DNA of 64,000 bases. Origin: Pontibacter actiniarum. GTDB lineage: Bacteria > Bacteroidota > Bacteroidia > Cytophagales > Hymenobacteraceae. Below are positions 1 through 64,000 of the stretch, one piece after another (within the stretch, counting starts at the first letter, position 1; each line of letters starts with the position of its first letter). Position numbers and translations under genes: made by a program. The notes beneath the pieces were generated by a model that was not told the DNA's origin, did no database searches, and saw only the letters and a program-made list of their open reading frames with translations. Location: positions 2,046,001-2,110,000 of the forward strand of contig NZ_CP021235.1 in the NCBI RefSeq assembly GCF_003585765.1, given 5' to 3'.

Positions 1-3000
1 AAAGTTCACTCCGATCGGCATTGGGAAGTTACCGTAGTCGAAACCAACACCCCCGCTACCTCCAACTGCAGCAGAGTTACCATTCACCACTGGGTCCAGG
101 CCAGAATAATTCGTCAGGATAAACAAGTCGGTGGCAGTAACGAAAACGCTGCCTGACTTAATGAACTTAACACGGCTCAGCAGGTCTGAGTCCAGGTTAT
201 AGTTCAGCGTCACATCACGAAGACGCACCCAGTTGATATCCTTCTCAATAAAGTTAACCTCTGGCAGACCATAAGAAGTAGACCAGTAGTTCATGTCACG
301 TGAAGGATCTATCACTTTCGTGTTCGGCGTTGGGTTGGCCGTGTTTTCCAGACCGTCTTTCATCACGCCGTCAAATACAACCGGTGTCTCACGATCCAAC
401 GTTCTCATGCTCAGGCCACGGGCAGTTAACAGGTGCTCCGTTGCATTGTAGATATCGCCGCCCTTTCTAAAGTCGAGCAGGAAGCTCAAAGACATGTTTT
501 TATAAGTGAAAGAGTTTGTCAGACCAACCGTGAAGTCCGGCTGTCTGTTACCAACAATCTTCCACTCCGTCAGGTCACGCAGAGGATAGCCAGTGTTCGG
601 GTCAATCAGTACTTGTCCGGCATCATTGTACTGATAATCGAAGCCGGTAAGTGTTGTCAGCGGGCCGCCGATAACCGAACCGTTACGTACGTTGCCATAC
701 AACCACGTATCCGACATGTAGAACTCATTTACCCCTGTCGGAAGTGAGATCAACTCGCTCCAAAGGTGTGTAAAGTTTGCCAGCACATCCCACGTAAAGT
801 CCGTGTTCACAACAGGAGAGGCGTTAAGCTGCAGCTCAATACCCTCTGTCCTCATTTTACCAGCGTTAAATGCCTGCAGAATAAACCCTGTGGCGTAGCT
901 TAGGCGCATATCCTGCACAATCTGATCTTCTGACAGCTTGTTAAAGTAGGTTGCATCAATGCCCAGGCGGTTTCCAGAGAACTTCAGTTCAGTACCAAAC
1001 TCATAAGAAGTGGTCATTTCCGGTCTGAGGTTTGGACTAGGGCCAGTAAAGCCGTATCCGAAACCGCCACCTGTTGTGCTCTTAGGCTCCAGGAATGCAC
1101 GGATGCTGTACGGATTGGCATCTTTACCCACTCTTGCCCAAGACCCGCGAAGTTTACCATAGCTAAGAACGTTGTTAAAACCACGGAATGGCTCTAACTC
1201 AGTAAAAATAAAGCTAGTGCTTACTGAAGGATAGAAGAACGACCTGTTCTCAATTGGCAAGGTAGAGCTCCAGTCGTTACGGCCTGTTAAGGTTACGAAG
1301 AGAATATTATCGTAATCCATCGTCAGGTTACCAAACACGCCAATAAGGCGACGCTGAGACAGCCTGTTTCTTCCGCGGTGTGTTGTGTTGTCGGTATTTT
1401 CGATAGAGTACAGGTTTGGTGCCAGGAAGCGCTCACCGGTTACAGCTTGCGTATAGGTTTCCTGAGAGTTTACCGCGCTACCTATTTTAAGATTAGTGTT
1501 AAACTTATCATTGAAGAACGAACGGTTTACTTCTCCATAGTACTGCAGGTTGAAGTTACGTGTGTTGTCCAATGATTGGTCAAAAATACCACCACGTGAA
1601 TAGCCGTAGGCTGACTCAGGGTGACGGACCATGGTGATCTTACCTGAGGAGAAGTCGAAACCGGCGTTACCAACAAAACGCAGCCACTCTAAAGGCTCAA
1701 CCATCAGGCGAGCGTTTGTAATGTAGCGGTTGTTGATGTTGTTGATAGTGTTTTTGTTAACGTTAAAGAACGGGTTCTCGATCTCATTGTCCCCTGTGGA
1801 GTAAAACCGACGCTCGCCGTTCTCAGTCATGTAGATACTCGCATCGTCAGTCGTTGGCCAGGTAAGCAAGCCTAGCAGCGGGCCACCTGCGCCTTTGAAG
1901 GCTGAGCTGTTATCTGTGTAAGTATAGGCAAAGGTCAGGTCAGCAGAGATGTACTTGTTCATTTCTGCTGTTACGGCAGAAGACAGGTTGAACTTCGTAA
2001 GATCCGTGCCAGGCACAAATCCCTCCTGCCCCGTGTAACCACCTGAAATACGATAAGTCGCCTTTTCAGAGCCGCCACTTAACGATACGTTGTGTTTCTG
2101 AGTAAAACCGTTTTCAAAGAAATTATCTACGTTATCATAGAACTGCGTTCCTTCTGGGTAGCGGCCACCGAAATATGACGTAACTCCTCCTGTGTTATCA
2201 TCAACACCATTGTTACCAAGGCCGTACACCTTCTGAATTTCAGGGAACTTATTTATACGCTCTACTCTGAAGCTGTTGCTGTAGTCTATGCGAGGGGCAC
2301 CAGCCTTACCTCTTTTGGTAGTTATAACTACCGCACCGGAGGCTGCATCAATACCATATAGAGCAGAGGCCTCAGGGCCTTTCAAAATAGTGATGCTCTC
2401 AATATCCTCAGGGTTGATGTCAGCAGCGCGGTTCGTAAAATCTGTTGCCCTGTTGTCCAGCGAGGTGGCAGAGCTCGCTGTAGAAGCAAACGCCGTGGTG
2501 TTAAAAGTACTGTTGCTGATAGGCAAACCATCCACCACAAAAAGAGGCTGGTTGCTACCGCTAAGCGAGGAAACACCACGAATCATAATAGAGGTAGAGG
2601 CACCTGGCAGACCAGAAGTAGTGTTTATATCAACACCTGCTACACGGCCGGCCAAACCATTAACAAAGTTCTCACGCTGCGTTTGGGCAATCGTTGCTCC
2701 TTTCACCTCTGTAACGGCATAACCAAGCGCTTTCTTCTCTTGCTTAATACCAAGAGCCGTTACAACAACTTCGTCGAGCGTCTCATTGTCCGTTTGCAGG
2801 GCTACGTCAATTGTAGAGGCGTTCCCCACAGTACGCTCTACAGGCTTCATACCAATAAAGGAGAACACCAGCACATCGCTCGGCTCTACATTACTGATTG
2901 TATAGTGCCCTACGGCGTCGGTTACAGAACCACGCGCCTTTCCCTTTACGGTAACAGAAACTCCCGGCAGTTGAATCTTATCCTCTGCAGAGGTCACTGT

Positions 3001-3090
3001 TCCACTAATAGTCTTGCCTTGGGCAAAACTTTCGAAATGCAGCAGGAGCATACAGAGCCCCCACAAGATACATCGTATACTGTTCTTCAT
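1..3090 (-). CDS. SusC/RagA-type TonB-linked outer membrane transporter, 3' end off window
   Basis: Imports a glycan, peptide or other ligand across the outer membrane, using TonB energy and usually an adjacent SusD lipoprotein. The frame is open from an ATG at 3088-3090 to the window edge (1030 codons). Residues 1-23 form a signal peptide ending SFAQ. A carboxypeptidase-like regulatory domain spans about 25-100. The TonB box DEVVVTALG lies at 106-114, and the plug follows with GVDINTTSGLPGASTS and LKGPEASALYG. The last visible residues, NFPMPIGVNF, resemble the closing strands of SusC proteins, so only a few residues should be missing. A susD gene would be expected just beyond position 1. 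The substrate cannot be read from the sequence. No AAGTATA heptamer was seen in this gene, unlike most of the window. Confidence 0.95.
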   Translation of the reverse strand, partial: MKNSIRCILWGLCMLLLHFESFAQGKTISGTVTSAEDKIQLPGVSVTVKGKARGSVTDAVGHYTISNVEPSDVLVFSFIGMKPVERTVGNASTIDVALQTDNETLDEVVVTALGIKQEKKALGYAVTEVKGATIAQTQRENFVNGLAGRVAGVDINTTSGLPGASTSIMIRGVSSLSGSNQPLFVVDGLPISNSTFNTTAFASTASSATSLDNRATDFTNRAADINPEDIESITILKGPEASALYGIDAASGAVVITTKRGKAGAPRIDYSNSFRVERINKFPEIQKVYGLGNNGVDDNTGGVTSYFGGRYPEGTQFYDNVDNFFENGFTQKHNVSLSGGSEKATYRISGGYTGQEGFVPGTDLTKFNLSSAVTAEMNKYISADLTFAYTYTDNSSAFKGAGGPLLGLLTWPTTDDASIYMTENGERRFYSTGDNEIENPFFNVNKNTINNINNRYITNARLMVEPLEWLRFVGNAGFDFSSGKITMVRHPESAYGYSRGGIFDQSLDNTRNFNLQYYGEVNRSFFNDKFNTNLKIGSAVNSQETYTQAVTGERFLAPNLYSIENTDNTTHRGRNRLSQRRLIGVFGNLTMDYDNILFVTLTGRNDWSSTLPIENRSFFYPSVSTSFIFTELEPFRGFNNVLSYGKLRGSWARVGKDANPYSIRAFLEPKSTTGGGFGYGFTGPSPNLRPEMTTSYEFGTELKFSGNRLGIDATYFNKLSEDQIVQDMRLSYATGFILQAFNAGKMRTEGIELQLNASPVVNTDFTWDVLANFTHLWSELISLPTGVNEFYMSDTWLYGNVRNGSVIGGPLTTLTGFDYQYNDAGQVLIDPNTGYPLRDLTEWKIVGNRQPDFTVGLTNSFTYKNMSLSFLLDFRKGGDIYNATEHLLTARGLSMRTLDRETPVVFDGVMKDGLENTANPTPNTKVIDPSRDMNYWSTSYGLPEVNFIEKDINWVRLRDVTLNYNLDSDLLSRVKFIKSGSVFVTATDLFILTNYSGLDPVVNGNSAAVGGSGGVGFDYGNFPMPIGVNF

Positions 3091-3661
3091 GCTATCTGTT
3101 AGGTTGATATTCAGGCATGAAGATATACAATATTTTATATTTCATACTAATTTCAAGGAAAATTTACTGCATTTACATCAATTTTCTGCGCAGCAACAAC
3201 ATTGTTGCTGCGCAGAAACAGCAAATCTCATAACACACTGAATAAGCTGATCTGCAAGCTTTTTTATTTAAAATCACCCAACCCATGTGCAGCGCCAGGG
3301 GCATTCAAAACAAGAGCTGCACACATAGAAACAACACCTAACCCAAGCACAGCACACTTATTATAATACAATTTTAAACAGACATACCTACAGCACTACC
3401 CCTGCTTTACAGTGATTTATCACTCACTGGCATAACATTAAAAGTGCAATAACGGAACAGGAAGAAGTAGCTTTAAAGTGGTGACACCAAAAATGCGCGG
3501 GGAAACAATACAAAGATGTTGCAACTCACATAAAAGTGGCTTTTGCATTTCCAGTGCCAGAAGGGCAAGAACAGGGGCCAAACAAAGTACAGTCTGCAGT
3601 GGAGGCAGCATGTAAGCCGTGGGGGAAGCAAACCTGCCTCTCAATAGTGGGAAACCCGCGC
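3091..3661. other. Intergenic region between zip gene and susC
   Basis: About 570 bases with no convincing gene. It is more AT-rich than its surroundings and holds a near-perfect 36-bp inverted repeat (3183-3218). Short open frames here on both strands show no recognisable domain. It should contain the susC promoter, but no clear TAnnTTTG box was found on the minus strand. Confidence 0.6.
3183..3218. repeat. 17-bp-arm inverted repeat upstream of susC
   Basis: The arms TTTCTGCGCAGCAACAA (3183-3199) and TTGTTGCTGCGCAGAAA (3202-3218) are exact reverse complements separated by only two bases. There is no T-run on either side. It lies 93-128 bases upstream of the susC ATG. The two-base spacer is tight for an RNA hairpin and suits a dimeric protein operator, but a hairpin or processing signal remains possible. 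Confidence 0.8.
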
Positions 3662-4486
3662 TTATCCGAGTGCCACATCCAGGACCATCATCACCACGAA
3701 TCCCGCAATCAGGCCCAGCACCGCCAGGTCGGTGTACTTGTCTCGCTGCGTTTCGGGAATTACCTCCTCCACCACTACATAAATCATGGCGCCGGCGGCA
3801 AAAGCGAGCGCGAACGGAAGCGCCGGGCGTATGTAGGCCACGGCCACCGCTCCCAACACACCTGCAACAGGCTCTACGACGGCAGAGAGTTGCCCGTACC
3901 AAAAGCTTTTCAGGCGGCTCACTCCCATCCGGCGCAGGGGCATGGCCACGGCAAAGCCCTCAGGGAAGTTCTGCAGGCCGATACCGAACGCCAGCACAAT
4001 GGCTGAGGTGATACTGACATGCTCCACCCCGTGCGCCGCCGCCCCAAACAGCACCCCCACTGCTAATCCCTCTGGTATGTTGTGGATCGTTATAGCCAGC
4101 ACGAGCAGCGTGGTGCGGTGCCAATGTGCCTTCACCCCCTCCTGCTCACTTTCACTAAAGTTGATGTGCAGGTGAGGAGCCAGTTTGTCGAGGCCGAAAA
4201 TAAAGAGCGAGCCAGCTAGAAACCCGACGGCCGCCGGCATCCAGACCATGTTCGGGTACAGCTCTGCAGAATACTCAATGGCGGGGTTCAGCAAAGACCA
4301 AAAGCTGGCGGCAAGCATCACTCCGCCTGTAAAGCCCAGCATAATATCCTGCCAGGCCCGGTTAAGGTCTTTGAAGAAAAAAACCATGGCTGCCCCCGAC
4401 GCTGTTACGAACCATGTAAAAACAGTTGCCAGGAGCGCGGCATACACCGGCCCTAACTCTTTCAAAAAGGATTCAATGCTTTCCAT
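3662..4486 (-). CDS. ZIP family metal transporter (ZupT/GufA-like)
   Basis: Inner-membrane carrier of divalent metal, most often zinc, into the cytoplasm. The 274-residue protein has about eight hydrophobic segments. The two signature metal-site helices are present: HNIPEG at 135-140 and QNFPEG at 172-177, followed by VEP near 204. The loop before them (100-125) is rich in His and acidic residues (HLHINFSESE, HWH), typical of a metal-sensing loop. It stands alone: the Mut7-C gene upstream is separated by about 70 bases and susC is more than 500 bases downstream. The family call is secure, the metal preference is not. Confidence 0.93.
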   Translation of the reverse strand: MESIESFLKELGPVYAALLATVFTWFVTASGAAMVFFFKDLNRAWQDIMLGFTGGVMLAASFWSLLNPAIEYSAELYPNMVWMPAAVGFLAGSLFIFGLDKLAPHLHINFSESEQEGVKAHWHRTTLLVLAITIHNIPEGLAVGVLFGAAAHGVEHVSITSAIVLAFGIGLQNFPEGFAVAMPLRRMGVSRLKSFWYGQLSAVVEPVAGVLGAVAVAYIRPALPFALAFAAGAMIYVVVEEVIPETQRDKYTDLAVLGLIAGFVVMMVLDVALG

Positions 4487-4556
4487 ATGCTAGCGGTACA
4501 GCTGCTACTTACCCGGTGCAGGGATAAATGGTTGCTCTAAAAGAAAAGGAGAAAAT

Positions 4557-5318
4557 TTATTCCCGCATCCTGCTGATTCGCTCGAGGTACTGCTGCATGC
4601 GGTCGTAGTGCGAGCCCTTCCAGTACACGCGCCTGCAGGAAGGGCAGCGGAAAAACTCGTTAAAGTATAGCCGGGTCTTGGGTGGCAACTGCTCCAGCAC
4701 CTCCTCCTTACTTACCTCCTGCACCGGTACGTTGCACGTGAGGCATCGTTCAAAGGGGCTAAACCTGTCCCACAGCTTAAAGCGCCGTATCACCTCCTCC
4801 AGTTGTTCGTCGGTGTGCTGTGAGCGCAGCCAGTAGCCCCAGGTAACAGCCTTTTGCTTCAGCAGCCCAATATCCCGCGTTAGCACTACGCGCTGCTGCT
4901 CTTCCGCCATCCCGGCGATAGCGCTGTCAGATAGGTTGTTGTCGTAGGATGCGTCGAGGCCAAGCATGCGCATGCTTCTGGCAAGCGTGCCGAGGTGCAC
5001 GTCCAGCACAAAGCGGGGCGGGGGCGGGTTCTGTTCCTCCAGCGAGTAACCGACAGGCCAACTGCGCGATATATCCACCGGGTACACCTCCACCTCGTCC
5101 CGGTCGCAGAGCCGGTACCGGAGCGTGACCGGCTGTCGGTTAACCAGGAGAACATCAACCTCCGGGTGCGGTACGCCTATGGCTTCTATAGCATCTTTGA
5201 TCGCTGGGGAGCCTTTAAAAGAATAGGTAAGCGGCTTGGTTTGCTGCCGCTTCCGAAGAAAGTCGTTCAGGGCACCATGAAAAATGAAGTGGGCCTTATT
5301 TTCCGGCGTTGTTAGCAT
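4557..5318 (-). CDS. Mut7-C domain protein (PIN-like RNase fold) with ubiquitin-like N-terminus
   Basis: Predicted nuclease-family protein; Mut7-C domains are PIN-like and are assumed to cut RNA, though bacterial members are poorly studied. An ATG at 5318 gives 253 residues; a TTG at 5381 would add 21 residues without clear homology, so the ATG is preferred. Residues about 8-85 match the small beta-grasp Mut7-C ubiquitin domain. The Mut7-C part begins at FVLDVHLGTLARSMRMLG (about 103-120) and continues with VVLTRD (about 144-149). A zinc ribbon closes the protein (CLTC and CPSC pairs, near 192-195 and 225-228). Conserved Asp residues fit a metal-dependent active site. It follows the pxp operon by 113 bases on the same strand. 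Confidence 0.85.
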   Translation of the reverse strand: MLTTPENKAHFIFHGALNDFLRKRQQTKPLTYSFKGSPAIKDAIEAIGVPHPEVDVLLVNRQPVTLRYRLCDRDEVEVYPVDISRSWPVGYSLEEQNPPPPRFVLDVHLGTLARSMRMLGLDASYDNNLSDSAIAGMAEEQQRVVLTRDIGLLKQKAVTWGYWLRSQHTDEQLEEVIRRFKLWDRFSPFERCLTCNVPVQEVSKEEVLEQLPPKTRLYFNEFFRCPSCRRVYWKGSHYDRMQQYLERISRMRE

Positions 5319-5431
5319 ACTTGGCTTTACGCAGAGATGCTCCTGCCGATTAGAGGAGGGCTCCGGCACGGCTGAAAACAATAGCCTTTTACTGCTTTGG
5401 CTGAGTGGTCGGCGGAGCTTGCCTTACAGGG

Positions 5432-6622
5432 CTACAGGGCAAAGAGCTTCGGCAACTGCTGCACCAGGGTATAGCCGCCCAGGTAAGCCATCACCAGCAC
5501 AACCAGCACACCAAACACCGTTAGCAAAAGCGGATGCCGGTACGTTCCCACTATTTTTGGTTTGTAGGCAGCATACACCATTACCCCCAGCGTAAGCGGC
5601 AGAACCAGGCCGTTTAGCGCCCCGGCAAGTATAAGCAGGCGAACAGGCTGCCCGATCGTCACGAAAATAACGGTGGAAACAAGTATAAAAACGATAATAA
5701 CCCCGTTTTCATAGGCCTGGATTTTACGGCTGAAAGACTTCAGAAAGGAAACGGAAGTATAGGCCGAGCCGATAACAGAGGTAACGGCTGCTGAAAGCAT
5801 CACGACCCCGAAAAGCTTGTACCCAATCACCCCGGCAGAAAGCTGAAACACGGAGGCAGGCGGGTTGGCCGGGTCCAGCACCAGCCCTTTGCTTACCACA
5901 CCCAACGCCGCCAGGAACAGGAAGATGCGAATAATGGACGCCACCGTGATACCTGACACGGCACTCGCATTCACCTCCGGAAGCGACTCCTTGCCTTTGA
6001 TGCCGGCATCCAGCAGACGGTGCCCTCCAGCGAAAGTGATGTAGCCGCCCACGGTGCCGCCCACCAGCGTGATAATGGCCAACACATCCACCTCGTCAGG
6101 GAAAAAGGATTTCGTAAGCGCCACTCCTACGGGTGGTGCAGACGTAAATGCCACGAACACGATCAGCAGGATCATCAGAAAACCCAGCACCTGTGCAAAG
6201 CGGTCCATCACCTTTCCGGCCTCGTGCACCAGAAACACGGCCACCGCCATAGCAGCAGCCATAACAGCCCCTACCTCCGGCGACACACCGAGCAGCACGT
6301 TAAACCCAAGCCCCGCGCCACCCACATTGCCTATATTAAAAGCCAGCCCGCCCAGCACAATCAGAAAAGAAATAAACGCACCCAGGCCGGGCAGCACCAT
6401 GTTGGCAATATCCTGCGCCCTTCGTTCGGACACGGCAATTACCCGCCATACATTTAACTGCACCCCGATATCCAGCACGATAGAGATCAGAATGACAAAG
6501 CCAAAGCTGGCCGCCAGTTGCTGTGTGAAAACGGTTGTCTGCGTCAGGAAGCCCGGGCCAACGGCCGAAGTTGCCATCAGGAAGGCGGCGCCCAGTAAAA
6601 CGCTCCAGTTTCTCTTCTTCAT
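5432..6622 (-). CDS. NRAMP-fold transporter of the 5-oxoprolinase operon (YcsG-like)
   Basis: Membrane carrier with 11-12 hydrophobic segments and an NRAMP/APC fold. The ATG at 6622 gives 396 residues and is preceded by AAGG, seven bases after the pxpA stop; an upstream GTG-type extension is not needed. Canonical NRAMP metal transporters bind Mn/Fe with DPGN in helix 1 and MPH in helix 6. Here helix 1 reads AVGPGFLTQT and the helix-6 region reads GGTVGGYITFAGGH, so both motifs are absent. Bacillus subtilis ycsG lies in the equivalent ycsF-kipI-kipA neighbourhood. Last gene of the pxp operon. Uptake of 5-oxoproline or a related compound is inference from context. Confidence 0.88.
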   Translation of the reverse strand: MKKRNWSVLLGAAFLMATSAVGPGFLTQTTVFTQQLAASFGFVILISIVLDIGVQLNVWRVIAVSERRAQDIANMVLPGLGAFISFLIVLGGLAFNIGNVGGAGLGFNVLLGVSPEVGAVMAAAMAVAVFLVHEAGKVMDRFAQVLGFLMILLIVFVAFTSAPPVGVALTKSFFPDEVDVLAIITLVGGTVGGYITFAGGHRLLDAGIKGKESLPEVNASAVSGITVASIIRIFLFLAALGVVSKGLVLDPANPPASVFQLSAGVIGYKLFGVVMLSAAVTSVIGSAYTSVSFLKSFSRKIQAYENGVIIVFILVSTVIFVTIGQPVRLLILAGALNGLVLPLTLGVMVYAAYKPKIVGTYRHPLLLTVFGVLVVLVMAYLGGYTLVQQLPKLFAL

Positions 6623-6629
6623 CCTTCGT

Positions 6630-7391
6630 TTACCGTGCAGTGAGGTTGATTCCTTCAGCCAGCAGGCGCTCGCGGATAAGCTGCGCAAAGGCGCGTGCGT
6701 GGGGGCCGTCGCCGTGCACACAAACAGTGTCCGCCTTTACCGGTACCTCGTCCCCCTGCTGCGACAGCACTTTGCCCTCCTTCACCATTCGCACCACCTG
6801 CCGCACGGCCTCCTCCTGGTCTACAATTAAGGCGTTTGGGTGGCGCCGCGGAGTCAGTGAACCGTCCTGCTGATAAGTACGGTCCGCAAAAACCTCGCTG
6901 GCAGTTTGCAACCCCAGCTTCTCCCCTGCCTTAACCAGCTCGCTGCCGGCAAGGCCATAAAGTATAAGCTCCGGATCTAGTTTGTACACGGCCTCCGCGA
7001 TAGCCTGTGCCAGCTCCACGTTCGTAGCAGCCATGTTGTACAGGGCACCGTGAGGCTTCAGGTGGTGCAGCCTTGTTCCCTCCGCTTTGGCAAATGCCGC
7101 CAGCGCCCCTGCCTGGTACAACACCATGTCATACACCTCCTCTGCCGAAACAGCCATTTCCCTTCTTCCAAAGCCGCTCAGGTCCGGCAGGCCGGGGTGT
7201 GCCCCCATAGCCACGCCTTTCTCCAGCGCCAGCCGCACCGTCTTTTTCATCGTGGATGGGTCCCCGGCATGGTAGCCACAGGCAATGTTGGCGGAGGTAA
7301 CATAATTGAGGAGCTCGCTGTCGTTGCCCATGCGCCAGGCTCCGTAGCTCTCGCCCATGTCGCAGTTCAGGTCCACGGTGTATTGGTTCAT
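6630..7391 (-). CDS. pxpA: 5-oxoprolinase subunit PxpA
   Basis: LamB/YcsF family subunit of the three-part ATP-dependent 5-oxoprolinase, which opens pyroglutamate to glutamate. The 253-residue protein starts with the family signature [11 protein letters not shown] (residues 8-18) and carries [10 protein letters not shown] and [10 protein letters not shown], with the conserved His and Asp residues of the fold; length is normal for the family. The start overlaps the end of pxpC by four bases (ATGA), implying translational coupling. PxpA, PxpB and PxpC act as one cytosolic complex that removes a by-product of glutamine, glutamate and peptide breakdown. Confidence 0.95.
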
Positions 7392-8401
7392 TGTTGATGT
7401 AGTTTGTACAGAATGGCCTGCCGGAGCGCCAGCAGGTGCTTCTCCTGCTGGTACAGTAGTCTGTGCGCCTCCTCCAGGCTTACTTCCTGAAACCGAATGA
7501 TTTTGCCCGCCTGCACCTGCGCCAGCGCAGGAAGGTCTGCGGTGATAACCTGGGCAATGCGGGGATAGCCGCCAGTTGTCTGGCTGTCGGCCATAAGCAC
7601 GATAGGGTCGCCCTGCGCCGGCACCTGCACGGTGCCATAGCTCACGGCGGTGGACAGAAGCTCGCGTTCCTCTTCCAGGGCCAGTATAGTACCCTGTAGC
7701 CGACAGCCCATGCGGTCTGACTGCGGCGTTACTTTATACTTTTCATTCCAGATATAGCCCTGGCTGTTTTCTGTAAACCAGTTGTACTCCAGCCCCCGCA
7801 TCGCGCGCAGGGTCGGGTTTTCCTCATACCGTGGGAGCAGCTCCGGCTCCGGCCACCAGGCAGCCTCTGTAAAGGCGTTCTCTTTCCTGTCCTGCAGGAG
7901 CAGGTCGCCTAACAGCAGCCTGTTTGTGTCGCTCACGTCACCGAACTGTAACACATCCCCGCGCTGAAGGCTTCGGCCCTGCAGCCCGCCAATTCCGGCG
8001 CGCAGGTAGGTAGACCGGCTTCCCATCACCTCCGGCACCTGCACCCCTCCGGCAACTGCCAGGTAGGCGTAGTTGCCCTGCACCGGCTTGCCAAAGCGCA
8101 GCACATTGCCGGCCTTCACCAACACCGCCCGCCACATTCGAACGGGCTCCTCGTTTATACTTGCCGAAAGATCTGCTCCAGCCAGGGCGATAAGGGTATC
8201 CTGCTCAAAGCGAAGCTCAGGCCCCTGCATGGACAGCTCCAACACGGCAGCGTGATCCGGATTTCCCACCAAAAGGTTTGCAATGCGCAAGGCAACTTTA
8301 TCCATGGCACCGCCCATCAGCACGCCCTGGCGCTGGAAACCCTTTCGCCCCAGATCCTGCACCGTGGTAAGCAGGCCGGACTTTAGTACCGTCAGCTTCA
8401 T
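7388..8401 (-). CDS. pxpC: 5-oxoprolinase subunit PxpC (KipA-like)
   Basis: Biotin-dependent carboxyltransferase-like family protein (allophanate hydrolase subunit 2 fold), one of two subunits that phosphorylate 5-oxoproline in the PxpABC complex. The 337 residues begin with [18 protein letters not shown], typical of the family, and include [11 protein letters not shown] and [20 protein letters not shown] followed by [11 protein letters not shown]. It overlaps pxpB upstream and pxpA downstream by four bases each. Older annotations call this family KipA, an antagonist of the KipI kinase inhibitor of B. subtilis; the operon favours the 5-oxoprolinase role. Confidence 0.95.
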
Positions 8402-9126
8402 TCCTGCCCCTCCTTCCTTTCCTCGTACTCTTTTTCAGAGATCGGGACAAACCGCACCTTGTCACCGGCCTGTAACAGGCTGGGCACTTGCCGGGCGGCG
8501 TTAAAAAGGGCTACCGGTGTTCGCCCGATCAGTTGCCACCCTCCGGGCGTGCTGATCGGGTAGACGCCTGTCTGCGCACCCGCTATCCCCACACTGCCTG
8601 CGGGTATACGTGCGCTGGGTGTCGCTTTTCTCGGTGTAGCCAGGCGGTTATCCATGCCCCCCAAATACGGGAAGCCTGGTGCAAAGCCAACCATGTGCAC
8701 CAGGTACTCCCCTGCACTGTGCATGTCGATGATCTCTTCTTCACGCAGGCCCGTATGCAGCGCCACCTCCTGCAGGTCCGGGCCATAGGCACCGCCGTAT
8801 ACCACCGGCAGCTCCACCACCCGTGCGGGGGTCGATCTTGTTTCCTGCACCTGCTCCACCAGCACTTCCAGCTTCTGCGTCAGCTCCTCGTAGGCATCCA
8901 GCTTTCCCTGCTGGCTAATCACCCAGGGATCGTAGTAAACGGTAAGGGTCGTGAAGGCGGGGACGTACTCCACCAGACCGGGAAAAGGCTGCTCGTCCAG
9001 CACCTGCGCTATTGCCCGGATGCGGTTTAATATCTTTTTACTTATGATGCTCCCAAACTGCAGTTCCACCGCGGATTCACCTCGGGGGCATATGAGCAGG
9101 GGCGGGTTTTGAATGATTTCAGGCAT
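8398..9126 (-). CDS. pxpB: 5-oxoprolinase subunit PxpB (KipI-like)
   Basis: Allophanate hydrolase subunit 1 / KipI fold, partner of PxpC in the ATP-using half of 5-oxoprolinase. The 242-residue protein shows the family blocks GESAVELQFG near 15, MVGFAPGFPYLGGMD near 145 and GSVGIAGAQTGVYP near 178, followed by STPGGWQLIGRTP. Length is usual for the family. It starts eight bases after the yjjX-like gene and overlaps pxpC by four bases, so all five genes from 9701 to 5432 probably form one transcript. Confidence 0.94.
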   Translation of the reverse strand: MPEIIQNPPLLICPRGESAVELQFGSIISKKILNRIRAIAQVLDEQPFPGLVEYVPAFTTLTVYYDPWVISQQGKLDAYEELTQKLEVLVEQVQETRSTPARVVELPVVYGGAYGPDLQEVALHTGLREEEIIDMHSAGEYLVHMVGFAPGFPYLGGMDNRLATPRKATPSARIPAGSVGIAGAQTGVYPISTPGGWQLIGRTPVALFNAARQVPSLLQAGDKVRFVPISEKEYEERKEGQE

Positions 9127-9134
9127 AAGTACCG

Positions 9135-9701
9135 TTATACTTCGTGCTGCGGCTGCGGGTTCAGGTAGAGGGCTTTGTTCTTGAAAGGCACCAGTGCCAG
9201 CACAACGGCCTGTTCGTAGAGTTCGCGCCTGTCCAACACGTTTTGCGTGAGGATACCCACGGCCCCGCCTTTCTGCTTGGAGTTGGCGTGGCCAAACACA
9301 CGGTCATCAGCCTCCCCTAATTCTACCCCCTGCTCCACCAGTTCCTGCACGGCCTTTGGCAGAAAGAACGTGCCGGACCTTGCGCGACCCAGTTGCTCCC
9401 GGTCCCGCACCACAACCCAGGCAAAGGCTGTCAGTTCTCCCGCCATGGTTTCCACTCCTCCTTCTATGCCCACCCAGAAGTCTGCCTCGGCATGGGCTTC
9501 CTGTGCGTTTGCCACACGGTTCAGCGCCCCCTGCAGCGTCTCCTGCTCTGTTAAGGGTTGGTCGGCTACGCCGGAGGGCACCGAGACTGGCTCCGCCACA
9601 AACTCATACCCCGGGAACATGCGCCCCAGGCCTCCCATTGCGGCATTTACCTTCACCGGGTTCTTAGAGGCGATTACTACTTTACGCTTATTTTCCGTCA
9701 T
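9135..9701 (-). CDS. yjjX: Inosine/xanthosine triphosphatase (YjjX/DUF84 family)
   Basis: Cytosolic house-cleaning NTPase that hydrolyses non-canonical purine triphosphates such as ITP and XTP. The 188-residue protein carries the family blocks VVIASKNPVKVNA (8-20), GVADQPLTEQET (45-56), FWVGIEGGVE (about 75-84) and FGHANSKQKGGAVGILT near 140. It is the first gene of the pxp operon and is not a standard partner of 5-oxoprolinase, so co-transcription may be incidental. The family call is strong; substrate preference is taken from family members. Confidence 0.9.
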   Translation of the reverse strand: MTENKRKVVIASKNPVKVNAAMGGLGRMFPGYEFVAEPVSVPSGVADQPLTEQETLQGALNRVANAQEAHAEADFWVGIEGGVETMAGELTAFAWVVVRDREQLGRARSGTFFLPKAVQELVEQGVELGEADDRVFGHANSKQKGGAVGILTQNVLDRRELYEQAVVLALVPFKNKALYLNPQPQHEV

Positions 9702-10054
9702 TCTTCTGGGACTTCAACCTATGATTTAACTGTTTATCCGGGGAAACGGGCTACACCTTACCTGCTGTATTGGCTACTCAACACACGCATGCGCCCCGAG
9801 GGCAGCAACAGGCGTTGCTTCTCTTACCCGCACCAAACTCCGCACAAGGGTCAGAAAGCCACGTACAGCTCGGGAAGCCATGTAGCTATACGCAGCAAAA
9901 AAGCAGTAAAACCACACAGACCAAGCAAAACAAGCTTTTCCCCCGATACCCTAATCCTTAAAGAAAAGAAATATTTAGAAAACGCGCCAGCCACACGGCA
10001 CTTATCACCGGCTTTGGGGGAAGGATTGCGGGCTTTTAAGTATATTTGACTAAG
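9702..10054. other. Divergent promoter region, yjjX/pxp operon and M1 aminopeptidase
   Basis: About 350 bases separating two divergently read units. A plus-strand open frame crosses most of it but shows no domain and overlaps the start of the yjjX-like gene antisense, so I do not call it. The only regulatory signal I can point to is the TATATTTG box at 10041. No palindrome or hairpin of note was seen. Confidence 0.5.
10041..10048 (+). promoter_or_regulatory. Possible -7 box (TATATTTG) of the M1 aminopeptidase
   Basis: TATATTTG fits the TAnnTTTG -7 consensus of Bacteroidota primary sigma promoters. It ends six bases before the ATG at 10055, so if used the message would have almost no leader. 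The nearest upstream TTTG (10013) is about 24 bases away rather than the usual 19 or so. It overlaps one copy of the AAGTATA heptamer. Confidence 0.35.
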
Positions 10055-12658
10055 ATGAAAAAGAGAAACAGAACCTTACTACTAGCCGGTGTGGGGCTTT
10101 TGGGCGTAGCGAGCCTTGCCTCCTGCAGTGGCCCGCGGGCTACCACTACGGCTGTGCCCACAGCGGCCGTACCCCTCGAAACCGGTGTATCAGCGGAACT
10201 GGCCAATTACCGCAAACAGGTCCTCAGCCATATTGCCTATAACATACACCTGCAGCTACCAGCGCAGAAGCAAACACCCATACTTGGCTCCGAAACCATC
10301 ACCTTCCGGCTAGCCGACAACAGCCAGCCGCTACAGCTCGACTTTAAAGAGGCACCAGACCACCTGAAGCAAGTATGGATCAACGGCAAACTGGCAGAGG
10401 TTCGTGTCGAGAAAGAGCACATCCTGCTTCCGACGCAGCTCCTCAAAGAGGGACTTAACGAAGTTAAAGTCGAGTTCGTCGCCGGTGACCTGTCGCTGAA
10501 CCGCAACGCAGACTACCTCTACACACTGCTGGTGCCGGACCGCGCCCGCACCGTGCTCCCTGTCTTTGACCAGCCAAACCTGAAGGCTACTTTCACCCTA
10601 AACCTTACGCTGCCGAAAGACTGGAGTGCACTGGCCAACGGCCAACTGGTAGACTCCACGCAAAGCGGCGGCAGCAAGAGCTATTCTTTTGCCACCTCAG
10701 ATACCATTCCCACTTACCTTTTCTCCTTTGCGGCAGGCAAGTTCCGCCACGCTCAGCGCGACATGAAGGGCACCACCATGCACTTTTACCACCGCGAAAC
10801 AGACGCCACGAAAATACAGGAAAGCATGGGCCCGATCTTCCAGATCCACAGCGACGCCCTGGCCTTTCTGGAGGATTACACGCAGATACCGTACCCGTTC
10901 CAGAAGTTTGACTTTGTGGCGATACCGGATTTCCAGTACGGTGGCATGGAGCATGTGGGCGCCATCCAGTACAAAGCGTCCAGCCTGTTCCTGGACGATG
11001 GCGCGACGAAAGACCAGCAGATATCCCGCTCTAACCTGATTGCCCACGAAACGGCCCATATGTGGTTTGGCGACCTGGTAACCATGCAGTGGTTTAATGA
11101 TGTGTGGATGAAAGAGGTCTTTGCCAATTTTATGGCTGATAAGATAACCCAGGTGGCCTTAGAAGACACCAACTACGACATGAAGTTCCTGGTCGACCAC
11201 TTCCCCGCCGCCTACAGCATTGATCGCACAGCAGGGGCTAACCCGATCCGGCAGCCGCTGGACAACCTGCAGGACGCCGGGTCGCTCTACGGCAACATCA
11301 TCTACCACAAAGCGCCCATTATGATGCGGCAGCTGGAGCGCCTGATGGGTGCAGAGAAGTTCCAGGAGGGGCTGCAGGAATATCTCCGCACATACGCCTA
11401 CCAAAACGCCACCTGGCCGGACCTGATTAAGATCCTGGATGCCCGCACCGAAGCCGACCTGGAGCAGTGGAACCAGGTGTGGGTAAACGAGCCGGGCCGC
11501 CCCATTTTCAGCTATGACCTGAAAACGGCGGGCGGCAAAGTTCAGCAGCTCACTGTAACGCAGCGGGGCGAAGACGGGTCTGAGCGGGTGTGGCCACAGT
11601 CCTTCGAGATAGCGCTGGTGTACCCTGACCGTATGGAAGAGCTGACTGTGAACATGGCCGAAAGCAAGACGGTGGTAAACGCGGCTGCCGGGAAGGAGGC
11701 TCCGCAGTTTATACTTTTCAATTCCACGGGCCAGGGCTACGGCGTATTTCCGGTGGAAGAGCAGCTGCTGCAGCGGCTCCCCCGGTTACAGGACCCGGTG
11801 CAGCGCGCCTCCAGCTACATTAACCTGTACGAAAACATGCTGAACGGGCGTAGCATCACCCCGGAGCAACTGCTTTCCTTCTACAAAGAGAACCTGGCAC
11901 AAGAGCGTGAGGAGCTGAACGTAAAGCTGCTAACGGGCCAGATGGGCAATATCTACTGGCTGTTGCTTACACCGGCGCAGCGCCAGCAGTATGCGGCCCA
12001 ACTGGAGCAGAAAGTGTGGCAGGCACTGCAGCAGCAGCCGGCCGGCAACGTGAAAAAGCTGCTTTTCAAGACCTACCAAAGTATAGCGCTCACCCAGGAG
12101 GCACAAGACAGGCTGTACCAGGTATGGCAAGAGCAGAAGGCGCCAGCCGGCGTGAAGCTGAACGAGGACGATTATACATCCCTGGCCCTCGCCCTGGCCG
12201 TGCGGGACTACCCGGCAGAAAACATACTGCCACGGCAGCTCGGCCGTATCCAGAACCCTGATCGCCAACAGCGCCTCGCGTTCATGATGCCGGCGCTGTC
12301 TGCCAACCTGCAGGAGCGGGATGCTTTCTTCGCCTCCCTGAAAGAGGCGGAGAACAGGGAGAAAGAGGCGTGGGTAACCGCAGCGCTGGGCTACCTGCAT
12401 CACCCGCTGCGCGCGAAAACATCACAGCACTACCTGCCACAGAGCCTGGAACTACTGGACGAAATACAGCGCACCGGGGATATCTTCTTTCCGTTCAACT
12501 GGCTTCGTGCCACCTTCGGCTCCTACCAGAGCCCCGCAGCGGCACGGGCCGTACGCGACTTCCTGGCCCGCAACCCGAACTACAACCCCAAGCTGAAAGA
12601 CAAGATTCTGCAGGCGGCCGATGATTTGTTCAGGGCAGAGAGGCTGGTGAGGGAATAG
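10055..12658 (+). CDS. M1 family aminopeptidase, lipoprotein
   Basis: Zinc aminopeptidase that trims N-terminal residues from peptides, here membrane anchored outside the cytoplasm. The ATG at 10055 gives 867 residues; an in-frame TTG nine bases upstream is less likely. A lipoprotein signal ends LASC, with Cys near 24. The exopeptidase motif GGMEH is at 296-300, the zinc motif HETAH at 331-335, and the third ligand Glu lies in WMKEVFANF at about 354. The C-terminal part is a long helical ERAP1-like domain, also normal for M1 enzymes. It runs convergently toward pdhC and shares a terminator. No operon partner. Confidence 0.95.
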   Translation: MKKRNRTLLLAGVGLLGVASLASCSGPRATTTAVPTAAVPLETGVSAELANYRKQVLSHIAYNIHLQLPAQKQTPILGSETITFRLADNSQPLQLDFKEAPDHLKQVWINGKLAEVRVEKEHILLPTQLLKEGLNEVKVEFVAGDLSLNRNADYLYTLLVPDRARTVLPVFDQPNLKATFTLNLTLPKDWSALANGQLVDSTQSGGSKSYSFATSDTIPTYLFSFAAGKFRHAQRDMKGTTMHFYHRETDATKIQESMGPIFQIHSDALAFLEDYTQIPYPFQKFDFVAIPDFQYGGMEHVGAIQYKASSLFLDDGATKDQQISRSNLIAHETAHMWFGDLVTMQWFNDVWMKEVFANFMADKITQVALEDTNYDMKFLVDHFPAAYSIDRTAGANPIRQPLDNLQDAGSLYGNIIYHKAPIMMRQLERLMGAEKFQEGLQEYLRTYAYQNATWPDLIKILDARTEADLEQWNQVWVNEPGRPIFSYDLKTAGGKVQQLTVTQRGEDGSERVWPQSFEIALVYPDRMEELTVNMAESKTVVNAAAGKEAPQFILFNSTGQGYGVFPVEEQLLQRLPRLQDPVQRASSYINLYENMLNGRSITPEQLLSFYKENLAQEREELNVKLLTGQMGNIYWLLLTPAQRQQYAAQLEQKVWQALQQQPAGNVKKLLFKTYQSIALTQEAQDRLYQVWQEQKAPAGVKLNEDDYTSLALALAVRDYPAENILPRQLGRIQNPDRQQRLAFMMPALSANLQERDAFFASLKEAENREKEAWVTAALGYLHHPLRAKTSQHYLPQSLELLDEIQRTGDIFFPFNWLRATFGSYQSPAAARAVRDFLARNPNYNPKLKDKILQAADDLFRAERLVRE

Positions 12659-12708
12659 CGGCCTAGAAGGGCAACCTGCTGCGAACCATCAGAAAAAGTA
12701 GTAGCTAA

Positions 12709-12728
12709 CGCAAGCGGACGTTTGCGCC
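12709..12728 (-). repeat. Short fragment resembling the dispersed intergenic repeat
   Basis: Read on the minus strand this is GGCGCAAACGTCCGCTTGCG, which differs at two positions from the inverted-repeat core found in repeat copies at 26129 and 63094. It lies in the 3' gap after the M1 aminopeptidase. It may be a remnant of the same repeat family or a chance match. Confidence 0.4.
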
Positions 12729-12817
12729 AAGCCCAGACCGCAACTTGTCAGTCCTCTTCTTGCCAGCCAGATGCGCGCCGGAGCTAAGTATGGCGCGTCT
12801 CTGGCTCCCTTGAAAAC

Positions 12818-12851
12818 AAAAAAGCCTCTCCGTTTCCGGAGAGGCTTTTTT
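12818..12851. terminator. Bidirectional terminator between M1 peptidase and pdhC
   Basis: A perfect 15-bp stem (12818-12832 with 12837-12851) closes a TTTC loop. The arms begin with six A and end with six T, so it works as a U-tailed terminator in both directions, as expected between two convergent genes. Confidence 0.9.
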
Positions 12852-12872
12852 ATACTTTATACTTGACAGGAG

Positions 12873-14549
12873 TTACACCAGGATTCTCACCGGGTTCTCC
12901 AGCAGGTTCTTAAACGTCTGCAGGAAGGCTGACCCTACAGCGCCGTCCACTACGCGGTGATCGCAGGACAGGGTAACTTTCATTACATTGCCAATCTTGA
13001 TCTCGCCGTTGCGCACAACCGGTGTTTGCTTAATGCCCCCAACAGCCATGATGCAGGCATCCGGCGGGTTGATGATGGCCGTAAACTCTTCGATGCCGAA
13101 CATACCCAGGTTAGAGATGGTGAAGGTGTTTCCTTCCCAGTCAGACGGCTGCAGCTTTTTGCTCTTCGCCTTGCCTCCCAGGTCTTTCACCTCTGCAGAG
13201 ATAGCAGAAAGCGACTTGAAGTCCGCATTGCGCACAACCGGCACCAGCAGGCCTTCTTCCACCGCCACAGCCACACCAATGTTGATGTGCTTGTTATAGC
13301 GGATCTTATCTCCTAACCAGGATGAGTTAACGGCAGGGTGCTGGCGCAGGGCGGCAGCGGCGGCCTTAATCACCAGGTCGTTGAACGATACCTTCACCGG
13401 AGACACTTCGTTGATGCTGGCGCGCGCCTCAATGGCTTTGTCCATATCAATTTCCATGGTCAGGTAGAAGTGCGGTGCAGAGAACTTGCTCTCAGCCAGG
13501 CGGCGGGCAATTACTTTGCGCATCTGCGATACGTTCACTTCTTCGTACGCCTCAGCAGGTGCACCTGGTATTGCCGCAGCTGGAGCAGCCTGAGGGGCAG
13601 CGGCTTTCTGCGGAGCGGCAGACGGCGTAAAGTTCTCCACGTCGCGCAGTACAATGCGGCCGTTTTCGCCGGAGCCCTTAATCTGAGACAGGTTATAGCC
13701 TTTTTCCTTCGCAACGCGTTTTGCCAGCGGGGAAGCCTTGATGCGGCCGTTCTCAGAGGCCTCGTTGCTTTCTGTTGCCGTGTCAGTCACTTTCGTTTCC
13801 TCCACTTTCTCAGAAGTCACGGCGTCTACACTTTCTTCGATGGCTTCGTCAGTTTTAGCGTTCTCCTGGCGGCTTTGCTTGTTAGAAGAAGCAGCGCTCA
13901 GCAGTGCTTTGTAGTCAGCGCCTTCCTCCCCGATGATGGCAATGATGGCATCCACGGCAACAGAATCGCCTTCGTTTACACCGATGTACAACAGGGTGCC
14001 GTCTTCGTAAGACTCCAGCTCCATGGTGGCTTTGTCGGTTTCTACCTCAGCCAGAATATCGCCTGACTTTACTTTGTCGCCTTCTTTTTTCTGCCAGCTC
14101 ACAAGTACACCCTCTGTCATGGTGTCGCTCATTTTTGGCATGCGGATAACAGAAGCCTTGATGTTGCTCACGTCGGCTACCTTGGCAGGGGCCTCCTGTG
14201 GAGCAGGGGCAGCTTTCGTTTCTTCTTTCTTCTCTTCCGGCTTCTCCTCTTTGGCAGCAGGTTTTCCGTTACCGCCTTTCGCATCGTTCAGCAGGCCGGA
14301 GATATCCTCGCCTTCTTTACCGATGATCGCAATCAGCGCGTCAACCGGCACAGAATCACCCTTCTTAGGACCGATGTACAGCAGTGTCCCATCTTCGTAA
14401 GACTCCAGTTCCATGGTCGCCTTATCGGTTTCTACTTCGGCCAGGATGTCGCCGGAGCTCACCTTATCGCCTTCTTTCTTCAACCAAGATGCAATCACCC
14501 CCTCTGTCATCGTGTCGCTCATCTTGGGCATTCTTATAACTTCAGCCAT
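12873..14549 (-). CDS. pdhC: Pyruvate dehydrogenase E2, dihydrolipoyl acetyltransferase
   Basis: Core of the pyruvate dehydrogenase complex: takes the acetyl group from E1 on lipoyl-lysine and passes it to CoA. Of 558 residues, two lipoyl domains lie at about 1-78 and 133-208, each with the ETDKATMELES block and modified Lys at 43 and 173. Alanine/proline/acid-rich linkers follow. The peripheral subunit-binding domain (about 269-303) contains SPLAKRVAKEKG and GSGENGRIVLRDV. The catalytic domain fills the rest, with SCDHRVVDGAVG near the C-terminus (His and Asp of the active site). E1 and E3 genes are not adjacent. A branched-chain E2 is less likely given two MPKMSDTM-type lipoyl domains, the form usual for PDH E2. 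Confidence 0.93.
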   Translation of the reverse strand: MAEVIRMPKMSDTMTEGVIASWLKKEGDKVSSGDILAEVETDKATMELESYEDGTLLYIGPKKGDSVPVDALIAIIGKEGEDISGLLNDAKGGNGKPAAKEEKPEEKKEETKAAPAPQEAPAKVADVSNIKASVIRMPKMSDTMTEGVLVSWQKKEGDKVKSGDILAEVETDKATMELESYEDGTLLYIGVNEGDSVAVDAIIAIIGEEGADYKALLSAASSNKQSRQENAKTDEAIEESVDAVTSEKVEETKVTDTATESNEASENGRIKASPLAKRVAKEKGYNLSQIKGSGENGRIVLRDVENFTPSAAPQKAAAPQAAPAAAIPGAPAEAYEEVNVSQMRKVIARRLAESKFSAPHFYLTMEIDMDKAIEARASINEVSPVKVSFNDLVIKAAAAALRQHPAVNSSWLGDKIRYNKHINIGVAVAVEEGLLVPVVRNADFKSLSAISAEVKDLGGKAKSKKLQPSDWEGNTFTISNLGMFGIEEFTAIINPPDACIMAVGGIKQTPVVRNGEIKIGNVMKVTLSCDHRVVDGAVGSAFLQTFKNLLENPVRILV

Positions 14550-14758
14550 AAATATCGTGTTGTTTATTCGCCCAATAGGTCTTGTATTATCCGCCCAAAA
14601 TTAGATTTAAAAATATTTTATTCAAACTATGTTGGCACACAAAAGATAGGATATGACTTATTGCACCTGTAAAAAAGGCTTATGCAGCTGCCATAGCTCC
14701 GAAAAAGCAAGTTACGCAATCAGGCGTAATTTCTAAAGAATTAACTTTTACTTCTGCA

Positions 14759-15388
14759 TCACCTGGCCCCAGCCTGCTGCAAGTGCGTTACATCGCAGTA
14801 TTTTTCTACGGAGAACATGCTGCCGGTATAGTTCAGCTGGTAGAGGCACAGGTTCTTGTGCTGGAACTCATCCATGCAGCGCAGCGGGTAGCGCAGCAGC
14901 TGGCAAAGCAGGATGCGCATCGCCCGGCCATGCATGCAGATCAGGATCGTTTCCTCCTCCGGCCGGCTTAGCATCAGCTCGATAAAAGGCTTCTGCCGCT
15001 CAAACACCAGGTCCGGGCTCTCGCCGCCTTCAATGCACACGCCGGTTTCGCCGTCGCACCACGTCTGCAGGATACCGTGGTAGTAGGCATCCTCCTCGGG
15101 CGTCACGCGCGAGCCCTCGCGGGTGCCCCAGTTAATTTCGTTCAGCCCGGCATGGCGCTCATGCGTTATCCCCAGGTCAATAAACCCCTGCACAGACTCT
15201 ATACTGCGCTGCAGAGTGGAGGTGTAGACCTTATCGAAGGGCACATCTTTATAATGCTCGAAAAAGAGCGCTGCCTGGCGCTGGCCTGTGTCGTTGAGGT
15301 GCGAGTCTACGCCGCTCCCCTGCACAATACTCTGCAGGTTATAGTCGGTTTGCCCGTGGCGGATGAGGTATACTTTCTTAATACTCAA
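14759..15388 (-). CDS. Histidine phosphatase family protein (phosphoglycerate mutase-like)
   Basis: Branch-1 histidine phosphatase, a phosphohydrolase or phosphomutase with a phospho-His intermediate. The signature RHGQTDYN is at residues 10-17, with catalytic His 11. The second conserved His is in ICMHGRAMR near 150-158, and the acid residue in EINWGTREG. The reading starts at a TTG (15386-15388); the first in-frame ATG lies beyond the catalytic His, so TTG (or an unseen upstream start) must be used. The substrate is unknown: the family includes CobC, GpmB and sugar phosphatases. Divergent from menI with a short shared promoter region. Confidence 0.85.
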   Translation of the reverse strand: MSIKKVYLIRHGQTDYNLQSIVQGSGVDSHLNDTGQRQAALFFEHYKDVPFDKVYTSTLQRSIESVQGFIDLGITHERHAGLNEINWGTREGSRVTPEEDAYYHGILQTWCDGETGVCIEGGESPDLVFERQKPFIELMLSRPEEETILICMHGRAMRILLCQLLRYPLRCMDEFQHKNLCLYQLNYTGSMFSVEKYCDVTHLQQAGAR

Positions 15389-15396
15389 AATTCTTC

Positions 15397-15404
15397 TACT
15401 TTTG
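15397..15404 (+). promoter_or_regulatory. Possible -7 box (TACTTTTG) of the men genes
   Basis: TACTTTTG fits TAnnTTTG and ends 43 bases before the menI ATG. A weak TTTC lies about 19 bases upstream at 15374-15377, at the place expected for the -33 element. One TATACTT heptamer lies at about 15370. Confidence 0.45.
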
Positions 15405-15447
15405 CCTTCTTACTTAAATGTAAGCGCGAATTTAGACATCGCTTCTT

Positions 15448-15867
15448 ATGGATAAAAATACTGATACGGTTGAGCGTGTAAAACAGTGGTGCCAAAACAC
15501 CATGATTGAGCACTTAGGGATTGAAATAACAGAGGCAGGCCCGGACTTCCTCTGTGGCCGGATGCCCGTGGACCAGCGCACCCACCAGCCCATGGGCCTG
15601 CTGCACGGGGGCGCCTCGGTGGTGCTGGCTGAGTCGCTGGCAAGTATGGGTGCCGCCCTGCAGGTGGATTTAACAAAAAAAGCCTGCGTTGGTTTAGAGA
15701 TAAATGCGAACCACTTGCGCGGCATCAGCACTGGCTGGGTGTACGGCAAGGCAACTCCGCTCCACGTGGGCCGCAGCACGCAGGTGTGGGAAACCAAAAT
15801 CACCAACGAGGCAGGCGACCTGATCTGCATTAGCCGCATGACCGTGGCCGTGATCGACAAAAAATAA
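15448..15867 (+). CDS. menI: Hotdog-fold thioesterase, probable 1,4-dihydroxy-2-naphthoyl-CoA hydrolase
   Basis: Releases free dihydroxynaphthoate from its CoA ester in menaquinone synthesis. The 139-residue single hotdog domain contains LLHGGASVVLAESLASMG at 51-68; in E. coli MenI (YdiI) the same block supplies the catalytic Glu, here residue 62. It is the first gene of a plus-strand run menI-menF-menD-doxX-menE. PaaI-type thioesterases share this fold, so the precise substrate rests partly on context. MenF begins 37 bases downstream. Confidence 0.85.
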   Translation: MDKNTDTVERVKQWCQNTMIEHLGIEITEAGPDFLCGRMPVDQRTHQPMGLLHGGASVVLAESLASMGAALQVDLTKKACVGLEINANHLRGISTGWVYGKATPLHVGRSTQVWETKITNEAGDLICISRMTVAVIDKK

Positions 15868-15904
15868 CCTTTACAGAGGCCAGACCGCCTCAGGAGAACA
15901 TAGC

Positions 15905-17080
15905 ATGGGTACAGCAACCCGAGTTTTTACGTTACAAGATACCTTCAGAGCAGCCATCGCCGGGCAAAAGGCGGTGGCTGTTTGGCGCTTGCCAAACACC
16001 GATAGCACGCAGGCCTGCGTGCAGCTGGGGCCCGGTTACGCCACCGGGCAACCGCAGCTTGAGCGCAGCCCCTTCGGCTTCCTTTTCTGCCCTTTCCAGC
16101 CCACGGCACAGCACCATAATACCTTTATAAGGGCTGATGTATACTTTGACGGCAGCACTGCACCCCCCGTGGTAGCAGACGGTGTGCCGGAGGAGGAAAT
16201 GGAGAAATTTTACCGGTTGCTTAACGAGGAAAGCAAAGCCGGCTGGCACACCGTGCCGGCAACGCAGCAGCACTTCCAGACGGCGCAGGGGTTTACCACT
16301 GCCGTTACCAAGGCGGTGGAGCAGATACAGGCCGAGACGATGGAAAAGGTGGTGCTTTCCCGTACCAAGCAGGAAGCGTTACCGGCAGGCTTCTCTCCCA
16401 TAGCCGCTTTCGAGGCCATGGCCGCTGCCTACCCCAGGGCCTTTGTTTCGCTGGTTTCCGTACCGGGTGTGGGCACCTGGATGGGCGCCTCTCCCGAGAT
16501 ACTGGTCAGCATTAACGAGCAGCAGGTGTTCCACACCATGGCATTGGCGGGCACGCAGCCAGTGGTCGCCAACGTAGCAGATGCTATCTGGCGGCAAAAG
16601 GAAATAGAAGAGCAAGCCATGGTGGAGCGCTACATCCTGAGCTGCTTTAAAAAGCTTCGCCTCCGCGAGTACACCGAAATCGGGCCGCGCACCGTAATAG
16701 CAGGTAACCTGATGCACCTGCGCACAGACTTCAGGGTGGATATGAAGGAAGTTCACTTCCCGACGCTGGGCACCGACATGCTGGAGCTGCTACACCCGAC
16801 CTCTGCCATCTGCGGCTTACCGAAAGCGCCCGCGCTGGAGTTCATACTTGCCCACGAAGGCTACGACCGCAGCTATTACAGCGGCTACCTGGGCCCCGTT
16901 AGCGGCCCCACGGGCTCGCACCTCTATGTAAACCTGCGCTGCATGGAGCTACAGGAGTCTGAGGCAATTCTGTATGCCGGGGCAGGTATCACCGCAGAGT
17001 CTGACCCGCAGAAGGAGTGGCAGGAAACAGAGCACAAAATGCAAACGATGCGGAAAGTTTTAGAGCTTTTGAGTGATTGA
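15905..17080 (+). CDS. menF: Isochorismate synthase
   Basis: Isomerises chorismate to isochorismate, the entry step of menaquinone synthesis. The 391-residue protein is of the chorismate-binding family. The C-terminal catalytic half shows TMEKVVLSRTK near 140, GTWMGASPEILV near 193, MALAGTQP, LHPTSAICGLPK near 298 and YAGAGITAESDPQKEW near 355, with family-typical Glu and Lys residues. The N-terminal third is less conserved, as usual. EntC of siderophore pathways is the main alternative; menD directly downstream argues for menF. Confidence 0.93.
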   Translation: MGTATRVFTLQDTFRAAIAGQKAVAVWRLPNTDSTQACVQLGPGYATGQPQLERSPFGFLFCPFQPTAQHHNTFIRADVYFDGSTAPPVVADGVPEEEMEKFYRLLNEESKAGWHTVPATQQHFQTAQGFTTAVTKAVEQIQAETMEKVVLSRTKQEALPAGFSPIAAFEAMAAAYPRAFVSLVSVPGVGTWMGASPEILVSINEQQVFHTMALAGTQPVVANVADAIWRQKEIEEQAMVERYILSCFKKLRLREYTEIGPRTVIAGNLMHLRTDFRVDMKEVHFPTLGTDMLELLHPTSAICGLPKAPALEFILAHEGYDRSYYSGYLGPVSGPTGSHLYVNLRCMELQESEAILYAGAGITAESDPQKEWQETEHKMQTMRKVLELLSD

Positions 17081-17162
17081 TTCTTGGATATGAATTGTAG
17101 TTACACGACCTCCTGTTCTACCAAACACTCAGTCAGTTCTTCACTCATTCAAAATTAAGATT

Positions 17163-18866
17163 GTGATTCTACAGCCAGTTGTAAACATAGCCGAAATCTG
17201 TGCCAGGAAAGGTGTCAAGCAGGTGGTACTATCGCCTGGCTCGCGCTGCGCACCGCTCACCATTGCCTTTGCCCGCCACCCGAAGCTGTCGGTGCGCACG
17301 GTAAGCGATGAGCGTGCGGCCGCCTTTATTGCCCTGGGCATGGCGCTTACTACTGGCAAACCCACCGTTTTAATCTGCACCTCCGGCACCGCCGCGTTAA
17401 ACTACGCCCCTGCCGTCGCCGAGGCTTTCTTTCAGCAGGTGCCCCTGCTCGTGCTCACCGCCGACAGGCCCCCGGAGTGGATTGACCAACTGGACGGCCA
17501 AACGATCCGCCAGCAGCACGTGTTTGGGCAGCACATCAAGCGCAGCTATACTTTCCCGGTGGACCTGCAGCACCCGGACGCCGTGTGGCAAAGCGAACGT
17601 ACGGTATCGGAGGCTTTAAACGAGGCCGCTGCCTTCCCGGCCGGGCCAGTGCACATAAACGTGCCGCTGCGGGAGCCCTTTTACCCTGCCCCCGGCGAAG
17701 CGCTGGAGTACAATGCCAAAGTGAAGGTAATTGAGGAAGAGCCACAGGCATACGGCCTGACCGAAATGCAGGCGCTACGGTTACAGCAGGAGATACTAAA
17801 GTACAAGCGCATACTTATGCTGGCTGGGCACGGGCAGCGTGATGCAGAGCTGCTTAAGAGAATAAAGGCTTTTGCGGACACTACCGGTGCCGTGGTGGTC
17901 GGCGATATCATCAGCAACGTGCATGAGCTGCCGAACGCGGTGCGCCACCAGGATGCCATCTTTGCCAACACCGATCAGGCACTCCTGCGCCAGTTGCAGC
18001 CCGACCTGCTGATCACCTTTGGCAAGTCCATCATCTCCAAAGCACTGAAACTGTACCTGCGCAAAAACAAGCCGCAGGCGCATTGGCACCTGCAGCCTGC
18101 CGGCGCGGTAGCCGACACCTTTCAGTCGTTAACGAAAATAATCCGCTGCACCCCTTACAGCTTTTTTGCCGGCATGGCAGGCAGCATTAAGAATGATGTG
18201 GCCTTTGTGCAGGCATGGAAGAAGGCCAGCGGCGCCACAACTAAATTTCTGCAGCAGTTCACGACAGAGGCTGCCTTTGGCGAACTTGCTGTAGTGGCGC
18301 GGGTGCTCCAGCTCTTACCGAAGCACAGCAACCTGCACCTGGCCAATTCCATGTCGGTGCGCTATGCCAACATCGTAGGGCTACAGGCCGAGAAGCGCGT
18401 GGAAGTATTTGCCAACCGCGGCACCAGCGGCATAGACGGCAGCACCAGCACCACCGTCGGCTGCGCCCTTACCAGCTCCGGCATCACCACCCTCCTCACC
18501 GGCGACCTGGCTTTCTTCTACGACCGCAACGGACTATGGCACAATTACCTGCCCGGAAATCTGCGCATTGTGCTGCTCAACAACCATGCAGGGGGTATTT
18601 TCAGGATAATTGACGGGCCGAAGCAGCAGCCAGAGCTGGCGCCGTACTTTGAAACGCATCAGGCCCTGGACGCAGAAAACACCGCCCGTGATTTTGGCCT
18701 CGGCTACACGGCTGTACGCTCGCTGCAGGAGCTCGAGCAGGCGCTGCCCAGCTTTTTCTCCGAAAAGGCCGGAGCGGGCATACTGGAGGTCTTTACAGAC
18801 AGCCCCGCCAATGCCGAGGCGTTTGAACAGTACCGAATGGCGGTAAGGGCGCTCCCTTTAGGTTAA
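17163..18866 (+). CDS. menD: SEPHCHC synthase (menaquinone pathway)
   Basis: Thiamine-diphosphate enzyme that joins isochorismate and 2-oxoglutarate to form SEPHCHC. The start is a GTG at 17163 (MILQPVVNIAEIC), which fits the normal N-terminus of MenD in this phylum. The 567-residue protein has the three-domain layout of ThDP enzymes. Visible motifs are VLSPGSRCAPL near 22, the cofactor Glu in VSDERAAAF near 51, ICTSGTAALNYAPAVAEA, RGTSGIDGSTSTTVG near 418 and the Mg/ThDP stretch from about 438 to 470 ending NNHAGGIF. Eighty-two bases separate it from menF. A 14-bp hairpin follows the stop. Confidence 0.95.
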   Translation: MILQPVVNIAEICARKGVKQVVLSPGSRCAPLTIAFARHPKLSVRTVSDERAAAFIALGMALTTGKPTVLICTSGTAALNYAPAVAEAFFQQVPLLVLTADRPPEWIDQLDGQTIRQQHVFGQHIKRSYTFPVDLQHPDAVWQSERTVSEALNEAAAFPAGPVHINVPLREPFYPAPGEALEYNAKVKVIEEEPQAYGLTEMQALRLQQEILKYKRILMLAGHGQRDAELLKRIKAFADTTGAVVVGDIISNVHELPNAVRHQDAIFANTDQALLRQLQPDLLITFGKSIISKALKLYLRKNKPQAHWHLQPAGAVADTFQSLTKIIRCTPYSFFAGMAGSIKNDVAFVQAWKKASGATTKFLQQFTTEAAFGELAVVARVLQLLPKHSNLHLANSMSVRYANIVGLQAEKRVEVFANRGTSGIDGSTSTTVGCALTSSGITTLLTGDLAFFYDRNGLWHNYLPGNLRIVLLNNHAGGIFRIIDGPKQQPELAPYFETHQALDAENTARDFGLGYTAVRSLQELEQALPSFFSEKAGAGILEVFTDSPANAEAFEQYRMAVRALPLG

Positions 18867-19329
18867 TTTTCTGCAGCAGTTACGCCTTCGGCACGACAGG
18901 CGTAGCTGCTGCGTGTACTTGTTCTAAGCCCACTGTCCAAAGAGGTGCTGCTATTGCCGTTTTTTCCCAAGTACAGGTTTTGCCTCTCCGGCCAATCGCT
19001 CCTCGTTTCTGCCCCTCATAGCGCTTCTCTTTCAAATCTAAAAAGCCAAGGCGGACTTACCTTCACACCGCTGCCCAAGTGCTACACTTCAAAACAGGCC
19101 GTAGCTACAGGTCTGCCTGGCGGAGCCCCAAAAGGATGCTCAGGCCAGAAACCCATCACTCTTTTTATTGCCAGACTGTCACAATTCACCCACTGTGCCG
19201 ATCATATTTTCCCCGGCAAGCTTCCGCCATATACTTCCTCTAAAACAAACCTTCGTTCTAACATCCATAATATTACCAAAATCGTTTAACATACTACAAA
19301 TCAAATTGTTCCACTAAACCATATCAGCC
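18867..19329. other. Intergenic region after menD
   Basis: About 460 bases without a supported gene. It starts with the post-menD hairpin and becomes AT-rich toward the doxX start. An open frame of 114 codons here (18945-19289) has no recognisable domain and is Ser/Leu/Lys-rich; I do not call it. Confidence 0.5.
18873..18912 (+). terminator. Hairpin after menD
   Basis: Arms 18873-18886 and 18899-18912 pair over 14 bp with one G-T wobble around a 12-base loop, seven bases after the menD stop. There is no strong T-run, so this may be a 3'-end stabilising hairpin rather than an intrinsic terminator. Confidence 0.55.
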
Positions 19330-19785
19330 ATGAACCTCACACACGATATGAACCGCGTTGGACGCTGGGGAGACACGCACCACCCCGTATGGCTCGACTT
19401 TTTAAGGGTGGCCCTGGGTATCTTCCTGCTGGTAAAGGGAGTTATGTTCGTGCAGGACACAGAGGCGCTGTTCAGCATCATGCGGAAGAGCCAGTTTCCC
19501 TGGGTATCTATCGGGTTGGCGCACTATGTGGCCTTTGCTCACTTGGTTGGGGGGCTTTTGATAGCGATGGGGCTTCTCACACGTGTGGCGATACTGTTTC
19601 AAATTCCGATCTTGCTGGGTGCCGTTTTCTTTATTAACCCCGAAAGAGGGTTCTATTCAGAGAACACAGAGCTCTGGACGTCAGTCATCGTACTTTTTCT
19701 GCTTATTTTCTTTCTTGTTTTCGGCTCGGGGCGCTTCTCCGTCGATCACCTGATCCGCAAGCCGAAACGCGACTGGCTGTACTGA
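19330..19785 (+). CDS. DoxX family membrane protein
   Basis: Small inner-membrane protein of 151 residues with four hydrophobic segments (about 21-40, 60-80, 86-104, 113-133). It matches the DoxX family by the spacing of the segments and by HPVWLDFLRVALGIFLLVKG near the start and LVGGLLIAMGLLTR in the middle. The founding member is a subunit of an archaeal quinol oxidase, but most bacterial members have no assigned function. It sits between menD and menE, which may hint at a quinone link, though a terminator follows it and menE is 270 bases away. Ends with a basic cytoplasmic tail. Confidence 0.8.
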   Translation: MNLTHDMNRVGRWGDTHHPVWLDFLRVALGIFLLVKGVMFVQDTEALFSIMRKSQFPWVSIGLAHYVAFAHLVGGLLIAMGLLTRVAILFQIPILLGAVFFINPERGFYSENTELWTSVIVLFLLIFFLVFGSGRFSVDHLIRKPKRDWLY

Positions 19786-19900
19786 GGCAAAAAGCACAGG
19801 ACCTGAAAAAAGCCGGTGCTCCGGTGCGGATGGCAGGCTTCTGCTTTTCTAGCTCCACAAACAGAAGTACAGGGCAGGAAAACGTGGTTTTGGGTTAAGA

Positions 19901-19932
19901 ACAAAGCAGGCAAAAACCTTTGCCTGCTTTGT
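19901..19932 (+). terminator. Terminator after the DoxX gene
   Basis: Perfect 14-bp stem (19901-19914 with 19919-19932) around an AACC loop, followed by TTGCTTT. It would separate doxX from menE. Confidence 0.75.
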
Positions 19933-20052
19933 TTGCTTTAACGGTACTTAGCTGCGAATTTTGCAGTGCACGTATACCTTCACTTCCCCCAACGAGGCAC
20001 TACTTTTTCGGCCTCCCTGGCAGGTGGACATACGCTTTACCAGAACTGACCC

Positions 20053-21165
20053 ATGACAGAGAAATACCTGACCCTGAACGGCAAGAAGTTTTACTACGAT
20101 GAGATTGCCGCCTATTCCTTCCGAAACAGCATTCCGCTGAATGGCTATGAGAGCAAAACACTGGAGTTTTGCCGCAACTGGCTCAACGGGGTGCAGGAGT
20201 TTCCGATCCAGACGTCAGGCTCTACAGGCGTGCCTAAAACCATCAGCCTTACGCGCGCGCAGCTGGAGGCAAGCGCACGGCGCACCCTGAAGCTGCTACA
20301 AGTCACCCCCGGTGACTGTACCCTCATCTGCCTCAACACTGAGTACATTGCTGGCATGATGATGCTGGTGCGCGGCTTTATCGGGGAGCTAAAGATGATC
20401 ATCGTGGAGCCAATCAGCAACCCGCTGGCGCTGGTAAGCCCCGACGAGAAGGTTGCCTTTGCCTCTTTTGTGCCGATGCAGCTGCACGCAATCATGCAAG
20501 AGGCGCCGGAGCGCATCGGGCAGCTCAACAACATGAAAGCCCTTCTGATCGGCGGTGCCCCTGTCTCCCCTACCCAGCAGCGTGAGTGGCAGAGCATACA
20601 GGCGCCGGTCTACCACACGTATGGCATGACGGAAACGGCCTCGCACATCGCATTGCGCCAGCTCAATGGCGCAGGTGCCGCCGAGTATTACAATGTGCTG
20701 GAGAATATCCAGATAGGCCTCGACAAGCGCGGCTGCCTCACCATAAAGGGAGATGTCACCAACAACGAGCTGCTGGTGACAAACGACATCGTGGAGTTGC
20801 TAACGCCTACCCGCTTCCGCTGGATCGGCCGCGCTGACAACACCATCAACACCGGAGGGGTAAAGGTACAGACGGAGAAAGTGGAGCTGGGCATAGCCGA
20901 AGCGATGCTGGACATGGAGAATGCCCCGCGCTTCTTTATAGCGCCGCAGCCAGACGAGGTGCTGGGCGACAAGATTGTACTGGTGCTGGAGGGCCAGGCG
21001 CTGGCGCCACAGGCAGAGCAGGAGCTCTACGAAAAGATGCGCCTCTACCTGAAAAAGTTCGAGATGCCACGGGAAACGTACTACAGCCCCGCATTCACTG
21101 AAACAGCCACCGGCAAGGTATCGCGGCAGCGCACACTCCAGAAGCTGGGCCTGCACACGGATTAA
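20053..21165 (+). CDS. menE: o-Succinylbenzoate--CoA ligase
   Basis: Adenylate-forming enzyme that activates o-succinylbenzoate with CoA for menaquinone synthesis. The 370-residue protein is shorter than the 450-490 residues of proteobacterial MenE; N-terminally short forms are common in this phylum. Motifs: phosphate loop SGSTGVPKT near 56-64, YGMTETASHIALR near 193-205, the hinge block RWIGRADNTINTGGVKVQ near 256-273, and the C-terminal Lys in TATGKVSRQRTL. It completes the local men set; menA, menB, menC and menG are not in the window. Confidence 0.92.
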   Translation: MTEKYLTLNGKKFYYDEIAAYSFRNSIPLNGYESKTLEFCRNWLNGVQEFPIQTSGSTGVPKTISLTRAQLEASARRTLKLLQVTPGDCTLICLNTEYIAGMMMLVRGFIGELKMIIVEPISNPLALVSPDEKVAFASFVPMQLHAIMQEAPERIGQLNNMKALLIGGAPVSPTQQREWQSIQAPVYHTYGMTETASHIALRQLNGAGAAEYYNVLENIQIGLDKRGCLTIKGDVTNNELLVTNDIVELLTPTRFRWIGRADNTINTGGVKVQTEKVELGIAEAMLDMENAPRFFIAPQPDEVLGDKIVLVLEGQALAPQAEQELYEKMRLYLKKFEMPRETYYSPAFTETATGKVSRQRTLQKLGLHTD

Positions 21166-21227
21166 ACGTAGCGAATGTGATCGGCCCGGGCACACTCCCG
21201 TAAAAAGTAAAAACCAACATCAGCCCT

Positions 21228-22103
21228 ATGAAGAAGTTTTTACGAAACGGTGTGTGCCCGTTTCTTTTTATGCTGGGGCTCAGCAACTGCAACAGTAGCC
21301 TCTTCACCGCCAGAGCACCCCTGCAGCTCCAGCAGGCCTGGGCCTCCGACAATGCTTTCAAAACCCCTGAATCGGCACAGTACGACCCGCAGCGCAACGT
21401 TATCTACGTCAGCAACATCAACAAATCCTCTAAGTCAAAAGACGGCGACGGCTTTATTTCCAGATTAAGCCCCAACGGTGAGCTAGACGAGCTTTACTGG
21501 GTGACCGGCCTCAGCAACCCGCGCGGCATGGCCATCTACAACAACGTGCTCTATGTGGCTGACACCGATGAGATCGTGGCCATATCCACACAGTCAGGGG
21601 CTGTACTCGGGAGGTACACCCCGGATAGAGCCGAATACCTGAACGATGTGGCAGTGGATAACACCGGCAACGTCTACGTTACCGACTCCGAGCAGAAGCG
21701 CATTTACCTGCTCCGCAACGGCCGCGTCAGCACCTGGATGGACAACACCGGAAGGGAGAAACCCAACGGCATCTTTATAGAGGGCGACCGCATGATTGTT
21801 GCCTTTATGAGCAGCGGAGAGGTGCGCCTGGTAGACCCGCAGACAAAGAACTTCTCCGACTGGGTCGACGGCATTCCATCAGCCGACGGCATTGCCGAGG
21901 TTACCGGTGGCGGCTACCTTGTTTCCAGCTGGGAGGGGGAGGTTTACTACATAGACGAGAGACGCCGCAAATGGCGCCTGCTCAACACCAAACCCCAGAA
22001 CATCAATGCCGCCGACATTAGCTACGCCGAGCGGCCAGGGCTGCTGCTGGTGCCAACTTTTAACGATAATCGGGTCGTGGCTTATAGACTAAGCACACGG
22101 TAA
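21228..22103 (+). CDS. Beta-propeller (SMP-30/NHL-like) lipoprotein
   Basis: Probable periplasmic or surface lipoprotein with a six-bladed propeller. The signal peptide ends in the lipobox LSNC (Cys near 23). Blade-like repeats follow, each with a hydrophobic-V-Y/D pattern: RNVIYVSNI, NNVLYVADT, GNVYVTDSE, EGDRMIVAFM and GGYLVSSW. SMP-30 and gluconolactonase metal ligands may be present (PNG, YLNDVAVD), so a lactonase or sugar-binding role is possible, but the sequence does not decide. It lies 62 bases after menE and could be co-transcribed, with no obvious functional link. Confidence 0.8.
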   Translation: MKKFLRNGVCPFLFMLGLSNCNSSLFTARAPLQLQQAWASDNAFKTPESAQYDPQRNVIYVSNINKSSKSKDGDGFISRLSPNGELDELYWVTGLSNPRGMAIYNNVLYVADTDEIVAISTQSGAVLGRYTPDRAEYLNDVAVDNTGNVYVTDSEQKRIYLLRNGRVSTWMDNTGREKPNGIFIEGDRMIVAFMSSGEVRLVDPQTKNFSDWVDGIPSADGIAEVTGGGYLVSSWEGEVYYIDERRRKWRLLNTKPQNINAADISYAERPGLLLVPTFNDNRVVAYRLSTR

Positions 22104-22205
22104 ATCCGTTAAAGGCCTATACCGTTATAATGTTTGAGGCAAGGCAGCTGCACCGTTACGTGTCAGTTGCCTTCTCATTTCCTGTGCACTTTTAGGGCTG
22201 ATGCT

Positions 22206-23123
22206 ATGAAAAAACTTCCTACGCTACACATACTTAACGGCGACGCATCCGTCACTGCTTTTTCGGCTGCCGCCATACCTGGCCAGGTGCTGGTGTGGCG
22301 CGAGGTGCTATCTGAGGGGCCTGCACTAGGCAGCCTGCCTGAGGATGAGTTCTGGCAGAAGAGGCAGCAGTATATCGCCGATGCGTATGGCGAGGACGCC
22401 GACACGTATAGGCAGAAGGTACTAAGCGAGGTGCACAAGCTGGAGGGCGCAGGGGCCTTTTTCGAGGTAGTGCTGTGGTTTGATGTCGACCTGATGTGCC
22501 AGGTGAACCTGATCTACCTCCTGCAGCGCCTTCAGCAGAACAAACCCACCACCGTGTCCGTGTGTACGCCACCGGCACCCAAGCAGATAGCACGCATGGA
22601 GCCCGGGGAGCTGCAGCAGTTACTGGAGGAGCGACGCCCGCTCTCTGAGGAGCAGCTGCAGCAGGTTAAGGAGCTGTGGGACCTGTACGCAGGGCCGCAC
22701 CCGCTTAAGCTGCAGTTGTACCTGCAGCAAATGCCCCTGCCGTTGCCACACATGGAGGCCGCCCTCAGGCTGCACCTGAACCGCTTCCCAAACTGCGCCG
22801 ATGGCCTCAGCCAGCCTGAACGGGCCCTGCTCCAGTTTATCCAGGAGGGCGCCAAGAGTATAGAAGACGTGATGCGTAAGTTCTGGCAACAGGACCCGGG
22901 CTACGGCTATGGCGACGTGCAGTTAAAGCACCTGCTGGCCCGCCTGCAGCCTGACCTGGCACAGACGACGGAGCCGCTGAAACTTAGCTTCTTTGGTGAG
23001 CGGGTACTGGAGGGGTATGCTTCCTTTACGCCTAAGCTGCATTGGTTGGGCGGTGCGGAAGTAAACGGCAGCAGTAACTTTTGCTTCGATAGTGACCGTG
23101 AGCGCCTGCGCGAAAGCTCCTGA
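22206..23123 (+). CDS. DUF1835 domain protein
   Basis: Conserved cytoplasmic protein of unknown function, 305 residues from the ATG at 22206. An earlier in-frame start at 22134 would add 24 residues lacking similarity. The N-terminus (LHILNGDASVTAF, then VLVWREVLSEGP) is the DUF1835 signature. The middle is Gln/Leu/Glu-rich and helical, and the C-terminal third resembles the companion helical domain seen in this family (LKLSFFGERVLEGYASF, then PKLHWLGG). Homologues occur as single genes in many bacteria. No operon partner with an informative function. Confidence 0.8.
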   Translation: MKKLPTLHILNGDASVTAFSAAAIPGQVLVWREVLSEGPALGSLPEDEFWQKRQQYIADAYGEDADTYRQKVLSEVHKLEGAGAFFEVVLWFDVDLMCQVNLIYLLQRLQQNKPTTVSVCTPPAPKQIARMEPGELQQLLEERRPLSEEQLQQVKELWDLYAGPHPLKLQLYLQQMPLPLPHMEAALRLHLNRFPNCADGLSQPERALLQFIQEGAKSIEDVMRKFWQQDPGYGYGDVQLKHLLARLQPDLAQTTEPLKLSFFGERVLEGYASFTPKLHWLGGAEVNGSSNFCFDSDRERLRESS

Positions 23124-23182
23124 GCAAGTTTGGCCCCAAAACTGCAGTAGCAGGAGCATACATTTACTTTAACCACCGAGCC

Positions 23183-23584
23183 ATGAAGAAGATGAGACAA
23201 AAGTATGCCTTAGCGCTCGCCGCAGGATTGCCCCTGACTACAGTTGCCCTGGCGCAGACACAGGAGTCGCCGCCACAGCAACCGGAGCATATTTTAGTGA
23301 GCACCAAAGGCTACAGCACAAATACAGAAACTCTTTCCGGCATCAACCTGACCCCTACCCGCCACGGCACCTACCAACTCGACTTTTCGCAGGAGTTGGA
23401 GGAGGACGCCATGCTGCAGGTAAAGAACACGGCAGGAAAGGTGGTGTTTCAGAAGCCGGTGCGCAAGGAGGCTAACCGCAGCTCCTGGCGCTACCAGTTG
23501 GGCAGACTGAGGGCCGACACTTACCTGATTGAGGTAAAAACAAGCGACACCACCTACTGGACAAAATTCAAAGTCGGGAAGTAA
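23183..23584 (+). CDS. Small secreted protein with a sorting-domain-like fold
   Basis: A 133-residue exported protein: the signal peptide ends VALAQ near 25. The rest predicts beta strands: YQLDFSQEL, MLQVKNTAGKVVFQKPV, YQLGRLRADTYLIEVKTS and YWTKFKVGK. This order resembles the C-terminal Por/type IX sorting domains and DUF3244-like small Ig folds of Bacteroidota, but with no cargo domain in front. It could be a free-standing adhesin-like or periplasmic protein. I do not recognise a specific family. Confidence 0.7.
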   Translation: MKKMRQKYALALAAGLPLTTVALAQTQESPPQQPEHILVSTKGYSTNTETLSGINLTPTRHGTYQLDFSQELEEDAMLQVKNTAGKVVFQKPVRKEANRSSWRYQLGRLRADTYLIEVKTSDTTYWTKFKVGK

Positions 23585-23595
23585 ACCCTGCTATA

Positions 23596-23637
23596 GCACT
23601 GGAGCCACAGCAGCGCAAGCTGCTGTGGCTCCAGTGC
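23596..23637. terminator. 19-bp hairpin with GCAA tetraloop between convergent genes
   Basis: Arms 23596-23614 and 23619-23637 are exact complements and close a GCAA (GNRA-type) tetraloop. It sits between the small secreted protein gene and hutG, which converge. There is no T-run on either strand, so it differs from a textbook intrinsic terminator although its position is right for one. Confidence 0.75.
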
Positions 23638-23658
23638 ATAAAAAAGGCCGCTCATTAT

Positions 23659-24633
23659 CTATACGTGATGCCACTCCCGCACCACCTCATACAGCAGTGC
23701 GGCGCCTAGCTTTGCAGTGCGAATATCAATATCCAGGGCGGGGTTAAGTTCGGCTACGTCCAGGCTGATGAGCTTGCCGCTTTGGATCACCTGCCGTAGC
23801 AGCGCCAGCACCACCTCCGGCTGCAGCCCAAGTACGTTAACAGCACTGACGCCCGGTGCATAGGCGGCCGCAAACACATCCATATCAATGGTCGTGTATA
23901 CAGCATCAACCTCATCCAGAAACGCCTGCAATTCTTCCTGTAGCTGCGTGAGCCGGTGCATCTGCACGGTTTCGGCCAGGCTGTAGGTTACCCCCAGCTC
24001 AGCGGCTGTTTGAAAGAGGACGGCTGTGTTGCCGTACTCCTGCAGCCCCAGCACCTTGTAAACAAAATCGCGCCCCTGCCCCTGCAACCTGTCCGCTATC
24101 TGCAAGAAAGGCGTACCCGAGCTTGCCTGCTGTGCATAGCTGCGCAGGTCAAAATGGGCATCAAAGTTCAGGATACCCAGCCGCTGCTGCGCTGTCGCTT
24201 TCTCCAGGCCCAGGAAGTGCCCATAGGCTGTTTCATGGCCGCCGCCGAGCACCAGCGGGCGGTAGCCGGCCTGCACCAGTGCCGCTACCTTCTTCCCCAG
24301 CTGCTCCTGCGCCTCCTCCAGGTTTCCGTTGGTGCACAGCACATCGCCGGCATCGTACAAGCCAACACGTTCTGGCAGATGGTGTGCAAAGGAGGACATG
24401 GCAGACCGTAAAGCCGCAGGGCCAGCCACAGCCCCTGTCCTGCCCTGGTTGCGCCGCACGCCCTCATCGCAGCAAAAGCCCAGAAAAGCAAAAGCGACGG
24501 TGCCTGTGTCAGCATCAGGTAATGGCTGAGAGAGGTCCAGCAGCTGTACTTTTTGGTGCCACCGCGCCCCCAGTGCACCATCGTGTGCATCTACTCTACC
24601 TTTCCAATATTCTTTTGTAGCAGATTTATACAT
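23659..24633 (-). CDS. hutG: Formimidoylglutamase
   Basis: Last step of histidine breakdown: hydrolyses N-formimidoyl-glutamate to glutamate and formamide. The 324-residue protein is of the arginase/ureohydrolase family. The binuclear manganese ligands are all visible: GGGHETAYGH near 131-140, NFDAHFDLR near 155-163 and TIDMDVF near 245. An arginase or agmatinase is the general alternative, but the gene sits 37 bases downstream of hutI. It ends at the tetraloop hairpin. Confidence 0.93.
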   Translation of the reverse strand: MYKSATKEYWKGRVDAHDGALGARWHQKVQLLDLSQPLPDADTGTVAFAFLGFCCDEGVRRNQGRTGAVAGPAALRSAMSSFAHHLPERVGLYDAGDVLCTNGNLEEAQEQLGKKVAALVQAGYRPLVLGGGHETAYGHFLGLEKATAQQRLGILNFDAHFDLRSYAQQASSGTPFLQIADRLQGQGRDFVYKVLGLQEYGNTAVLFQTAAELGVTYSLAETVQMHRLTQLQEELQAFLDEVDAVYTTIDMDVFAAAYAPGVSAVNVLGLQPEVVLALLRQVIQSGKLISLDVAELNPALDIDIRTAKLGAALLYEVVREWHHV

Positions 24634-24670
24634 ATCTCCCGCTTGTTGTTTACCGCTGAGGTTTTATACT

Positions 24671-25915
24671 TTAGACTGCCACTGCTTTACCGCGTTTCCA
24701 TACTTTACCCGGCTTCAGTTTGCCCTGTAAGTACAGAATCTCCTTAAAGTTACTTGTCGGGAAGGCGATCATGTCGGCCAGCTTGCCTTTCGCTAAGCAG
24801 CCACGGTCGGTAAGTTTGAGCGCAGTGGCGGCGCGTGTGGTAATGGCTGCCAGCGTTTCTGCCGTCGTTAGCTTTTGGGCTGCCCCAAGTACAGCTGCCT
24901 GCATCAGCAAATCACCCATGGGCGCGGAGCCGGGGTTCCAGTCGGTGGCGATGGCAAGGCAGAGGCCGCCGTCCAGCATCTTACGGGCAGCGGCGTAATG
25001 CATTCCCAGGCCAAGCGACGCCCCCGGCAACACTGTTGCCACAACACCTGCTTCCCTGAGAAGCTCTATCTCCTCCTCTCCGCTTGCCTCCAGGTGGTCT
25101 GCACTCACAGCGCCTGCCTCGGCTGCCACCCTGCTACCGCTGGTGCTAAACTGGTCTGCGTGCACCGTTACCTCAAAGCCCATTTCCTTCGCAGCCAAAA
25201 GAAACTCCAGCGCTTCCTCTTCTTTGAAGGCGGTTTCCTCTACAAAAATATCCACCCGCTTTGCCAGACCTTGCTCCTGCACCTGCGGCAGTAGCTCCGT
25301 TAGCACCTCCTGCAAGTATAGCCGGGCATCAGCGTGCTCAGGCGGCAGCATGTGTGCAGCTAAGCAAGTCGGGACCAGGTCCAGCTTGTGGTGCTTGTTC
25401 ACCAGCTGGATTGCCTCCAGCATCTTGAGCTCCTCCTCCACCGTGAGGCCGTAGCCGCTTTTCACTTCGCAGGTGGTGACACCTTCCTGCAGGTGACGGC
25501 TGCACCGTTCCTTTAGCAGGGTCACCAGCTCTACCAATGTTGCCTCACGTGTTTTGCGCACGCTGTCAAGTATACCGCCGCCGCTTCGGGCGATCTCTAA
25601 GTATGATTTACCGGCCACGCGCATGGCGTAGTCGTTGGCGCGGCTGCCACCAAAACAAATATGGGTATGGGCATCTATCAGGCCCGGCAACAGCACCATG
25701 GGTTCCTGTATGAACTGCAGTTCATACTTCTGCTCTACCGCCTCGTGGTGCAGCTGGTCGTAGTTTCCGATTTTAACGATCTGCTCTCCCTTCACCAGTA
25801 CGCCCGCACGCTCCAGCACCTGCAACTGCTCGTCTTGGATTGGGCCTGCCTTGGGCAGCTCTGCCATTGGCAGGAGTTGGCTGAAGGGGCCGATGAGGGT
25901 TGTTTGGTTGGTCAT
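24671..25915 (-). CDS. hutI: Imidazolonepropionase
   Basis: Hydrolyses imidazolone-5-propionate to formimidoyl-glutamate in histidine breakdown. The ATG at 25915 gives 414 residues, normal for HutI; an upstream in-frame extension to 26032 runs into the intergenic repeat and is rejected. Amidohydrolase metal motifs are present: DAHTHICFGG near 82-91, KSGYGLTVEEELKML near 154, VHADQFSTSG near 253, SADHLEA and the Asp in IATDWNPGSAP near 330. It probably shares a transcript with hutG. Confidence 0.95.
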   Translation of the reverse strand: MTNQTTLIGPFSQLLPMAELPKAGPIQDEQLQVLERAGVLVKGEQIVKIGNYDQLHHEAVEQKYELQFIQEPMVLLPGLIDAHTHICFGGSRANDYAMRVAGKSYLEIARSGGGILDSVRKTREATLVELVTLLKERCSRHLQEGVTTCEVKSGYGLTVEEELKMLEAIQLVNKHHKLDLVPTCLAAHMLPPEHADARLYLQEVLTELLPQVQEQGLAKRVDIFVEETAFKEEEALEFLLAAKEMGFEVTVHADQFSTSGSRVAAEAGAVSADHLEASGEEEIELLREAGVVATVLPGASLGLGMHYAAARKMLDGGLCLAIATDWNPGSAPMGDLLMQAAVLGAAQKLTTAETLAAITTRAATALKLTDRGCLAKGKLADMIAFPTSNFKEILYLQGKLKPGKVWKRGKAVAV

Positions 25916-26128
25916 AGTTTTGATAATGTGTTTGTCGTTTTTGATTTTTTTGGCTGGGATTGCCTTCACAATTTTTAGCCTTCTATAGCGCGAGGGTCCG
26001 CTTCTGCCTCCCCCTGCCTCCTGCTGGCGCAAGTTTGCAACTCGTGCTTTAAAATGGTATTGCGTTTGTAACTCAACTGGCTTGCAAAGCCAAACCTGCT
26101 ACTGCCTTGGCTATACATGCACTTTACT

Positions 26129-26150
26129 GGCGCAAGCGTCCGCTTGTGCC
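26129..26150. repeat. Hairpin core of repeat copy A
   Basis: GGCGCAAGCG and CGCTTGTGCC pair with one wobble or mismatch around a two-base TC spacer. The same 22 bases recur unchanged at 63094-63115. Confidence 0.75.
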
Positions 26151-26358
26151 GCTGGCTGCCCCTGCTAGCTGTATTTATACTTCCATAGCCACGGCTTTCT
26201 GCGTCTTCAACCAAGCTATCTTTTCTAGCTCCCGTTCATCCTGCAGCTCCCACATACCGAACGTTTCACTCTATACTTTGGAGCGCTCAACCCAAGGACC
26301 GGGATCAGTTCAGGTAGCCAAAGCTGTCGGAGCTTGAGCAAATGCCGTGTCCTGTTAT

Positions 26359-26386
26359 GCACGGACAGGTCGCGACCTGTCCGTGC
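26359..26386. repeat. Perfect 28-bp palindrome at the end of repeat copy A
   Basis: The 28 bases equal their own reverse complement; the left half is GCACGGACAGGTCG. The corresponding place in copy C (about 63431-63452) keeps GGACAG and CTGTCC but the centre is degraded. It lies upstream of hutI on the minus strand. Confidence 0.85.
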
Positions 26387-26467
26387 GATATCATTCGCTG
26401 TGAAACTTATACTTGAACAACGCCAGCTACAGTAAGACTTTCATTTTTATCTAAGGAACTGGCTGGG

Positions 26468-28171
26468 CTACAGCTCCAACCCAAACTCCCTGGCATTCTC
26501 CTGCGCGGTTTCGTAGCCTGCATCAGCATGGCGGAAGATACCCATGGCAGGGTCGTTGTGGAGCACGCGGCGCAGGCAGCGCTCGGCACGGTCTGTTCCG
26601 TCAGCCAGAATCACCATACCGGCGTGTTGCGAGTAACCAATACCTACACCGCCTCCATGGTGAAACGAAATCCAGGTGGCACCGCCCGCAGCATTAGACA
26701 TCAGGTTGAGCAGCGGCCAGTCAGAAATGGCGTCAGAGCCGTCTTTCATGCCTTCCGTTTCACGGTACGGCGAGGCCACGGAACCGCAGTCGAGGTGGTC
26801 GCGGCCGATCACGATAGGCGCTTTCACCTTGCCTTCGCGCACGAGTTGGTTAAAGAGCAAACCTGCTTTTTCGCGCTCGCCCATGCCCAGCCAGCAGATG
26901 CGGCACGGCAGCCCCTGAAAAGCCACTTTTTCCTCCGCCTCATCCAGCCACTTGATCATGTGTGCGTTCTCCGGGAAGAGTTCTTTCAAGGCCTCATCGG
27001 TTACACGGATATCTTCCGGGTCACCGGAAAGTGCCGCCCAGCGGAAAGGCCCTTTGCCCTCGCAGAAAAGCGGCCGAATGTACTCCGGCACAAAGCCCGG
27101 TATGTTGAAGGCATTCGCCTCACCGCCCTGCTGCGCAAACTCGCGCAGGTTATTGCCATAGTCGAATGTTTTGCTGCCACGCTTCTGCAACTCCAGCATA
27201 AAACCTACATGGCGCGCCATGCTTTTCAGGGACAGCTCTTTATATTTCGCCGGGTCCTGCTCCCGTAGTTCTTTGGCCTCTTTCAGGCTCAAGCCGTTGG
27301 GCACATACCCATGCAGCGGGTCGTGAGCCGAGGTCTGGTCCGTCAGGATTTCCGGGGTAATGTTATCTTTGATCAGCCGCTCCAGCACATCACCAATATC
27401 TCCCACCAGGCCTACGGAAATGGCTTCTCCTCTTTCCTTCGCCTCTAGCACCCACTGTTTCGCCTCTTCATAGTCGTAGGTCATTTTGTCGATGTAGCGG
27501 GTCTCCAGGCGCTTTTTAATGCGGTCCGGGTCTACATCCACCCCTAAGAAAGTAGCACCTGCCATGGTGGCAGCCAAAGGCTGAGCGCCCCCCATACCAC
27601 CTAGGCCGCCTGTTACCAACAGCTTATGGCGCAGGTCACCGTTGAAGTGCTGCACACCGCACGCCACAAAGGTTTCGTAGGTGCCTTGCAGTATACCCTG
27701 TGAGCCGATGTAAATCCAGCTGCCCGCCGTCATCTGGCCATACATGATCAGGCCGCGCTTGCGCAGGTCGTTAAAATACTCCCAGGTGGCCCAATGCGGC
27801 ACCAGGTTAGAGTTGGCGATCAGTACACGGGGTGCTTCGGCATGCGTTCGCACTTTGCCTACCGGCTTGCCAGACTGTACCAGCAGGCTCTCATCCTCCT
27901 CCAGGTCCAGGAGTACTTCGATAATCTTGCGGGCATCCTCCGGCGTGCGTGCCGCCTGGCCGGTACCGCCGTACACCACCAGGTCGGCAGGTGCCTCGGC
28001 TACTTCGTCGGTCAGGTTGTTGAGGAACATACGCAACGCTGCTTCTGCTTGCCAGTTCTTCGCGTTTAGCTCCGGTCCTGTTGGCGGAATATAGGTGGGA
28101 TGGTTTGCGTACTTCTGAATAAATTCTGCTTTGGTTAGTTTTGAAGTAGGTGATGAAGTGGCTGTGTTCAT
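26468..28171 (-). CDS. hutU: Urocanate hydratase
   Basis: Converts urocanate to imidazolone-propionate using tightly bound NAD as electrophile. The ATG at 28171 gives 567 residues; a GTG nine codons upstream is possible but less likely. Family blocks: [16 protein letters not shown] near 63-78, [15 protein letters not shown] near 115, [16 protein letters not shown] near 142, [15 protein letters not shown] near 179, the Cys region [16 protein letters not shown] near 405, and [20 protein letters not shown] near 480. It precedes hutI and hutG on the same strand but is split from them by repeat copy A. hutH is absent here. Confidence 0.96.
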
Positions 28172-28295
28172 AGTTATTGTTTTAGATAAGGTATTCACTC
28201 AATAATCAGAAAATTTACTCAGAAAAGACAGTAAATCCATACTTAATTTCCTCCCGGATATCCCTAAATTCACGTCCAACTATACTTTCACGGCC

Positions 28296-28919
28296 ATGTT
28301 CCACCTGCCCCTTACCTCACTCGCTGCCCAACTTGGAGACATTGACATTTACCTTTTCGACCAGCTCCTGAAAGGCCGCATCAGGAAAGGAGTAACGCTG
28401 CTCGATGCCGGCTGCGGCACTGGCCGGAACATACGCTACCTGATGCAGGCCGGCGTAAAAGCCTTTGGGGCAGACAGCTCTGAGGCAGCCATAGCAAAGG
28501 TGCGCGCAATGGCTGCCGAGGTAGCCCCTGCCACCTCGGCCAAAAACTTCGTAGTATCCGATTTGGCGGCCCTCCCCTTTGCTGACGAGCAGTTTGACGT
28601 GGTGCTTTGCAGCGCAGTGCTTCACTTTGCAAAAGATGAGATGCATTTCAGAGGGATGGTGCAGGAGCTGTGGCGCGTACTACAGCCCGGAGGCATGCTC
28701 TTCTGCCGCCTCAGCACGACCATCGGCATGGAGGGCAAGCTGCAGCAGGTGGGAGAAAGGCTGTACCAGATGCCGCACGGACCGGCTTGGTTTCTGGCGG
28801 ATGAAAAACTGTTGCGCGAGCTGCTGGCCACACTTGGTGCCACCATGCTGGAACCCCTGAAAACAGTTCTGGTGGAGCAGGACAGGAGCATGACGACGCT
28901 GGTACTGCAAAAGCGGTAA
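28296..28919 (+). CDS. Class I SAM-dependent methyltransferase
   Basis: Transfers a methyl group from S-adenosylmethionine to an unknown acceptor. The 207-residue protein has a Rossmann fold with motif I LLDAGCGTGRN near 31-41, acidic motif II at FGADSS, VVSDLAALPF near 89 and post-motif DVVLCSAVLHF near 102. The topology and size fit Methyltransf_11/25 proteins acting on small molecules. Divergent from hutU and ending one base before the SMP-30 gene on the other strand. A TATACTT heptamer lies 14 bases upstream of the ATG. Confidence 0.87.
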   Translation: MFHLPLTSLAAQLGDIDIYLFDQLLKGRIRKGVTLLDAGCGTGRNIRYLMQAGVKAFGADSSEAAIAKVRAMAAEVAPATSAKNFVVSDLAALPFADEQFDVVLCSAVLHFAKDEMHFRGMVQELWRVLQPGGMLFCRLSTTIGMEGKLQQVGERLYQMPHGPAWFLADEKLLRELLATLGATMLEPLKTVLVEQDRSMTTLVLQKR

Positions 28920-28920
28920 G

Positions 28921-29862
28921 CTACACGGACGGCCGGAAGAAGTTCACCTCTCGCCCTTTCACCCCTGGCTTTACCTCGAAAACGCTTCCGCTAAGCGGGT
29001 ACTTCTCGAGCTGCTCCTCTGGCAGCCACTCCCGGGCTGTGGTGATGTAGAGCGTGTCCAGGTTGGGGCCTCCGAAGGTGCAGGATGTTACGTTAATGGC
29101 CTCTACCTCTACCCGCTGCAACTGCTCGCCTGTATCAGGGTTAAAACAGGCCACAGCGGCACTTCCATGCAGCGCAATCCAGAGGTTCCCGTTTACGTCG
29201 ATGTCCAGGCCGTCAGGCATACCCTCCTGCTCCGGCACACGCACCACAACGCGCGGGTTGCGGATACTTCCTGCCGCCAGATCAAAGTCGAAAGCCTGTA
29301 CAGTGCGTGTGGGAGAATCGGTAAAATAAAATGTATCGCCGTTCTTGGACCAGGCGAGTCCGTTGGAGATGGTAAGGTGCTGCAGCGCCAGTGTTACCTG
29401 CAGGTTCTGCTGGACGCAGTACAAGGCCGCAGCCCCGGCACGTACATCCAGCGCCATAGTTCCAACCCAGAAGCGCCCGCAGGGGTCGCACTTTCCATCG
29501 TTGAGGCGGATAGACGCATCTGTCAGCGGCCTTGCAAGCGTGCCTATTTCCCCAGTGGCTGTATTGTAGCTGCAAACGCGGTTATGAAGCGCCAGCAGCA
29601 AACCTCCGCCAGCCATTGGCACCACCGCGTTTACACGCTCCGGCATCGGATACGCAACAACCTCCTTTGTGCCTGGGCTGTACTTGCGCAGGGCTTGCCC
29701 CTCAATATCCACCCAATACAGCACCTGCTCCTGCGGATGCCAGCACGGCCCTTCACCTAAGCGGCTTTGGGTACCTGCTACAGTTGAGGCAATAAGTGGG
29801 TCATGGGTAGGCAAAGTTGATTTTTTCGTTAGAGCTCCTGTATGAAAATGTGACGAAACCAT
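28921..29862 (-). CDS. SMP-30/gluconolactonase family protein
   Basis: Probable lactonase or sugar-acid hydrolase with a six-bladed propeller and one catalytic metal. Of 313 residues from the ATG at 29862, the family blocks are LGEGPCWHPQEQVLYWVDI near 35, RLNDGKCDPCGRFWVGTM near 142-159, TISNGLAWSKNGDTFYFTDS near 191 and MPDGLDIDVNGNLWIALHG near 237; the Glu, Asn and Asp ligands of the family are in these blocks. The ATG overlaps the end of the DUF1080 gene by 34 bases; a TTG at 29814 would remove the overlap, so the start is uncertain. No signal peptide is clear. Confidence 0.88.
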   Translation of the reverse strand: MVSSHFHTGALTKKSTLPTHDPLIASTVAGTQSRLGEGPCWHPQEQVLYWVDIEGQALRKYSPGTKEVVAYPMPERVNAVVPMAGGGLLLALHNRVCSYNTATGEIGTLARPLTDASIRLNDGKCDPCGRFWVGTMALDVRAGAAALYCVQQNLQVTLALQHLTISNGLAWSKNGDTFYFTDSPTRTVQAFDFDLAAGSIRNPRVVVRVPEQEGMPDGLDIDVNGNLWIALHGSAAVACFNPDTGEQLQRVEVEAINVTSCTFGGPNLDTLYITTAREWLPEEQLEKYPLSGSVFEVKPGVKGREVNFFRPSV

Positions 29863-30461
29863 ACTTCATCGCCATGGTCCTGCAGCGCAATGCGGCCGCT
29901 TTTGTAAGTACCAAAGTCCGGAAAGTCCTTGAACTTGCTTTGCTGGATAAGCTCCTGCCACGCATCGTTCCACAGCTGCGCCGTTAGTGTCTGCACACCA
30001 TTTTGGATTACCTGCACCTTGCCTGCGTCACAGATTAGCTCCAGCTCATTCCATGCCCCTGCCGGTTTTACCGTTTCTTCTGTACAGGCGAGCAGGTCGT
30101 ACAGATCTCCGGCGCGTCGGTTGGGGATCATAGCGTCAGCGTGCAGGGCATTGTCAAGCAACTGGATTTCAGGACCGGACTGCCAGCTTTGGGTATACTT
30201 TTCCGGCTCCTCCTGCACATAAAACAACAAGCCGCTGTTGCCGCCGGGGGCAATCTTCCACTCCAGTCTCAGGTGAAAATCGCCGTATACCCCGGCCGAG
30301 ACAAGGTCGCCGCCGGTAGCCCCCTTCGCTTTGGCGTCTGTGTTCAGGTACAGGGCACCCGCGCGCACCTCCCAGGCCGCACCGGCTGCAGGCTGGCCGT
30401 AGGAGTGCCAGCCGCTTGTTGTTTCTCCGTTAAACAAGGGTGCCCAGCTGTCCTGCTGCAT
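29829..30461 (-). CDS. DUF1080 protein (3-keto-glycoside hydrolase family)
   Basis: DUF1080 is a concanavalin-like beta-sandwich; several members cleave 3-keto-disaccharides and 3-keto-glycosides. The 210-residue protein shows the usual WAPLFNGETTSGWHSYG start, DFHLRLEWKIAPGGNSGLLF near 62, SGPEIQLLDN near 95 and the closing GRIALQDHGDEVWFRHIFI. No signal peptide is evident from this start, unlike many relatives, so it could be cytoplasmic or its start may be misplaced. It lies eight bases after the cytochrome c gene and overlaps the SMP-30 gene. Confidence 0.87.
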   Translation of the reverse strand: MQQDSWAPLFNGETTSGWHSYGQPAAGAAWEVRAGALYLNTDAKAKGATGGDLVSAGVYGDFHLRLEWKIAPGGNSGLLFYVQEEPEKYTQSWQSGPEIQLLDNALHADAMIPNRRAGDLYDLLACTEETVKPAGAWNELELICDAGKVQVIQNGVQTLTAQLWNDAWQELIQQSKFKDFPDFGTYKSGRIALQDHGDEVWFRHIFIQEL

Positions 30462-30469
30462 GCTTTGCC

Positions 30470-30946
30470 TTACTTGTGCAACGACAGGATGTATTTGGCC
30501 ATCTCACGGGCATCCTCGCGGCTCAGGTCCGGGTGCGGCGTCATAGGCACCTGGCCCCACACGCCAGCGCCCCCCTCTATGATCTTGCCAGCCAGGTAGT
30601 CCACGTTTTTATCGTTGAACGCATACTTGTCGGCAACTTCAACATAGGCGGGGCCCACCACCTTCTGCTCCTCGTTGTGGCACGAAAGGCAATCGGACAT
30701 GGCAATGAGCTTGGCGCCTTTATCGAAATTCGCCTCCTCTGTTGCGGCCTGGCTATTGTCGGTCATGTCGTTGGCTGCTGCATCAGCGCCTACTTTCGTC
30801 TGCTCCACCGGGCTCTCGGTGCCGTCCTCTGCCGCTGCCTCACGCTGCTCCGAGTCGTAGTACTGCTCGCCTTCGGACTCGTTTCCGCCACAAGAGGCAA
30901 GTATAGCGCAGCTGCTCAAGATGGTTAGCAAGTATTTTACTTTCAT
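30470..30946 (-). CDS. Monohaem cytochrome c lipoprotein
   Basis: Electron carrier anchored outside the cytoplasm. A lipoprotein signal ends LASC (Cys near 19), then an acidic low-complexity linker of about 50 residues. The haem site CLSCH is near 86-90 and the axial Met is in QVPMTPHPDLS near 134. The domain (about 75-158) is a class I cytochrome c of the c551/c552 type. It is the first gene of a three-gene minus-strand set with DUF1080 and SMP-30 genes, a combination that suggests periplasmic sugar oxidation. Confidence 0.9.
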   Translation of the reverse strand: MKVKYLLTILSSCAILASCGGNESEGEQYYDSEQREAAAEDGTESPVEQTKVGADAAANDMTDNSQAATEEANFDKGAKLIAMSDCLSCHNEEQKVVGPAYVEVADKYAFNDKNVDYLAGKIIEGGAGVWGQVPMTPHPDLSREDAREMAKYILSLHK

Positions 30947-31157
30947 GATCTATGCTTGTGTGTCTATGCAAAGCTATACCTTTTGCAGTAGTTTTTGTTT
31001 CCGATTTATCTGTTTTGGGCTATCAGAGGCACTTTAACAGCGCTTGCACAAAGTATAGGCAACCTGCTTCGGAGGCAACGGCAGCGTGTGCAGCTGCCAA
31101 AACACCGCAAAATTTTCTATCTTACTTCATCAACCCCAATGCTAAACCTACATTATC

Positions 31158-33602
31158 ATGACCTCATCCTTCACAAAATGCCTCTGGGCCTTGCTGCTTC
31201 CTCTGCTGCTGGCTGGCACGGGCATGGCGCAAAAGCTGCCTTCCATCATCTCTAAAACGGAAGGCATGAAGCGCTACCCCGGCTACTTTACCTTTTACTA
31301 TGACGATGAAACAGGTAAGATCTGGCTCGAAATAGATAAGCTGAACCAGGAGTTCCTGTACGTAAACTCGCTGTCGGCCGGCCTGGGCTCTAACGACATC
31401 GGCCTGGACCGCGGCCAGTTGGGCGACAACAAAGTGGTGTACTTTAGCAGGCAAGGCCCCAAAGTGATGCTGGTGCAGCCGAACCTCGCCTACCGCGCCA
31501 CCTCAGACAACCCGAACGAGCGCCGCGCCGTGGAAGACTCCTTTGCCCAGTCCATCATCTGGGGGTTTAAGGCTGAAGCCGCAGACGGTGACAGGCTACT
31601 CGTTGACGCGACTGATTTCCTGCTCCGCGATGCCCATAATGTTGCCGGAAGTATAAAGCGCAGCAAGCAGGGAAGCTATAAGTTAGATGCCAGCCGCTCC
31701 GCGCTTTACCTGCCGCGCACGAAAAGCTTTCCGCAGAACACAGAGTTTGAAGCCACCCTTACCTTTACCGGTGGCGAGGATGCCGGGCGCTACGTATGGG
31801 AAGTGGCACCAGACGTGCAGGCACTCACGCTGCGACAGCACCATTCTTTCATTCAACTACCTGATAACAACTATACCCCAAGACCATCTGACCCTCGTGC
31901 TGGCTATTTCGGAATTTCATATTTAGATTATGCCACACCTGTTGGCGAGGACATTGAGAAGCGCTTTATTGCCCGCCACCGCCTTCAGAAAAAAGACCCC
32001 AAAGCCAAGGTATCAGAGGCTGTGGAGCCTATCGTGTATTATGTAGACAACGGAGCCCCGGAACCTATTCGCACAGCACTGCTGGAAGGTGGCCGCTGGT
32101 GGAACCAGGCTTTTGAAGCTGCCGGCTACAAGGATGCCTTCCGGGTAGAAGTGCTGCCAGACTCTGCCGACCCGATGGATGTGCGTTACAACGTGATTCA
32201 GTGGGTGCACCGCAGTACACGCGGCTGGTCTTACGGCGCCTCCGTTATTGACCCGCGAACCGGGGAGATTATCAAGGGTCATGTATCGCTCGGCTCGCTG
32301 CGGGTGCGCCAGGACTATATGATCGCAGAAGGTTTGCTGGCTCCTTATGAAGAGGGAAAGCCCGTAAACAAGGCGATGATGGAGATGGCGCTGGCACGTA
32401 TTCGCCAGTTATCAGCACACGAATTAGGGCACACCCTGGGGATTATGCACAACTACGCTGCCAATAACAATGCCTCGGTTATGGACTACCCGCACCCGCA
32501 GGTGAAGCTGGACAGAGCCGGAAAAATTGACCTGAGTAATGCCTATGGTACCAGCATCGGGGAATGGGACAAAGTGGCCGTAGCGTATGGCTACCAGGAC
32601 TTCCCGAAAGGCACAAATGAGCAAAAAGCACTGGATGAGATGCTGGCAAAAGGAAGAGCCGGCAACCTGTCGTTCATCTCTGACCGCGATGCCCGCTCCC
32701 CGGGAGGCGCACACCCCACCGCGCACCTCTGGGACAATGGCACCAATGCCACCGATGAGCTGCAGAACGTATTGCGTGTGCGAGAAAAGGCGTTGGAAAA
32801 CTTCTCCGAGAAGAACATCAAACCCGGCACCGCCATGAGTACGCTGGAAGATGTGCTGGTGCCGATTTACAACTACCACCGTTACCAGACAGAGGCCGTG
32901 GCCAAGCTGATTGGCGGCGTAAACTACACGTATGCGGTACGTGGCGACAAGCAACTGGTAACCGAGGTGGTGGCGAAACGAGACCAGCAAAAAGCGCTGG
33001 ACGCCATGCTGAAAACCTTATCACCGGAAGTACTGACGCTGCCAGAGCACATCATCGCGCTGATTCCGCCCCGCGCCCCGGGCCTGCGCAACAGCCGTGA
33101 GCTATTCGAGAAACGCACCGGCCTGACCTTCGACCCTTTGGCCGCAGCCGAGGCTTCTGCTGATTTCACGCTTTCGTTTCTGCTGCACCCGGAGCGTGCC
33201 TCCCGCCTGGTAGAACTTGGAGCCCGGGGCAACAGCCTAAGCCTGCAGGATGTGGTAGAGCAACTCGTGGAGAACACCTGGAAAGGCCGCCACCAGGAGG
33301 GCCTGCAGGAAATTGTGCAGCTGCAGACGGAGCAGCTGGTACTGACACACCTGCTGACGCTGGCACATGATGAAAGTGCCTCGTACCAGGCACGCGCTGT
33401 AGCCGCTGCTGCCCTGAAAGACCTGAAAAGCTTTATCGAGAGCAAACAGCGAAGTATAAAGCAAGATGCTTACCAGGCACACCTGACCTTGGCTATGGAG
33501 CGGCTGAACCGCCCCGTGGCAGAAGAAGTGAAGCCCAGCAGGGCACTGGACCTACCGCCGGGTTCTCCTATAGGAAGCGGTGCCGTGATCGGCTGTGAGT
33601 AA
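31158..33602 (+). CDS. Secreted zinc-dependent metalloprotease (DUF5117/DUF4953 type)
   Basis: Large exported protease of 814 residues. The signal peptide ends GMAQ near 24. The metzincin zinc motif HELGHTLGIMHNY lies near 421-433, followed by a Met-turn-like SVMDYPHP near 441. N-terminal DUF5118/5117-like beta domains cover about 30-310 (YFTFYYDDETGKIWLEID near 39). The long C-terminal region is helical. Many Bacteroidota encode several of these; substrates are unknown. It ends at a strong terminator and has no operon partner. Confidence 0.9.
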   Translation: MTSSFTKCLWALLLPLLLAGTGMAQKLPSIISKTEGMKRYPGYFTFYYDDETGKIWLEIDKLNQEFLYVNSLSAGLGSNDIGLDRGQLGDNKVVYFSRQGPKVMLVQPNLAYRATSDNPNERRAVEDSFAQSIIWGFKAEAADGDRLLVDATDFLLRDAHNVAGSIKRSKQGSYKLDASRSALYLPRTKSFPQNTEFEATLTFTGGEDAGRYVWEVAPDVQALTLRQHHSFIQLPDNNYTPRPSDPRAGYFGISYLDYATPVGEDIEKRFIARHRLQKKDPKAKVSEAVEPIVYYVDNGAPEPIRTALLEGGRWWNQAFEAAGYKDAFRVEVLPDSADPMDVRYNVIQWVHRSTRGWSYGASVIDPRTGEIIKGHVSLGSLRVRQDYMIAEGLLAPYEEGKPVNKAMMEMALARIRQLSAHELGHTLGIMHNYAANNNASVMDYPHPQVKLDRAGKIDLSNAYGTSIGEWDKVAVAYGYQDFPKGTNEQKALDEMLAKGRAGNLSFISDRDARSPGGAHPTAHLWDNGTNATDELQNVLRVREKALENFSEKNIKPGTAMSTLEDVLVPIYNYHRYQTEAVAKLIGGVNYTYAVRGDKQLVTEVVAKRDQQKALDAMLKTLSPEVLTLPEHIIALIPPRAPGLRNSRELFEKRTGLTFDPLAAAEASADFTLSFLLHPERASRLVELGARGNSLSLQDVVEQLVENTWKGRHQEGLQEIVQLQTEQLVLTHLLTLAHDESASYQARAVAAAALKDLKSFIESKQRSIKQDAYQAHLTLAMERLNRPVAEEVKPSRALDLPPGSPIGSGAVIGCE

Positions 33603-33612
33603 AGAGCAGGAC

Positions 33613-33656
33613 ACAAAAGAGCCTCTGTCGGAGATGCCTGGCAGGGGCTCTTTTGT
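33613..33656 (+). terminator. Terminator after the metalloprotease gene
   Basis: Arms 33613-33627 and 33642-33656 pair over 15 bp with one wobble; the right arm contains a run of four T. It begins 11 bases after the stop codon. Confidence 0.85.
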
Positions 33657-33732
33657 ATATACATAGCTATTTATCTATACTTCATTATCTTGTACACCTG
33701 CAACGTCACGCTCACATAAACAAATTTAGCTC

Positions 33733-34992
33733 ATGCTTTTCCAGATCATCGGCTTCCTCATTTTCTCCCTGCTGCTGCTCGGTTTAGACCTGTACCTCTA
33801 TCAAGCCATACTTGCCATGCGCTGGTTTTCCGGGGGCTCCAAAAAGAAGCATTTCACCTGTACCTGGTGGGGCTACGCAGCCGTAACCATTTTGCTTGCC
33901 GTTTTCATCAACAGGCAGTTCAACGTGAGTGAGCCGGTGCGGGAGATGTTTATCGCAAACCTCTTTATCGCCTTGACTACTAAGATTACCTTTCTGGCCT
34001 TTGTGCTGTTAGATGACGTGAGGCGGGGCAGTGTCTGGCTGAAGCGCAAGCTGGCTCCTGTAAAGCAGCAGCAAATAAAACCCGCGAACCCGGTAGAGAA
34101 CAAGATTACCCGCTCCGAATTTCTGTTGAAAACAGGCGCACTGGTTGCGGCTGTACCACTCGTTTCCATGAGCCGGGGTGTGCTCTCCGGGGCGTATGAC
34201 TATCAGGTAAAGCACCAGGTTTTATACTTACCAAACCTCCCCAAAGCCTTTGATGGCATTAGGCTCGGGCAACTATCAGACATACACTCCGGAAGCTTTT
34301 ATAACCAAAGAGCCGTGCTGGGCGGCGTGGAAATGCTACTCCAGGAGAAGCCCGACTTCATCTTTTTTACTGGCGATTTGGTAAATGACAGAGCTTCTGA
34401 AATGCGTGATTACCAGGATATCTTCTCGAAAGTAAAGGCTCCTCTTGGGGTATTTTCGGTGTTGGGCAACCATGATTATGGCGATTACAAGCTTTGGGAA
34501 AGTGCAGCAGCCAAAGCAAAAAATCTTGCCGCAATCAAAACCACGCACAAAAACATGGGATGGGATCTGCTCCTGAACGAGCACCGAAGCTTAAAAGTAG
34601 ATAAGGAAGAACTGGCTATTATCGGCATTGAGAACTGGGGCACTGGAATGGCTACACAGTACGGCAGGATGGACATGGCCGTAAAAGGCACAAAAGACGC
34701 CCCTGTAAAGTTGCTGTTGTCGCACGACCCATCGCATTGGCGAGCGGAGGTGCTACCGAAATACCCGCAGATTGATGCTACGTTTAGCGGCCACACCCAC
34801 GGCATGCAGCTTGGCGTTCAAACAGATCACTTCCAGTGGAGCCCCATCCAATACCGCTACAGCGAGTGGGCCGGGCTGTACCAGGAGCAGCAGCAGCAAC
34901 TGTATGTAAATGTGGGCTATGGTTTCCTGGAGTACCCGGGGCGTGTGGGTATCCTACCGGAGATTACCGTTTTTGAGCTCCGCTGCACCTGA
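33733..34992 (+). CDS. Membrane-anchored metallophosphoesterase
   Basis: Calcineurin-like phosphoesterase of 419 residues. The first 150 residues hold about four hydrophobic segments plus a basic linker; the catalytic domain follows. Metal-site motifs in order: GQLSDIHSGSF near 178 (D, H), FTGDLVND near 213 (D), VLGNHDYGD near 243 (N, H), LLSHDPSHW near 331 (H) and FSGHTHGMQLG near 352 (H, H). This layout matches the YkuE/YaeI-like group, some of which act on lipid phosphates such as UDP-2,3-diacylglucosamine, but the substrate here is unknown. Confidence 0.9.
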   Translation: MLFQIIGFLIFSLLLLGLDLYLYQAILAMRWFSGGSKKKHFTCTWWGYAAVTILLAVFINRQFNVSEPVREMFIANLFIALTTKITFLAFVLLDDVRRGSVWLKRKLAPVKQQQIKPANPVENKITRSEFLLKTGALVAAVPLVSMSRGVLSGAYDYQVKHQVLYLPNLPKAFDGIRLGQLSDIHSGSFYNQRAVLGGVEMLLQEKPDFIFFTGDLVNDRASEMRDYQDIFSKVKAPLGVFSVLGNHDYGDYKLWESAAAKAKNLAAIKTTHKNMGWDLLLNEHRSLKVDKEELAIIGIENWGTGMATQYGRMDMAVKGTKDAPVKLLLSHDPSHWRAEVLPKYPQIDATFSGHTHGMQLGVQTDHFQWSPIQYRYSEWAGLYQEQQQQLYVNVGYGFLEYPGRVGILPEITVFELRCT

Positions 34993-35129
34993 GCAGGCGA
35001 AAGCTGCACACCCCACTCCTGGCTAGCCATTGCTTCTGTGTTAAAACTTTTACCTCCCTCATTAAACCTTCTCCCCGATATGGCCTCTATTGCAGAAACA
35101 ATATATTCAACCAACCCCTTAAAACAATC

Positions 35130-36683
35130 ATGAAAAGAAAAGTACACGCCTTTCTCTTCCTGCTGCTGCTAACTGGCGGTATAGCGCAGGCACAGGTAAA
35201 AGACCCTGTAGTGGAGGGCATCGTAAAAGAAGCCAACGAGAACTCTCAGCTGGAGGTACTGGCGCACGAGCTGCTGGACGGCACCGGGCCGCGCTTAGTC
35301 GGCACACCCGAAATGCAGAAAGCACATGACTGGGCCGTGGCAAAGTATAAAGACTGGGGCATTGCCGCTAAAAACGAAAAATGGGGCGAGTGGCGCGGCT
35401 GGCAACGCGGCGTTACGCATGTAGACATGGTGCACCCCCGCGTTCAGTCTTTGGAAGCAACGCAACTGGCCTGGAGCCCGGGCACCAAAAGTAAAGGCGT
35501 TACGGCTGAACTGGTAGTGCTGCCAGATGTGCAGGACTCGGTAGCTTTCCAGAAATGGCTACCAAGCGTGAAAGGCAAACTGGTAATGATCTCGATGCAG
35601 CAGCCAACCGGCCGCCCCGATTATAACTGGGAAGAGTTTGCCACCAAAGAGTCGCTGGCCAAGATGAAGGAAGAGCGCGAGGCACAGACAGCGGCCTTCA
35701 ACGAGAACATGAAGAAAACCGGCTATACTTCCCGTACACTGCCGGCAGCGCTGGAAAAAGCAGGTGCAGCAGGTGTGGTGACTTCTAACTGGTCGCGTGG
35801 CTTTGGTGTGAACAAGATATTTGGTGCCTATACAAAGAAAATTCCAAGTATAGACGTTGCCCTGGAAGATTATGGTATGCTGTACAGGCTGGTAGAGTCT
35901 GGCAGTAAACCACAAATCAGAATTCAGGCAGAGTCAAAAGAACTCAAAAATGCGCCTACCTTTAACACTGTTGCGCAAATTAAAGGCACTGAAAAGCCAG
36001 AAGAATATGTGGTGCTATCAGCTCACTTCGACTCATGGGACGGTGGCACGGGCGCAACCGACAACGGTACTGGTACCATTGTGATGATGGAAGCCATGCG
36101 CATCCTGAAGAAGATGTACCCCAACCCTAAAAGAACCATCATTGCCGGACATTGGGGTAGCGAAGAGCAAGGGCTCAACGGCTCACGTGCTTTTGTGGCA
36201 GATCATCCTGAAATCGTAAAGAACATTCAGGCAGTTTTTAACCAGGATAACGGTACTGGCAGAGTAGTGAACATTTCTGGTCAGGGCTTCCTGCACGCGT
36301 ATGACTACCTGGGCCGTTGGTTAAGTGCTGCTCCAAGAGAAATCACCAGCGGTATCGAAACAAACTTCCCGGGCTTCCCGGGTGGCGGCGGTTCTGACCA
36401 TGCCTCTTTTGTGGCTGCTGGCGCACCTGCTTTTATGCTAAGCTCACTTAACTGGTCTTACGGCACCTACACCTGGCACACCAACCGCGACACTTACGAT
36501 AAAATTGTGTTTGATGATGTGCGCAACAATGCCATACTGGTAGCTATACTTGCCTACAAAGCCAGCGAAGATCCTGCAACGGCGAATCGTGAGCGCATCG
36601 TGCTACCTGTTGATTCCAGAACGGGAGAACAGAGAACGTGGCCTGAGCAAAGAGAGCCAACCCGCAAAGGCGGCTTAGACTAA
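35130..36683 (+). CDS. Secreted M28 family metallopeptidase
   Basis: Exported zinc aminopeptidase or carboxypeptidase-like enzyme of 517 residues with a signal peptide ending AQAQ near 23. Two-zinc ligands can be placed: SAHFDSWDGGTGATDNGTG near 296-314 (His, Asp), EEQGLNGS near 347 (Glu) and the final His in FVADHPEI or GGGSDHASF. A PA-like insert may cover 115-270. GC is a little lower than in neighbouring genes. A second M28 gene of a different subgroup lies at 61203. Ends at a terminator. Confidence 0.92.
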   Translation: MKRKVHAFLFLLLLTGGIAQAQVKDPVVEGIVKEANENSQLEVLAHELLDGTGPRLVGTPEMQKAHDWAVAKYKDWGIAAKNEKWGEWRGWQRGVTHVDMVHPRVQSLEATQLAWSPGTKSKGVTAELVVLPDVQDSVAFQKWLPSVKGKLVMISMQQPTGRPDYNWEEFATKESLAKMKEEREAQTAAFNENMKKTGYTSRTLPAALEKAGAAGVVTSNWSRGFGVNKIFGAYTKKIPSIDVALEDYGMLYRLVESGSKPQIRIQAESKELKNAPTFNTVAQIKGTEKPEEYVVLSAHFDSWDGGTGATDNGTGTIVMMEAMRILKKMYPNPKRTIIAGHWGSEEQGLNGSRAFVADHPEIVKNIQAVFNQDNGTGRVVNISGQGFLHAYDYLGRWLSAAPREITSGIETNFPGFPGGGGSDHASFVAAGAPAFMLSSLNWSYGTYTWHTNRDTYDKIVFDDVRNNAILVAILAYKASEDPATANRERIVLPVDSRTGEQRTWPEQREPTRKGGLD

Positions 36684-36706
36684 CACTGAGGTTATATTTA
36701 TACTTA

Positions 36707-36733
36707 CGAGGCTGCCCCTAAAAGGCAGCCTCG
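36707..36733 (+). terminator. Terminator after the M28 gene
   Basis: A perfect 10-bp stem CGAGGCTGCC / GGCAGCCTCG around a 7-base loop, followed by TTTGCTT, 23 bases after the stop. Confidence 0.8.
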
Positions 36734-36873
36734 TTTGCTTAAAAGCTAACGAAGATCATCTTTTCTACTGATCAAGCGCATCCCTTTTCCTGTAGCCGTG
36801 TGGTAGTTTTACAGTGTCGTTCAGCTGTGCCAGCCAAGCCGGACATTTTATAGAAACTTTAACAGCAGCCGCC

Positions 36874-37821
36874 ATGAAAACCATACTAGTCCCCATCGAC
36901 TTTTCCGCCAGTTCCAGAAACTCGTTTTGCTATGCCCTTGAGCTAGCCAGCAGATCAAACGCAGAGGTTATACTTTTTAACGTGTTCTTCCCCGTTATGT
37001 CGCCACCGGCTACCTACGAAGCGGCCGATGTGATTGTGGCTCTGGAAGAGGGGAAAGTAAAGGAGCTGGAGCTTTTCTCCGATGCGTCGCGAAAGGGTAT
37101 CTGCGATGAGACAAGGTTACAGGCCGCAGCAACGGCAGCTACCGACGTTAGCGAAAAGATAGCTGCTTTAGACAAGGTAAAGGTAAGGTGCGTAGCCAAA
37201 ATGGGCGGCTCTTATGAAAAGATCCTCGAGGCGATCACGCAGTACCAGGTTGACCTCGTGGTAATGGGCATGCAAACAGGCGAGGCTGTCAGCCAGGCCA
37301 TACTTGGCAGCACTACGATTTCGGTGATGCAGGAAAGCCAGGTTCCTGTGCTGGCTATTCCGCAGGGGGTTACTTTCCGGAGCTTCAAATCGGTTGTTTT
37401 CGCCATTAACCTGCGTAAGCTTCCTGCCACCGCAGACCTGCACCTTCTCCGGGACTTTGTGAAGATGCTCGGGGCGAAGCTGGAGGTGCTCCACCTGTAC
37501 CGCACCAACGAGCAGTACGACAAGTTTAACGCCCAGCCTGCATTAGAGGCACTTGCCGCTAACCTGGAAGGTATAGCCTACGATGTGTCTTTTGATATTT
37601 GCCCCGACGTAGCTGCCGGCATTCAGGAGTTCATCCGGGAGCAGGAGGCAGACCTGCTGGTCATGATTCCGCAAAAGCATAATTTCTTCGAGCGGCTGCT
37701 AGATAAAAGCATCACCGGCCAGATCACGGCTCACCCCCTGGTGCCACTGCTGGCCCTGCCGTCCGGAATCCTGGAGCAGCTTCGGGAGAAAAGGGAGGAA
37801 TCTGCCCCGGCAGTACACTAA
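36874..37821 (+). CDS. Tandem universal stress protein (UspA family)
   Basis: Cytoplasmic stress protein with two Usp domains in one chain. The ATG at 36874 (MKTILVPIDFSASSRNS) gives 315 residues; an upstream in-frame start adds 20 residues without similarity. Domain 1 (1-150) ends with LVVMGMQTGEAVSQAILGST, which keeps the GxxG-type phosphate loop in altered form. Domain 2 (160-300) ends LLVMIPQKHNFFERLLDKS. Usp proteins bind ATP or act as stress-linked chaperones, mechanism often unknown. Stands alone and ends at a strong hairpin terminator. Confidence 0.9.
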   Translation: MKTILVPIDFSASSRNSFCYALELASRSNAEVILFNVFFPVMSPPATYEAADVIVALEEGKVKELELFSDASRKGICDETRLQAAATAATDVSEKIAALDKVKVRCVAKMGGSYEKILEAITQYQVDLVVMGMQTGEAVSQAILGSTTISVMQESQVPVLAIPQGVTFRSFKSVVFAINLRKLPATADLHLLRDFVKMLGAKLEVLHLYRTNEQYDKFNAQPALEALAANLEGIAYDVSFDICPDVAAGIQEFIREQEADLLVMIPQKHNFFERLLDKSITGQITAHPLVPLLALPSGILEQLREKREESAPAVH

Positions 37822-37892
37822 AGCTCACCCCACCTGCCACCAAAGGAGCCACGCGGCGACAGGTTAGGGCTGCTATTTATAAGATGAACCCC

Positions 37893-37934
37893 GGCTGTAG
37901 CCGGGTGCCACAGCAACGGCACCCGGCTACAGCC
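37893..37934 (+). terminator. Terminator after the UspA-like gene
   Basis: A perfect 17-bp stem (37893-37909 with 37918-37934) around an 8-base loop, followed by TTTTATTTT. Confidence 0.85.
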
Positions 37935-38046
37935 TTTTATTTTCCTGCCTCAACACCTTCCCCACCCCTGCCGCACCCGCAGTACCAGGCGAACAAATCC
38001 CCGGATTTAGCGTGTTAGCTAAAGTGCCTTTTACTAGCAGGATAAG

Positions 38047-38667
38047 ATGGAGCGAAGCCAGGAAGAAATTGCAGTTGTCGTTTTTGATCTGAACGGCACC
38101 TTTTACAACAAGAGCTCAAAGGACGAGTTCTACCAGTTTATTCTTTCCAAGGAACCGCAAAGGGTTCATTATTTTTTCCAGATGATGTACTACAAGGCGC
38201 TCAAGCACCTGCATCGGATCAGGAAAACAGAGTTCAAGGAAAACTTCTTTAACTATCTAGACCACCTCCAGCCGCAGCAGGTGGAGGCCTATGCCCGGGA
38301 GTTCTGGGAGCAGGAGTACCCGAAAAACTTTAACAAGGAGCTACTCGAGCGCTTTGACCAGCTGAAAGCCGAAGGCACACAGGTATACTGTGCAACTGGT
38401 GGCCTGGAGCTCTACGTCAGGCCCTTGTTCAGCATGTATCCCATAAACGGCTTTGCCGGCACAAGGGTGCGCTATGAAAACGGCACCTACAAGGTGATAG
38501 GCAAAGCGTGCAAGGACGAAGAAAAGCTGGAGAGGATCGCCAGGCACTTCGAAGGGAAGCCCTACCGCATCAAGGAAGCCTACTCCGATAGCAAAGAACT
38601 GATACTTGACAGGGCTGAGAAGGCCTTTTTGGTGAAAGACGGCAGCATCGTGCCTTACCAGCGGTAG
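38047..38667 (+). CDS. HAD-superfamily hydrolase-like protein (subfamily IB type)
   Basis: HAD-fold protein of 206 residues, resembling phosphoserine-phosphatase-like subfamily IB. Motif I reads VVVFDLNGTFYN near 12-23, so the second acidic residue of the normal DxD is Asn. Motif II may be VYCATGG near 116, and motif III/IV is EAYSDSKELILD near 178. The cap region (30-100) is helical. Loss of the general acid/base Asp usually lowers or changes activity, so this may be a weak phosphatase or a binding protein. AGGATAAG precedes the ATG. Confidence 0.8.
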   Translation: MERSQEEIAVVVFDLNGTFYNKSSKDEFYQFILSKEPQRVHYFFQMMYYKALKHLHRIRKTEFKENFFNYLDHLQPQQVEAYAREFWEQEYPKNFNKELLERFDQLKAEGTQVYCATGGLELYVRPLFSMYPINGFAGTRVRYENGTYKVIGKACKDEEKLERIARHFEGKPYRIKEAYSDSKELILDRAEKAFLVKDGSIVPYQR

Positions 38668-38786
38668 CTTCGGCAGCTCCTGGCAGGCAACAACAGGGAG
38701 TTGCACCACCCCCTTCCCTGCCTCCTGAAAAGCAGGGGCTTCTGCTCCTGCTCCACATCGTTTTTGTAGAGGTGTACCTCCCGCTG

Positions 38787-38820
38787 CAATAGGTAAATCA
38801 ACTGCATTCCCGTACTTTTG
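38787..38820 (+). promoter_or_regulatory. Promoter-like region of the first RluF gene
   Basis: CAATAGGTAAATCAA (38787-38801) is followed by TACTTTTG (38813-38820), a fit to the TAnnTTTG -7 box. The same pair of elements with identical spacing (AGG to TA, 22 bases) occurs upstream of the second RluF gene. Confidence 0.5.
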
Positions 38821-38904
38821 GCCGTAGAAGTACAGGACGCACAAAACGAAGGTCTTTGCCGGTGTTTTTCACCAGCAACAGCACCCTCGCAACACCACGA
38901 AAGT

Positions 38905-39891
38905 ATGGAACCGATCAGATTAAATAAATTTATAAGTGACTCAGGCTACTGCTCCCGCCGCGAGGCCGACAAAATGATAGAGCAAGGCCGGGTAATGGTA
39001 AATGGCAAGCGCCCCGACGTCGGTGCCAAGGTCACGGCAAAAGACAAAGTGCGTGTAGACGGCAACCTACTGGAGGTGAACGCGGTGGAACCGGTGTACC
39101 TGCTCCTCAACAAACCTGCCGGCATCGAAACAACCACCGACACTTCGCAGCGCGACAACATCATCAGCTTTACCAATTACCCGGAGCGGATATTTCCGGT
39201 GGGCCGCCTCGATAAGGACTCCGAGGGCCTGATTATCCTGACAAACGATGGCGACATTGTTAACAAAATCCTGCGGGCCGGAAACAGGCACGAAAAGGAG
39301 TACGTGGTAACAGTGGACAGGCCGATTAACCAGGACTTCGTGGAGAAGATGAGCGGCGGTGTGTCTATACTTGGCGTGAACACCAAAAAGTGCTTTGTGG
39401 CACAGGAGGGCCCCAACAAGTTCCGAATTATACTGACACAGGGCATGAACCGCCAGATTCGCCGCATGTGCGAAGCGCTAGGGTACGAGGTGCAGACGCT
39501 GCAGCGCACCCGCATCATGCACCTGTCGCTAAACAAAATACCGCTGGGCCAGTGGCGAAACATGACGGAGCCGGAGGTGGCAGAGCTCCTGCGCCTGGTC
39601 GCAGGCTCCACCAAAACGGAAGAAGGCTCTGTAGGCAAGAAACGTGCTGCGGAGGCATCGGCTCCTGCTAAAAGCAACAAACCCAAACCACGCACAGGCG
39701 GCTCCGCAGCCGGTAAATCCACCCGTGCCGGCGGTCCCAAGGGCGGCAAAAGCACGGCAGGCGGCAAACGCGACAAACCCAAGAGCCAGAGCAGCGCCAG
39801 AGGCTCCCGCGGCGCATCCAAGGGAAGCCCGAAAGGTGCCGCCGGTGGCAAAGGGAGAAGCGGGGCGGCAAGGGGAGGCAAAAGGAGGTAA
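38905..39891 (+). CDS. rluF: 23S rRNA pseudouridine synthase, RluF type
   Basis: Isomerises a uridine in 23S rRNA (U2604 in E. coli) and, in some relatives, tRNA-Tyr. The ATG at 38905 gives 328 residues. An S4 RNA-binding domain (1-60) starts with RLNKFISDSGYCSRREAD. The catalytic Asp is in the motif GRLDKDSEGLIIL near 102-114. NRQIRRMCEALGYEVQTLQR near 198-217 matches E. coli RluF closely, as does IPLGQWRNMT. The last about 90 residues are a Gly/Lys/Arg/Ser-rich disordered tail, probably for RNA contact. Followed by a diverged tandem copy. Confidence 0.93.
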   Translation: MEPIRLNKFISDSGYCSRREADKMIEQGRVMVNGKRPDVGAKVTAKDKVRVDGNLLEVNAVEPVYLLLNKPAGIETTTDTSQRDNIISFTNYPERIFPVGRLDKDSEGLIILTNDGDIVNKILRAGNRHEKEYVVTVDRPINQDFVEKMSGGVSILGVNTKKCFVAQEGPNKFRIILTQGMNRQIRRMCEALGYEVQTLQRTRIMHLSLNKIPLGQWRNMTEPEVAELLRLVAGSTKTEEGSVGKKRAAEASAPAKSNKPKPRTGGSAAGKSTRAGGPKGGKSTAGGKRDKPKSQSSARGSRGASKGSPKGAAGGKGRSGAARGGKRR

Positions 39892-39938
39892 GGCATTTGC
39901 GGCTCCTGCTGCTGCCCCGCCTACAGGTTTTGCCGCGA

Positions 39939-39972
39939 CAATAGGTAAACCAATCCTTTTCCTGTAATTTTG
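39939..39972 (+). promoter_or_regulatory. Promoter-like region of the second RluF-type gene
   Basis: CAATAGGTAAACCAA (39939-39953) and TAATTTTG (39965-39972) repeat the layout found upstream of the first RluF gene, with the same 22-base spacing. This suggests the duplication took the promoter along. Confidence 0.5.
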
Positions 39973-40047
39973 CCTTTTCATAAGCGCCTGTGCAACAAAA
40001 GGCGGTAGAACATACTACACCCTACTGCACAGCGCCAACATAACACC

Positions 40048-41070
40048 ATGGAACCAAAGCGATTAAATAAATTCATAAGCGACTCGGGCTTCTGCTCCCG
40101 TCGCGAAGCCGACCGACTGATTGAGGAGGAGCGTGTTACCGTAAACGGCAAACTGCCAGAAGCAGGCGTAAAGGTAACGCCCAAAGACAAAGTACGCATT
40201 GATGACCAGCTGCTGTCTGTGCGCGACGAAGCGCCGGTGTACCTGGTCCTGAACAAGCTTTCGGGCATGTCGGCCACGGCAGACATGGGGGTGCGCGACA
40301 ACGTGGTCCGCGCCATCAACCACCCGGCCTCCCTGCAACCAATCGGCAAGCTGGACAGGGAAGACGAAGGCGTGCTGCTGCTAAGCAACGACAGCGACTT
40401 TGTCCGGAAACTCTCTAAAGCCGACAGCAGGCTGGAAAAAGAACTGGTTGTGACGGTAAACAAGCCCTTTTCCCCGGAGTTCATCTCCAAACTGAGCGAG
40501 GCATGCGCGTCTTTTGAGGACGGGCACCCTAAAAAAGCGGTTGTTAACAAGGAGTCAACAACGCGGTTCCGGATTACCCTGGAGCCGGGCATGAACCACG
40601 GCATCAAGAAAGTATGCGAGGCCATGGGCTACAAAGTAACTTTTCTTCAGCGGGTGAGAGTGCAGCACATTACCCTCACCAAGCTGCAGAAAGGCCACTG
40701 GCGAACACTTACCGCAGCCGAGCTGGACACCCTGAAACAGGTTGCCGCCGCTAAGCCAGGCAAGCCGGCAGCAAAAGGCAGACCCGATGCCAAGGAGTTT
40801 AGCCCAAGAGGCGCTTCAGGCAGAGAAAAAGCATCCTTTGACAGAGGAGGCCACCAGAAGCCGGACAGGTCTGCTGCGCCAGAGCGTGGCGGTGCAGGCA
40901 AACGCATCGGCAAGTCCAGGCCTGCTGCAGCGGGGCCCGGCGGCGCAAAGGGCACACGAGGGGGCGCAAAAGGCTCCGGCAAAGGTGCCCCCGAGAGAGG
41001 TGGCTTTAAAGGTGGCGCCAAGAAGGGAGGGGCTACCAGAGGCGGAGGCTCCTCAGGCCGTTCGCGCTAA
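40048..41070 (+). CDS. Diverged RluF-type pseudouridine synthase paralogue
   Basis: Tandem paralogue of the preceding gene, 340 residues. The S4 domain is well kept (RLNKFISDSGFCSRREADRL). In the catalytic motif the Asp survives but the context changes to GKLDREDEGVLLL, with Lys for the usual Arg. The block NRQIRRM becomes NHGIKKV, and LNKPAG becomes LNKLSG. The C-terminal about 110 residues are a Gly/Ala/Lys/Arg-rich tail with RGG-like steps. Activity could be altered, narrowed to another site, or lost with RNA binding kept. Ends at a strong terminator. Confidence 0.87.
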   Translation: MEPKRLNKFISDSGFCSRREADRLIEEERVTVNGKLPEAGVKVTPKDKVRIDDQLLSVRDEAPVYLVLNKLSGMSATADMGVRDNVVRAINHPASLQPIGKLDREDEGVLLLSNDSDFVRKLSKADSRLEKELVVTVNKPFSPEFISKLSEACASFEDGHPKKAVVNKESTTRFRITLEPGMNHGIKKVCEAMGYKVTFLQRVRVQHITLTKLQKGHWRTLTAAELDTLKQVAAAKPGKPAAKGRPDAKEFSPRGASGREKASFDRGGHQKPDRSAAPERGGAGKRIGKSRPAAAGPGGAKGTRGGAKGSGKGAPERGGFKGGAKKGGATRGGGSSGRSR

Positions 41071-41086
41071 CCGTACTTTTACTTAA

Positions 41087-41131
41087 GGCAAAGCCCCTGC
41101 AACTACAGTGTCGCAGGGGCTTTGCCTTTTT
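41087..41131 (+). terminator. Terminator after the RluF paralogues
   Basis: A perfect 14-bp stem (41087-41100 with 41113-41126) around a 12-base loop, followed by five T. Confidence 0.9.
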
Positions 41132-41170
41132 GGGTAATTTGATCTGCTACTTGCACAGCTAGCCAGGCTG

Positions 41171-42022
41171 TTACTCCCAGCTGCCCATTTTTCCTGCCTG
41201 GTAATCCCGGAAAGCCTCCTGAATTTCCTGCTCGGTGTTCATCACAAAAGGCCCGTGGGCTACAACGGGTTCGTTAAACGGCATGGCATGCCCGAAGAGC
41301 AGGTAGCTATCCTCCAGCGCCTCTACCTTAATCTCGTTGCCCTCGTTGGAGAACTCTACCAGGTGCAGTTTCTCCGCGGTCTCGCCGTTCACCTTCACCG
41401 CTCCGCGCACAACGTAGAAGAAGACGTTGCGTGCTGCATCCACACTGGTTGTAAAGCTACCGCCCTGCTGCAGCGTTACACTGGCCATATGGATGTCGCT
41501 CAGGGAAGGAATCGGCCCCTCGGTGTCTCCCCACTTTCCGGAGATGATATTCGCGCGCACCTTGCCGTTATCCTCCGTTACCGTCGGGATTTTGTCCTGC
41601 TGCAGGCCCACATAGCTAGGCTCGACCAATTTATACTTGGCAGGCAGGTTAAACCACAGCTGCAGGATCTCCAGCGGGCCTCCCTCCTTCTTAAACTTCT
41701 CCGACGAGACTTCTGCGTGAATCAAGCCGCGGCCTGCCGTCATCCACTGCACACCACCTGCCTCAATCACGTCTTTGCCGCCACCGGTGTCCTGGTGCAT
41801 AATATCCCCCTCCAGTATAAACGTCAGGGTTTCGAAGCCACGGTGCGGGTGCGGCCCGAACGGCAGCCCGCGGTTGCCCGGCTTGTATACCTGCGGCCCA
41901 TGGTGGTTCAGGAACAGGAAAGGGTCAATATATTCCACCTCGCGCGTTGGCATGGCCCGGTAAGTTACCAGGTCATCCATGGGGGCGTAGGCTGCTTTGT
42001 GTATTTTCTTGATCTTTCTCAT
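41171..42022 (-). CDS. Pirin family protein
   Basis: Bicupin protein of 283 residues; bacterial pirins include quercetin 2,3-dioxygenases and regulators of pyruvate dehydrogenase, so function is open. The N-terminal cupin carries the metal ligands in GPHPHRGFETLT near 56-67 (two His), HQDTGGG and the AGRGLIHAE block near 98-106 (His, Glu). The C-terminal cupin lacks clear ligands, as usual. It reads toward the rluF terminator; a long hairpin (42110-42164) and a TATACTTACGG site lie in its upstream region. Confidence 0.92.
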   Translation of the reverse strand: MRKIKKIHKAAYAPMDDLVTYRAMPTREVEYIDPFLFLNHHGPQVYKPGNRGLPFGPHPHRGFETLTFILEGDIMHQDTGGGKDVIEAGGVQWMTAGRGLIHAEVSSEKFKKEGGPLEILQLWFNLPAKYKLVEPSYVGLQQDKIPTVTEDNGKVRANIISGKWGDTEGPIPSLSDIHMASVTLQQGGSFTTSVDAARNVFFYVVRGAVKVNGETAEKLHLVEFSNEGNEIKVEALEDSYLLFGHAMPFNEPVVAHGPFVMNTEQEIQEAFRDYQAGKMGSWE

Positions 42023-42109
42023 AGCGTTTTTATATTCAATGTACGTACACTAAATTACAATATTGATGCCACACTTACAAGCGCGGCTCCTGCTTTATAC
42101 TTACGGCTG

Positions 42110-42164
42110 CCCTGTAAAAGAAAAGGGGAAACCGGTTTTCGGCTTCCCCTTTTCTTTTACAGGG
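42110..42164. terminator. 21-bp hairpin between cysM and pirin genes
   Basis: Arms 42110-42130 and 42144-42164 are exact complements around a 13-base loop with a small inner CCG/CGG pairing. It starts 22 bases after the cysM stop on the minus strand. No separate T-run follows, but the arms themselves are rich in A and T. Probably the cysM terminator, or a leader hairpin for pirin. Confidence 0.75.
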
Positions 42165-42185
42165 TAGTGCGCGTGCCCCTGCAGA

Positions 42186-43070
42186 TTAAAGCGCAAAAAG
42201 GTCTGAGGAAAGATAGCGGTCGCCCCGGTCGCAGATAATGCAAACCACCACGCCTTCTTCCAGCTCTTCGATCAGCTTTGTTGCCACATGAACGGCACCG
42301 CCACTGCTCATGCCTGCAAACACCCCTTCTTCACGGGCTAGCCTGCGGGTCATGGCGGTAGCCTCCTCCTGGCTTACATCGATGTTGCGGTCTACCCGCG
42401 AAGGATCAAATATTTTAGGCAGGTACGCCTCCGGCCACCTACGGATGCCCGGTATCTGGGACCCCTCCACCGGCTGCGCCCCCACAATCTGCACCTTCGG
42501 GTTCTGCTCCTTCAGGTAACGAGACACTCCCATGATAGTGCCTGTCGTGCCCATCGAGGACACAAAGTGCGTAACCGTCCCTTGGGTATCGCGCCAGATT
42601 TCCGGGCCTGTGGAGCGCACGTGTGCCAGGTAGTTATCCGGGTTTCCGAACTGGTTCAGCACCAGGTAGCCACCCTTCGCCACCTGCTCGGCCACATAGT
42701 CTATCGCACCTTCCATTGATTTCTCGGCCGGTGTAAGCACAACCTTTGCTCCGTAGGCTTCCATGGTTTGTACCCGCTCCTTGGTGGCGCTGGCTGGCAT
42801 TACCAGCTCAATCTCCACCTCAAAAAGCCGCGCGATCATTGCCAGTGCGATGCCGGTATTGCCGCTTGTGGCTTCTATCAGTTTCATGCCCGGCTTTAAG
42901 TCGCCACGGTCCAGGGCTCCCTTAATCATGCTGTAGGCGGCACGGTCTTTCACGCTGCCGCCGGGGTTATTGCCTTCCAGCTTGCCGTACAGTTTTACGC
43001 CGGGTTTGGTGTTTATCTGTGTCAGCTCTACCAGCGGGGTATTGCCTATAAAATCAAGTAAGGTTGCCAT
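42186..43070 (-). CDS. cysM: Cysteine synthase B
   Basis: PLP enzyme that makes cysteine from O-acetylserine and sulfide, or S-sulfocysteine from thiosulfate. The ATG at 43070 gives 294 residues. The PLP Lys lies in GGSVKDRAA near 37-45, the phosphate loop is EATSGNTGIALAM near 68, and SSMGTTGTIMGVSR is near 170. The signature EGSQIPGIRRWPEAYLP and the closing IICDRGDRYLSS match CysM rather than CysK. Stands alone, flanked by hairpins. Confidence 0.94.
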   Translation of the reverse strand: MATLLDFIGNTPLVELTQINTKPGVKLYGKLEGNNPGGSVKDRAAYSMIKGALDRGDLKPGMKLIEATSGNTGIALAMIARLFEVEIELVMPASATKERVQTMEAYGAKVVLTPAEKSMEGAIDYVAEQVAKGGYLVLNQFGNPDNYLAHVRSTGPEIWRDTQGTVTHFVSSMGTTGTIMGVSRYLKEQNPKVQIVGAQPVEGSQIPGIRRWPEAYLPKIFDPSRVDRNIDVSQEEATAMTRRLAREEGVFAGMSSGGAVHVATKLIEELEEGVVVCIICDRGDRYLSSDLFAL

Positions 43071-43200
43071 ATCAGAATTAATGTATCTACACTGCTTAAC
43101 TAACCGCAAAGGTAAGTCTTAGTTTACAAAGCCATAAAGCGACTGCACTGTTTTGTATCGGTCCGCTCTGTTTTTTCCGATGGCCAGGCACTCCAAAACA

Positions 43201-43242
43201 AAAACACCCCGCCCGACTCGCGCATCAGGAAGGGTGCTTTTT
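43201..43242 (-). terminator. Possible terminator after the DJ-1 family gene
   Basis: CACCC (43205-43209) pairs with GGGTG (43232-43236) and flanking A and T runs add pairs across an A-C mismatch. On the minus strand it ends in a T-rich tract just after the stop at 43258. Confidence 0.45.
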
Positions 43243-43257
43243 AAGCTTTGCCTGCTC

Positions 43258-43938
43258 TTACTTTTTCAGAAGCCGGAGCAGTTCTTCGGCGGTGCCTTCG
43301 GAGGATGCCGGGTTCTGCCCGGTCACCAGCAGGCCGTCCCGCACTACATGCGGCTGCCAGTCGGCTACCTTGGAGTAGTTACCTCCCAGTTCCTGCAGCT
43401 TGTCTTCCACCAGAAAAGGCACCACCTCGGTCAGGTTCACGGCCTCTTCTTCGGAGTTCGTAAAGCCGGTCACGTTTTTGCCTTTTACCAGCGGCTGCCC
43501 ATCGGGTCCCTTTACTTTGGCAAAAACAGCCGGGGCATGGCATACGGCCGCTATAGGCTTCTGCTGCTTTGCAAATGTCTCGATCAGGCGAATAGACTCC
43601 TCGCTTTCCGTCAGGTCCCACAGCGGGCCGTGGCCGCCGGGGTAAAACACTGCGTCAAAGTCGTCGGCCTTTACCTCGCTGAGCTTTGTGGTTTTCATCA
43701 GTTTGTTCTGCAGCTCCTGATCGCCGTTGTAGCGCTTGGTGGCGTCGGTCTGTGCCCCCGGTGCTTCGCTGCTCGGGTCGATGGGCGGCTCACCGCCCGC
43801 CGGCGATGCAATGGTGATGTCTACGCCCGCGTCGGACAGCACATAATAGGGTGCGGCAAACTCCTCCACCCAAAAGCCGGTCTTTTTGCCGGTGTCGCCC
43901 AACTCAGCATGTGATGTTAAAACAAATAGTACTTTCAT
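43258..43938 (-). CDS. DJ-1/PfpI family protein (Hsp31-like)
   Basis: Cysteine-dependent protein of the class I glutamine amidotransferase-like fold; relatives are glyoxalases/deglycases, chaperones or peptidases. Of 226 residues, the nucleophile Cys lies in AAVCHAPAVF near 132-141, the upstream acid residue in SPAGGEPPIDP near 44-54, and FYPGGHGPLWDL near 96-107. Its length and GYWVEE-like start (GFWVEEFAAPY) place it with the Hsp31-like subgroup. A TATACTTACGG site lies 36-46 bases upstream of the ATG. Confidence 0.9.
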   Translation of the reverse strand: MKVLFVLTSHAELGDTGKKTGFWVEEFAAPYYVLSDAGVDITIASPAGGEPPIDPSSEAPGAQTDATKRYNGDQELQNKLMKTTKLSEVKADDFDAVFYPGGHGPLWDLTESEESIRLIETFAKQQKPIAAVCHAPAVFAKVKGPDGQPLVKGKNVTGFTNSEEEAVNLTEVVPFLVEDKLQELGGNYSKVADWQPHVVRDGLLVTGQNPASSEGTAEELLRLLKK

Positions 43939-44306
43939 AGCTCGTTATAGTTTACAGGTATGTTTGTTCGTTTTATACTTACGGGAAGGTTGGCGGACGC
44001 GCTGCCTTCGGGGCAAATTAACGCCTCCGGGTCGGCAGGGCCACGGTTGTAGAGGCCGAAGCAGAAGCTGCAAAAAGCACCCTACGACTACCTCATGCTC
44101 TGCAAAAGGGGCTGAGATACTGTTCGGAAAACGGTGGCGAACCAGCCTGTTTAAGCTCGGCGAACGGAAAAGTGTTTGGAGCAGCCGTTGAAGCTCAGCG
44201 CTACCACAGGCTTTTGCCCGCACTGCTACGAAACCGGTAAGTCGCCAGTACAGCATTAAGCCTATCGGTTAGGCATATCTGGTTGGGTGCTGCACTGGCC
44301 GTGCCT
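43939..44306. other. Intergenic region between SDR and DJ-1 genes
   Basis: About 370 bases with no supported gene. It holds the TATACTTACGG site (43974-43984) near the DJ-1 start. Short open frames on both strands here have no recognisable domain. Confidence 0.5.
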
Positions 44307-45143
44307 TTAGTCGTTAAAGGAGGTTTTGGTGGCGGTGTGTTCCCAGTTCTGCAGGTCCTGCTCCACCTGCTGCAGCTTCCGGCGCACACCATCGTAGGCC
44401 GTCTGGCCCAATGGCAGGCGCAGCGGCGGGTTGTCGCTATCCACGACCTGCAGCAGCACCTGGGCGGCCTTTACCGGGTCCCCCTCCTGCTCACCGGCAT
44501 ACCCCAGAATGTTGTTTTTGAACACCCGTGCGGTACCCTCATACTCCGGCAGCTCCTGCTTAGCCCCTTTTATGCTGGAGCCGGCGAAGTTCGTGCGGAA
44601 CGGCCCCGGCTCAATTATGCTCACGCGTATGCCCAGCGGCGCCACTTCCTGCGCCAGGGCCTCGCTCATCCCCTCCAGGGCAAACTTGCTGGCATTGTAA
44701 ACCCCGAAGCCCTGCGTACTCCGGAACCCGGCCACCGACGACATCTGTATGATGTGGCCGCTACCTTGCCTGCGCATGTGCGGCAGCACCGCCTGCGTTA
44801 CCTGCAGAGCCCCGAAAAAGTTCGTCTCCATCACTTCGCGGAACTCCTGCACCGATGCCTCCTCCACGGCACCCAGAAACCCGAAACCGGCGTTGTTCAC
44901 CAGCACGTCGAGGCGGCCCAGATGTTTAACGGCTGCATCCACGGTGGCTCTCACCCCATCGGCGTTGGTTACATCCATCATATAGGCGAACGTGTTGCCG
45001 GGAGAGATGGCGTTAAACTCCTCCAGCTGCCTGTGCTGCCGCACTGTGCCGATTACCTTGTCGCCGCGCCTGGCCACTTCCTCTGCCAGCGTGCGCCCGA
45101 AGCCACTCGACACGCCGGTGATAAACCATATTTTCTCTGCCAT
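44307..45143 (-). CDS. SDR family oxidoreductase
   Basis: Short-chain dehydrogenase/reductase of 278 residues. The cofactor loop is ITGVSSGFGRT near 8-18, the structural NNAGFG is near 87 and the catalytic pair is in YNASK near 151-155. The chain is of classical type with a longer C-terminus, like retinol-dehydrogenase-type SDRs. Substrate unknown. Divergent from dinB. Confidence 0.9.
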   Translation of the reverse strand: MAEKIWFITGVSSGFGRTLAEEVARRGDKVIGTVRQHRQLEEFNAISPGNTFAYMMDVTNADGVRATVDAAVKHLGRLDVLVNNAGFGFLGAVEEASVQEFREVMETNFFGALQVTQAVLPHMRRQGSGHIIQMSSVAGFRSTQGFGVYNASKFALEGMSEALAQEVAPLGIRVSIIEPGPFRTNFAGSSIKGAKQELPEYEGTARVFKNNILGYAGEQEGDPVKAAQVLLQVVDSDNPPLRLPLGQTAYDGVRRKLQQVEQDLQNWEHTATKTSFND

Positions 45144-45252
45144 CTTATTGTCTTTTTGGTGTGAGGTCGAATATACGCAGCAAGCGGCAGGAAGTACAGC
45201 CCTGTGGCAGCATTGATAGAGGCAAAGGCTATACTTCCTGCTGCAGTTTGCC

Positions 45253-45260
45253 TACCTTTG
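45253..45260 (+). promoter_or_regulatory. Possible -7 box (TACCTTTG) of dinB
   Basis: TACCTTTG fits TAnnTTTG and ends 19 bases before the TTG start of dinB. No good -33 TTG is found at the usual distance. Confidence 0.4.
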
Positions 45261-45279
45261 CACCTCAACCTAAGCCATT

Positions 45280-46362
45280 TTGCAACAGCCTATCCGCAAG
45301 ATCATTCACATCGACATGGATGCATTTTTTGCCTCTGTGGAGCAGCGCGATAACCCCGAGCTGCGCGGGAAGCCTGTGGCCGTGGGCGGCTCCCGGGCAC
45401 GCGGCGTGGTGGCAGCGGCAAGTTACGAAGCCCGTAAGTATGGGGTGCACTCTGCGCTGGCGTCTAAAATAGCCTCGCAGCGCTGCCCGCACCTGATCTT
45501 TGTAAAGGCCCGGTTTGAGGTATACAGCGCTGTCTCACGGCAAATTCGGGAGATTTTTCACGCCTATACCGACCTGGTGGAGCCGCTCTCGCTGGATGAG
45601 GCGTACCTGGACGTTACGGAGAACAAGATCGGCATGCCCTCTGCCAGCATCATCGCCAACGAAATAAGGGCGCGTATCCTGGAGGAGACGGGACTGACGG
45701 CATCTGCCGGAGTATCCTATAATAAGTTTCTGGCTAAGATCGCATCCGACATGAACAAGCCAAACGGCTTTACGCTCATTACCCCGGATGTCGCGGAAAA
45801 CCTGGTGGCGGGTTTGGTCATCGAGAAGTTTCATGGCATAGGGAAAGTAACGGCAGCCAAAATGCAGGCCATGGGCATACTTACCGGCGCCGACCTACGG
45901 CAGCGAACAGAAGAGGAGCTGGTGCGCCACTTCGGCAAAGTGGGGCGCTACTACTACCGCATTGCCCGCGCCCAGGACGACCGGGAGGTACAGCCGCACC
46001 GCATTCGCAAGTCTATCGGCTCAGAGCGCACCTTTGATGTAGACCTGGTGGAAGAGCACGACATGCTGCTGCAGCTAGACTCGCTGTGCCAGGAGGTGGC
46101 CCAGGACATGGAGCGCCTGAAGGTGACAGCCAAAACCGTGACCCTGAAGATCAAGTACTTTGACTTTACACAGAACACGCGCAGCAAAACCTTCCTGAGT
46201 GAGTTCAGCAGCGCAGACGCTATGTATACCATTGTCCGCGACCTCTTGCGCACGCCCCAGCTCCCGCTCTACCCGGTGCGCCTGCTGGGGGTGTCCGTCA
46301 GTAGCCTGCTGTACCAGCACGACCGCCTGCAGGAAGGGTACCAACTAACGCTGGAACTGTAG
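45280..46362 (+). CDS. dinB: DNA polymerase IV
   Basis: Y-family translesion polymerase of 360 residues. The start is a TTG at 45280: the first in-frame ATG lies within HIDMDAFFAS, past the catalytic Asp, so it cannot be the start. Visible motifs are IHIDMDAFFASVEQR near 9-23 (Asp ligand, steric gate region), LSLDEAYLDVT near 103-113 (catalytic Asp-Glu) and the HhH-like GIGKVTAAKMQ near 187. The little-finger domain follows (SIGSERTFDVDL). No beta-clamp motif can be fixed by eye. No LexA box was recognised. Confidence 0.95.
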   Translation: MQQPIRKIIHIDMDAFFASVEQRDNPELRGKPVAVGGSRARGVVAAASYEARKYGVHSALASKIASQRCPHLIFVKARFEVYSAVSRQIREIFHAYTDLVEPLSLDEAYLDVTENKIGMPSASIIANEIRARILEETGLTASAGVSYNKFLAKIASDMNKPNGFTLITPDVAENLVAGLVIEKFHGIGKVTAAKMQAMGILTGADLRQRTEEELVRHFGKVGRYYYRIARAQDDREVQPHRIRKSIGSERTFDVDLVEEHDMLLQLDSLCQEVAQDMERLKVTAKTVTLKIKYFDFTQNTRSKTFLSEFSSADAMYTIVRDLLRTPQLPLYPVRLLGVSVSSLLYQHDRLQEGYQLTLEL

Positions 46363-46363
46363 C

Positions 46364-47248
46364 TTAGGCCTTGCCCCTTGCCGCCTGCTCCACAACCAGT
46401 GCGGCTATCTCCTCCGGCTTTTCCTCCTGCAGAAAGTGCTTGGCGTTTAGCTTGTGAACTTCCTTGAGGTTGGCGGCAAGCTTTATCTCTTCCCCATAGC
46501 GCTCGTACGTAAGCCCCGGGTCCTCGGCACCCCAGATTGCCTGAACAGGGTAAGGCACATTTTCTACGGCCTGGTAGCATAGGTTCCTGAAGACATCGGA
46601 CTTCTCAAAATGCCGCATGATCTTGAGGAAGGCATCGCCCCCGTCCTCGCGCTTCAGCAAGTCCACGTAGGCGTAGGCTTCTTCCTTTGGCACAGCGTCG
46701 GCGTGCTCAACCCCCATCTGTGTAAACAGCAGGTACCATGTGGGGTGCGTGATGGATTTAAGCTCGGCCTCCCCCAGCACCGGCATCTCAAAGGGGCGCA
46801 TCGGCAGCGGCTTTTTAAAAGTGTCTACATTTATCCAGGTGTTGAGTATACTTAGCGACAGGACTTTCTCCCGGTTCTCTGCCGCCATAGCGAACCCTAT
46901 CGGCCCGCCGATATCGTGAATAAGCAGGTGGTACTGCTGGATACCCAGCACTTCGGCAGCACGCGCACAAAAGCGGGCAAAGGTGTGAAAGGTATAGTTA
47001 AAGTCCTTCGGCCTGTCGGAGAGGCCCAGGCCGGGCAGGTCGAGGCACACCCCGCGCATGCCTTTCCGGGCGAGGGCCTTTATCACCTTGCGGTACAGAA
47101 AGGAGGATGTGGGCACGCCGTGGATACAGAACACCGCTTCCCCCGCTCCCTCATCCAGCACAAAGGTTCGGATACCATCTACCTCAATATACCTGCCTGC
47201 GGCCCTGTGCTCTTCCAGCACCTGCTTTACCTCTTTGTCGTTACTCAT
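46364..47248 (-). CDS. Alpha/beta hydrolase with Asp nucleophile (dehalogenase/epoxide hydrolase-like)
   Basis: Alpha/beta hydrolase of 294 residues. The oxyanion block is FCIHGVPTSSFLYRK near 40-54. The nucleophile elbow reads LIHDIGGPIGF near 108-118, with Asp where esterases have Ser; this points to the haloalkane dehalogenase / epoxide hydrolase group. The catalytic His is in LNAKHFLQEE near 268. The Trp next to the nucleophile in typical dehalogenases is Ile here, so dehalogenation is not assured. Its stop meets the dinB stop on the other strand one base apart. Confidence 0.85.
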   Translation of the reverse strand: MSNDKEVKQVLEEHRAAGRYIEVDGIRTFVLDEGAGEAVFCIHGVPTSSFLYRKVIKALARKGMRGVCLDLPGLGLSDRPKDFNYTFHTFARFCARAAEVLGIQQYHLLIHDIGGPIGFAMAAENREKVLSLSILNTWINVDTFKKPLPMRPFEMPVLGEAELKSITHPTWYLLFTQMGVEHADAVPKEEAYAYVDLLKREDGGDAFLKIMRHFEKSDVFRNLCYQAVENVPYPVQAIWGAEDPGLTYERYGEEIKLAANLKEVHKLNAKHFLQEEKPEEIAALVVEQAARGKA

Positions 47249-47490
47249 GGCTACGTTGTTTTCAAGTCTTTGCGATTATTATACTAACGTGCTGGCAGGA
47301 TTTCTTATCGTATGAAGCGGAGGTAGATGTAGTATCAAACACTTAAAAGCAACCAGCCAGCCCTCTGCAAAGCCAACACGGCAAAGCGTACACGTGTGCA
47401 GTAGCAACTGTCCGAAGCGCTAGACTCAGGAACGGGCCAACTACCAGAAAAAGCCTGGCAGGAAAAGCCCTTCGGCAAAAGCGCGCATCC

Positions 47491-48306
47491 TTACCCGAAG
47501 GCCGTTTCTACAGAGCCACCGTCTATGCGGTAGTTGCTGCCGTTTACAAAGCTGGCCTGCTCTGAGCATAAAAAAGCCACTACCGCTGCCACTTCCTCGG
47601 CTCTGCCACGGCGGTTTACCTTAATGTGCGGGCGCTTGTTCTCCAGAAACCACTGCACGGTCTCGTCTACAGAAGTGCCCCGCTCCTTCGCCTTCTGCTC
47701 CATCATGGTGTCTGTCATTGGAGTTTTGATGAAGGCCGGCGACACACAGTTAATCAGCAAGCCATCATGAGCGTAGGCCCTGGAAAGGCACTTGGCAAGG
47801 TTGACGATGGCGGCCTTCGCCGCGTTGTAGGGGCTTTCCTCTTCATAGGGCTGCATGGCGTTCTCCGAGGAAACCAGCACCACACGCCCCCAGCCCAGTT
47901 CCTGCATCTGCGGGATAAAAGCACGGCAGACACGTACGGCTCCCAGCAGGTCTACATTCAGGGTGTCGAGCCAGTCCTCGTCCGTGAGCTTCAGGAAGTC
48001 GCCGGCAGCCCCTCTTTCGCCGGCGTAGTGCGCCAGTATGTGTGCCCCGCCAAACGTCTCTTTCACCTGCTCTGCCAGCGCCTGCACATCTTCCGTTCGG
48101 GTCAGGTCTGCCTGTATGGCAACCACGTCCGCGGCACTTTGCGCCTGCTGCCGCACTTGGTCTGCCGCCGCCTGTAGTTCGGCATCCGTCTTATCCGTCA
48201 GGATGACCTTCGCCCCTTCGGCAGCCAGCACTTTGGCAGTGGCAAGGCCCATACCCGAGTCTGCCCCGGTTACCACGGCCACCCGGCCCGCTATCTTTAA
48301 ATCCAT
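47491..48306 (-). CDS. SDR family oxidoreductase
   Basis: Classical short-chain dehydrogenase of 271 residues. The NAD(P) loop is VTGADSGMGLATAK near 12-25, the Asp in LTDKTDAELQ suggests NAD preference, the active Ser lies in VLVSSENAMQ, and the YNAAK pair is near 160. The C-terminal NGSNYRIDGGSV is typical of the FabG-like group. Substrate unknown. Not in an evident operon. Confidence 0.9.
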   Translation of the reverse strand: MDLKIAGRVAVVTGADSGMGLATAKVLAAEGAKVILTDKTDAELQAAADQVRQQAQSAADVVAIQADLTRTEDVQALAEQVKETFGGAHILAHYAGERGAAGDFLKLTDEDWLDTLNVDLLGAVRVCRAFIPQMQELGWGRVVLVSSENAMQPYEEESPYNAAKAAIVNLAKCLSRAYAHDGLLINCVSPAFIKTPMTDTMMEQKAKERGTSVDETVQWFLENKRPHIKVNRRGRAEEVAAVVAFLCSEQASFVNGSNYRIDGGSVETAFG

Positions 48307-48519
48307 GGCAATGTTCTTTTAGCGTGATAAAAAAGCGCCGTCGCAACACCTTTTGCTTGGTGGCTACCCGTTTTTCCTCTGATAACGGGAACACCTCCGT
48401 GGCTGCGCTTAGTTATAAAATCATTAACCTGATGTTTTGTTTGCGGCTCACCCCTTTGCTGCCCGCCCGGCTGCGCCAGCAACTAGGCGCAGCATTCGCT
48501 GCCCCTGCCAACGCCGTGG

Positions 48520-50244
48520 CTATTTTTTCTCTTTTTCCTGCGCTGCTTTGTAGTCTATAACCGCACCGATTAACGAGGCGTGCACGAAAGTCTGCGGCAT
48601 GTTGCCCAAAAACTCTCCTGTCGCAGGGTCACCTTCCTCCGGCATCAGGCCGACATCATTCATAAAAGCCAGGGCAGCGCCCATAACCTGCTCAAACTTT
48701 TGCCAGTCGCGGCGCATCACCCAGTACTGCGCCACCCAAAAGGTGCCCGCCAGAAAAGCCCCTTCCCTTTTGGAGCTGTAATCCACGAGGTGGCGCCTGA
48801 ACAGGTGCTGCTGGCAATAATCGCGCTCCAGCACCTCGAGGGTTTTAAGCACTTCGGGCGCTTCGGCATCGGTATAGGCCCAAATGGGGAAAAGGATGGC
48901 GCTCACGTCCACGGCTTCCGAACCGGCGAAAGCCGCGTACGCACCCTCTGAGGTCAGGCAGTTAGCAGCCACAAAGCGCCTGATGGCGGCAGCGGCTTCA
49001 CACCATCGCTGCCGCTGCGCCTCCTCCTGGCTGTGCTCCGAGATAAACTCCAGGCTTACTGCCGCCACTACTTTACTAGACGTGTAATGCTGCTTCTGTG
49101 TCTCTTCCCACATGCCGTGATCCTTCTCCTGCCAGTGGTCGGTCAGGTAATCGGCCAGGTAGCTTACCAGCTCCCAGTGCTCCCTTGTGTTGAAGCGGTT
49201 GTAGATCAGCTTGGCCGCCAGCAGCACGTTGCTGATGGCATCCAGCTGCAGCTGATGGTTAGCGTCGTTGCCTACACGTACGGGGAGACTGTTGGCGTAC
49301 CCCTGCAGGTGCTGCAGCAGGTGCTCTTCCGGGGCTGGTGCCTTATCCAGCGTAAAAAAGGGCACAACCGGCTCCGGCATACCTTGCATGGCATCGCAGA
49401 TAAAGCTGAGGAAGCGCCGTTCCTCCTCTCCGTCGGAGCCGGCGCGGGTAAGGGCGCTGGCGATCATGGCTGCATCGCGGAGCCACACAAAGCGATAGTC
49501 GTAGTTGCGGTGGCCGCCCTTCACTTCGGGCAAAGAGGTGGTGCCAGCCGCAATAATCCCCCCGTTCTCGGCAAAGGTCATCAGGCGCAGCACCCGCAAA
49601 GAGTTGCGCACTTCCTCTTCGTAAGGCCCGTGGTAGGTGATGTGGCTGGTTACTTTTTTCCACTCCTGCTGCGTGGCCGCAAGTGCCTCCTGCAGTGCCT
49701 GCGGCTGTATATGCTGCTCCTGCTCACTCAGCACAAACCAGGAGCGCTCACCGGCGGGCACCTCGCACACGATGCGGTGCTGCTCCAGGCGCAGGGGGTG
49801 TGAGGCGTACAGAAAAAGAGCGCCATTTATACTTACGGCCCCTGCTTTTTGCTGCAGCTGCGGCTCCTGCATGCCGTATTCCGGCTTGGGAGAAAGTACC
49901 ACCCGCAGATTTTCGGGGGCGGCGGAGAGCGACCGGCAGATGCCGTGGAAGGCGGCGTTCATCGGCATGTAGTCTTCTATTTCCAGCTCACCGGAGCTGC
50001 TGCGGAGCCTGGTGCACAGCACGCTGCTGTCGTTGCGGTAGGAGCGGGACATAAACGCAAGCCCCGGCGCATCGATACGCCAGGAGCCGCCCTGCGCTGC
50101 ATCCAGGAGGCTTGCAAAAACGGCGGGCGCATCAAAGCGGCGCGGGCAGTACCACACTACGCTCCCGCTCCTGGAAATATAGGCGCAGGTGCGGCGGTCG
50201 CCGATTACAGCCAGGCCTTGGATTAGGGTTTCTCTCTCTTTCAT
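48520..50244 (-). CDS. Glycoside hydrolase family 15 (glucoamylase/trehalase-like)
   Basis: Cytoplasmic GH15 enzyme of 574 residues with no signal peptide. An N-terminal beta-sandwich (1-200) begins AVIGDRRTCAYISRSGSVVW. The alpha/alpha-barrel follows, with GGHRNYDYRFVWLRDAAMI near 243-261 and the probable catalytic acid stretch WEETQKQHYTSSKV near 388; late Glu near MPEEGDPATGEFLGN (about 534) fits the base. Bacterial enzymes of this type act on maltooligosaccharides, trehalose or other alpha-glucosides. It contains a TATACTTACGG site at 49828 and has another 40-50 bases upstream of the ATG. Confidence 0.9.
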   Translation of the reverse strand: MKERETLIQGLAVIGDRRTCAYISRSGSVVWYCPRRFDAPAVFASLLDAAQGGSWRIDAPGLAFMSRSYRNDSSVLCTRLRSSSGELEIEDYMPMNAAFHGICRSLSAAPENLRVVLSPKPEYGMQEPQLQQKAGAVSINGALFLYASHPLRLEQHRIVCEVPAGERSWFVLSEQEQHIQPQALQEALAATQQEWKKVTSHITYHGPYEEEVRNSLRVLRLMTFAENGGIIAAGTTSLPEVKGGHRNYDYRFVWLRDAAMIASALTRAGSDGEEERRFLSFICDAMQGMPEPVVPFFTLDKAPAPEEHLLQHLQGYANSLPVRVGNDANHQLQLDAISNVLLAAKLIYNRFNTREHWELVSYLADYLTDHWQEKDHGMWEETQKQHYTSSKVVAAVSLEFISEHSQEEAQRQRWCEAAAAIRRFVAANCLTSEGAYAAFAGSEAVDVSAILFPIWAYTDAEAPEVLKTLEVLERDYCQQHLFRRHLVDYSSKREGAFLAGTFWVAQYWVMRRDWQKFEQVMGAALAFMNDVGLMPEEGDPATGEFLGNMPQTFVHASLIGAVIDYKAAQEKEKK

Positions 50245-50335
50245 TGTGTAGGGGCGCCGGCTTGGGTGCGGTTTGCCCGTTGCTATACTTACGGCACCTC
50301 GCCCTCCAGCGCTACAGCATCCTGTAAAACAAAAA

Positions 50336-50361
50336 AAGCCCGCTCCTGGTGAAGCGGGCTT
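50336..50361 (-). terminator. Terminator at the end of the redox/glycosyltransferase operon
   Basis: AAGCCCGCT (50336-50344) pairs with AGCGGGCTT (50353-50361); on the minus strand it is followed by a run of T (A-run at 50331-50337). It lies 20 bases after the lipoprotein gene stop. Confidence 0.88.
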
Positions 50362-50381
50362 GTGCAGTTTTATTAAAAGGC

Positions 50382-51305
50382 TTACTTCAGGTGTAGTTCC
50401 TGTCGCAGCGGCTCAAACTCGGTTTTGTTTTTCGTCCAGTAATCGCTTAGCAGCTTGCTTTTGCGAACGGCGCGGCTCACCTCCCGCTTCCCGCCTTCCA
50501 GCGGCTTTACCTCCTCCCAACCGGCAATTTCGTAGGGGAAAGCGGCGGTGTAAAAAATGCGCAGCTCACGCGGGTACGTTTTATACTTCACGTCCAGCAC
50601 GCGCAGGTCTGCGGCGGCAAAGCCCGCCATGCTGTCCTGCGCAGCGGCCAGACTGACAAAGGCCTCCTCCGCGGCCAGCGGTGCGTGGGTCAGGCGCTGG
50701 TCCAGCAGGGCGGGGATCAGCTTTACCTCCCCCGTTGGCACCTGGCCTGGGTCCAGGCGCAGCAGCGTCCAGAGGTTGTCTTCGGGTATGGCGTCAAGGG
50801 TGAGTTCCTGATCGCTTTCCTGCTCAAAGTAGGAGAACAGCTGTGCTTTATACTTGCCATGGCTGCGGTTGAGCTGCGTGTACGTCTGCCCGCACCACTC
50901 CTGCGAACTGGCCGTAACCTTCACTGCCGGAATGCTATCGTACACCGGCGTAAACACCGAGAGCATCATGGAGTAAGGGTAAATGCCGGTCACAAACTTC
51001 TTGGTGAGATTCAGCTTCAGCACCTTCTGCGCATCCTGTTCGCTGGCCTGCGGGTTATCCAGCTTCACTTGTTTCTCTCTGGAGAAATCTTCCGTTACAA
51101 AGATCAGCACTGCCTCTCCGTCCCGCTTTTCGCCGTAGCGGTACTGCTCCAGCGCATAAGCGTTTAATTCGGCTTTGCCCTGGTACCAGTAAGCACCGAA
51201 GGCGGCATCGTTTATACTTCGGGGCGTGGGGTTGGAGGTCGTCGCGTCTGTGGGTTTGCAGCTTGCAATGCCAACAAGCAACAGCAGGTAAAGGAGGTTT
51301 TTCAT
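50382..51305 (-). CDS. Conserved Bacteroidota lipoprotein of unknown function
   Basis: Exported lipoprotein of 307 residues from the ATG at 51305 (MKNLLYLLLLVG, lipobox IASC, Cys 16); an in-frame extension to 51425 has no signal and is rejected. Recognisable stretches: YWYQGKAELNAYALEQYRYG, EAVLIFVTEDF near 61, VTGIYPYSMMLSVFTPVYDS near 100, SSQEWCGQTYTQLN near 125. Relatives in this phylum are often annotated as Maf-like, which I do not think is right: no Maf motif is present. Last gene of the set beginning at 56205; 120 bases separate it from the next gene upstream. Confidence 0.78.
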   Translation of the reverse strand: MKNLLYLLLLVGIASCKPTDATTSNPTPRSINDAAFGAYWYQGKAELNAYALEQYRYGEKRDGEAVLIFVTEDFSREKQVKLDNPQASEQDAQKVLKLNLTKKFVTGIYPYSMMLSVFTPVYDSIPAVKVTASSQEWCGQTYTQLNRSHGKYKAQLFSYFEQESDQELTLDAIPEDNLWTLLRLDPGQVPTGEVKLIPALLDQRLTHAPLAAEEAFVSLAAAQDSMAGFAAADLRVLDVKYKTYPRELRIFYTAAFPYEIAGWEEVKPLEGGKREVSRAVRKSKLLSDYWTKNKTEFEPLRQELHLK

Positions 51306-51425
51306 GGTTGATGTACAGCAAACAGCATACCTGTTCCGGGCGCGGCAGCTGCTTGTGCCTTGGTAATTACTGGTTCTTTTTCTTGATGGAACACCGGCCG
51401 AAGCCGGCGCTGCTTTTTGTGACAT

Positions 51426-51794
51426 TCATACTTCGGACGCCTGCAGCAGGGCCTTATCCAGCCGCTCCTGCAACTCCTTCAGAGACTTTAAGCTGTTCAG
51501 CTCCTCCGCCTCCAGCAGCACCTCTATCCTGTCTTCGCGGGTTTGCAGCGCCACCAGCGGGTACTGCTCCCGGACCGGTGAAAACTTCCACTCGTCTTTA
51601 TAGATGAACTCCACCTCCATCGGCAGGCTACTCACGTAGTTGGTCCACGCCTGCTTCCGGGTAAACTTGCCATAGGTTAGCGCACACAGGCTACAGGCGT
51701 AGGTGCCGGGAGAGATGATTTTATGTGCGAAGTCAGTGAGTTTGTTAAAAAAGCCTTTCTCCGCGTTGTACACGAACTGTAGTTTCTGCTTCAT
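51426..51794 (-). CDS. Small conserved protein with a CSLC motif
   Basis: Cytoplasmic protein of 122 residues, no signal peptide or membrane segment. The only motif I can name is CSLC at 34-37 in TYACSLCALTYG, a possible metal or disulfide site. The C-terminal half is charged and helical (LLEAEELNSLKSLKELQERL). Its start is three bases after the glycosyltransferase stop, so it is surely co-transcribed. Family not identified. Confidence 0.75.
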   Translation of the reverse strand: MKQKLQFVYNAEKGFFNKLTDFAHKIISPGTYACSLCALTYGKFTRKQAWTNYVSSLPMEVEFIYKDEWKFSPVREQYPLVALQTREDRIEVLLEAEELNSLKSLKELQERLDKALLQASEV

Positions 51795-51797
51795 GCG

Positions 51798-53267
51798 TCA
51801 TATCTTTCTGTAGGATTGATAGGAGTGGTAAAACACCAGCAAATACCCCAGGGCCAGCATCCCATGGAAAACAAGCATCCCGTACTCCTGCTGCACAATG
51901 CCCCAAACGGCAACGCCCAGGAAGAGCAGGCCCAGCAGCCCCTCCGCGTACGTGGTGTAGGGCATGCGGATGTTCAGGTAAAAGTTTTCCTGCCACTTGT
52001 GCTGTCGCGCCTCCAGGTTAAACTTCGGCGTCCGGATAAAGGGCGACTTACGGCCGCTCCACCCCTCCCAAACGGCTACCGCATTGTGCAGGGCCAGCCC
52101 CATTGAGATGGAGAGAAACAGCGGGAAGTACAGCAAAAAGCCTCCCGTGCGCTTTGACTGGGAGACATTTCCCATCGCGTTCGCCTGAAAATACACCAGG
52201 CTGATCACGGCAAAGCTCAGCAGGGTTACCGCTCCTGCGTTAAAAACCACCAGCGGCAGCAGATTGTTTACCTTCGCCCAAAGCAGCGGTATGCTCGCCA
52301 GCGACGCCAGCAGCACCGCCACAAACACAGAGCTGTTCAGCAGGTGTGCCGTGGCGTGGCACTTTGTCTGCAGCGGGGCACGGGAGCGCAGCACGCTGCC
52401 CAAATGCTTCACCGCCGACTCTGCCCCGCCTTTTGTCCAGCGGAACTGCTGCGACTTGAGGGCACTCATCACCGGGGGCAGCTCCGCCGGCGACTCCACC
52501 TCCGGCAGGTACTTAAACCGCCAGCCTTTGAGTTGGGCGCGGTAGCTAAGGTCCAGGTCCTCGGTTAAGGTATCGTCCTGCCAGTTGCCCGCATCCAGAA
52601 TGGTGGCTTTGCGCCAGATACCCGCCGTGCCGTTGAAGTTGATGTAGGCATTCAGGCTGCTACGGCCTACCTGCTCAATGTAAAAGTGGGCATCCAGGGC
52701 AAAAGCCTGTAGCCTGGTGAGGATGGAGTAGCCTTTGTTCAGGTGCGCCCAGCGGGTTTGCACCATGCCTGTTTCCGGGTGTGAGAAGTGGGGGACTGTT
52801 TGTTTCAGGAAGGTTGGCGAAGGAGTAAAGTCCGCATCAAAAATGGCGATAAACTCCCCTTTGGCCTGCTCCAGCCCATACCTGAGAGCGCCCGCTTTAA
52901 AGCCGCTACGGTCCTGCCTCCTGATGTGCCGGAACGGCAAGTGCGGGTACTGCTGTATACTTTGCTGGATAATCTGTGTAGTTTCATCGTCGCTATCATC
53001 CAGTAGCTGAAACTCGATTTTAGCTGCCGGGTAATCTAAGGCGGCAACCGTGTCTATCAGGCGCTCCACCACATACTTCTCGTTATATACCGGCAGCTGT
53101 ACCGTTACCATGGGCCACACCTCCGGGGCAGGCGGTGTGGCGTTGCTGCCCTGCTTCAGGTAGCGCCGGAAACGGTAGAGCAGGTGTGCCTGCGCCAAAC
53201 TATACAAGAGGATGAACAGCATGGCAGCGGCATACAGCAGCAGGCACAGTATGATCAGAACCTTCAT
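51798..53267 (-). CDS. Family 2 glycosyltransferase, cellulose-synthase-like membrane enzyme
   Basis: Processive-type GT2 of 489 residues. One N-terminal membrane segment (3-25), a catalytic domain (about 45-290), then four or five hydrophobic segments. Motifs: LLDDSDDET near 88 (first Asp), IFDADFTP near 140 (DAD), TEDLDLS near 236 (catalytic TED) and QQFRW near 272 (QxxRW). This resembles CESA/CsbB-like glucosyl- or mannosyltransferases making surface polysaccharide or glycolipid. The ATG overlaps the stop of the Fe-S protein gene by one base (TAATG), implying coupling. An extension upstream to 53492 runs into that gene and is rejected. Product unknown. Confidence 0.9.
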   Translation of the reverse strand: MKVLIILCLLLYAAAMLFILLYSLAQAHLLYRFRRYLKQGSNATPPAPEVWPMVTVQLPVYNEKYVVERLIDTVAALDYPAAKIEFQLLDDSDDETTQIIQQSIQQYPHLPFRHIRRQDRSGFKAGALRYGLEQAKGEFIAIFDADFTPSPTFLKQTVPHFSHPETGMVQTRWAHLNKGYSILTRLQAFALDAHFYIEQVGRSSLNAYINFNGTAGIWRKATILDAGNWQDDTLTEDLDLSYRAQLKGWRFKYLPEVESPAELPPVMSALKSQQFRWTKGGAESAVKHLGSVLRSRAPLQTKCHATAHLLNSSVFVAVLLASLASIPLLWAKVNNLLPLVVFNAGAVTLLSFAVISLVYFQANAMGNVSQSKRTGGFLLYFPLFLSISMGLALHNAVAVWEGWSGRKSPFIRTPKFNLEARQHKWQENFYLNIRMPYTTYAEGLLGLLFLGVAVWGIVQQEYGMLVFHGMLALGYLLVFYHSYQSYRKI

Positions 53268-54811
53268 TAATGCAGCACTTTTATGGAGTCGTTTCCTGTA
53301 AGTATGGGAATATCGGTGATGCGCCCTTGCTCCGGCCCGTTTTCCAGCTTCAGCACGCCCCTCGGGCACACAGTGGCGCAAATACCACAGCCGACACAGG
53401 AAGCGCGCACCACATTCTGCCCACGCTGCGCATACCAGCGCACATCGATGCCCATTTCGCAGTAAGCCGAGCAGTTGCCGCAGGAAATGCACTGGCCACC
53501 GTTGGTCGTAATCCTGAACCTGGACTTAAAGCGCTGCACAATGCCAATGTACGCTGCCAACGGACAGCCATAGCGGCACCACACGCGGTTGCCCATCAAC
53601 GGGTAAAAACCCACGCCAATCACCCCGGCAAAGGCAGCTCCAATTAAAAAGCCGTACCATTGGTGCAGCACGTTTGTGTACTCCTCCAGCAAGGCAAAAT
53701 CAGTAAAATAGTTGGCAATGGTCATAACCGTGATCACCACGATAATCACCAGGATCGGGTACACCAGCCAGCGTTCAACTTTCCATGCTTTCAACGATTT
53801 GTCGGAGAGGTGGCGGTAAGGGTCTCCGGCTGTTTCGGCGAGCCCTCCGCAGCCGCACACCCAGCTGCAGTACCAGCGCTTGCCGTAGAGGTAGGTAAAA
53901 ACAGGCACTCCCACCAGCGCCAGCAGTGTACCCCAAATCAGCATAAACATACCCACTGCACCGCCGCCCAACATGCTGGCCACGCTATAGTCGAAGTAGA
54001 AATCGTAATCTAGGGGCCAGATGTTTTTAAGGTCCTGCCACGGTTTGTTGAGCAGCACCAGGATTTCCGGTATCAGGAAGGCAAAACTCAGCTGAAAGAA
54101 CATGACCGAGGAGGTACGCACCAGCTGGTATGCATTGCCTTTGTACTTGCGGAACATCCGCACGCCCATCACCAGTATAGCCAAAGTATAGAGCGTGCCG
54201 TACAGGAACCACTGGCTGGCAGGTCCGCCGGAAAGCGCCCTGCTCAAGGGGTCTACTAACATGGTCCAGTTCACGAGGTACTCCGGGTACCAGTACAGCA
54301 GGATGTATACCGCGGTGAGGTAAACGCCCAGGGTTATGCCAACCCAGCCCCGCGATTTGTTGGAGGAGAACATCACGCCGTTGTTGCGCACGCCTGCCGG
54401 CTCGCCCCGGTGCTTCGGCAGGATGTAGAGCAAGGCCCCGGCGGCACCTAAAACCACCGTCAGGAAGAGCAACAGCAGCTTGTTGCTTTGCACAAAGCCC
54501 TGGCTGGCCACTTTGGTGAGCGCGAAAACATAGTCATCCCATATCACTCGGTCCCATTGCTGGCTGCGTTGCTGCTCTTCGTTGTAGTTATCGAGGTACT
54601 GGTTAAAGTCGGTGGCAAAAGCAAAGCTGGAGGAATAGGTTTTGCCCAGCATCGGTTGCAGCTCCTGCTTTAGCACCGCTACATGCTCCTGCTTAATTGT
54701 CTGCTCCAGTTGCTGTGCTGTGAGCTCGAACTGCCCCATAAAAAGCAGCGCGTTAAAGAGCAGCAAGCAGAGCAGGAATACTCCCAGCCCTATTTTCTGT
54801 GTTATCTTCAT
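53267..54811 (-). CDS. Polytopic 4Fe-4S membrane protein (NapH/NosR/CcoG-like)
   Basis: Membrane electron-transfer protein of 514 residues. A signal-anchor-like segment (5-25) is followed by an extracytoplasmic coiled region (to about 110), then about six hydrophobic segments. Cys motifs: WYCSWVCGCGG near 325, CRYGCP near 424, then two ferredoxin sites CISCGNCSAYC near 448 and CVGCGICATVCP near 480. The CxxxCxxC-type membrane-flanking motifs occur in NapH, NosR and CcoG proteins. No copper-site or FMN-site motif was recognised. It overlaps the FAD oxidoreductase gene by four bases upstream and the GT2 by one downstream. Confidence 0.88.
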   Translation of the reverse strand: MKITQKIGLGVFLLCLLLFNALLFMGQFELTAQQLEQTIKQEHVAVLKQELQPMLGKTYSSSFAFATDFNQYLDNYNEEQQRSQQWDRVIWDDYVFALTKVASQGFVQSNKLLLLFLTVVLGAAGALLYILPKHRGEPAGVRNNGVMFSSNKSRGWVGITLGVYLTAVYILLYWYPEYLVNWTMLVDPLSRALSGGPASQWFLYGTLYTLAILVMGVRMFRKYKGNAYQLVRTSSVMFFQLSFAFLIPEILVLLNKPWQDLKNIWPLDYDFYFDYSVASMLGGGAVGMFMLIWGTLLALVGVPVFTYLYGKRWYCSWVCGCGGLAETAGDPYRHLSDKSLKAWKVERWLVYPILVIIVVITVMTIANYFTDFALLEEYTNVLHQWYGFLIGAAFAGVIGVGFYPLMGNRVWCRYGCPLAAYIGIVQRFKSRFRITTNGGQCISCGNCSAYCEMGIDVRWYAQRGQNVVRASCVGCGICATVCPRGVLKLENGPEQGRITDIPILTGNDSIKVLH

Positions 54812-56205
54812 GCGGTTGTTCTGCTCCCTAAAAAGGAGAGCAGTCCTTTCTTCTTTTGTTTCTTTGGATGCAGGTTAGCACCAAACTGTTGGTTGTATGC
54901 CTGTAGCATGGCGCGCTGGTGCCTGTCGTAAAACTCAGGGTCGAAGTTGGCGCGGTGCATCTCTTCCAACACCTGCTCTACTGTCCAGTTCTCTTTCAGG
55001 GCCTCGTCAAAAAACTCGTGCCGCAGCCGCATGCCAAATGCATTCACCCCGTGCAGCCGCTTATCCTTGCCATTGAAAACTGCCCTGAAAGCCATTTTGC
55101 CACGCTCATGCTCCCAATAAAATGATGTTACCGGCTCGCTCCATTTGTTCGGCACCATGCCGTAGGTCTGGTACTCGATGTCGAAAAACTTGGCTGAGTT
55201 AAACCAGGGCCCGGGGTTATACCGTACGGGCTCCCGCGTCAGGTTGTGCGCCAGTGTCTCGCCATGCATGCGGCCGGTATACCACACCTGCTCCACACTT
55301 TTACGATGCGGAAGCGGCACGCGGTATTCGGCACAATCGCCGATGGCGTATACGTTGGGGATGTTGGTGGCAAAGTACTGATCGACCAGGATGCCTTTGT
55401 TCAGGTCAAGTGGTGTGTCTTTCACTAAACCGATGTTCGGGCTGACGCCTACGCCAAGGCCCACAAACTGGCAGGGAATCTCCTCGCCTGCAGCTGTCAA
55501 GACAGCACCTACCCGCCCTGTGCCATCATCCAGCACCTCCTGTAGTTCCGTTTCCAGGCGCAGGTCAATGTGGTGCTCGCGCATGTGGCGCATTATTAAG
55601 TCAGACTCTTCGGGCGGCAACACGCTTTCCCAGAAATGCTTTTCGCGCACCAGGAAGGTAACAGGTATGTTACGGCTAAGTAGCATTTCGGCCAGCTCAA
55701 TACCTATCAAGCCTCCTCCTACCACCACGGCACGCTGGCAGTTGGCGGTGTTGGCGTTCATCTTTTCCAGGTCCTGATAACTGTACAGCCCCTGCACGCC
55801 CTCCAGCTCCTGGCCCGGCCAGCCAAACATGTTTGGCTTTGAGCCAAGGGCCAGAATCAGGATGTCGTATGGCAGTGGCTCCTGCTGCTGCAGTTGCAGT
55901 TCCTTTCTCTCGAAATCTATGCTTGTCACCCAGCCGTGCACCAGTTGCAGGCGGTTCTTTTCCCAAAACCAGTCCTCGTAGGGCTTGGTATGCGCATACT
56001 TCAGCTGCCCCATAAAAATGTACATCAGAGCGGTGCGGGAGAAAAAGTGCTCTGTTTCGCCGGAGATGATGGTGATCTGCGCTTCGCTGTCGCGTTTGCG
56101 GATGTGGCGCGCGCAGGTGACGCCGGAGATGCCGTTGCCGATAACCACAATGCGGCGGCCCGGGGTCTTGATGCAGAAATCAGCTGTCGGTTTTGTTTCC
56201 TCCAT
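54808..56205 (-). CDS. NAD(P)/FAD-dependent oxidoreductase, NirB/rubredoxin-reductase-like
   Basis: Flavoprotein of 465 residues with the two-dinucleotide-fold layout. The FAD loop is VVIGNGISGVTCARHI near 20-35, the NAD(P) loop is VVVGGGLIGIELAE near 161, and the second FAD block is YAIGDCAEYR near 291. It resembles nitrite-reductase large-subunit N-terminal domains, rubredoxin reductases and similar electron-donor flavoproteins. The C-terminal 60 residues (KENWTVEQVLEEMHRANFDP) are helical and basic. First gene of the set; it would pass electrons from NAD(P)H to the Fe-S partner. No signal peptide. Confidence 0.9.
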   Translation of the reverse strand: MEETKPTADFCIKTPGRRIVVIGNGISGVTCARHIRKRDSEAQITIISGETEHFFSRTALMYIFMGQLKYAHTKPYEDWFWEKNRLQLVHGWVTSIDFERKELQLQQQEPLPYDILILALGSKPNMFGWPGQELEGVQGLYSYQDLEKMNANTANCQRAVVVGGGLIGIELAEMLLSRNIPVTFLVREKHFWESVLPPEESDLIMRHMREHHIDLRLETELQEVLDDGTGRVGAVLTAAGEEIPCQFVGLGVGVSPNIGLVKDTPLDLNKGILVDQYFATNIPNVYAIGDCAEYRVPLPHRKSVEQVWYTGRMHGETLAHNLTREPVRYNPGPWFNSAKFFDIEYQTYGMVPNKWSEPVTSFYWEHERGKMAFRAVFNGKDKRLHGVNAFGMRLRHEFFDEALKENWTVEQVLEEMHRANFDPEFYDRHQRAMLQAYNQQFGANLHPKKQKKKGLLSFLGSRTTA

Positions 56206-56755
56206 AGCGGTGGCTTCACGGATAATAGCAGCGGTTCTGCTGCTCTACGCCTTCTTGTACGGCTTTCCTCAAATTTACCTTAAATAACTCTGTTTTCTGT
56301 GCTTTTGTAGTAAAGTCGGATAGGTTGGTTTTTGTTTTATGAGTAGAGGATTCTGAGAACCCGGTGCACTTGCCTGCTGCTTTCACGGCGCTCCTCCTGG
56401 AGCCCCCCCCGCTTATGCCTCCAACTGCCGCAGCTAATTGTAGCTGTACTTCCGTAGCCGTTGCCCAGTGCATCTTCGGCCAAGTTACACTTTCCGGCTC
56501 CTGTTCATTCTCCAGCTCCCATTTACCTACTACTTAATGCTGGCTTTGGATCACTCACACCCGGGGCAGGAACAGCTCATGCCTCTGACGAAGCCGGGGA
56601 AAACAAGATAGCGGCGGTTATACCTTCTCTCATGCAGGTGTAGTTCCCCGTTTCCTGTTACAGGCACAGCCTCTGCCCCACCCACACGAGAATTCTTCCT
56701 AAAGTATAACCTACAGGCGTTCTGTAAGTATAGATACTACACAACCACCGCTAAA
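56206..56755. other. Intergenic region with repeat copy B
   Basis: About 550 bases. It holds repeat copy B (56411-56557), a run of eight C just before it (56403-56410) and two AAGTATA heptamers within 50 bases of the next ATG (about 56703 and 56725). No gene is supported. Confidence 0.6.
56411..56557 (+). repeat. Dispersed intergenic repeat, copy B (partial)
   Basis: Aligns with the middle of copies A and C from GCTTATGCC to TGGCTTTGGA. Shared words include ACTGCCGC, TACTTCCGTAGCC (A in place of G in the other copies), GGCCAAGTTACAC against GCCAAGCTATAC, and CTCCAGCTCCCA. More diverged than A and C, and lacks both ends. Confidence 0.7.
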
Positions 56756-57265
56756 ATGCAGAACGAAAAACATACCGCAGAAGAAGCTGCCTCAGTAGCC
56801 ACACGCGTAGCAGGCGCCATCGGAAAAGGACTGGTGGCCGGCTTAATCGGCACCGCAGCCATGACCATAGCACAAATGGTCGAGATGCAACTCACGGGCC
56901 GTGGCGCCAGCAACACGCCTTACAAAGCCGCCAAAAAAGTATTCGGCGTAAAGGCAAAGGACAAAGAGTCTAAGAAAACCATCTCTAACCTGATGCACGT
57001 AGCCTACGGGGCCACCTGGGGGGTGCCAAGGGCGCTGATGGCGGAGTTCGGTGTGGACGGGGCTTCCGGCACCATGGCCCACTTTGGAGCAGTCTGGGGA
57101 ACGGAGTTAACGGTTATGCCCTCCCTGCATGTGATGAAACCGGTTACGGAATGGAAGCCCAAAGCCATCAGCGAAGACATGCTGTTCCACAGCATCTATG
57201 CCGTGGCCACAGGGCTAGCCGCCGATGCCCTGGTTCGCTGGTCCAACGAAGACGACGAGGACTGA
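56756..57265 (+). CDS. Small membrane-associated protein, DUF1440-like
   Basis: Protein of 169 residues. A Gly/Ala-rich hydrophobic segment (20-45, GLVAGLIGTAAMTIAQMVEM) is followed by a Lys-rich stretch, then two more weakly hydrophobic segments (about 75-110 and 145-162) and an acidic end. The layout is like YagU/DUF1440 inner-membrane proteins linked in E. coli to acid stress, but the match is only by pattern. It converges with the histidine kinase gene 15 bases away. Confidence 0.65.
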   Translation: MQNEKHTAEEAASVATRVAGAIGKGLVAGLIGTAAMTIAQMVEMQLTGRGASNTPYKAAKKVFGVKAKDKESKKTISNLMHVAYGATWGVPRALMAEFGVDGASGTMAHFGAVWGTELTVMPSLHVMKPVTEWKPKAISEDMLFHSIYAVATGLAADALVRWSNEDDED

Positions 57266-57279
57266 CAGGAGAGTGGGAT

Positions 57280-58806
57280 TTATACTTTCAGCCTAATTGT
57301 GAAGGTGCTCCCCTCCCCCTCCACACTATCTAACTGGATGCTGCCACCGTTGTTCTGCACGATCCGTTTCGCAATGTACAAGCCGATGCCTGTGCCTTTT
57401 ACATGCACGTGGATGCGCTTGAACAGCTCAAACACCTTCTCCTTTTTATTGGCCGGAATACCCAGGCCGTTATCCTGTACCTGCAGAACAAAGAGACCGT
57501 TCTCTTGCCACGTTTTCACCTGAATGTGCGGTTTGCGGCCCGGGGAGCGGTATTTGATAGCGTTACTTATCAGGTTATACAGTATACTTTTGAGGTTGCG
57601 CTTGGCAAAGTGCACCTGGGGAGCACCGGAACAGTCAAGGTCAATCTGCGCCTGAGCTGCGCTGAGCTGAAAGGAAATGAGCTCCTTTACCTCCTCCACC
57701 AGCTGGTCTACCTGCAGCAGGGCCGCTTCCTGCTCAAAGCTCCTTTGGATGCGGGCAACCTCCGTCAGGTCCTCCACCGTGTTTTTAAAGCGCTGCACGG
57801 AGGCCTTTATATGCTTCAGCTCCTCCGCCACCACCTGCGTGCCTTCGCCTAAGCTAGCCTCCAGCAGCCCCACCAGCCCCTCGATGTTCAGAATCGGGGA
57901 TTTCAGGTCATGGGAGGCCGTGTACACAAACGTATCCAGGTCTGCGTTTAAGCGCGTTAGGTGCGCGTTCATACGCTCCAGCTCTTCCAGGTGCGCCTGC
58001 GTATGCTGCTGTGCCTGCACTGTAGCGGTAATATCGTTGATGATAAGCAGCTGAAGGCCGTCTGCGCGCTGCGCATTTACCTGGGCCAGGGAAGCCTCCA
58101 AATACTTCACCTGCTCCTGTAGCCTTAGCTCGAACACTTTCTTGGGCTCCCGTATCGGCGCCTGGCTCACAAACAGCTGCACCGCCGGCTGCACTTCCGC
58201 CGGAAAGAGCTCTCGCAGCGACGCGCCCAGTATCTCCCGTTCAGTTTTCCCGAAAAGATGGGCGGCGTACGCATTGATTGTAAGCACATTGCCCTGCCCC
58301 GATACCAGCACCGCCCCGATTGGCGCCACCTCCAGCACTTTGGCTGTATAGTCGCCCCGCACCTTATCCAGCACCGAAGCGTTGAGATCCATCTGGGGGG
58401 AAACCGACTTCCGAATATGCTGAAAACTTCTACGCTGCTCAGAACGCAGGATGGCATCCTGCACAATGCTTACCAGCCGCTCCCGCACCTGGTTTGACAC
58501 GCACGTTACCGTTGGCCCGATAAAAGGGGAAAACTGCAGCGACTGCTTTACGCGCACGAAATTCTGCTCATCGTTTACCAGCAGCACCGACAAATGCTTA
58601 TCGCCGGCATAGGCCTCCTGCGCCACACGCACCGGGTTGTGTACCTCCTCCCCCACTACAAGCACGCTGTACCTGGCCAGGGTGGCTTGCAGCGATTTAA
58701 TCTCACTTTCACGTATTTCGCTAAAAGCGACACCCCCATCCTGGAGGCCGGACTTCAGCAGTTCCAGCGTCGCGTCATGAAGGCCGGTGTAAAGTATAGC
58801 TGACAT
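57280..58806 (-). CDS. PAS-domain sensor histidine kinase, cytoplasmic
   Basis: Histidine kinase of 508 residues without membrane segments. Residues 1-110 look like a receiver fold with no phosphorylatable Asp in the expected strand (SVLVVGEEVHN). A PAS domain (about 155-275) includes APIGAVLVSGQGNVLTINAYA. A coiled stretch leads to the HisKA box TASHDLKSPILN near 296-307 (phospho-His 299). The ATPase domain has N-box LISNAIKYRSPG near 400, QDNGLGIPANK near 437 and GTGIGLYIAKR near 467. No response regulator lies nearby. The N-terminal pseudo-receiver suggests a protein-contact input. Confidence 0.9.
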   Translation of the reverse strand: MSAILYTGLHDATLELLKSGLQDGGVAFSEIRESEIKSLQATLARYSVLVVGEEVHNPVRVAQEAYAGDKHLSVLLVNDEQNFVRVKQSLQFSPFIGPTVTCVSNQVRERLVSIVQDAILRSEQRRSFQHIRKSVSPQMDLNASVLDKVRGDYTAKVLEVAPIGAVLVSGQGNVLTINAYAAHLFGKTEREILGASLRELFPAEVQPAVQLFVSQAPIREPKKVFELRLQEQVKYLEASLAQVNAQRADGLQLLIINDITATVQAQQHTQAHLEELERMNAHLTRLNADLDTFVYTASHDLKSPILNIEGLVGLLEASLGEGTQVVAEELKHIKASVQRFKNTVEDLTEVARIQRSFEQEAALLQVDQLVEEVKELISFQLSAAQAQIDLDCSGAPQVHFAKRNLKSILYNLISNAIKYRSPGRKPHIQVKTWQENGLFVLQVQDNGLGIPANKKEKVFELFKRIHVHVKGTGIGLYIAKRIVQNNGGSIQLDSVEGEGSTFTIRLKV

Positions 58807-58811
58807 GGGGC

Positions 58812-59966
58812 TTAGCTGTCCAGGATAGGTTGCTCCAGCAGGGCGCGGCCCAGCCAGGTATAAAGAATGTCTGTGGTGGGAGCCATGATGTGCGCGGCCC
58901 GCGCATCGCGCAGCAGCACCTCTAACCTGGAGCTTTCGCGGTAAGCGATCCCACCGGTCAGCGTCATGGCCTCGTTTACCACCTCCACCACACAGGTAGC
59001 CACCTCGGCTTTAGCCGAAATAATACCCAGCACGGCCATGGCGTCACCACTGTCGTACTGCTGGCAGGCATGGTAGATGAGGCGCCGTGTGCGCTCCACT
59101 TTCGCCCACAGCGTACCGAGCCGGTGCTGCAGCAGTTGGTTCTGGCTCAGCGATATGCCACTGTGGCTGTAGGTGCGCTGCATCAGGTGCTCACGCGCCT
59201 CGTTCAAGGCGGCCTGGGCAACCCCAAGGTAAGTTCCGGACATGGCGGTCAGGAAGTAAGGAGCAACCACCTGAAACACATACCACACCTGATCGCCGTG
59301 CTCCCCCAGCAGGTTGGCGGCCGGCACTTTTACATCTTTCAGGGCAAGGCTGCGGGAAGAGTTGCCCCGCATTCCCAGCCCCTTCCACTCCGGCCCCCAC
59401 TCCAGCCCCTGTGCATCGCTTTCCACCACAACGCAGGAGAACTCGTACTGCGCCGCCTCCGGGTCCACTCCCATCGTAGAGATGACGTAAGAGTCGGCCT
59501 TGCCTCCGTTGGTTACAAAGGTTTTCTTCCCATTCAGCAAAAACTCGTTTTCAGAGACAGACAACAACTGCGTTTGCGGGTAGTAGAAGTGTGCCCCGGT
59601 ACCCGGTTCGCTCAGCGCCAGTGTGGTCAGGTGTTCGCCGGCGGCAATACGCTCCAGGAAATGCTCCTTTTGATGGGAGGTGGCTTTGGCGGCGATCATG
59701 GCTGAGCCGACACAGTGCATGCCGAAGCAAAGCCCCGTTGAGGCCGATTCCTGCCCAATGGTTTCGCAAGCCTGTGCCAGGCCGTAAAGCCCCTGCCCCA
59801 AGCCGCCACTCTCCTTCGGCACAACAAAGCCGCCCAGGCCCTCGCGCTGAAAGGTTCGCATGCTTTTCTCAGGCCACCAGGCCTCCCTGTCCACGGCGAC
59901 AGCCTCCTCACGCACAACGCCTTCAGCAATATCTTTTATCTGGTTCAGTACTTTCTCTAAGCTCAT
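58812..59966 (-). CDS. Acyl-CoA dehydrogenase family protein
   Basis: Flavoprotein-fold protein of 384 residues. Family blocks: VVPKESGGLGQG near 33, LALSEPGTGAHF near 116-127, FVTNGGKADSYVIS near 150, GLGMRGNSSRSLALKDVKVP near 197-216 and a helical C-terminal domain. The region that in standard enzymes carries the catalytic Glu (YEGTSE) reads IMAPTTDILYTWLGRALL, with no Glu at that place. Some oxygenase-like and atypical ACADs also lack it. Reaction therefore unknown. Ends five bases from the kinase start on the same strand, so the two may be co-transcribed. Confidence 0.85.
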   Translation of the reverse strand: MSLEKVLNQIKDIAEGVVREEAVAVDREAWWPEKSMRTFQREGLGGFVVPKESGGLGQGLYGLAQACETIGQESASTGLCFGMHCVGSAMIAAKATSHQKEHFLERIAAGEHLTTLALSEPGTGAHFYYPQTQLLSVSENEFLLNGKKTFVTNGGKADSYVISTMGVDPEAAQYEFSCVVVESDAQGLEWGPEWKGLGMRGNSSRSLALKDVKVPAANLLGEHGDQVWYVFQVVAPYFLTAMSGTYLGVAQAALNEAREHLMQRTYSHSGISLSQNQLLQHRLGTLWAKVERTRRLIYHACQQYDSGDAMAVLGIISAKAEVATCVVEVVNEAMTLTGGIAYRESSRLEVLLRDARAAHIMAPTTDILYTWLGRALLEQPILDS

Positions 59967-60222
59967 GTGGTTTTACAGTGGCAGCAGTATATACAAGGTA
60001 CTTTGGCAGGTTACTGCAGTGTTCGGAAGTGTGGTGTAACGCTTGTTTCGATAAAGGTATACACTTCTTTTCACAAGCGTAGCAAAACCACTTTACTTTA
60101 ATCGTACAGCAACTGTTACAGCAGCGCTACGACCGTAACAACGGCTGGCACAACAGGAATCTATACGAGCTTTGCACCAAAATGCGTATACTGCAGCTTT
60201 CTAAAAAACACCTCGTTTGCTT

Positions 60223-61107
60223 ATGCGTCTTTACCTGATCCTAATGGCCCTGCTGGCTTTTGCCGCCACAGCTGTAGCACAGCAGAAACCGAATCTTGTA
60301 ACCTGGCAGCAGATTGCAGAAATGCCTGTGCCTGCTGCAGACCACATCATCAAGTATGGACCTGATGCGCTTCAGTTTGGAGAGCTGCGACTGCCTGAAG
60401 GTAAAGGTGAGTTTCCAGTGGTAGTGGTAGTACATGGCGGCTGCTGGCTGAACGAGTATAATTTAGAGTACATGAGCCACCTAAGCGAGGAACTGACTAA
60501 GGCTGGGTATGCTACCTGGAATATTGAGTTCAGGCGTGTAGGTGACGTAGGTGGTGGCTGGCCCGGCACATTTCAAGATGTAGCCTTGGCAACTGATTAC
60601 GTGCGAGAACTGGCAAAGTCATATCCGATAGATGCAAAACGTGTTGCCGTGATCGGGCATTCGGCTGGTGGGCACCTGGCGCTCTGGCTGGCTGCGAGGC
60701 ATCACTTGCCAAAATCAAGCTCACTGTATGCTAAGAAGCCGCTTAAGCTTAAAGGTGTTATATCGCTGGCTGGTATTGCCGATTTAGAAACTTACAGCCA
60801 GCAGGAAGGCAGTTGCAATGCAGCTGTGCCACAACTGATGGGCGGCTCGCCTACAGATTTCCCAGAGCGGTACGCTCAGGCTTCGCCGCAGCAGATGTTA
60901 CCATTGCAGGTGCCAAGCCGCTTGGTACAAGGTAAGCGCGACCCAATTGTACCTGTGGCACAGGCTGAGAATTTTGCTCAAAAAGCGAAAGCGGCAGGAG
61001 ATAATGCTCAAGTTGTACTTCTACCTGATGCAGGACATTTTGATTTAGTGGCTCCATCCTCTCCTGCTTGGCCGCAAGTGCTAAAGGCAGTGCAGGAACT
61101 CTTGTAA
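60223..61107 (+). CDS. Secreted alpha/beta hydrolase (esterase-like)
   Basis: Exported esterase or peptidase-like hydrolase of 294 residues from the ATG at 60223; a TTG six bases upstream is the alternative. The signal peptide ends ATAVAQ near 20. The oxyanion block is VVVVHGGCWLNEYN near 69-82, as in carboxylesterases of the BD-FAE type. The nucleophile is in GHSAGGHLAL near 144-153, an Asp candidate is in QGKRDPIVP, and the His is in PDAGHFDL near 272. GC is visibly lower than in the genes to the left. The M28 gene follows 95 bases later. Confidence 0.88.
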   Translation: MRLYLILMALLAFAATAVAQQKPNLVTWQQIAEMPVPAADHIIKYGPDALQFGELRLPEGKGEFPVVVVVHGGCWLNEYNLEYMSHLSEELTKAGYATWNIEFRRVGDVGGGWPGTFQDVALATDYVRELAKSYPIDAKRVAVIGHSAGGHLALWLAARHHLPKSSSLYAKKPLKLKGVISLAGIADLETYSQQEGSCNAAVPQLMGGSPTDFPERYAQASPQQMLPLQVPSRLVQGKRDPIVPVAQAENFAQKAKAAGDNAQVVLLPDAGHFDLVAPSSPAWPQVLKAVQELL

Positions 61108-61202
61108 ATATTTTAGCTGTATACTTAAACCTTACATTGAAAATCCCTTCTAAAAAGGAATTAAGCCGATAAATCATAAAAACTAATCATTCTAAACCTG
61201 AC

Positions 61203-62855
61203 ATGAAATCTACATTAATTGCGGCAGGTATCTGCTTTACCCTGGCTATGCCTGGCGCATTTGCACAGTCGGCCAACGTACCGAAACCAGTAGCAAAATC
61301 GCTGAGCAAGGTAAAGCCGGATGACATAAAAGCACACATTGCTTACCTGGCTGATGACAAGCTGCTTGGTCGTAAACCAGGTACACCCGGCTACCAGATG
61401 GCAGTAGATTATGTAACAGATCAGTTCAAAAAAATGAATGTGGCTCCGGCAGGTGAAAACAATTCATACCTGCAGACGGTCCGTATCCGCACTGCCACAC
61501 CTAACCCTGATGCTACGTTGAAACTGCAGGCAAACGAAGGAGCAGCCGAGGCATTAAAAGATGGAGTGGAATTCTCTGTATACCCCAACCCTGCTAAGCC
61601 AGAGGTAAACCTAGAGGAGGCTCCGCTTGTTTTTGCTGGCTACGGCATCAGTGCGCCCGATATGAACTATGACGACTATGCTAACATAGATGCGAAAGGT
61701 AAAGTTGTGGTAATTATGCGTGGCACACCAGAAGGCTTCCCCTCCACCGTATCGTCTTACAGCATGGATATGCAAACCATTCTGAATACAGCTGCTGCAC
61801 ACGGTGCGGTTGGTGTTTTGGTAGGTAGTACAAACCCAAAAGGTGGCGTGCCAAACTTCTCCAGAGGGGTTAGCAGCGTAATAGGTGCAGACGGAAAAGT
61901 GGCAGCCTCCCGCAGCTACCATGACGACATTAAGTTGCTTGGCATGCTTCACCACGATACGTTCCAGAAGTTGTTGTCATCGGCTGGATTAGAAGTGGCA
62001 CAAGCTGCTGCAAGTATAAAATCAGGCAAAACAACTTCGGCAGCCTTACCTTTTAGCATCAGAGGCAGCTACGGTAGCAGCTACAACGATATTGAAAGCT
62101 ACAATGTGGTAGGGAAAATTGAAGGCTCTGACCCTAAACTGAAAAACGAGTATGTGGTACATAGCGCTCACCTCGACCACGTTGGCATTGGCAGACCTAT
62201 CGATGGTGATTCTATCTACAACGGCGCCCATGACAATGCCTCTGGTGTAGCCAGTCTGCTGGAGATTGCCAATGTATACTCTAGGCTCAAGAACAAGCCA
62301 AAGCGCTCTGTCCTGATTGTAATGGTTACCGCTGAAGAAATGGGCTTGTTGGGATCTGCATACTTTGCTAAATATCCTACCGTACCGTCGTCGCAAATCG
62401 TTGCTGATATCAACACAGATATGCCAACGCTTATCGCTCCGCTGCTAGCCGTAGTGCCTTTAGGAGCCGCTCATTCTTCTTTAGAGGATGAGGTGAAGCA
62501 GGCGAGCAATTACTTAGGCCTGGATGTTGAGCAGGACCCGGAGCCAGAGCAAAATCGTTTTGTGCGCAGCGACCAGTACAGCTTTGTAACGCAAGGGGTA
62601 CCAGCCCTCCACATCAAGTATGGCAACAAAACCGCTGACGGCAAAAACAACCTGGACGAGACCGTGAAAGTATGGCGTGAGAAGTATTACCACAAGCCAC
62701 AGGATGGCTTGGAAGGTGGTGTTTTTGATTTTGATGCTGCTAAGAAGTATGCTCAGCTGAATTTCCTAATTGGCTATTTAGTAGCGCAGGATGCTGATAG
62801 ACCAACCTGGAAAGAAGGTGATTTCTTCGGAAGTCGCTTTGGAAATTTACAGTAG
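61203..62855 (+). CDS. Secreted M28 family peptidase with PA domain
   Basis: Exported zinc peptidase of 550 residues; signal peptide ends GAFAQ near 22. A PA domain (about 125-260) is inserted before the catalytic part (LVFAGYGISAPDMNYDDY near 141). Zinc ligands: VVHSAHLDHVGIG near 317-329 (His), NGAHDNASGVA near 340 (Asp), VTAEEMGLLGS near 376 (Glu-Glu), DINTDMPT (Asp) and a late His in ALHIKYG near 472. This matches bacterial leucyl-aminopeptidase-like M28 proteins. Lower GC than the left part of the window. Ends at a terminator. Confidence 0.93.
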   Translation: MKSTLIAAGICFTLAMPGAFAQSANVPKPVAKSLSKVKPDDIKAHIAYLADDKLLGRKPGTPGYQMAVDYVTDQFKKMNVAPAGENNSYLQTVRIRTATPNPDATLKLQANEGAAEALKDGVEFSVYPNPAKPEVNLEEAPLVFAGYGISAPDMNYDDYANIDAKGKVVVIMRGTPEGFPSTVSSYSMDMQTILNTAAAHGAVGVLVGSTNPKGGVPNFSRGVSSVIGADGKVAASRSYHDDIKLLGMLHHDTFQKLLSSAGLEVAQAAASIKSGKTTSAALPFSIRGSYGSSYNDIESYNVVGKIEGSDPKLKNEYVVHSAHLDHVGIGRPIDGDSIYNGAHDNASGVASLLEIANVYSRLKNKPKRSVLIVMVTAEEMGLLGSAYFAKYPTVPSSQIVADINTDMPTLIAPLLAVVPLGAAHSSLEDEVKQASNYLGLDVEQDPEPEQNRFVRSDQYSFVTQGVPALHIKYGNKTADGKNNLDETVKVWREKYYHKPQDGLEGGVFDFDAAKKYAQLNFLIGYLVAQDADRPTWKEGDFFGSRFGNLQ

Positions 62856-62881
62856 CGATAATGTTAAAATTTAGAGTATTG

Positions 62882-62912
62882 AAAGAGCCGGGTAAGAGTT
62901 CCCCGGCTCTTT
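62882..62912 (+). terminator. Terminator after the PA-domain M28 gene
   Basis: A perfect 11-bp stem AAAGAGCCGGG / CCCGGCTCTTT around a 9-base loop, followed by TTGTTTT, 27 bases after the stop. Confidence 0.88.
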
Positions 62913-63008
62913 TGTTTTACTTCAGTACGGTCTCTATGTCACAACTACTAAATAACACTGCCCCATCTCTGGTGCAAGTCTACAGACCTGTGTTTTACTA
63001 TGATGTTG

Positions 63009-63480
63009 AGTTTGCAATTCGGCTGGCTTGCAAAGCCATACTTGCTTAGCGGCAGCTATACTTGTTGCAGTCATACTTCCAAAGTTCTTTCCTGGCGCAA
63101 GCGTCCGCTTGTGCCTTTGACTGCCGCTGCTTATACTTCCATAGCTTCTGCTTACTGCTTCTCCAGCCAAGCTATACGTGTTAGTTTCTGTTCATCCTCC
63201 AGCTCCCACACACCTATCGTTTCACCTCTGGCTTTGGAGCGCTCAAGCCCGCGAGGGCTCGTCCTCGGGTATCGCGCTGTGTGCCTGAAGCTGCTCCTCG
63301 CTCCGCTGCGGGCTGCCCTTACGGGCACCGCAACATGCACAAGGCGCTCAACCCAAGGACTGGGGATGTTTCAGATAGCTACTGCTATAGCTTCTTATAG
63401 ACACACCATCTTATAAATACAGGATCTGTAGGGACAGATTGCGGCCTGTCCGCGCGACACCGCCCGCTATGAAATTTATA
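63009..63480 (+). repeat. Dispersed intergenic repeat, copy C with insertion
   Basis: About 470 bases matching copy A (26062-26411) throughout, with additional sequence between the two GCGCTCAA words. Contains the 22-base core identical to copy A at 63094-63115. The distal block GGGACAG...CCTGTCCG corresponds to the palindrome of copy A in degraded form. Confidence 0.82.
63239..63351 (+). repeat. Insertion in repeat copy C bounded by GCGCTCAA direct repeats
   Basis: GCGCTCAA occurs at 63239-63246 and again at 63344-63351, 105 bases apart. Copy A has a single GCGCTCAA at the matching place followed at once by CCCAAGGAC. The inserted part is GC-rich with small hairpins, such as GCCCGCGAGGGC. 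It has no coding content. Confidence 0.75.
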
Positions 63481-63564
63481 GTTATGAAATGGCAGCTATA
63501 AGCTTCCCTCCTTAGATAAGGAGAGGCTAAGGGTGGTTGAAACAGTAGCCTATAAGCAAAAAAA

Positions 63565-63591
63565 CTCCCCTGCACTAAAAGCACAGGGGAG
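63565..63591 (-). terminator. Terminator after the GH31-like gene
   Basis: CTCCCCTG (63565-63572) pairs with CAGGGGAG (63584-63591) around an 11-base loop; on the minus strand it is followed by a run of seven T. It begins 22 bases after the stop at 63614. Confidence 0.88.
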
Positions 63592-63613
63592 CTTGCATAT
63601 GCTCTAATCAAAT

Positions 63614-64000
63614 TTAGTAGCTAAGTGTCATTTTATCGCTGTCGTTTTTGATAACGAAGCTTTGCACGTTATAGCCTTCCCGTGGGTTTGAAACTCCTTG
63701 CGGATCGAAGCGTGAAATTGGATCGATGAACGATGCGAAATCCTGCTGTGACTTTTGAGTTTTGCCGTTCAGCTTCACTTTCGCTTTATCGTCAAAACCG
63801 TGCAGCATCACTTTTATGTTCTTAAAGTTTGAGTTGTAGTTACCTTCTACTTTATCAAACGTGATGGTTTTGCGGCGTGCGTCGTAGTTGATGTTTCGCT
63901 TGTAATAGGCACCCTTCTGGTACTCGTAGCTCTTGCCATCATCCTCATAATACACAAAGCTGTTATTTACATCGCCTTTGTAAATGTGTACCGTCAGCGT
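63614..64000 (-). CDS. C-terminal part of a GH31-like glycosidase (DUF5110), 5' end off window
   Basis: The last 128 codons of a gene that begins beyond the window. The translation TLTVHIYKGDVNNSFVYYED leads into DGKSYEYQKGAYYKRNINYD and a row of beta strands ending SFVIKNDSDKMTLSY. The VYYEDDGKSYEYQKG pattern is the DUF5110 domain that closes many GH31 alpha-glucosidases and related enzymes. The catalytic domain is not visible, so the activity is inferred only from this domain. Lower GC, like the two genes to its left. Confidence 0.8.
   Translation of the reverse strand, partial: TLTVHIYKGDVNNSFVYYEDDGKSYEYQKGAYYKRNINYDARRKTITFDKVEGNYNSNFKNIKVMLHGFDDKAKVKLNGKTQKSQQDFASFIDPISRFDPQGVSNPREGYNVQSFVIKNDSDKMTLSY

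Follow-up and report, generated by a model that had tools for sequence, protein, structure and literature searches.

What is transported by an NRAMP-related carrier that is encoded in an operon for the breakdown of 5-oxoproline? The gene concerned (T) lies at 5432..6622 on the minus strand of the window, a stretch of 64,000 nucleotides from Pontibacter actiniarum (contig NZ_CP021235.1, positions 2,046,001 to 2,110,000), and encodes a protein of 396 aa belonging to the PxpT/YcsG clade. T very probably brings 5-oxo-L-proline (pyroglutamate) across the inner membrane to supply PxpABC, because it stands in a 5-oxoproline breakdown operon and has lost the metal-binding residues. The clade is already published as PxpT/YcsG and the 5-oxoproline proposal is not new.

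Gene organization and family assignment

Five genes on the minus strand follow one another in the order DUF84 NTPase, pxpB, pxpC, pxpA and T. The DUF84 inosine/xanthosine triphosphatase (9135..9701) matched PF01931, NF003459 and TIGR00258 over cut-off. pxpB (CT_C_D; 8398..9126) matched PF02682 at 250 bits and TIGR00370 over cut-off; pxpC (CT_A_B; 7388..8401) matched PF02626 at 324 bits and TIGR00724 over cut-off, with a PxpC equivalog match below its cut-off; pxpA (LamB/YcsF; 6630..7391) matched PF03746 at 357 bits and NF003814 over cut-off. The DUF84 gene and pxpB are separated by 8 bp, pxpB/pxpC and pxpC/pxpA each overlap by 4 bp, and 7 bp separate pxpA from T, in line with the original prediction that T is translationally close to the pxp genes. 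The DUF84 gene is taken to be no general part of the system, since one was found upstream of pxpB in only 5 of 88 T loci.

The GTG start listed for T (6721) falls within pxpA, and the ATG at 6622 is the likelier start. T matched PF01566 at 64-65 bits. This family was also hit by 84/84 members of set A2, one of which matched Branch_AA_trans as well (E 0.0002). Matches to T in 296 Bacteroidota genomes were either at least 49% or at most 29% identical to it. Database records label T-clade proteins as divalent metal transporters. In a tree built by a quick method, with no bootstrap and with long-branch warnings, T was recovered as its own clade on a long branch (SH-aLRT 100); a sister relation to canonical NRAMP found no support, and the order of canonical NRAMP, NRMT-like proteins and a second clade, T2, was not resolved.

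Helix-break motifs and cavity residues

Residues 22-28 of T read GPGFLTQ and helix 6 reads GGTVGGYI. In the predicted model of T the breaks fall at residues 21-22 (helix 1) and 192 (helix 6), and a mixed alignment set the T motifs on the DPGN and MPH positions with no gaps. Because model and alignment agree, GPGF (residues 22-25; 6548..6559, minus strand) was assigned to the position of DPGN; G192-G193-Y194 (6041..6049, minus strand) occupies that of MPH. A HMMER alignment to EleNRMT matched the T GPG with a GPG that precedes DxxG in NRMT, and was rejected because the predicted helix break and the gapless alignment both put it on DPGN. The replacement of DPGN by GPGFLTQ and the loss of MPH, as originally predicted, were thus borne out.

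The clade alignment comprised the window T and 136 others (137 sequences, with two repeats, L138 and L242 being one genome) after exclusion of six pieces of broken or partial T copies. G22, P23, F25, Q28, N99, G192, G193 and Y194 were invariant and G24 varied once (G24A); the pattern is conserved clade-wide and is not chance. N99 (6326..6328, minus strand) lies in helix 3, in the column of the conserved NRAMP Glu. Asn337 (5612..5614, minus strand) was located in helix 10 from alignments. Among T-clade positions conserved at 97% or above, D140 is the only acidic residue and M16 and H201 are the possible soft ligands.

In 16/16 canonical rows six columns held D, N, M and H together with the Glu of helix 3 and the Gln of helix 10; in 42/42 T rows these columns held G22, F25, G192, Y194, N99 and G334. 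They are equated here with D56, N59, M230, H232, E134 and Q378 of DraNramp, in an alignment that contains no DraNramp row. The roles of these six residues come from published accounts, among them PMC10185341, according to which the D56A variant of DraNramp carries no Mn and no Cd.

Alternatively, T could import Mn2+ through a site unlike the classical one and lie in the operon to serve a Mn-dependent enzyme. Cellular Mn in B. subtilis is reported to rise on expression of ycsG (MntG), MntR to bind the promoter of the ycsG operon, and an mntH mntA ycsG triple mutant to be unobtainable without ectopic ycsG (PMC10448178); delta-mumT A. baumannii is reported to contain less Mn, with complementation in trans (PMC5050338). 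However, in the parts available, the values reported there are whole-cell Mn, not transport by the protein (the 5-oxoproline studies likewise give no transport by isolated protein), and positions 22, 25, 99, 192, 194 and 334 carry no Asp, Glu, Met or His in 42/42 T rows. The host genome, moreover, already encodes a separate canonical NRAMP (DPGN/MPH, 460 bits), and relatives of T have growth phenotypes on 5-oxoproline (PMC13274462). Mn import by T is considered very unlikely. The original claim that Mn/Fe coordination is impossible stands for the classical site but goes too far beyond it: the two papers report that clade members raise cellular Mn, and a metal might still pass by another site or as a complex with 5-oxoproline.

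Linkage and co-occurrence with pxp genes

Eighty-eight loci were retrieved by T sequence alone (80 genome-contig loci and 8 chosen plasmid loci). pxpB and pxpC lay beside T in 86 of them and all three pxp genes in 80. Six loci (L069, L070, L072, L073, L076, L093) had pxpB and pxpC with no pxpA within 8 kb; in L077 pxpA is inverted and ~6 kb away; L119 is a 4 kb contig with no room for neighbour genes. In phylum-wide draws pxp neighbours were found at 10/12 T loci of Bacteroidota, 8/9 of Pseudomonadota and 25/25 of Bacillota, giving 43/46 in total (40/43 without the three centre genomes). Linkage was found for none of 37 other NRAMP relatives (canonical 0/16, NRMT-like 0/13, other 0/8), and this difference favours 5-oxoproline as the substrate of T. 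Of 25 genomes of the genus, 22 had both T and pxpA and the other 3 had neither.

Three of the 46 drawn T loci were unlinked, and two of those genomes (G034, G646) are without pxpA. Scanning of the ORFs around unlinked T (8 in L190, 4 in L200, 5 in L241) gave no 5-oxoprolinase or hydantoinase domains. G034 encodes a 1242-aa hydantoinase A-B fusion elsewhere; that it acts as a 5-oxoprolinase is a guess, because its best NCBIfam model, caprolactamase alpha, was matched below cut-off. A search of G646 gave neither pxpA nor Hydantoinase_B; a beta-lactamase-family gene adjoins its T copy. In G312, pxpA and a pxpB/C fusion lie 119 kb from T, with no T beside them. pxpA was the only pxp gene in the 15 kb fetched for G028 (relatives draw), and pxpB was not found at the T locus of G184. 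L130 (Cerasibacillus) was dismissed as an unlinked case, a second T copy ~13 kb off being pxp-linked.

Substrate and proposed mechanism

The different substrate originally proposed, plausibly 5-oxoproline, is well supported by this linkage and by the reported genetics of two close relatives. Delta-pxpT C. glutamicum does not grow on 5-oxoproline and plasmid-borne pxpT restores growth (PMC13274462); deletion of ycsG blocks 5-oxoproline use in B. subtilis, as cited by the same paper, which leaves metal transport by PxpT possible. According to the authors of PMC10448178, the older ycsG work left a polar effect on pxpBC possible. A requirement for growth on 5-oxoproline has been shown by others for relatives of T.

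In several T-bearing pxp operons a gene labelled 'putative hydro-lyase' is present, which would suit import of another lactam or amino acid (e.g. D-5-oxoproline, hydantoins, glutamine) with L-5-oxoproline only incidental. The one such gene scanned (L057, one locus) is PF07286 D-glutamate cyclase; the eight genes scanned in the window include no member of this family, and the reported growth phenotypes are on L-5-oxoproline (PMC13274462). This reading is judged unlikely.

Another family contains carriers that transport metal-citrate complexes; T might likewise carry a divalent metal complexed with 5-oxoproline, in which case both published data sets would be right. Such a complex would reconcile the growth and Mn data (PMC13274462, PMC10448178, PMC5050338), but direct evidence for it is absent, the classical cavity positions have no acidic or soft residue, and the available part of PMC13274462 notes no metal-dependence test. 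We regard it as very unlikely.

Under the preferred reading, T would bring 5-oxo-L-proline across the inner membrane, and PxpABC would open the lactam with ATP to give glutamate. T has, by its predicted structure, the NRAMP/LeuT fold, with a G-P-G helix 1 break that carries no acidic side chain. Amino acid carriers of the superfamily bind the substrate carboxylate via backbone amides; those of the helix 1 break would do the same in T, with Asn99, Tyr194 and Asn337 reading the lactam and H+ or Na+ as the putative driving ion. We infer direct transport by T as well as the binding mode and driving ion.

A second pxp-linked clade

In 29 of the 57 Bacteroidota genomes with pxpA, the operon position of T is taken by T2, a distant NRAMP-like clade (PF01566-type, ~24% identical to T, separate in the tree). 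Hits to T and to T2 never occurred together in a Bacteroidota genome of the draw. The motifs of T2 are GPGT (Thr at position 25) and V-P-Y at 192-194, and T2 shares Gly22, Asn99, Tyr194 and Asn337 with T. Linkage to pxp genes is incomplete (24/37 wide-flank loci; Pseudomonadota 0/3). T2 may serve the same function as T in pxp operons.

Literature searches found no published description of a pxp-linked T2 clade. T2 agrees with the 'orphan' group published as an outgroup of Slc11/NRAMP, for which the published accounts, in the parts available, name no substrate. We propose tentatively, at somewhat below an even chance, that T2 is a 5-oxoproline carrier like T and that metal-carrying NRAMPs descend from an organic-acid carrier of this kind in which the shared Gly22, Asn99, Tyr194 and Asn337 (T numbering) became the canonical Asp, Glu, His and Leu. 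The finding on T2 provides a testable substrate for the group serving as outgroup of NRAMP metal transporters, and is therefore relevant to the origin of metal transport in this fold. Two published studies rest manganese physiology on T-clade members; if the T clade carries 5-oxoproline, those studies and the metal-transporter annotations need re-examination.

Comparison with known systems

Canonical NRAMP/MntH (Slc11) shares its fold with T (TM-score 0.69-0.84 to DraNramp entries, Z up to 44), but all six of its residues considered above are replaced. By E-value, EleNRMT (Mg2+) ranks directly behind YcsG among the structural matches (TM-score 0.85); NRMT retains the helix 1 Asp as DxxG (PMC8806188), whereas T has G22-P23-G24-F25. 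The LeuT fold is also shared with ApcT, LAT2, BasC and others (Z ~29-33), which shows no function; T matches PF01566 rather than the APC amino acid carrier families (AsC/BasC/LAT, ApcT).

L057 holds a clade member from A. baumannii that is 46% identical to T and likewise has GPGF and GGY. The gene order at this locus is LysR, T, pxpA, a D-glutamate cyclase family gene, a pxpB/pxpC fusion and biotin carboxylase, and the locus probably corresponds to the published mumR-T-L-U-H-C, as a homologous locus from another strain than that of A1S_1266. MumT was published as a Mn importer in a urea operon (PMC5050338), unlike our reading of T.

T falls with PxpT, YcsG and PxpG in one clade by identity, for PxpT and PxpG through published values (PxpT-YcsG 50%; PxpT-PxpG of Clostridioides difficile 46%; PMC13274462), and has the same operon partners, the window differing in its order pxpB-pxpC-pxpA-T with the DUF84 NTPase in front. 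T carries the clade signature, GPGF (helix 1) plus GG.VGGY (helix 6), a B. tequilensis copy (L095) has identical motifs, and the best structural match of T is 9a52, an integrative model of B. subtilis YcsG, at 65-66% identity.

Operon context and linkage of the NRAMP-related gene

The DNA belongs to a Bacteroidota genome and resembles Pontibacter, its nearest named relatives being three records of that genus at 77-88% identity. The NRAMP-related gene T (5432-6622, minus strand) starts with ATG at 6622 and encodes 396 residues. It is the last of a minus-strand row comprising a DUF84 NTPase gene (9135-9701), pxpB, pxpC, pxpA and T with successive spacings of 8, -4, -4 and 7 bp, in line with the close spacing originally predicted. 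T matched PF01566 with 64-65 bits and scored only 30 bits with the MntH subfamily model, for which the cut-off is 430. A divergently transcribed gene for an M1-family aminopeptidase N-like protein (10046-12658, plus strand) starts ∼0.35 kb from the 5' end of the operon; supply of pyroglutamate via peptide breakdown by this neighbour is speculation. A third, very divergent PF01566 protein of the same genome (G000:C1:3228311-3229765; 6311-7765 of locus L202) has GSGS and AGI at the two motifs, and its gene immediately precedes one for a pyruvate kinase-barrel protein.

Linkage loci were collected using the T sequence alone. pxpB and pxpC were present in 86 of 88 T loci and all three pxp genes in 80 of 88. 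The 88 comprise the 80 best-scoring of at least 585 genome_contigs loci, a set therefore biased to close relatives, and 8 chosen plasmid loci. Phylum-wide draws, each containing one centre genome already known to carry T, gave T in 12/296 Bacteroidota, 9/299 Pseudomonadota and 25/299 Bacillota genomes, with pxp genes adjacent in 10/12, 8/9 and 25/25 respectively (40/43 after removal of the centre genomes). The locus of genome G184 counts as pxp-linked, and pxpB was not found there. Across the 296 Bacteroidota genomes identity to T was either ≥49% or ≤29%. Of 25 genomes in the genus, 22 carried both T and pxpA and 3 carried neither (Fisher p 0.0004 when relatedness is ignored). Among loci with wide flanks, pxp linkage was found for 38/41 T, 24/37 T2 (a second, distant NRAMP-like clade), 0/16 canonical, 0/13 NRMT-like and 0/8 other loci (Fisher p 8e-18, ignoring relatedness).

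No pxpA was found within 8 kb in L069, L070, L072, L073, L076 and L093 (Rossellomorea, Fictibacillus), where pxpB-pxpC-T is present. In Acidaminococcus fermentans (G346; L242, T copies at 8189 and 11171) pxpA lies between two T copies, followed by pxpB and pxpC. T copies were broken or partial, yet beside pxp genes, in four of the 25 T-bearing Bacillota genomes (L267, L268, L269, L270). The T-bearing genome G034, without pxpA, encodes a 1242-residue hydantoinase A-B fusion (L344, 6580-10308), possibly an alternative lactam-opening enzyme. G646, also without pxpA, carries the T copy that diverges furthest from the others; this copy adjoins an EamA transporter gene and is separated by ∼0.8 kb from a divergent gene of the beta-lactamase family (L241, 7996-9228 and 10009-10914).

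Metal site and predicted structure

Manganese in DraNramp is described in PMC10185341 as bound by D56, N59, M230, the carbonyls of A53 and A227 and a water held by Q378; H232 adjoins the site and makes a water-mediated contact to E134. The T columns for D56/N59/M230/Q378/H232/E134 are G22/F25/G192/G334/Y194/N99, matched via canonical rows, with no DraNramp row in the alignment. An AlphaFold2 model of T from the 39-row alignment A3 (mean pLDDT 87.9, pTM 0.87) contains helices at 6-20 and 23-65 and at 180-191 and 193-205; because of these limits GPG and GGY are assigned to the two LeuT-fold helix breaks. The replacement of DPGN by GPGF and of MPH by GGY was thereby borne out in both aligned columns and model. 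These motif residues were constant, with the single exception G24A, across 137 full-length T-clade sequences (six partial pieces excluded; two rows repeat the same genome).

Foldseek ranked 9a52, the integrative model of YcsG from B. subtilis, first among the matches of the model (66% identity). EleNRMT (TM-score 0.85) and DraNramp entries (0.69-0.84) came next, followed by further NRAMPs and by amino acid carriers, among them AsC, BasC and ApcT. VIA-align Z reached 64 with YcsG and ∼44 with the top-scoring entries of DraNramp and EleNRMT; with carriers of the APC fold, including those for amino acids, it was 29-33.

A second NRAMP-like clade beside pxpA

A search of the 296 Bacteroidota genomes with T gave 70 non-T hits, of which 30 lie ≤1.3 kb from pxpA. 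V-P-Y stood at helix 6 in 29/29 of these that were read, the 30th being a contig-end fragment, and GPGT at helix 1 in the 25/25 shown in the alignment. The remaining hits were ten T2 away from pxpA, 16 canonical, NRMT-like or other, and 14 left unread in the motif classification. In L327 (G099:C4:158000-172000) T2 (5536-6768) is followed by pxpA, pxpB and pxpC, the same operon position as T. Bacillota T2 loci had pxp genes ≤6 kb away in 7/7 read, and Pseudomonadota in 0/3.

Of 57 Bacteroidota genomes with pxpA over the cut-off, T adjoined it in 10, a T2-side hit in 30 (29 read as T2), both in none and neither in 17; among the last, T was elsewhere in one and T2 elsewhere in seven. The probability of zero overlap is 0.0002 if genomes are independent, which they are not since T and T2 follow families. 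No second hit was found in T genomes by the T-sequence search, which a weak T2 could escape.

T and T2 each formed one clade (SH-aLRT 100 and 97) in a 74-row tree from which the motif columns had been removed. In the T2 model (21 rows, pLDDT 84.6) the breaks fall at residues 20-21 for helix 1 and at 206 for helix 6, here too on GPG and VPY. G22, N99, Y194 and N337 occurred jointly in 42/42 T, 37/37 T2 and 0/37 other rows; since G22 and Y194 served to define the classes, independent support comes only from N99 and N337, and alone N99 is also in 4/8 'other' and N337 in 8/13 NRMT-like rows.

Possible substrate recognition

Among superfamily members that carry amino acids, the substrate carboxylate is bound by the G-x-G of TM1. 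A carboxylate would fit a helix 1 break lacking an acidic side chain better than a cation would. According to PMC5809530, the substrate pocket of these amino acid carriers takes its shape from main-chain partners where TM1 and TM6 are unwound. The helix 8 motif A-x-x-[ST]-S is kept in T and T2. This resembles the LeuT Na2 motif, and does not settle coupling because canonical NRAMPs also keep the last-position Ser.

Comparison with published systems

The 'orphan' Slc11 outgroup substitutions tested in PMC10606218 (D42G, N45T, Ala to Thr, helix 6 VY, helix 3 YN), match T2 residues, and T2 would fit that outgroup. Three further sources describe an outgroup nearest Slc11 without features for Mn and H+ transport (PMC9606685), regard an NRAMP outgroup as connecting to carriers whose substrates are not metals (PMC4072509) and treat Nramp-related proteins as paraphyletic and lacking DPGN/MPH (PMC12873925, preprint). 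A tie between this outgroup and 5-oxoprolinase was not found in the literature searched, most subscription papers being outside its coverage; as far as these searches reach, the T2 clade is the part that goes beyond published knowledge.

For the T clade itself, PMC13274462 reports by deletion and complementation that PxpT is required for growth on 5-oxoproline, and cites a matching ycsG result from 2017. YcsG is named a Mn importer, MntG, in PMC10448178, and MumT is called a Mn importer of a urea operon in PMC5050338. The A. baumannii homologue in L057 is a T-clade member, and we equate its locus (NZ_CP064203.1, 5697-13157) with the operon published for 'manganese and urea metabolism'. Next to this homologue are encoded pxpA, a member of the D-glutamate cyclase family, a fusion of pxpB with pxpC, and a biotin carboxylase; going by these domains, the 'urea' operon looks like a biotin-type relative of a 5-oxoprolinase operon. 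Simply renaming it is countered by the urea growth data of PMC5050338. The Mn reports are in real conflict with 5-oxoproline as substrate, which is favoured by sequence and linkage. The substrate originally predicted for the window gene points in the right direction and had already been published for the clade, with the reports on MntG and MumT standing against it.
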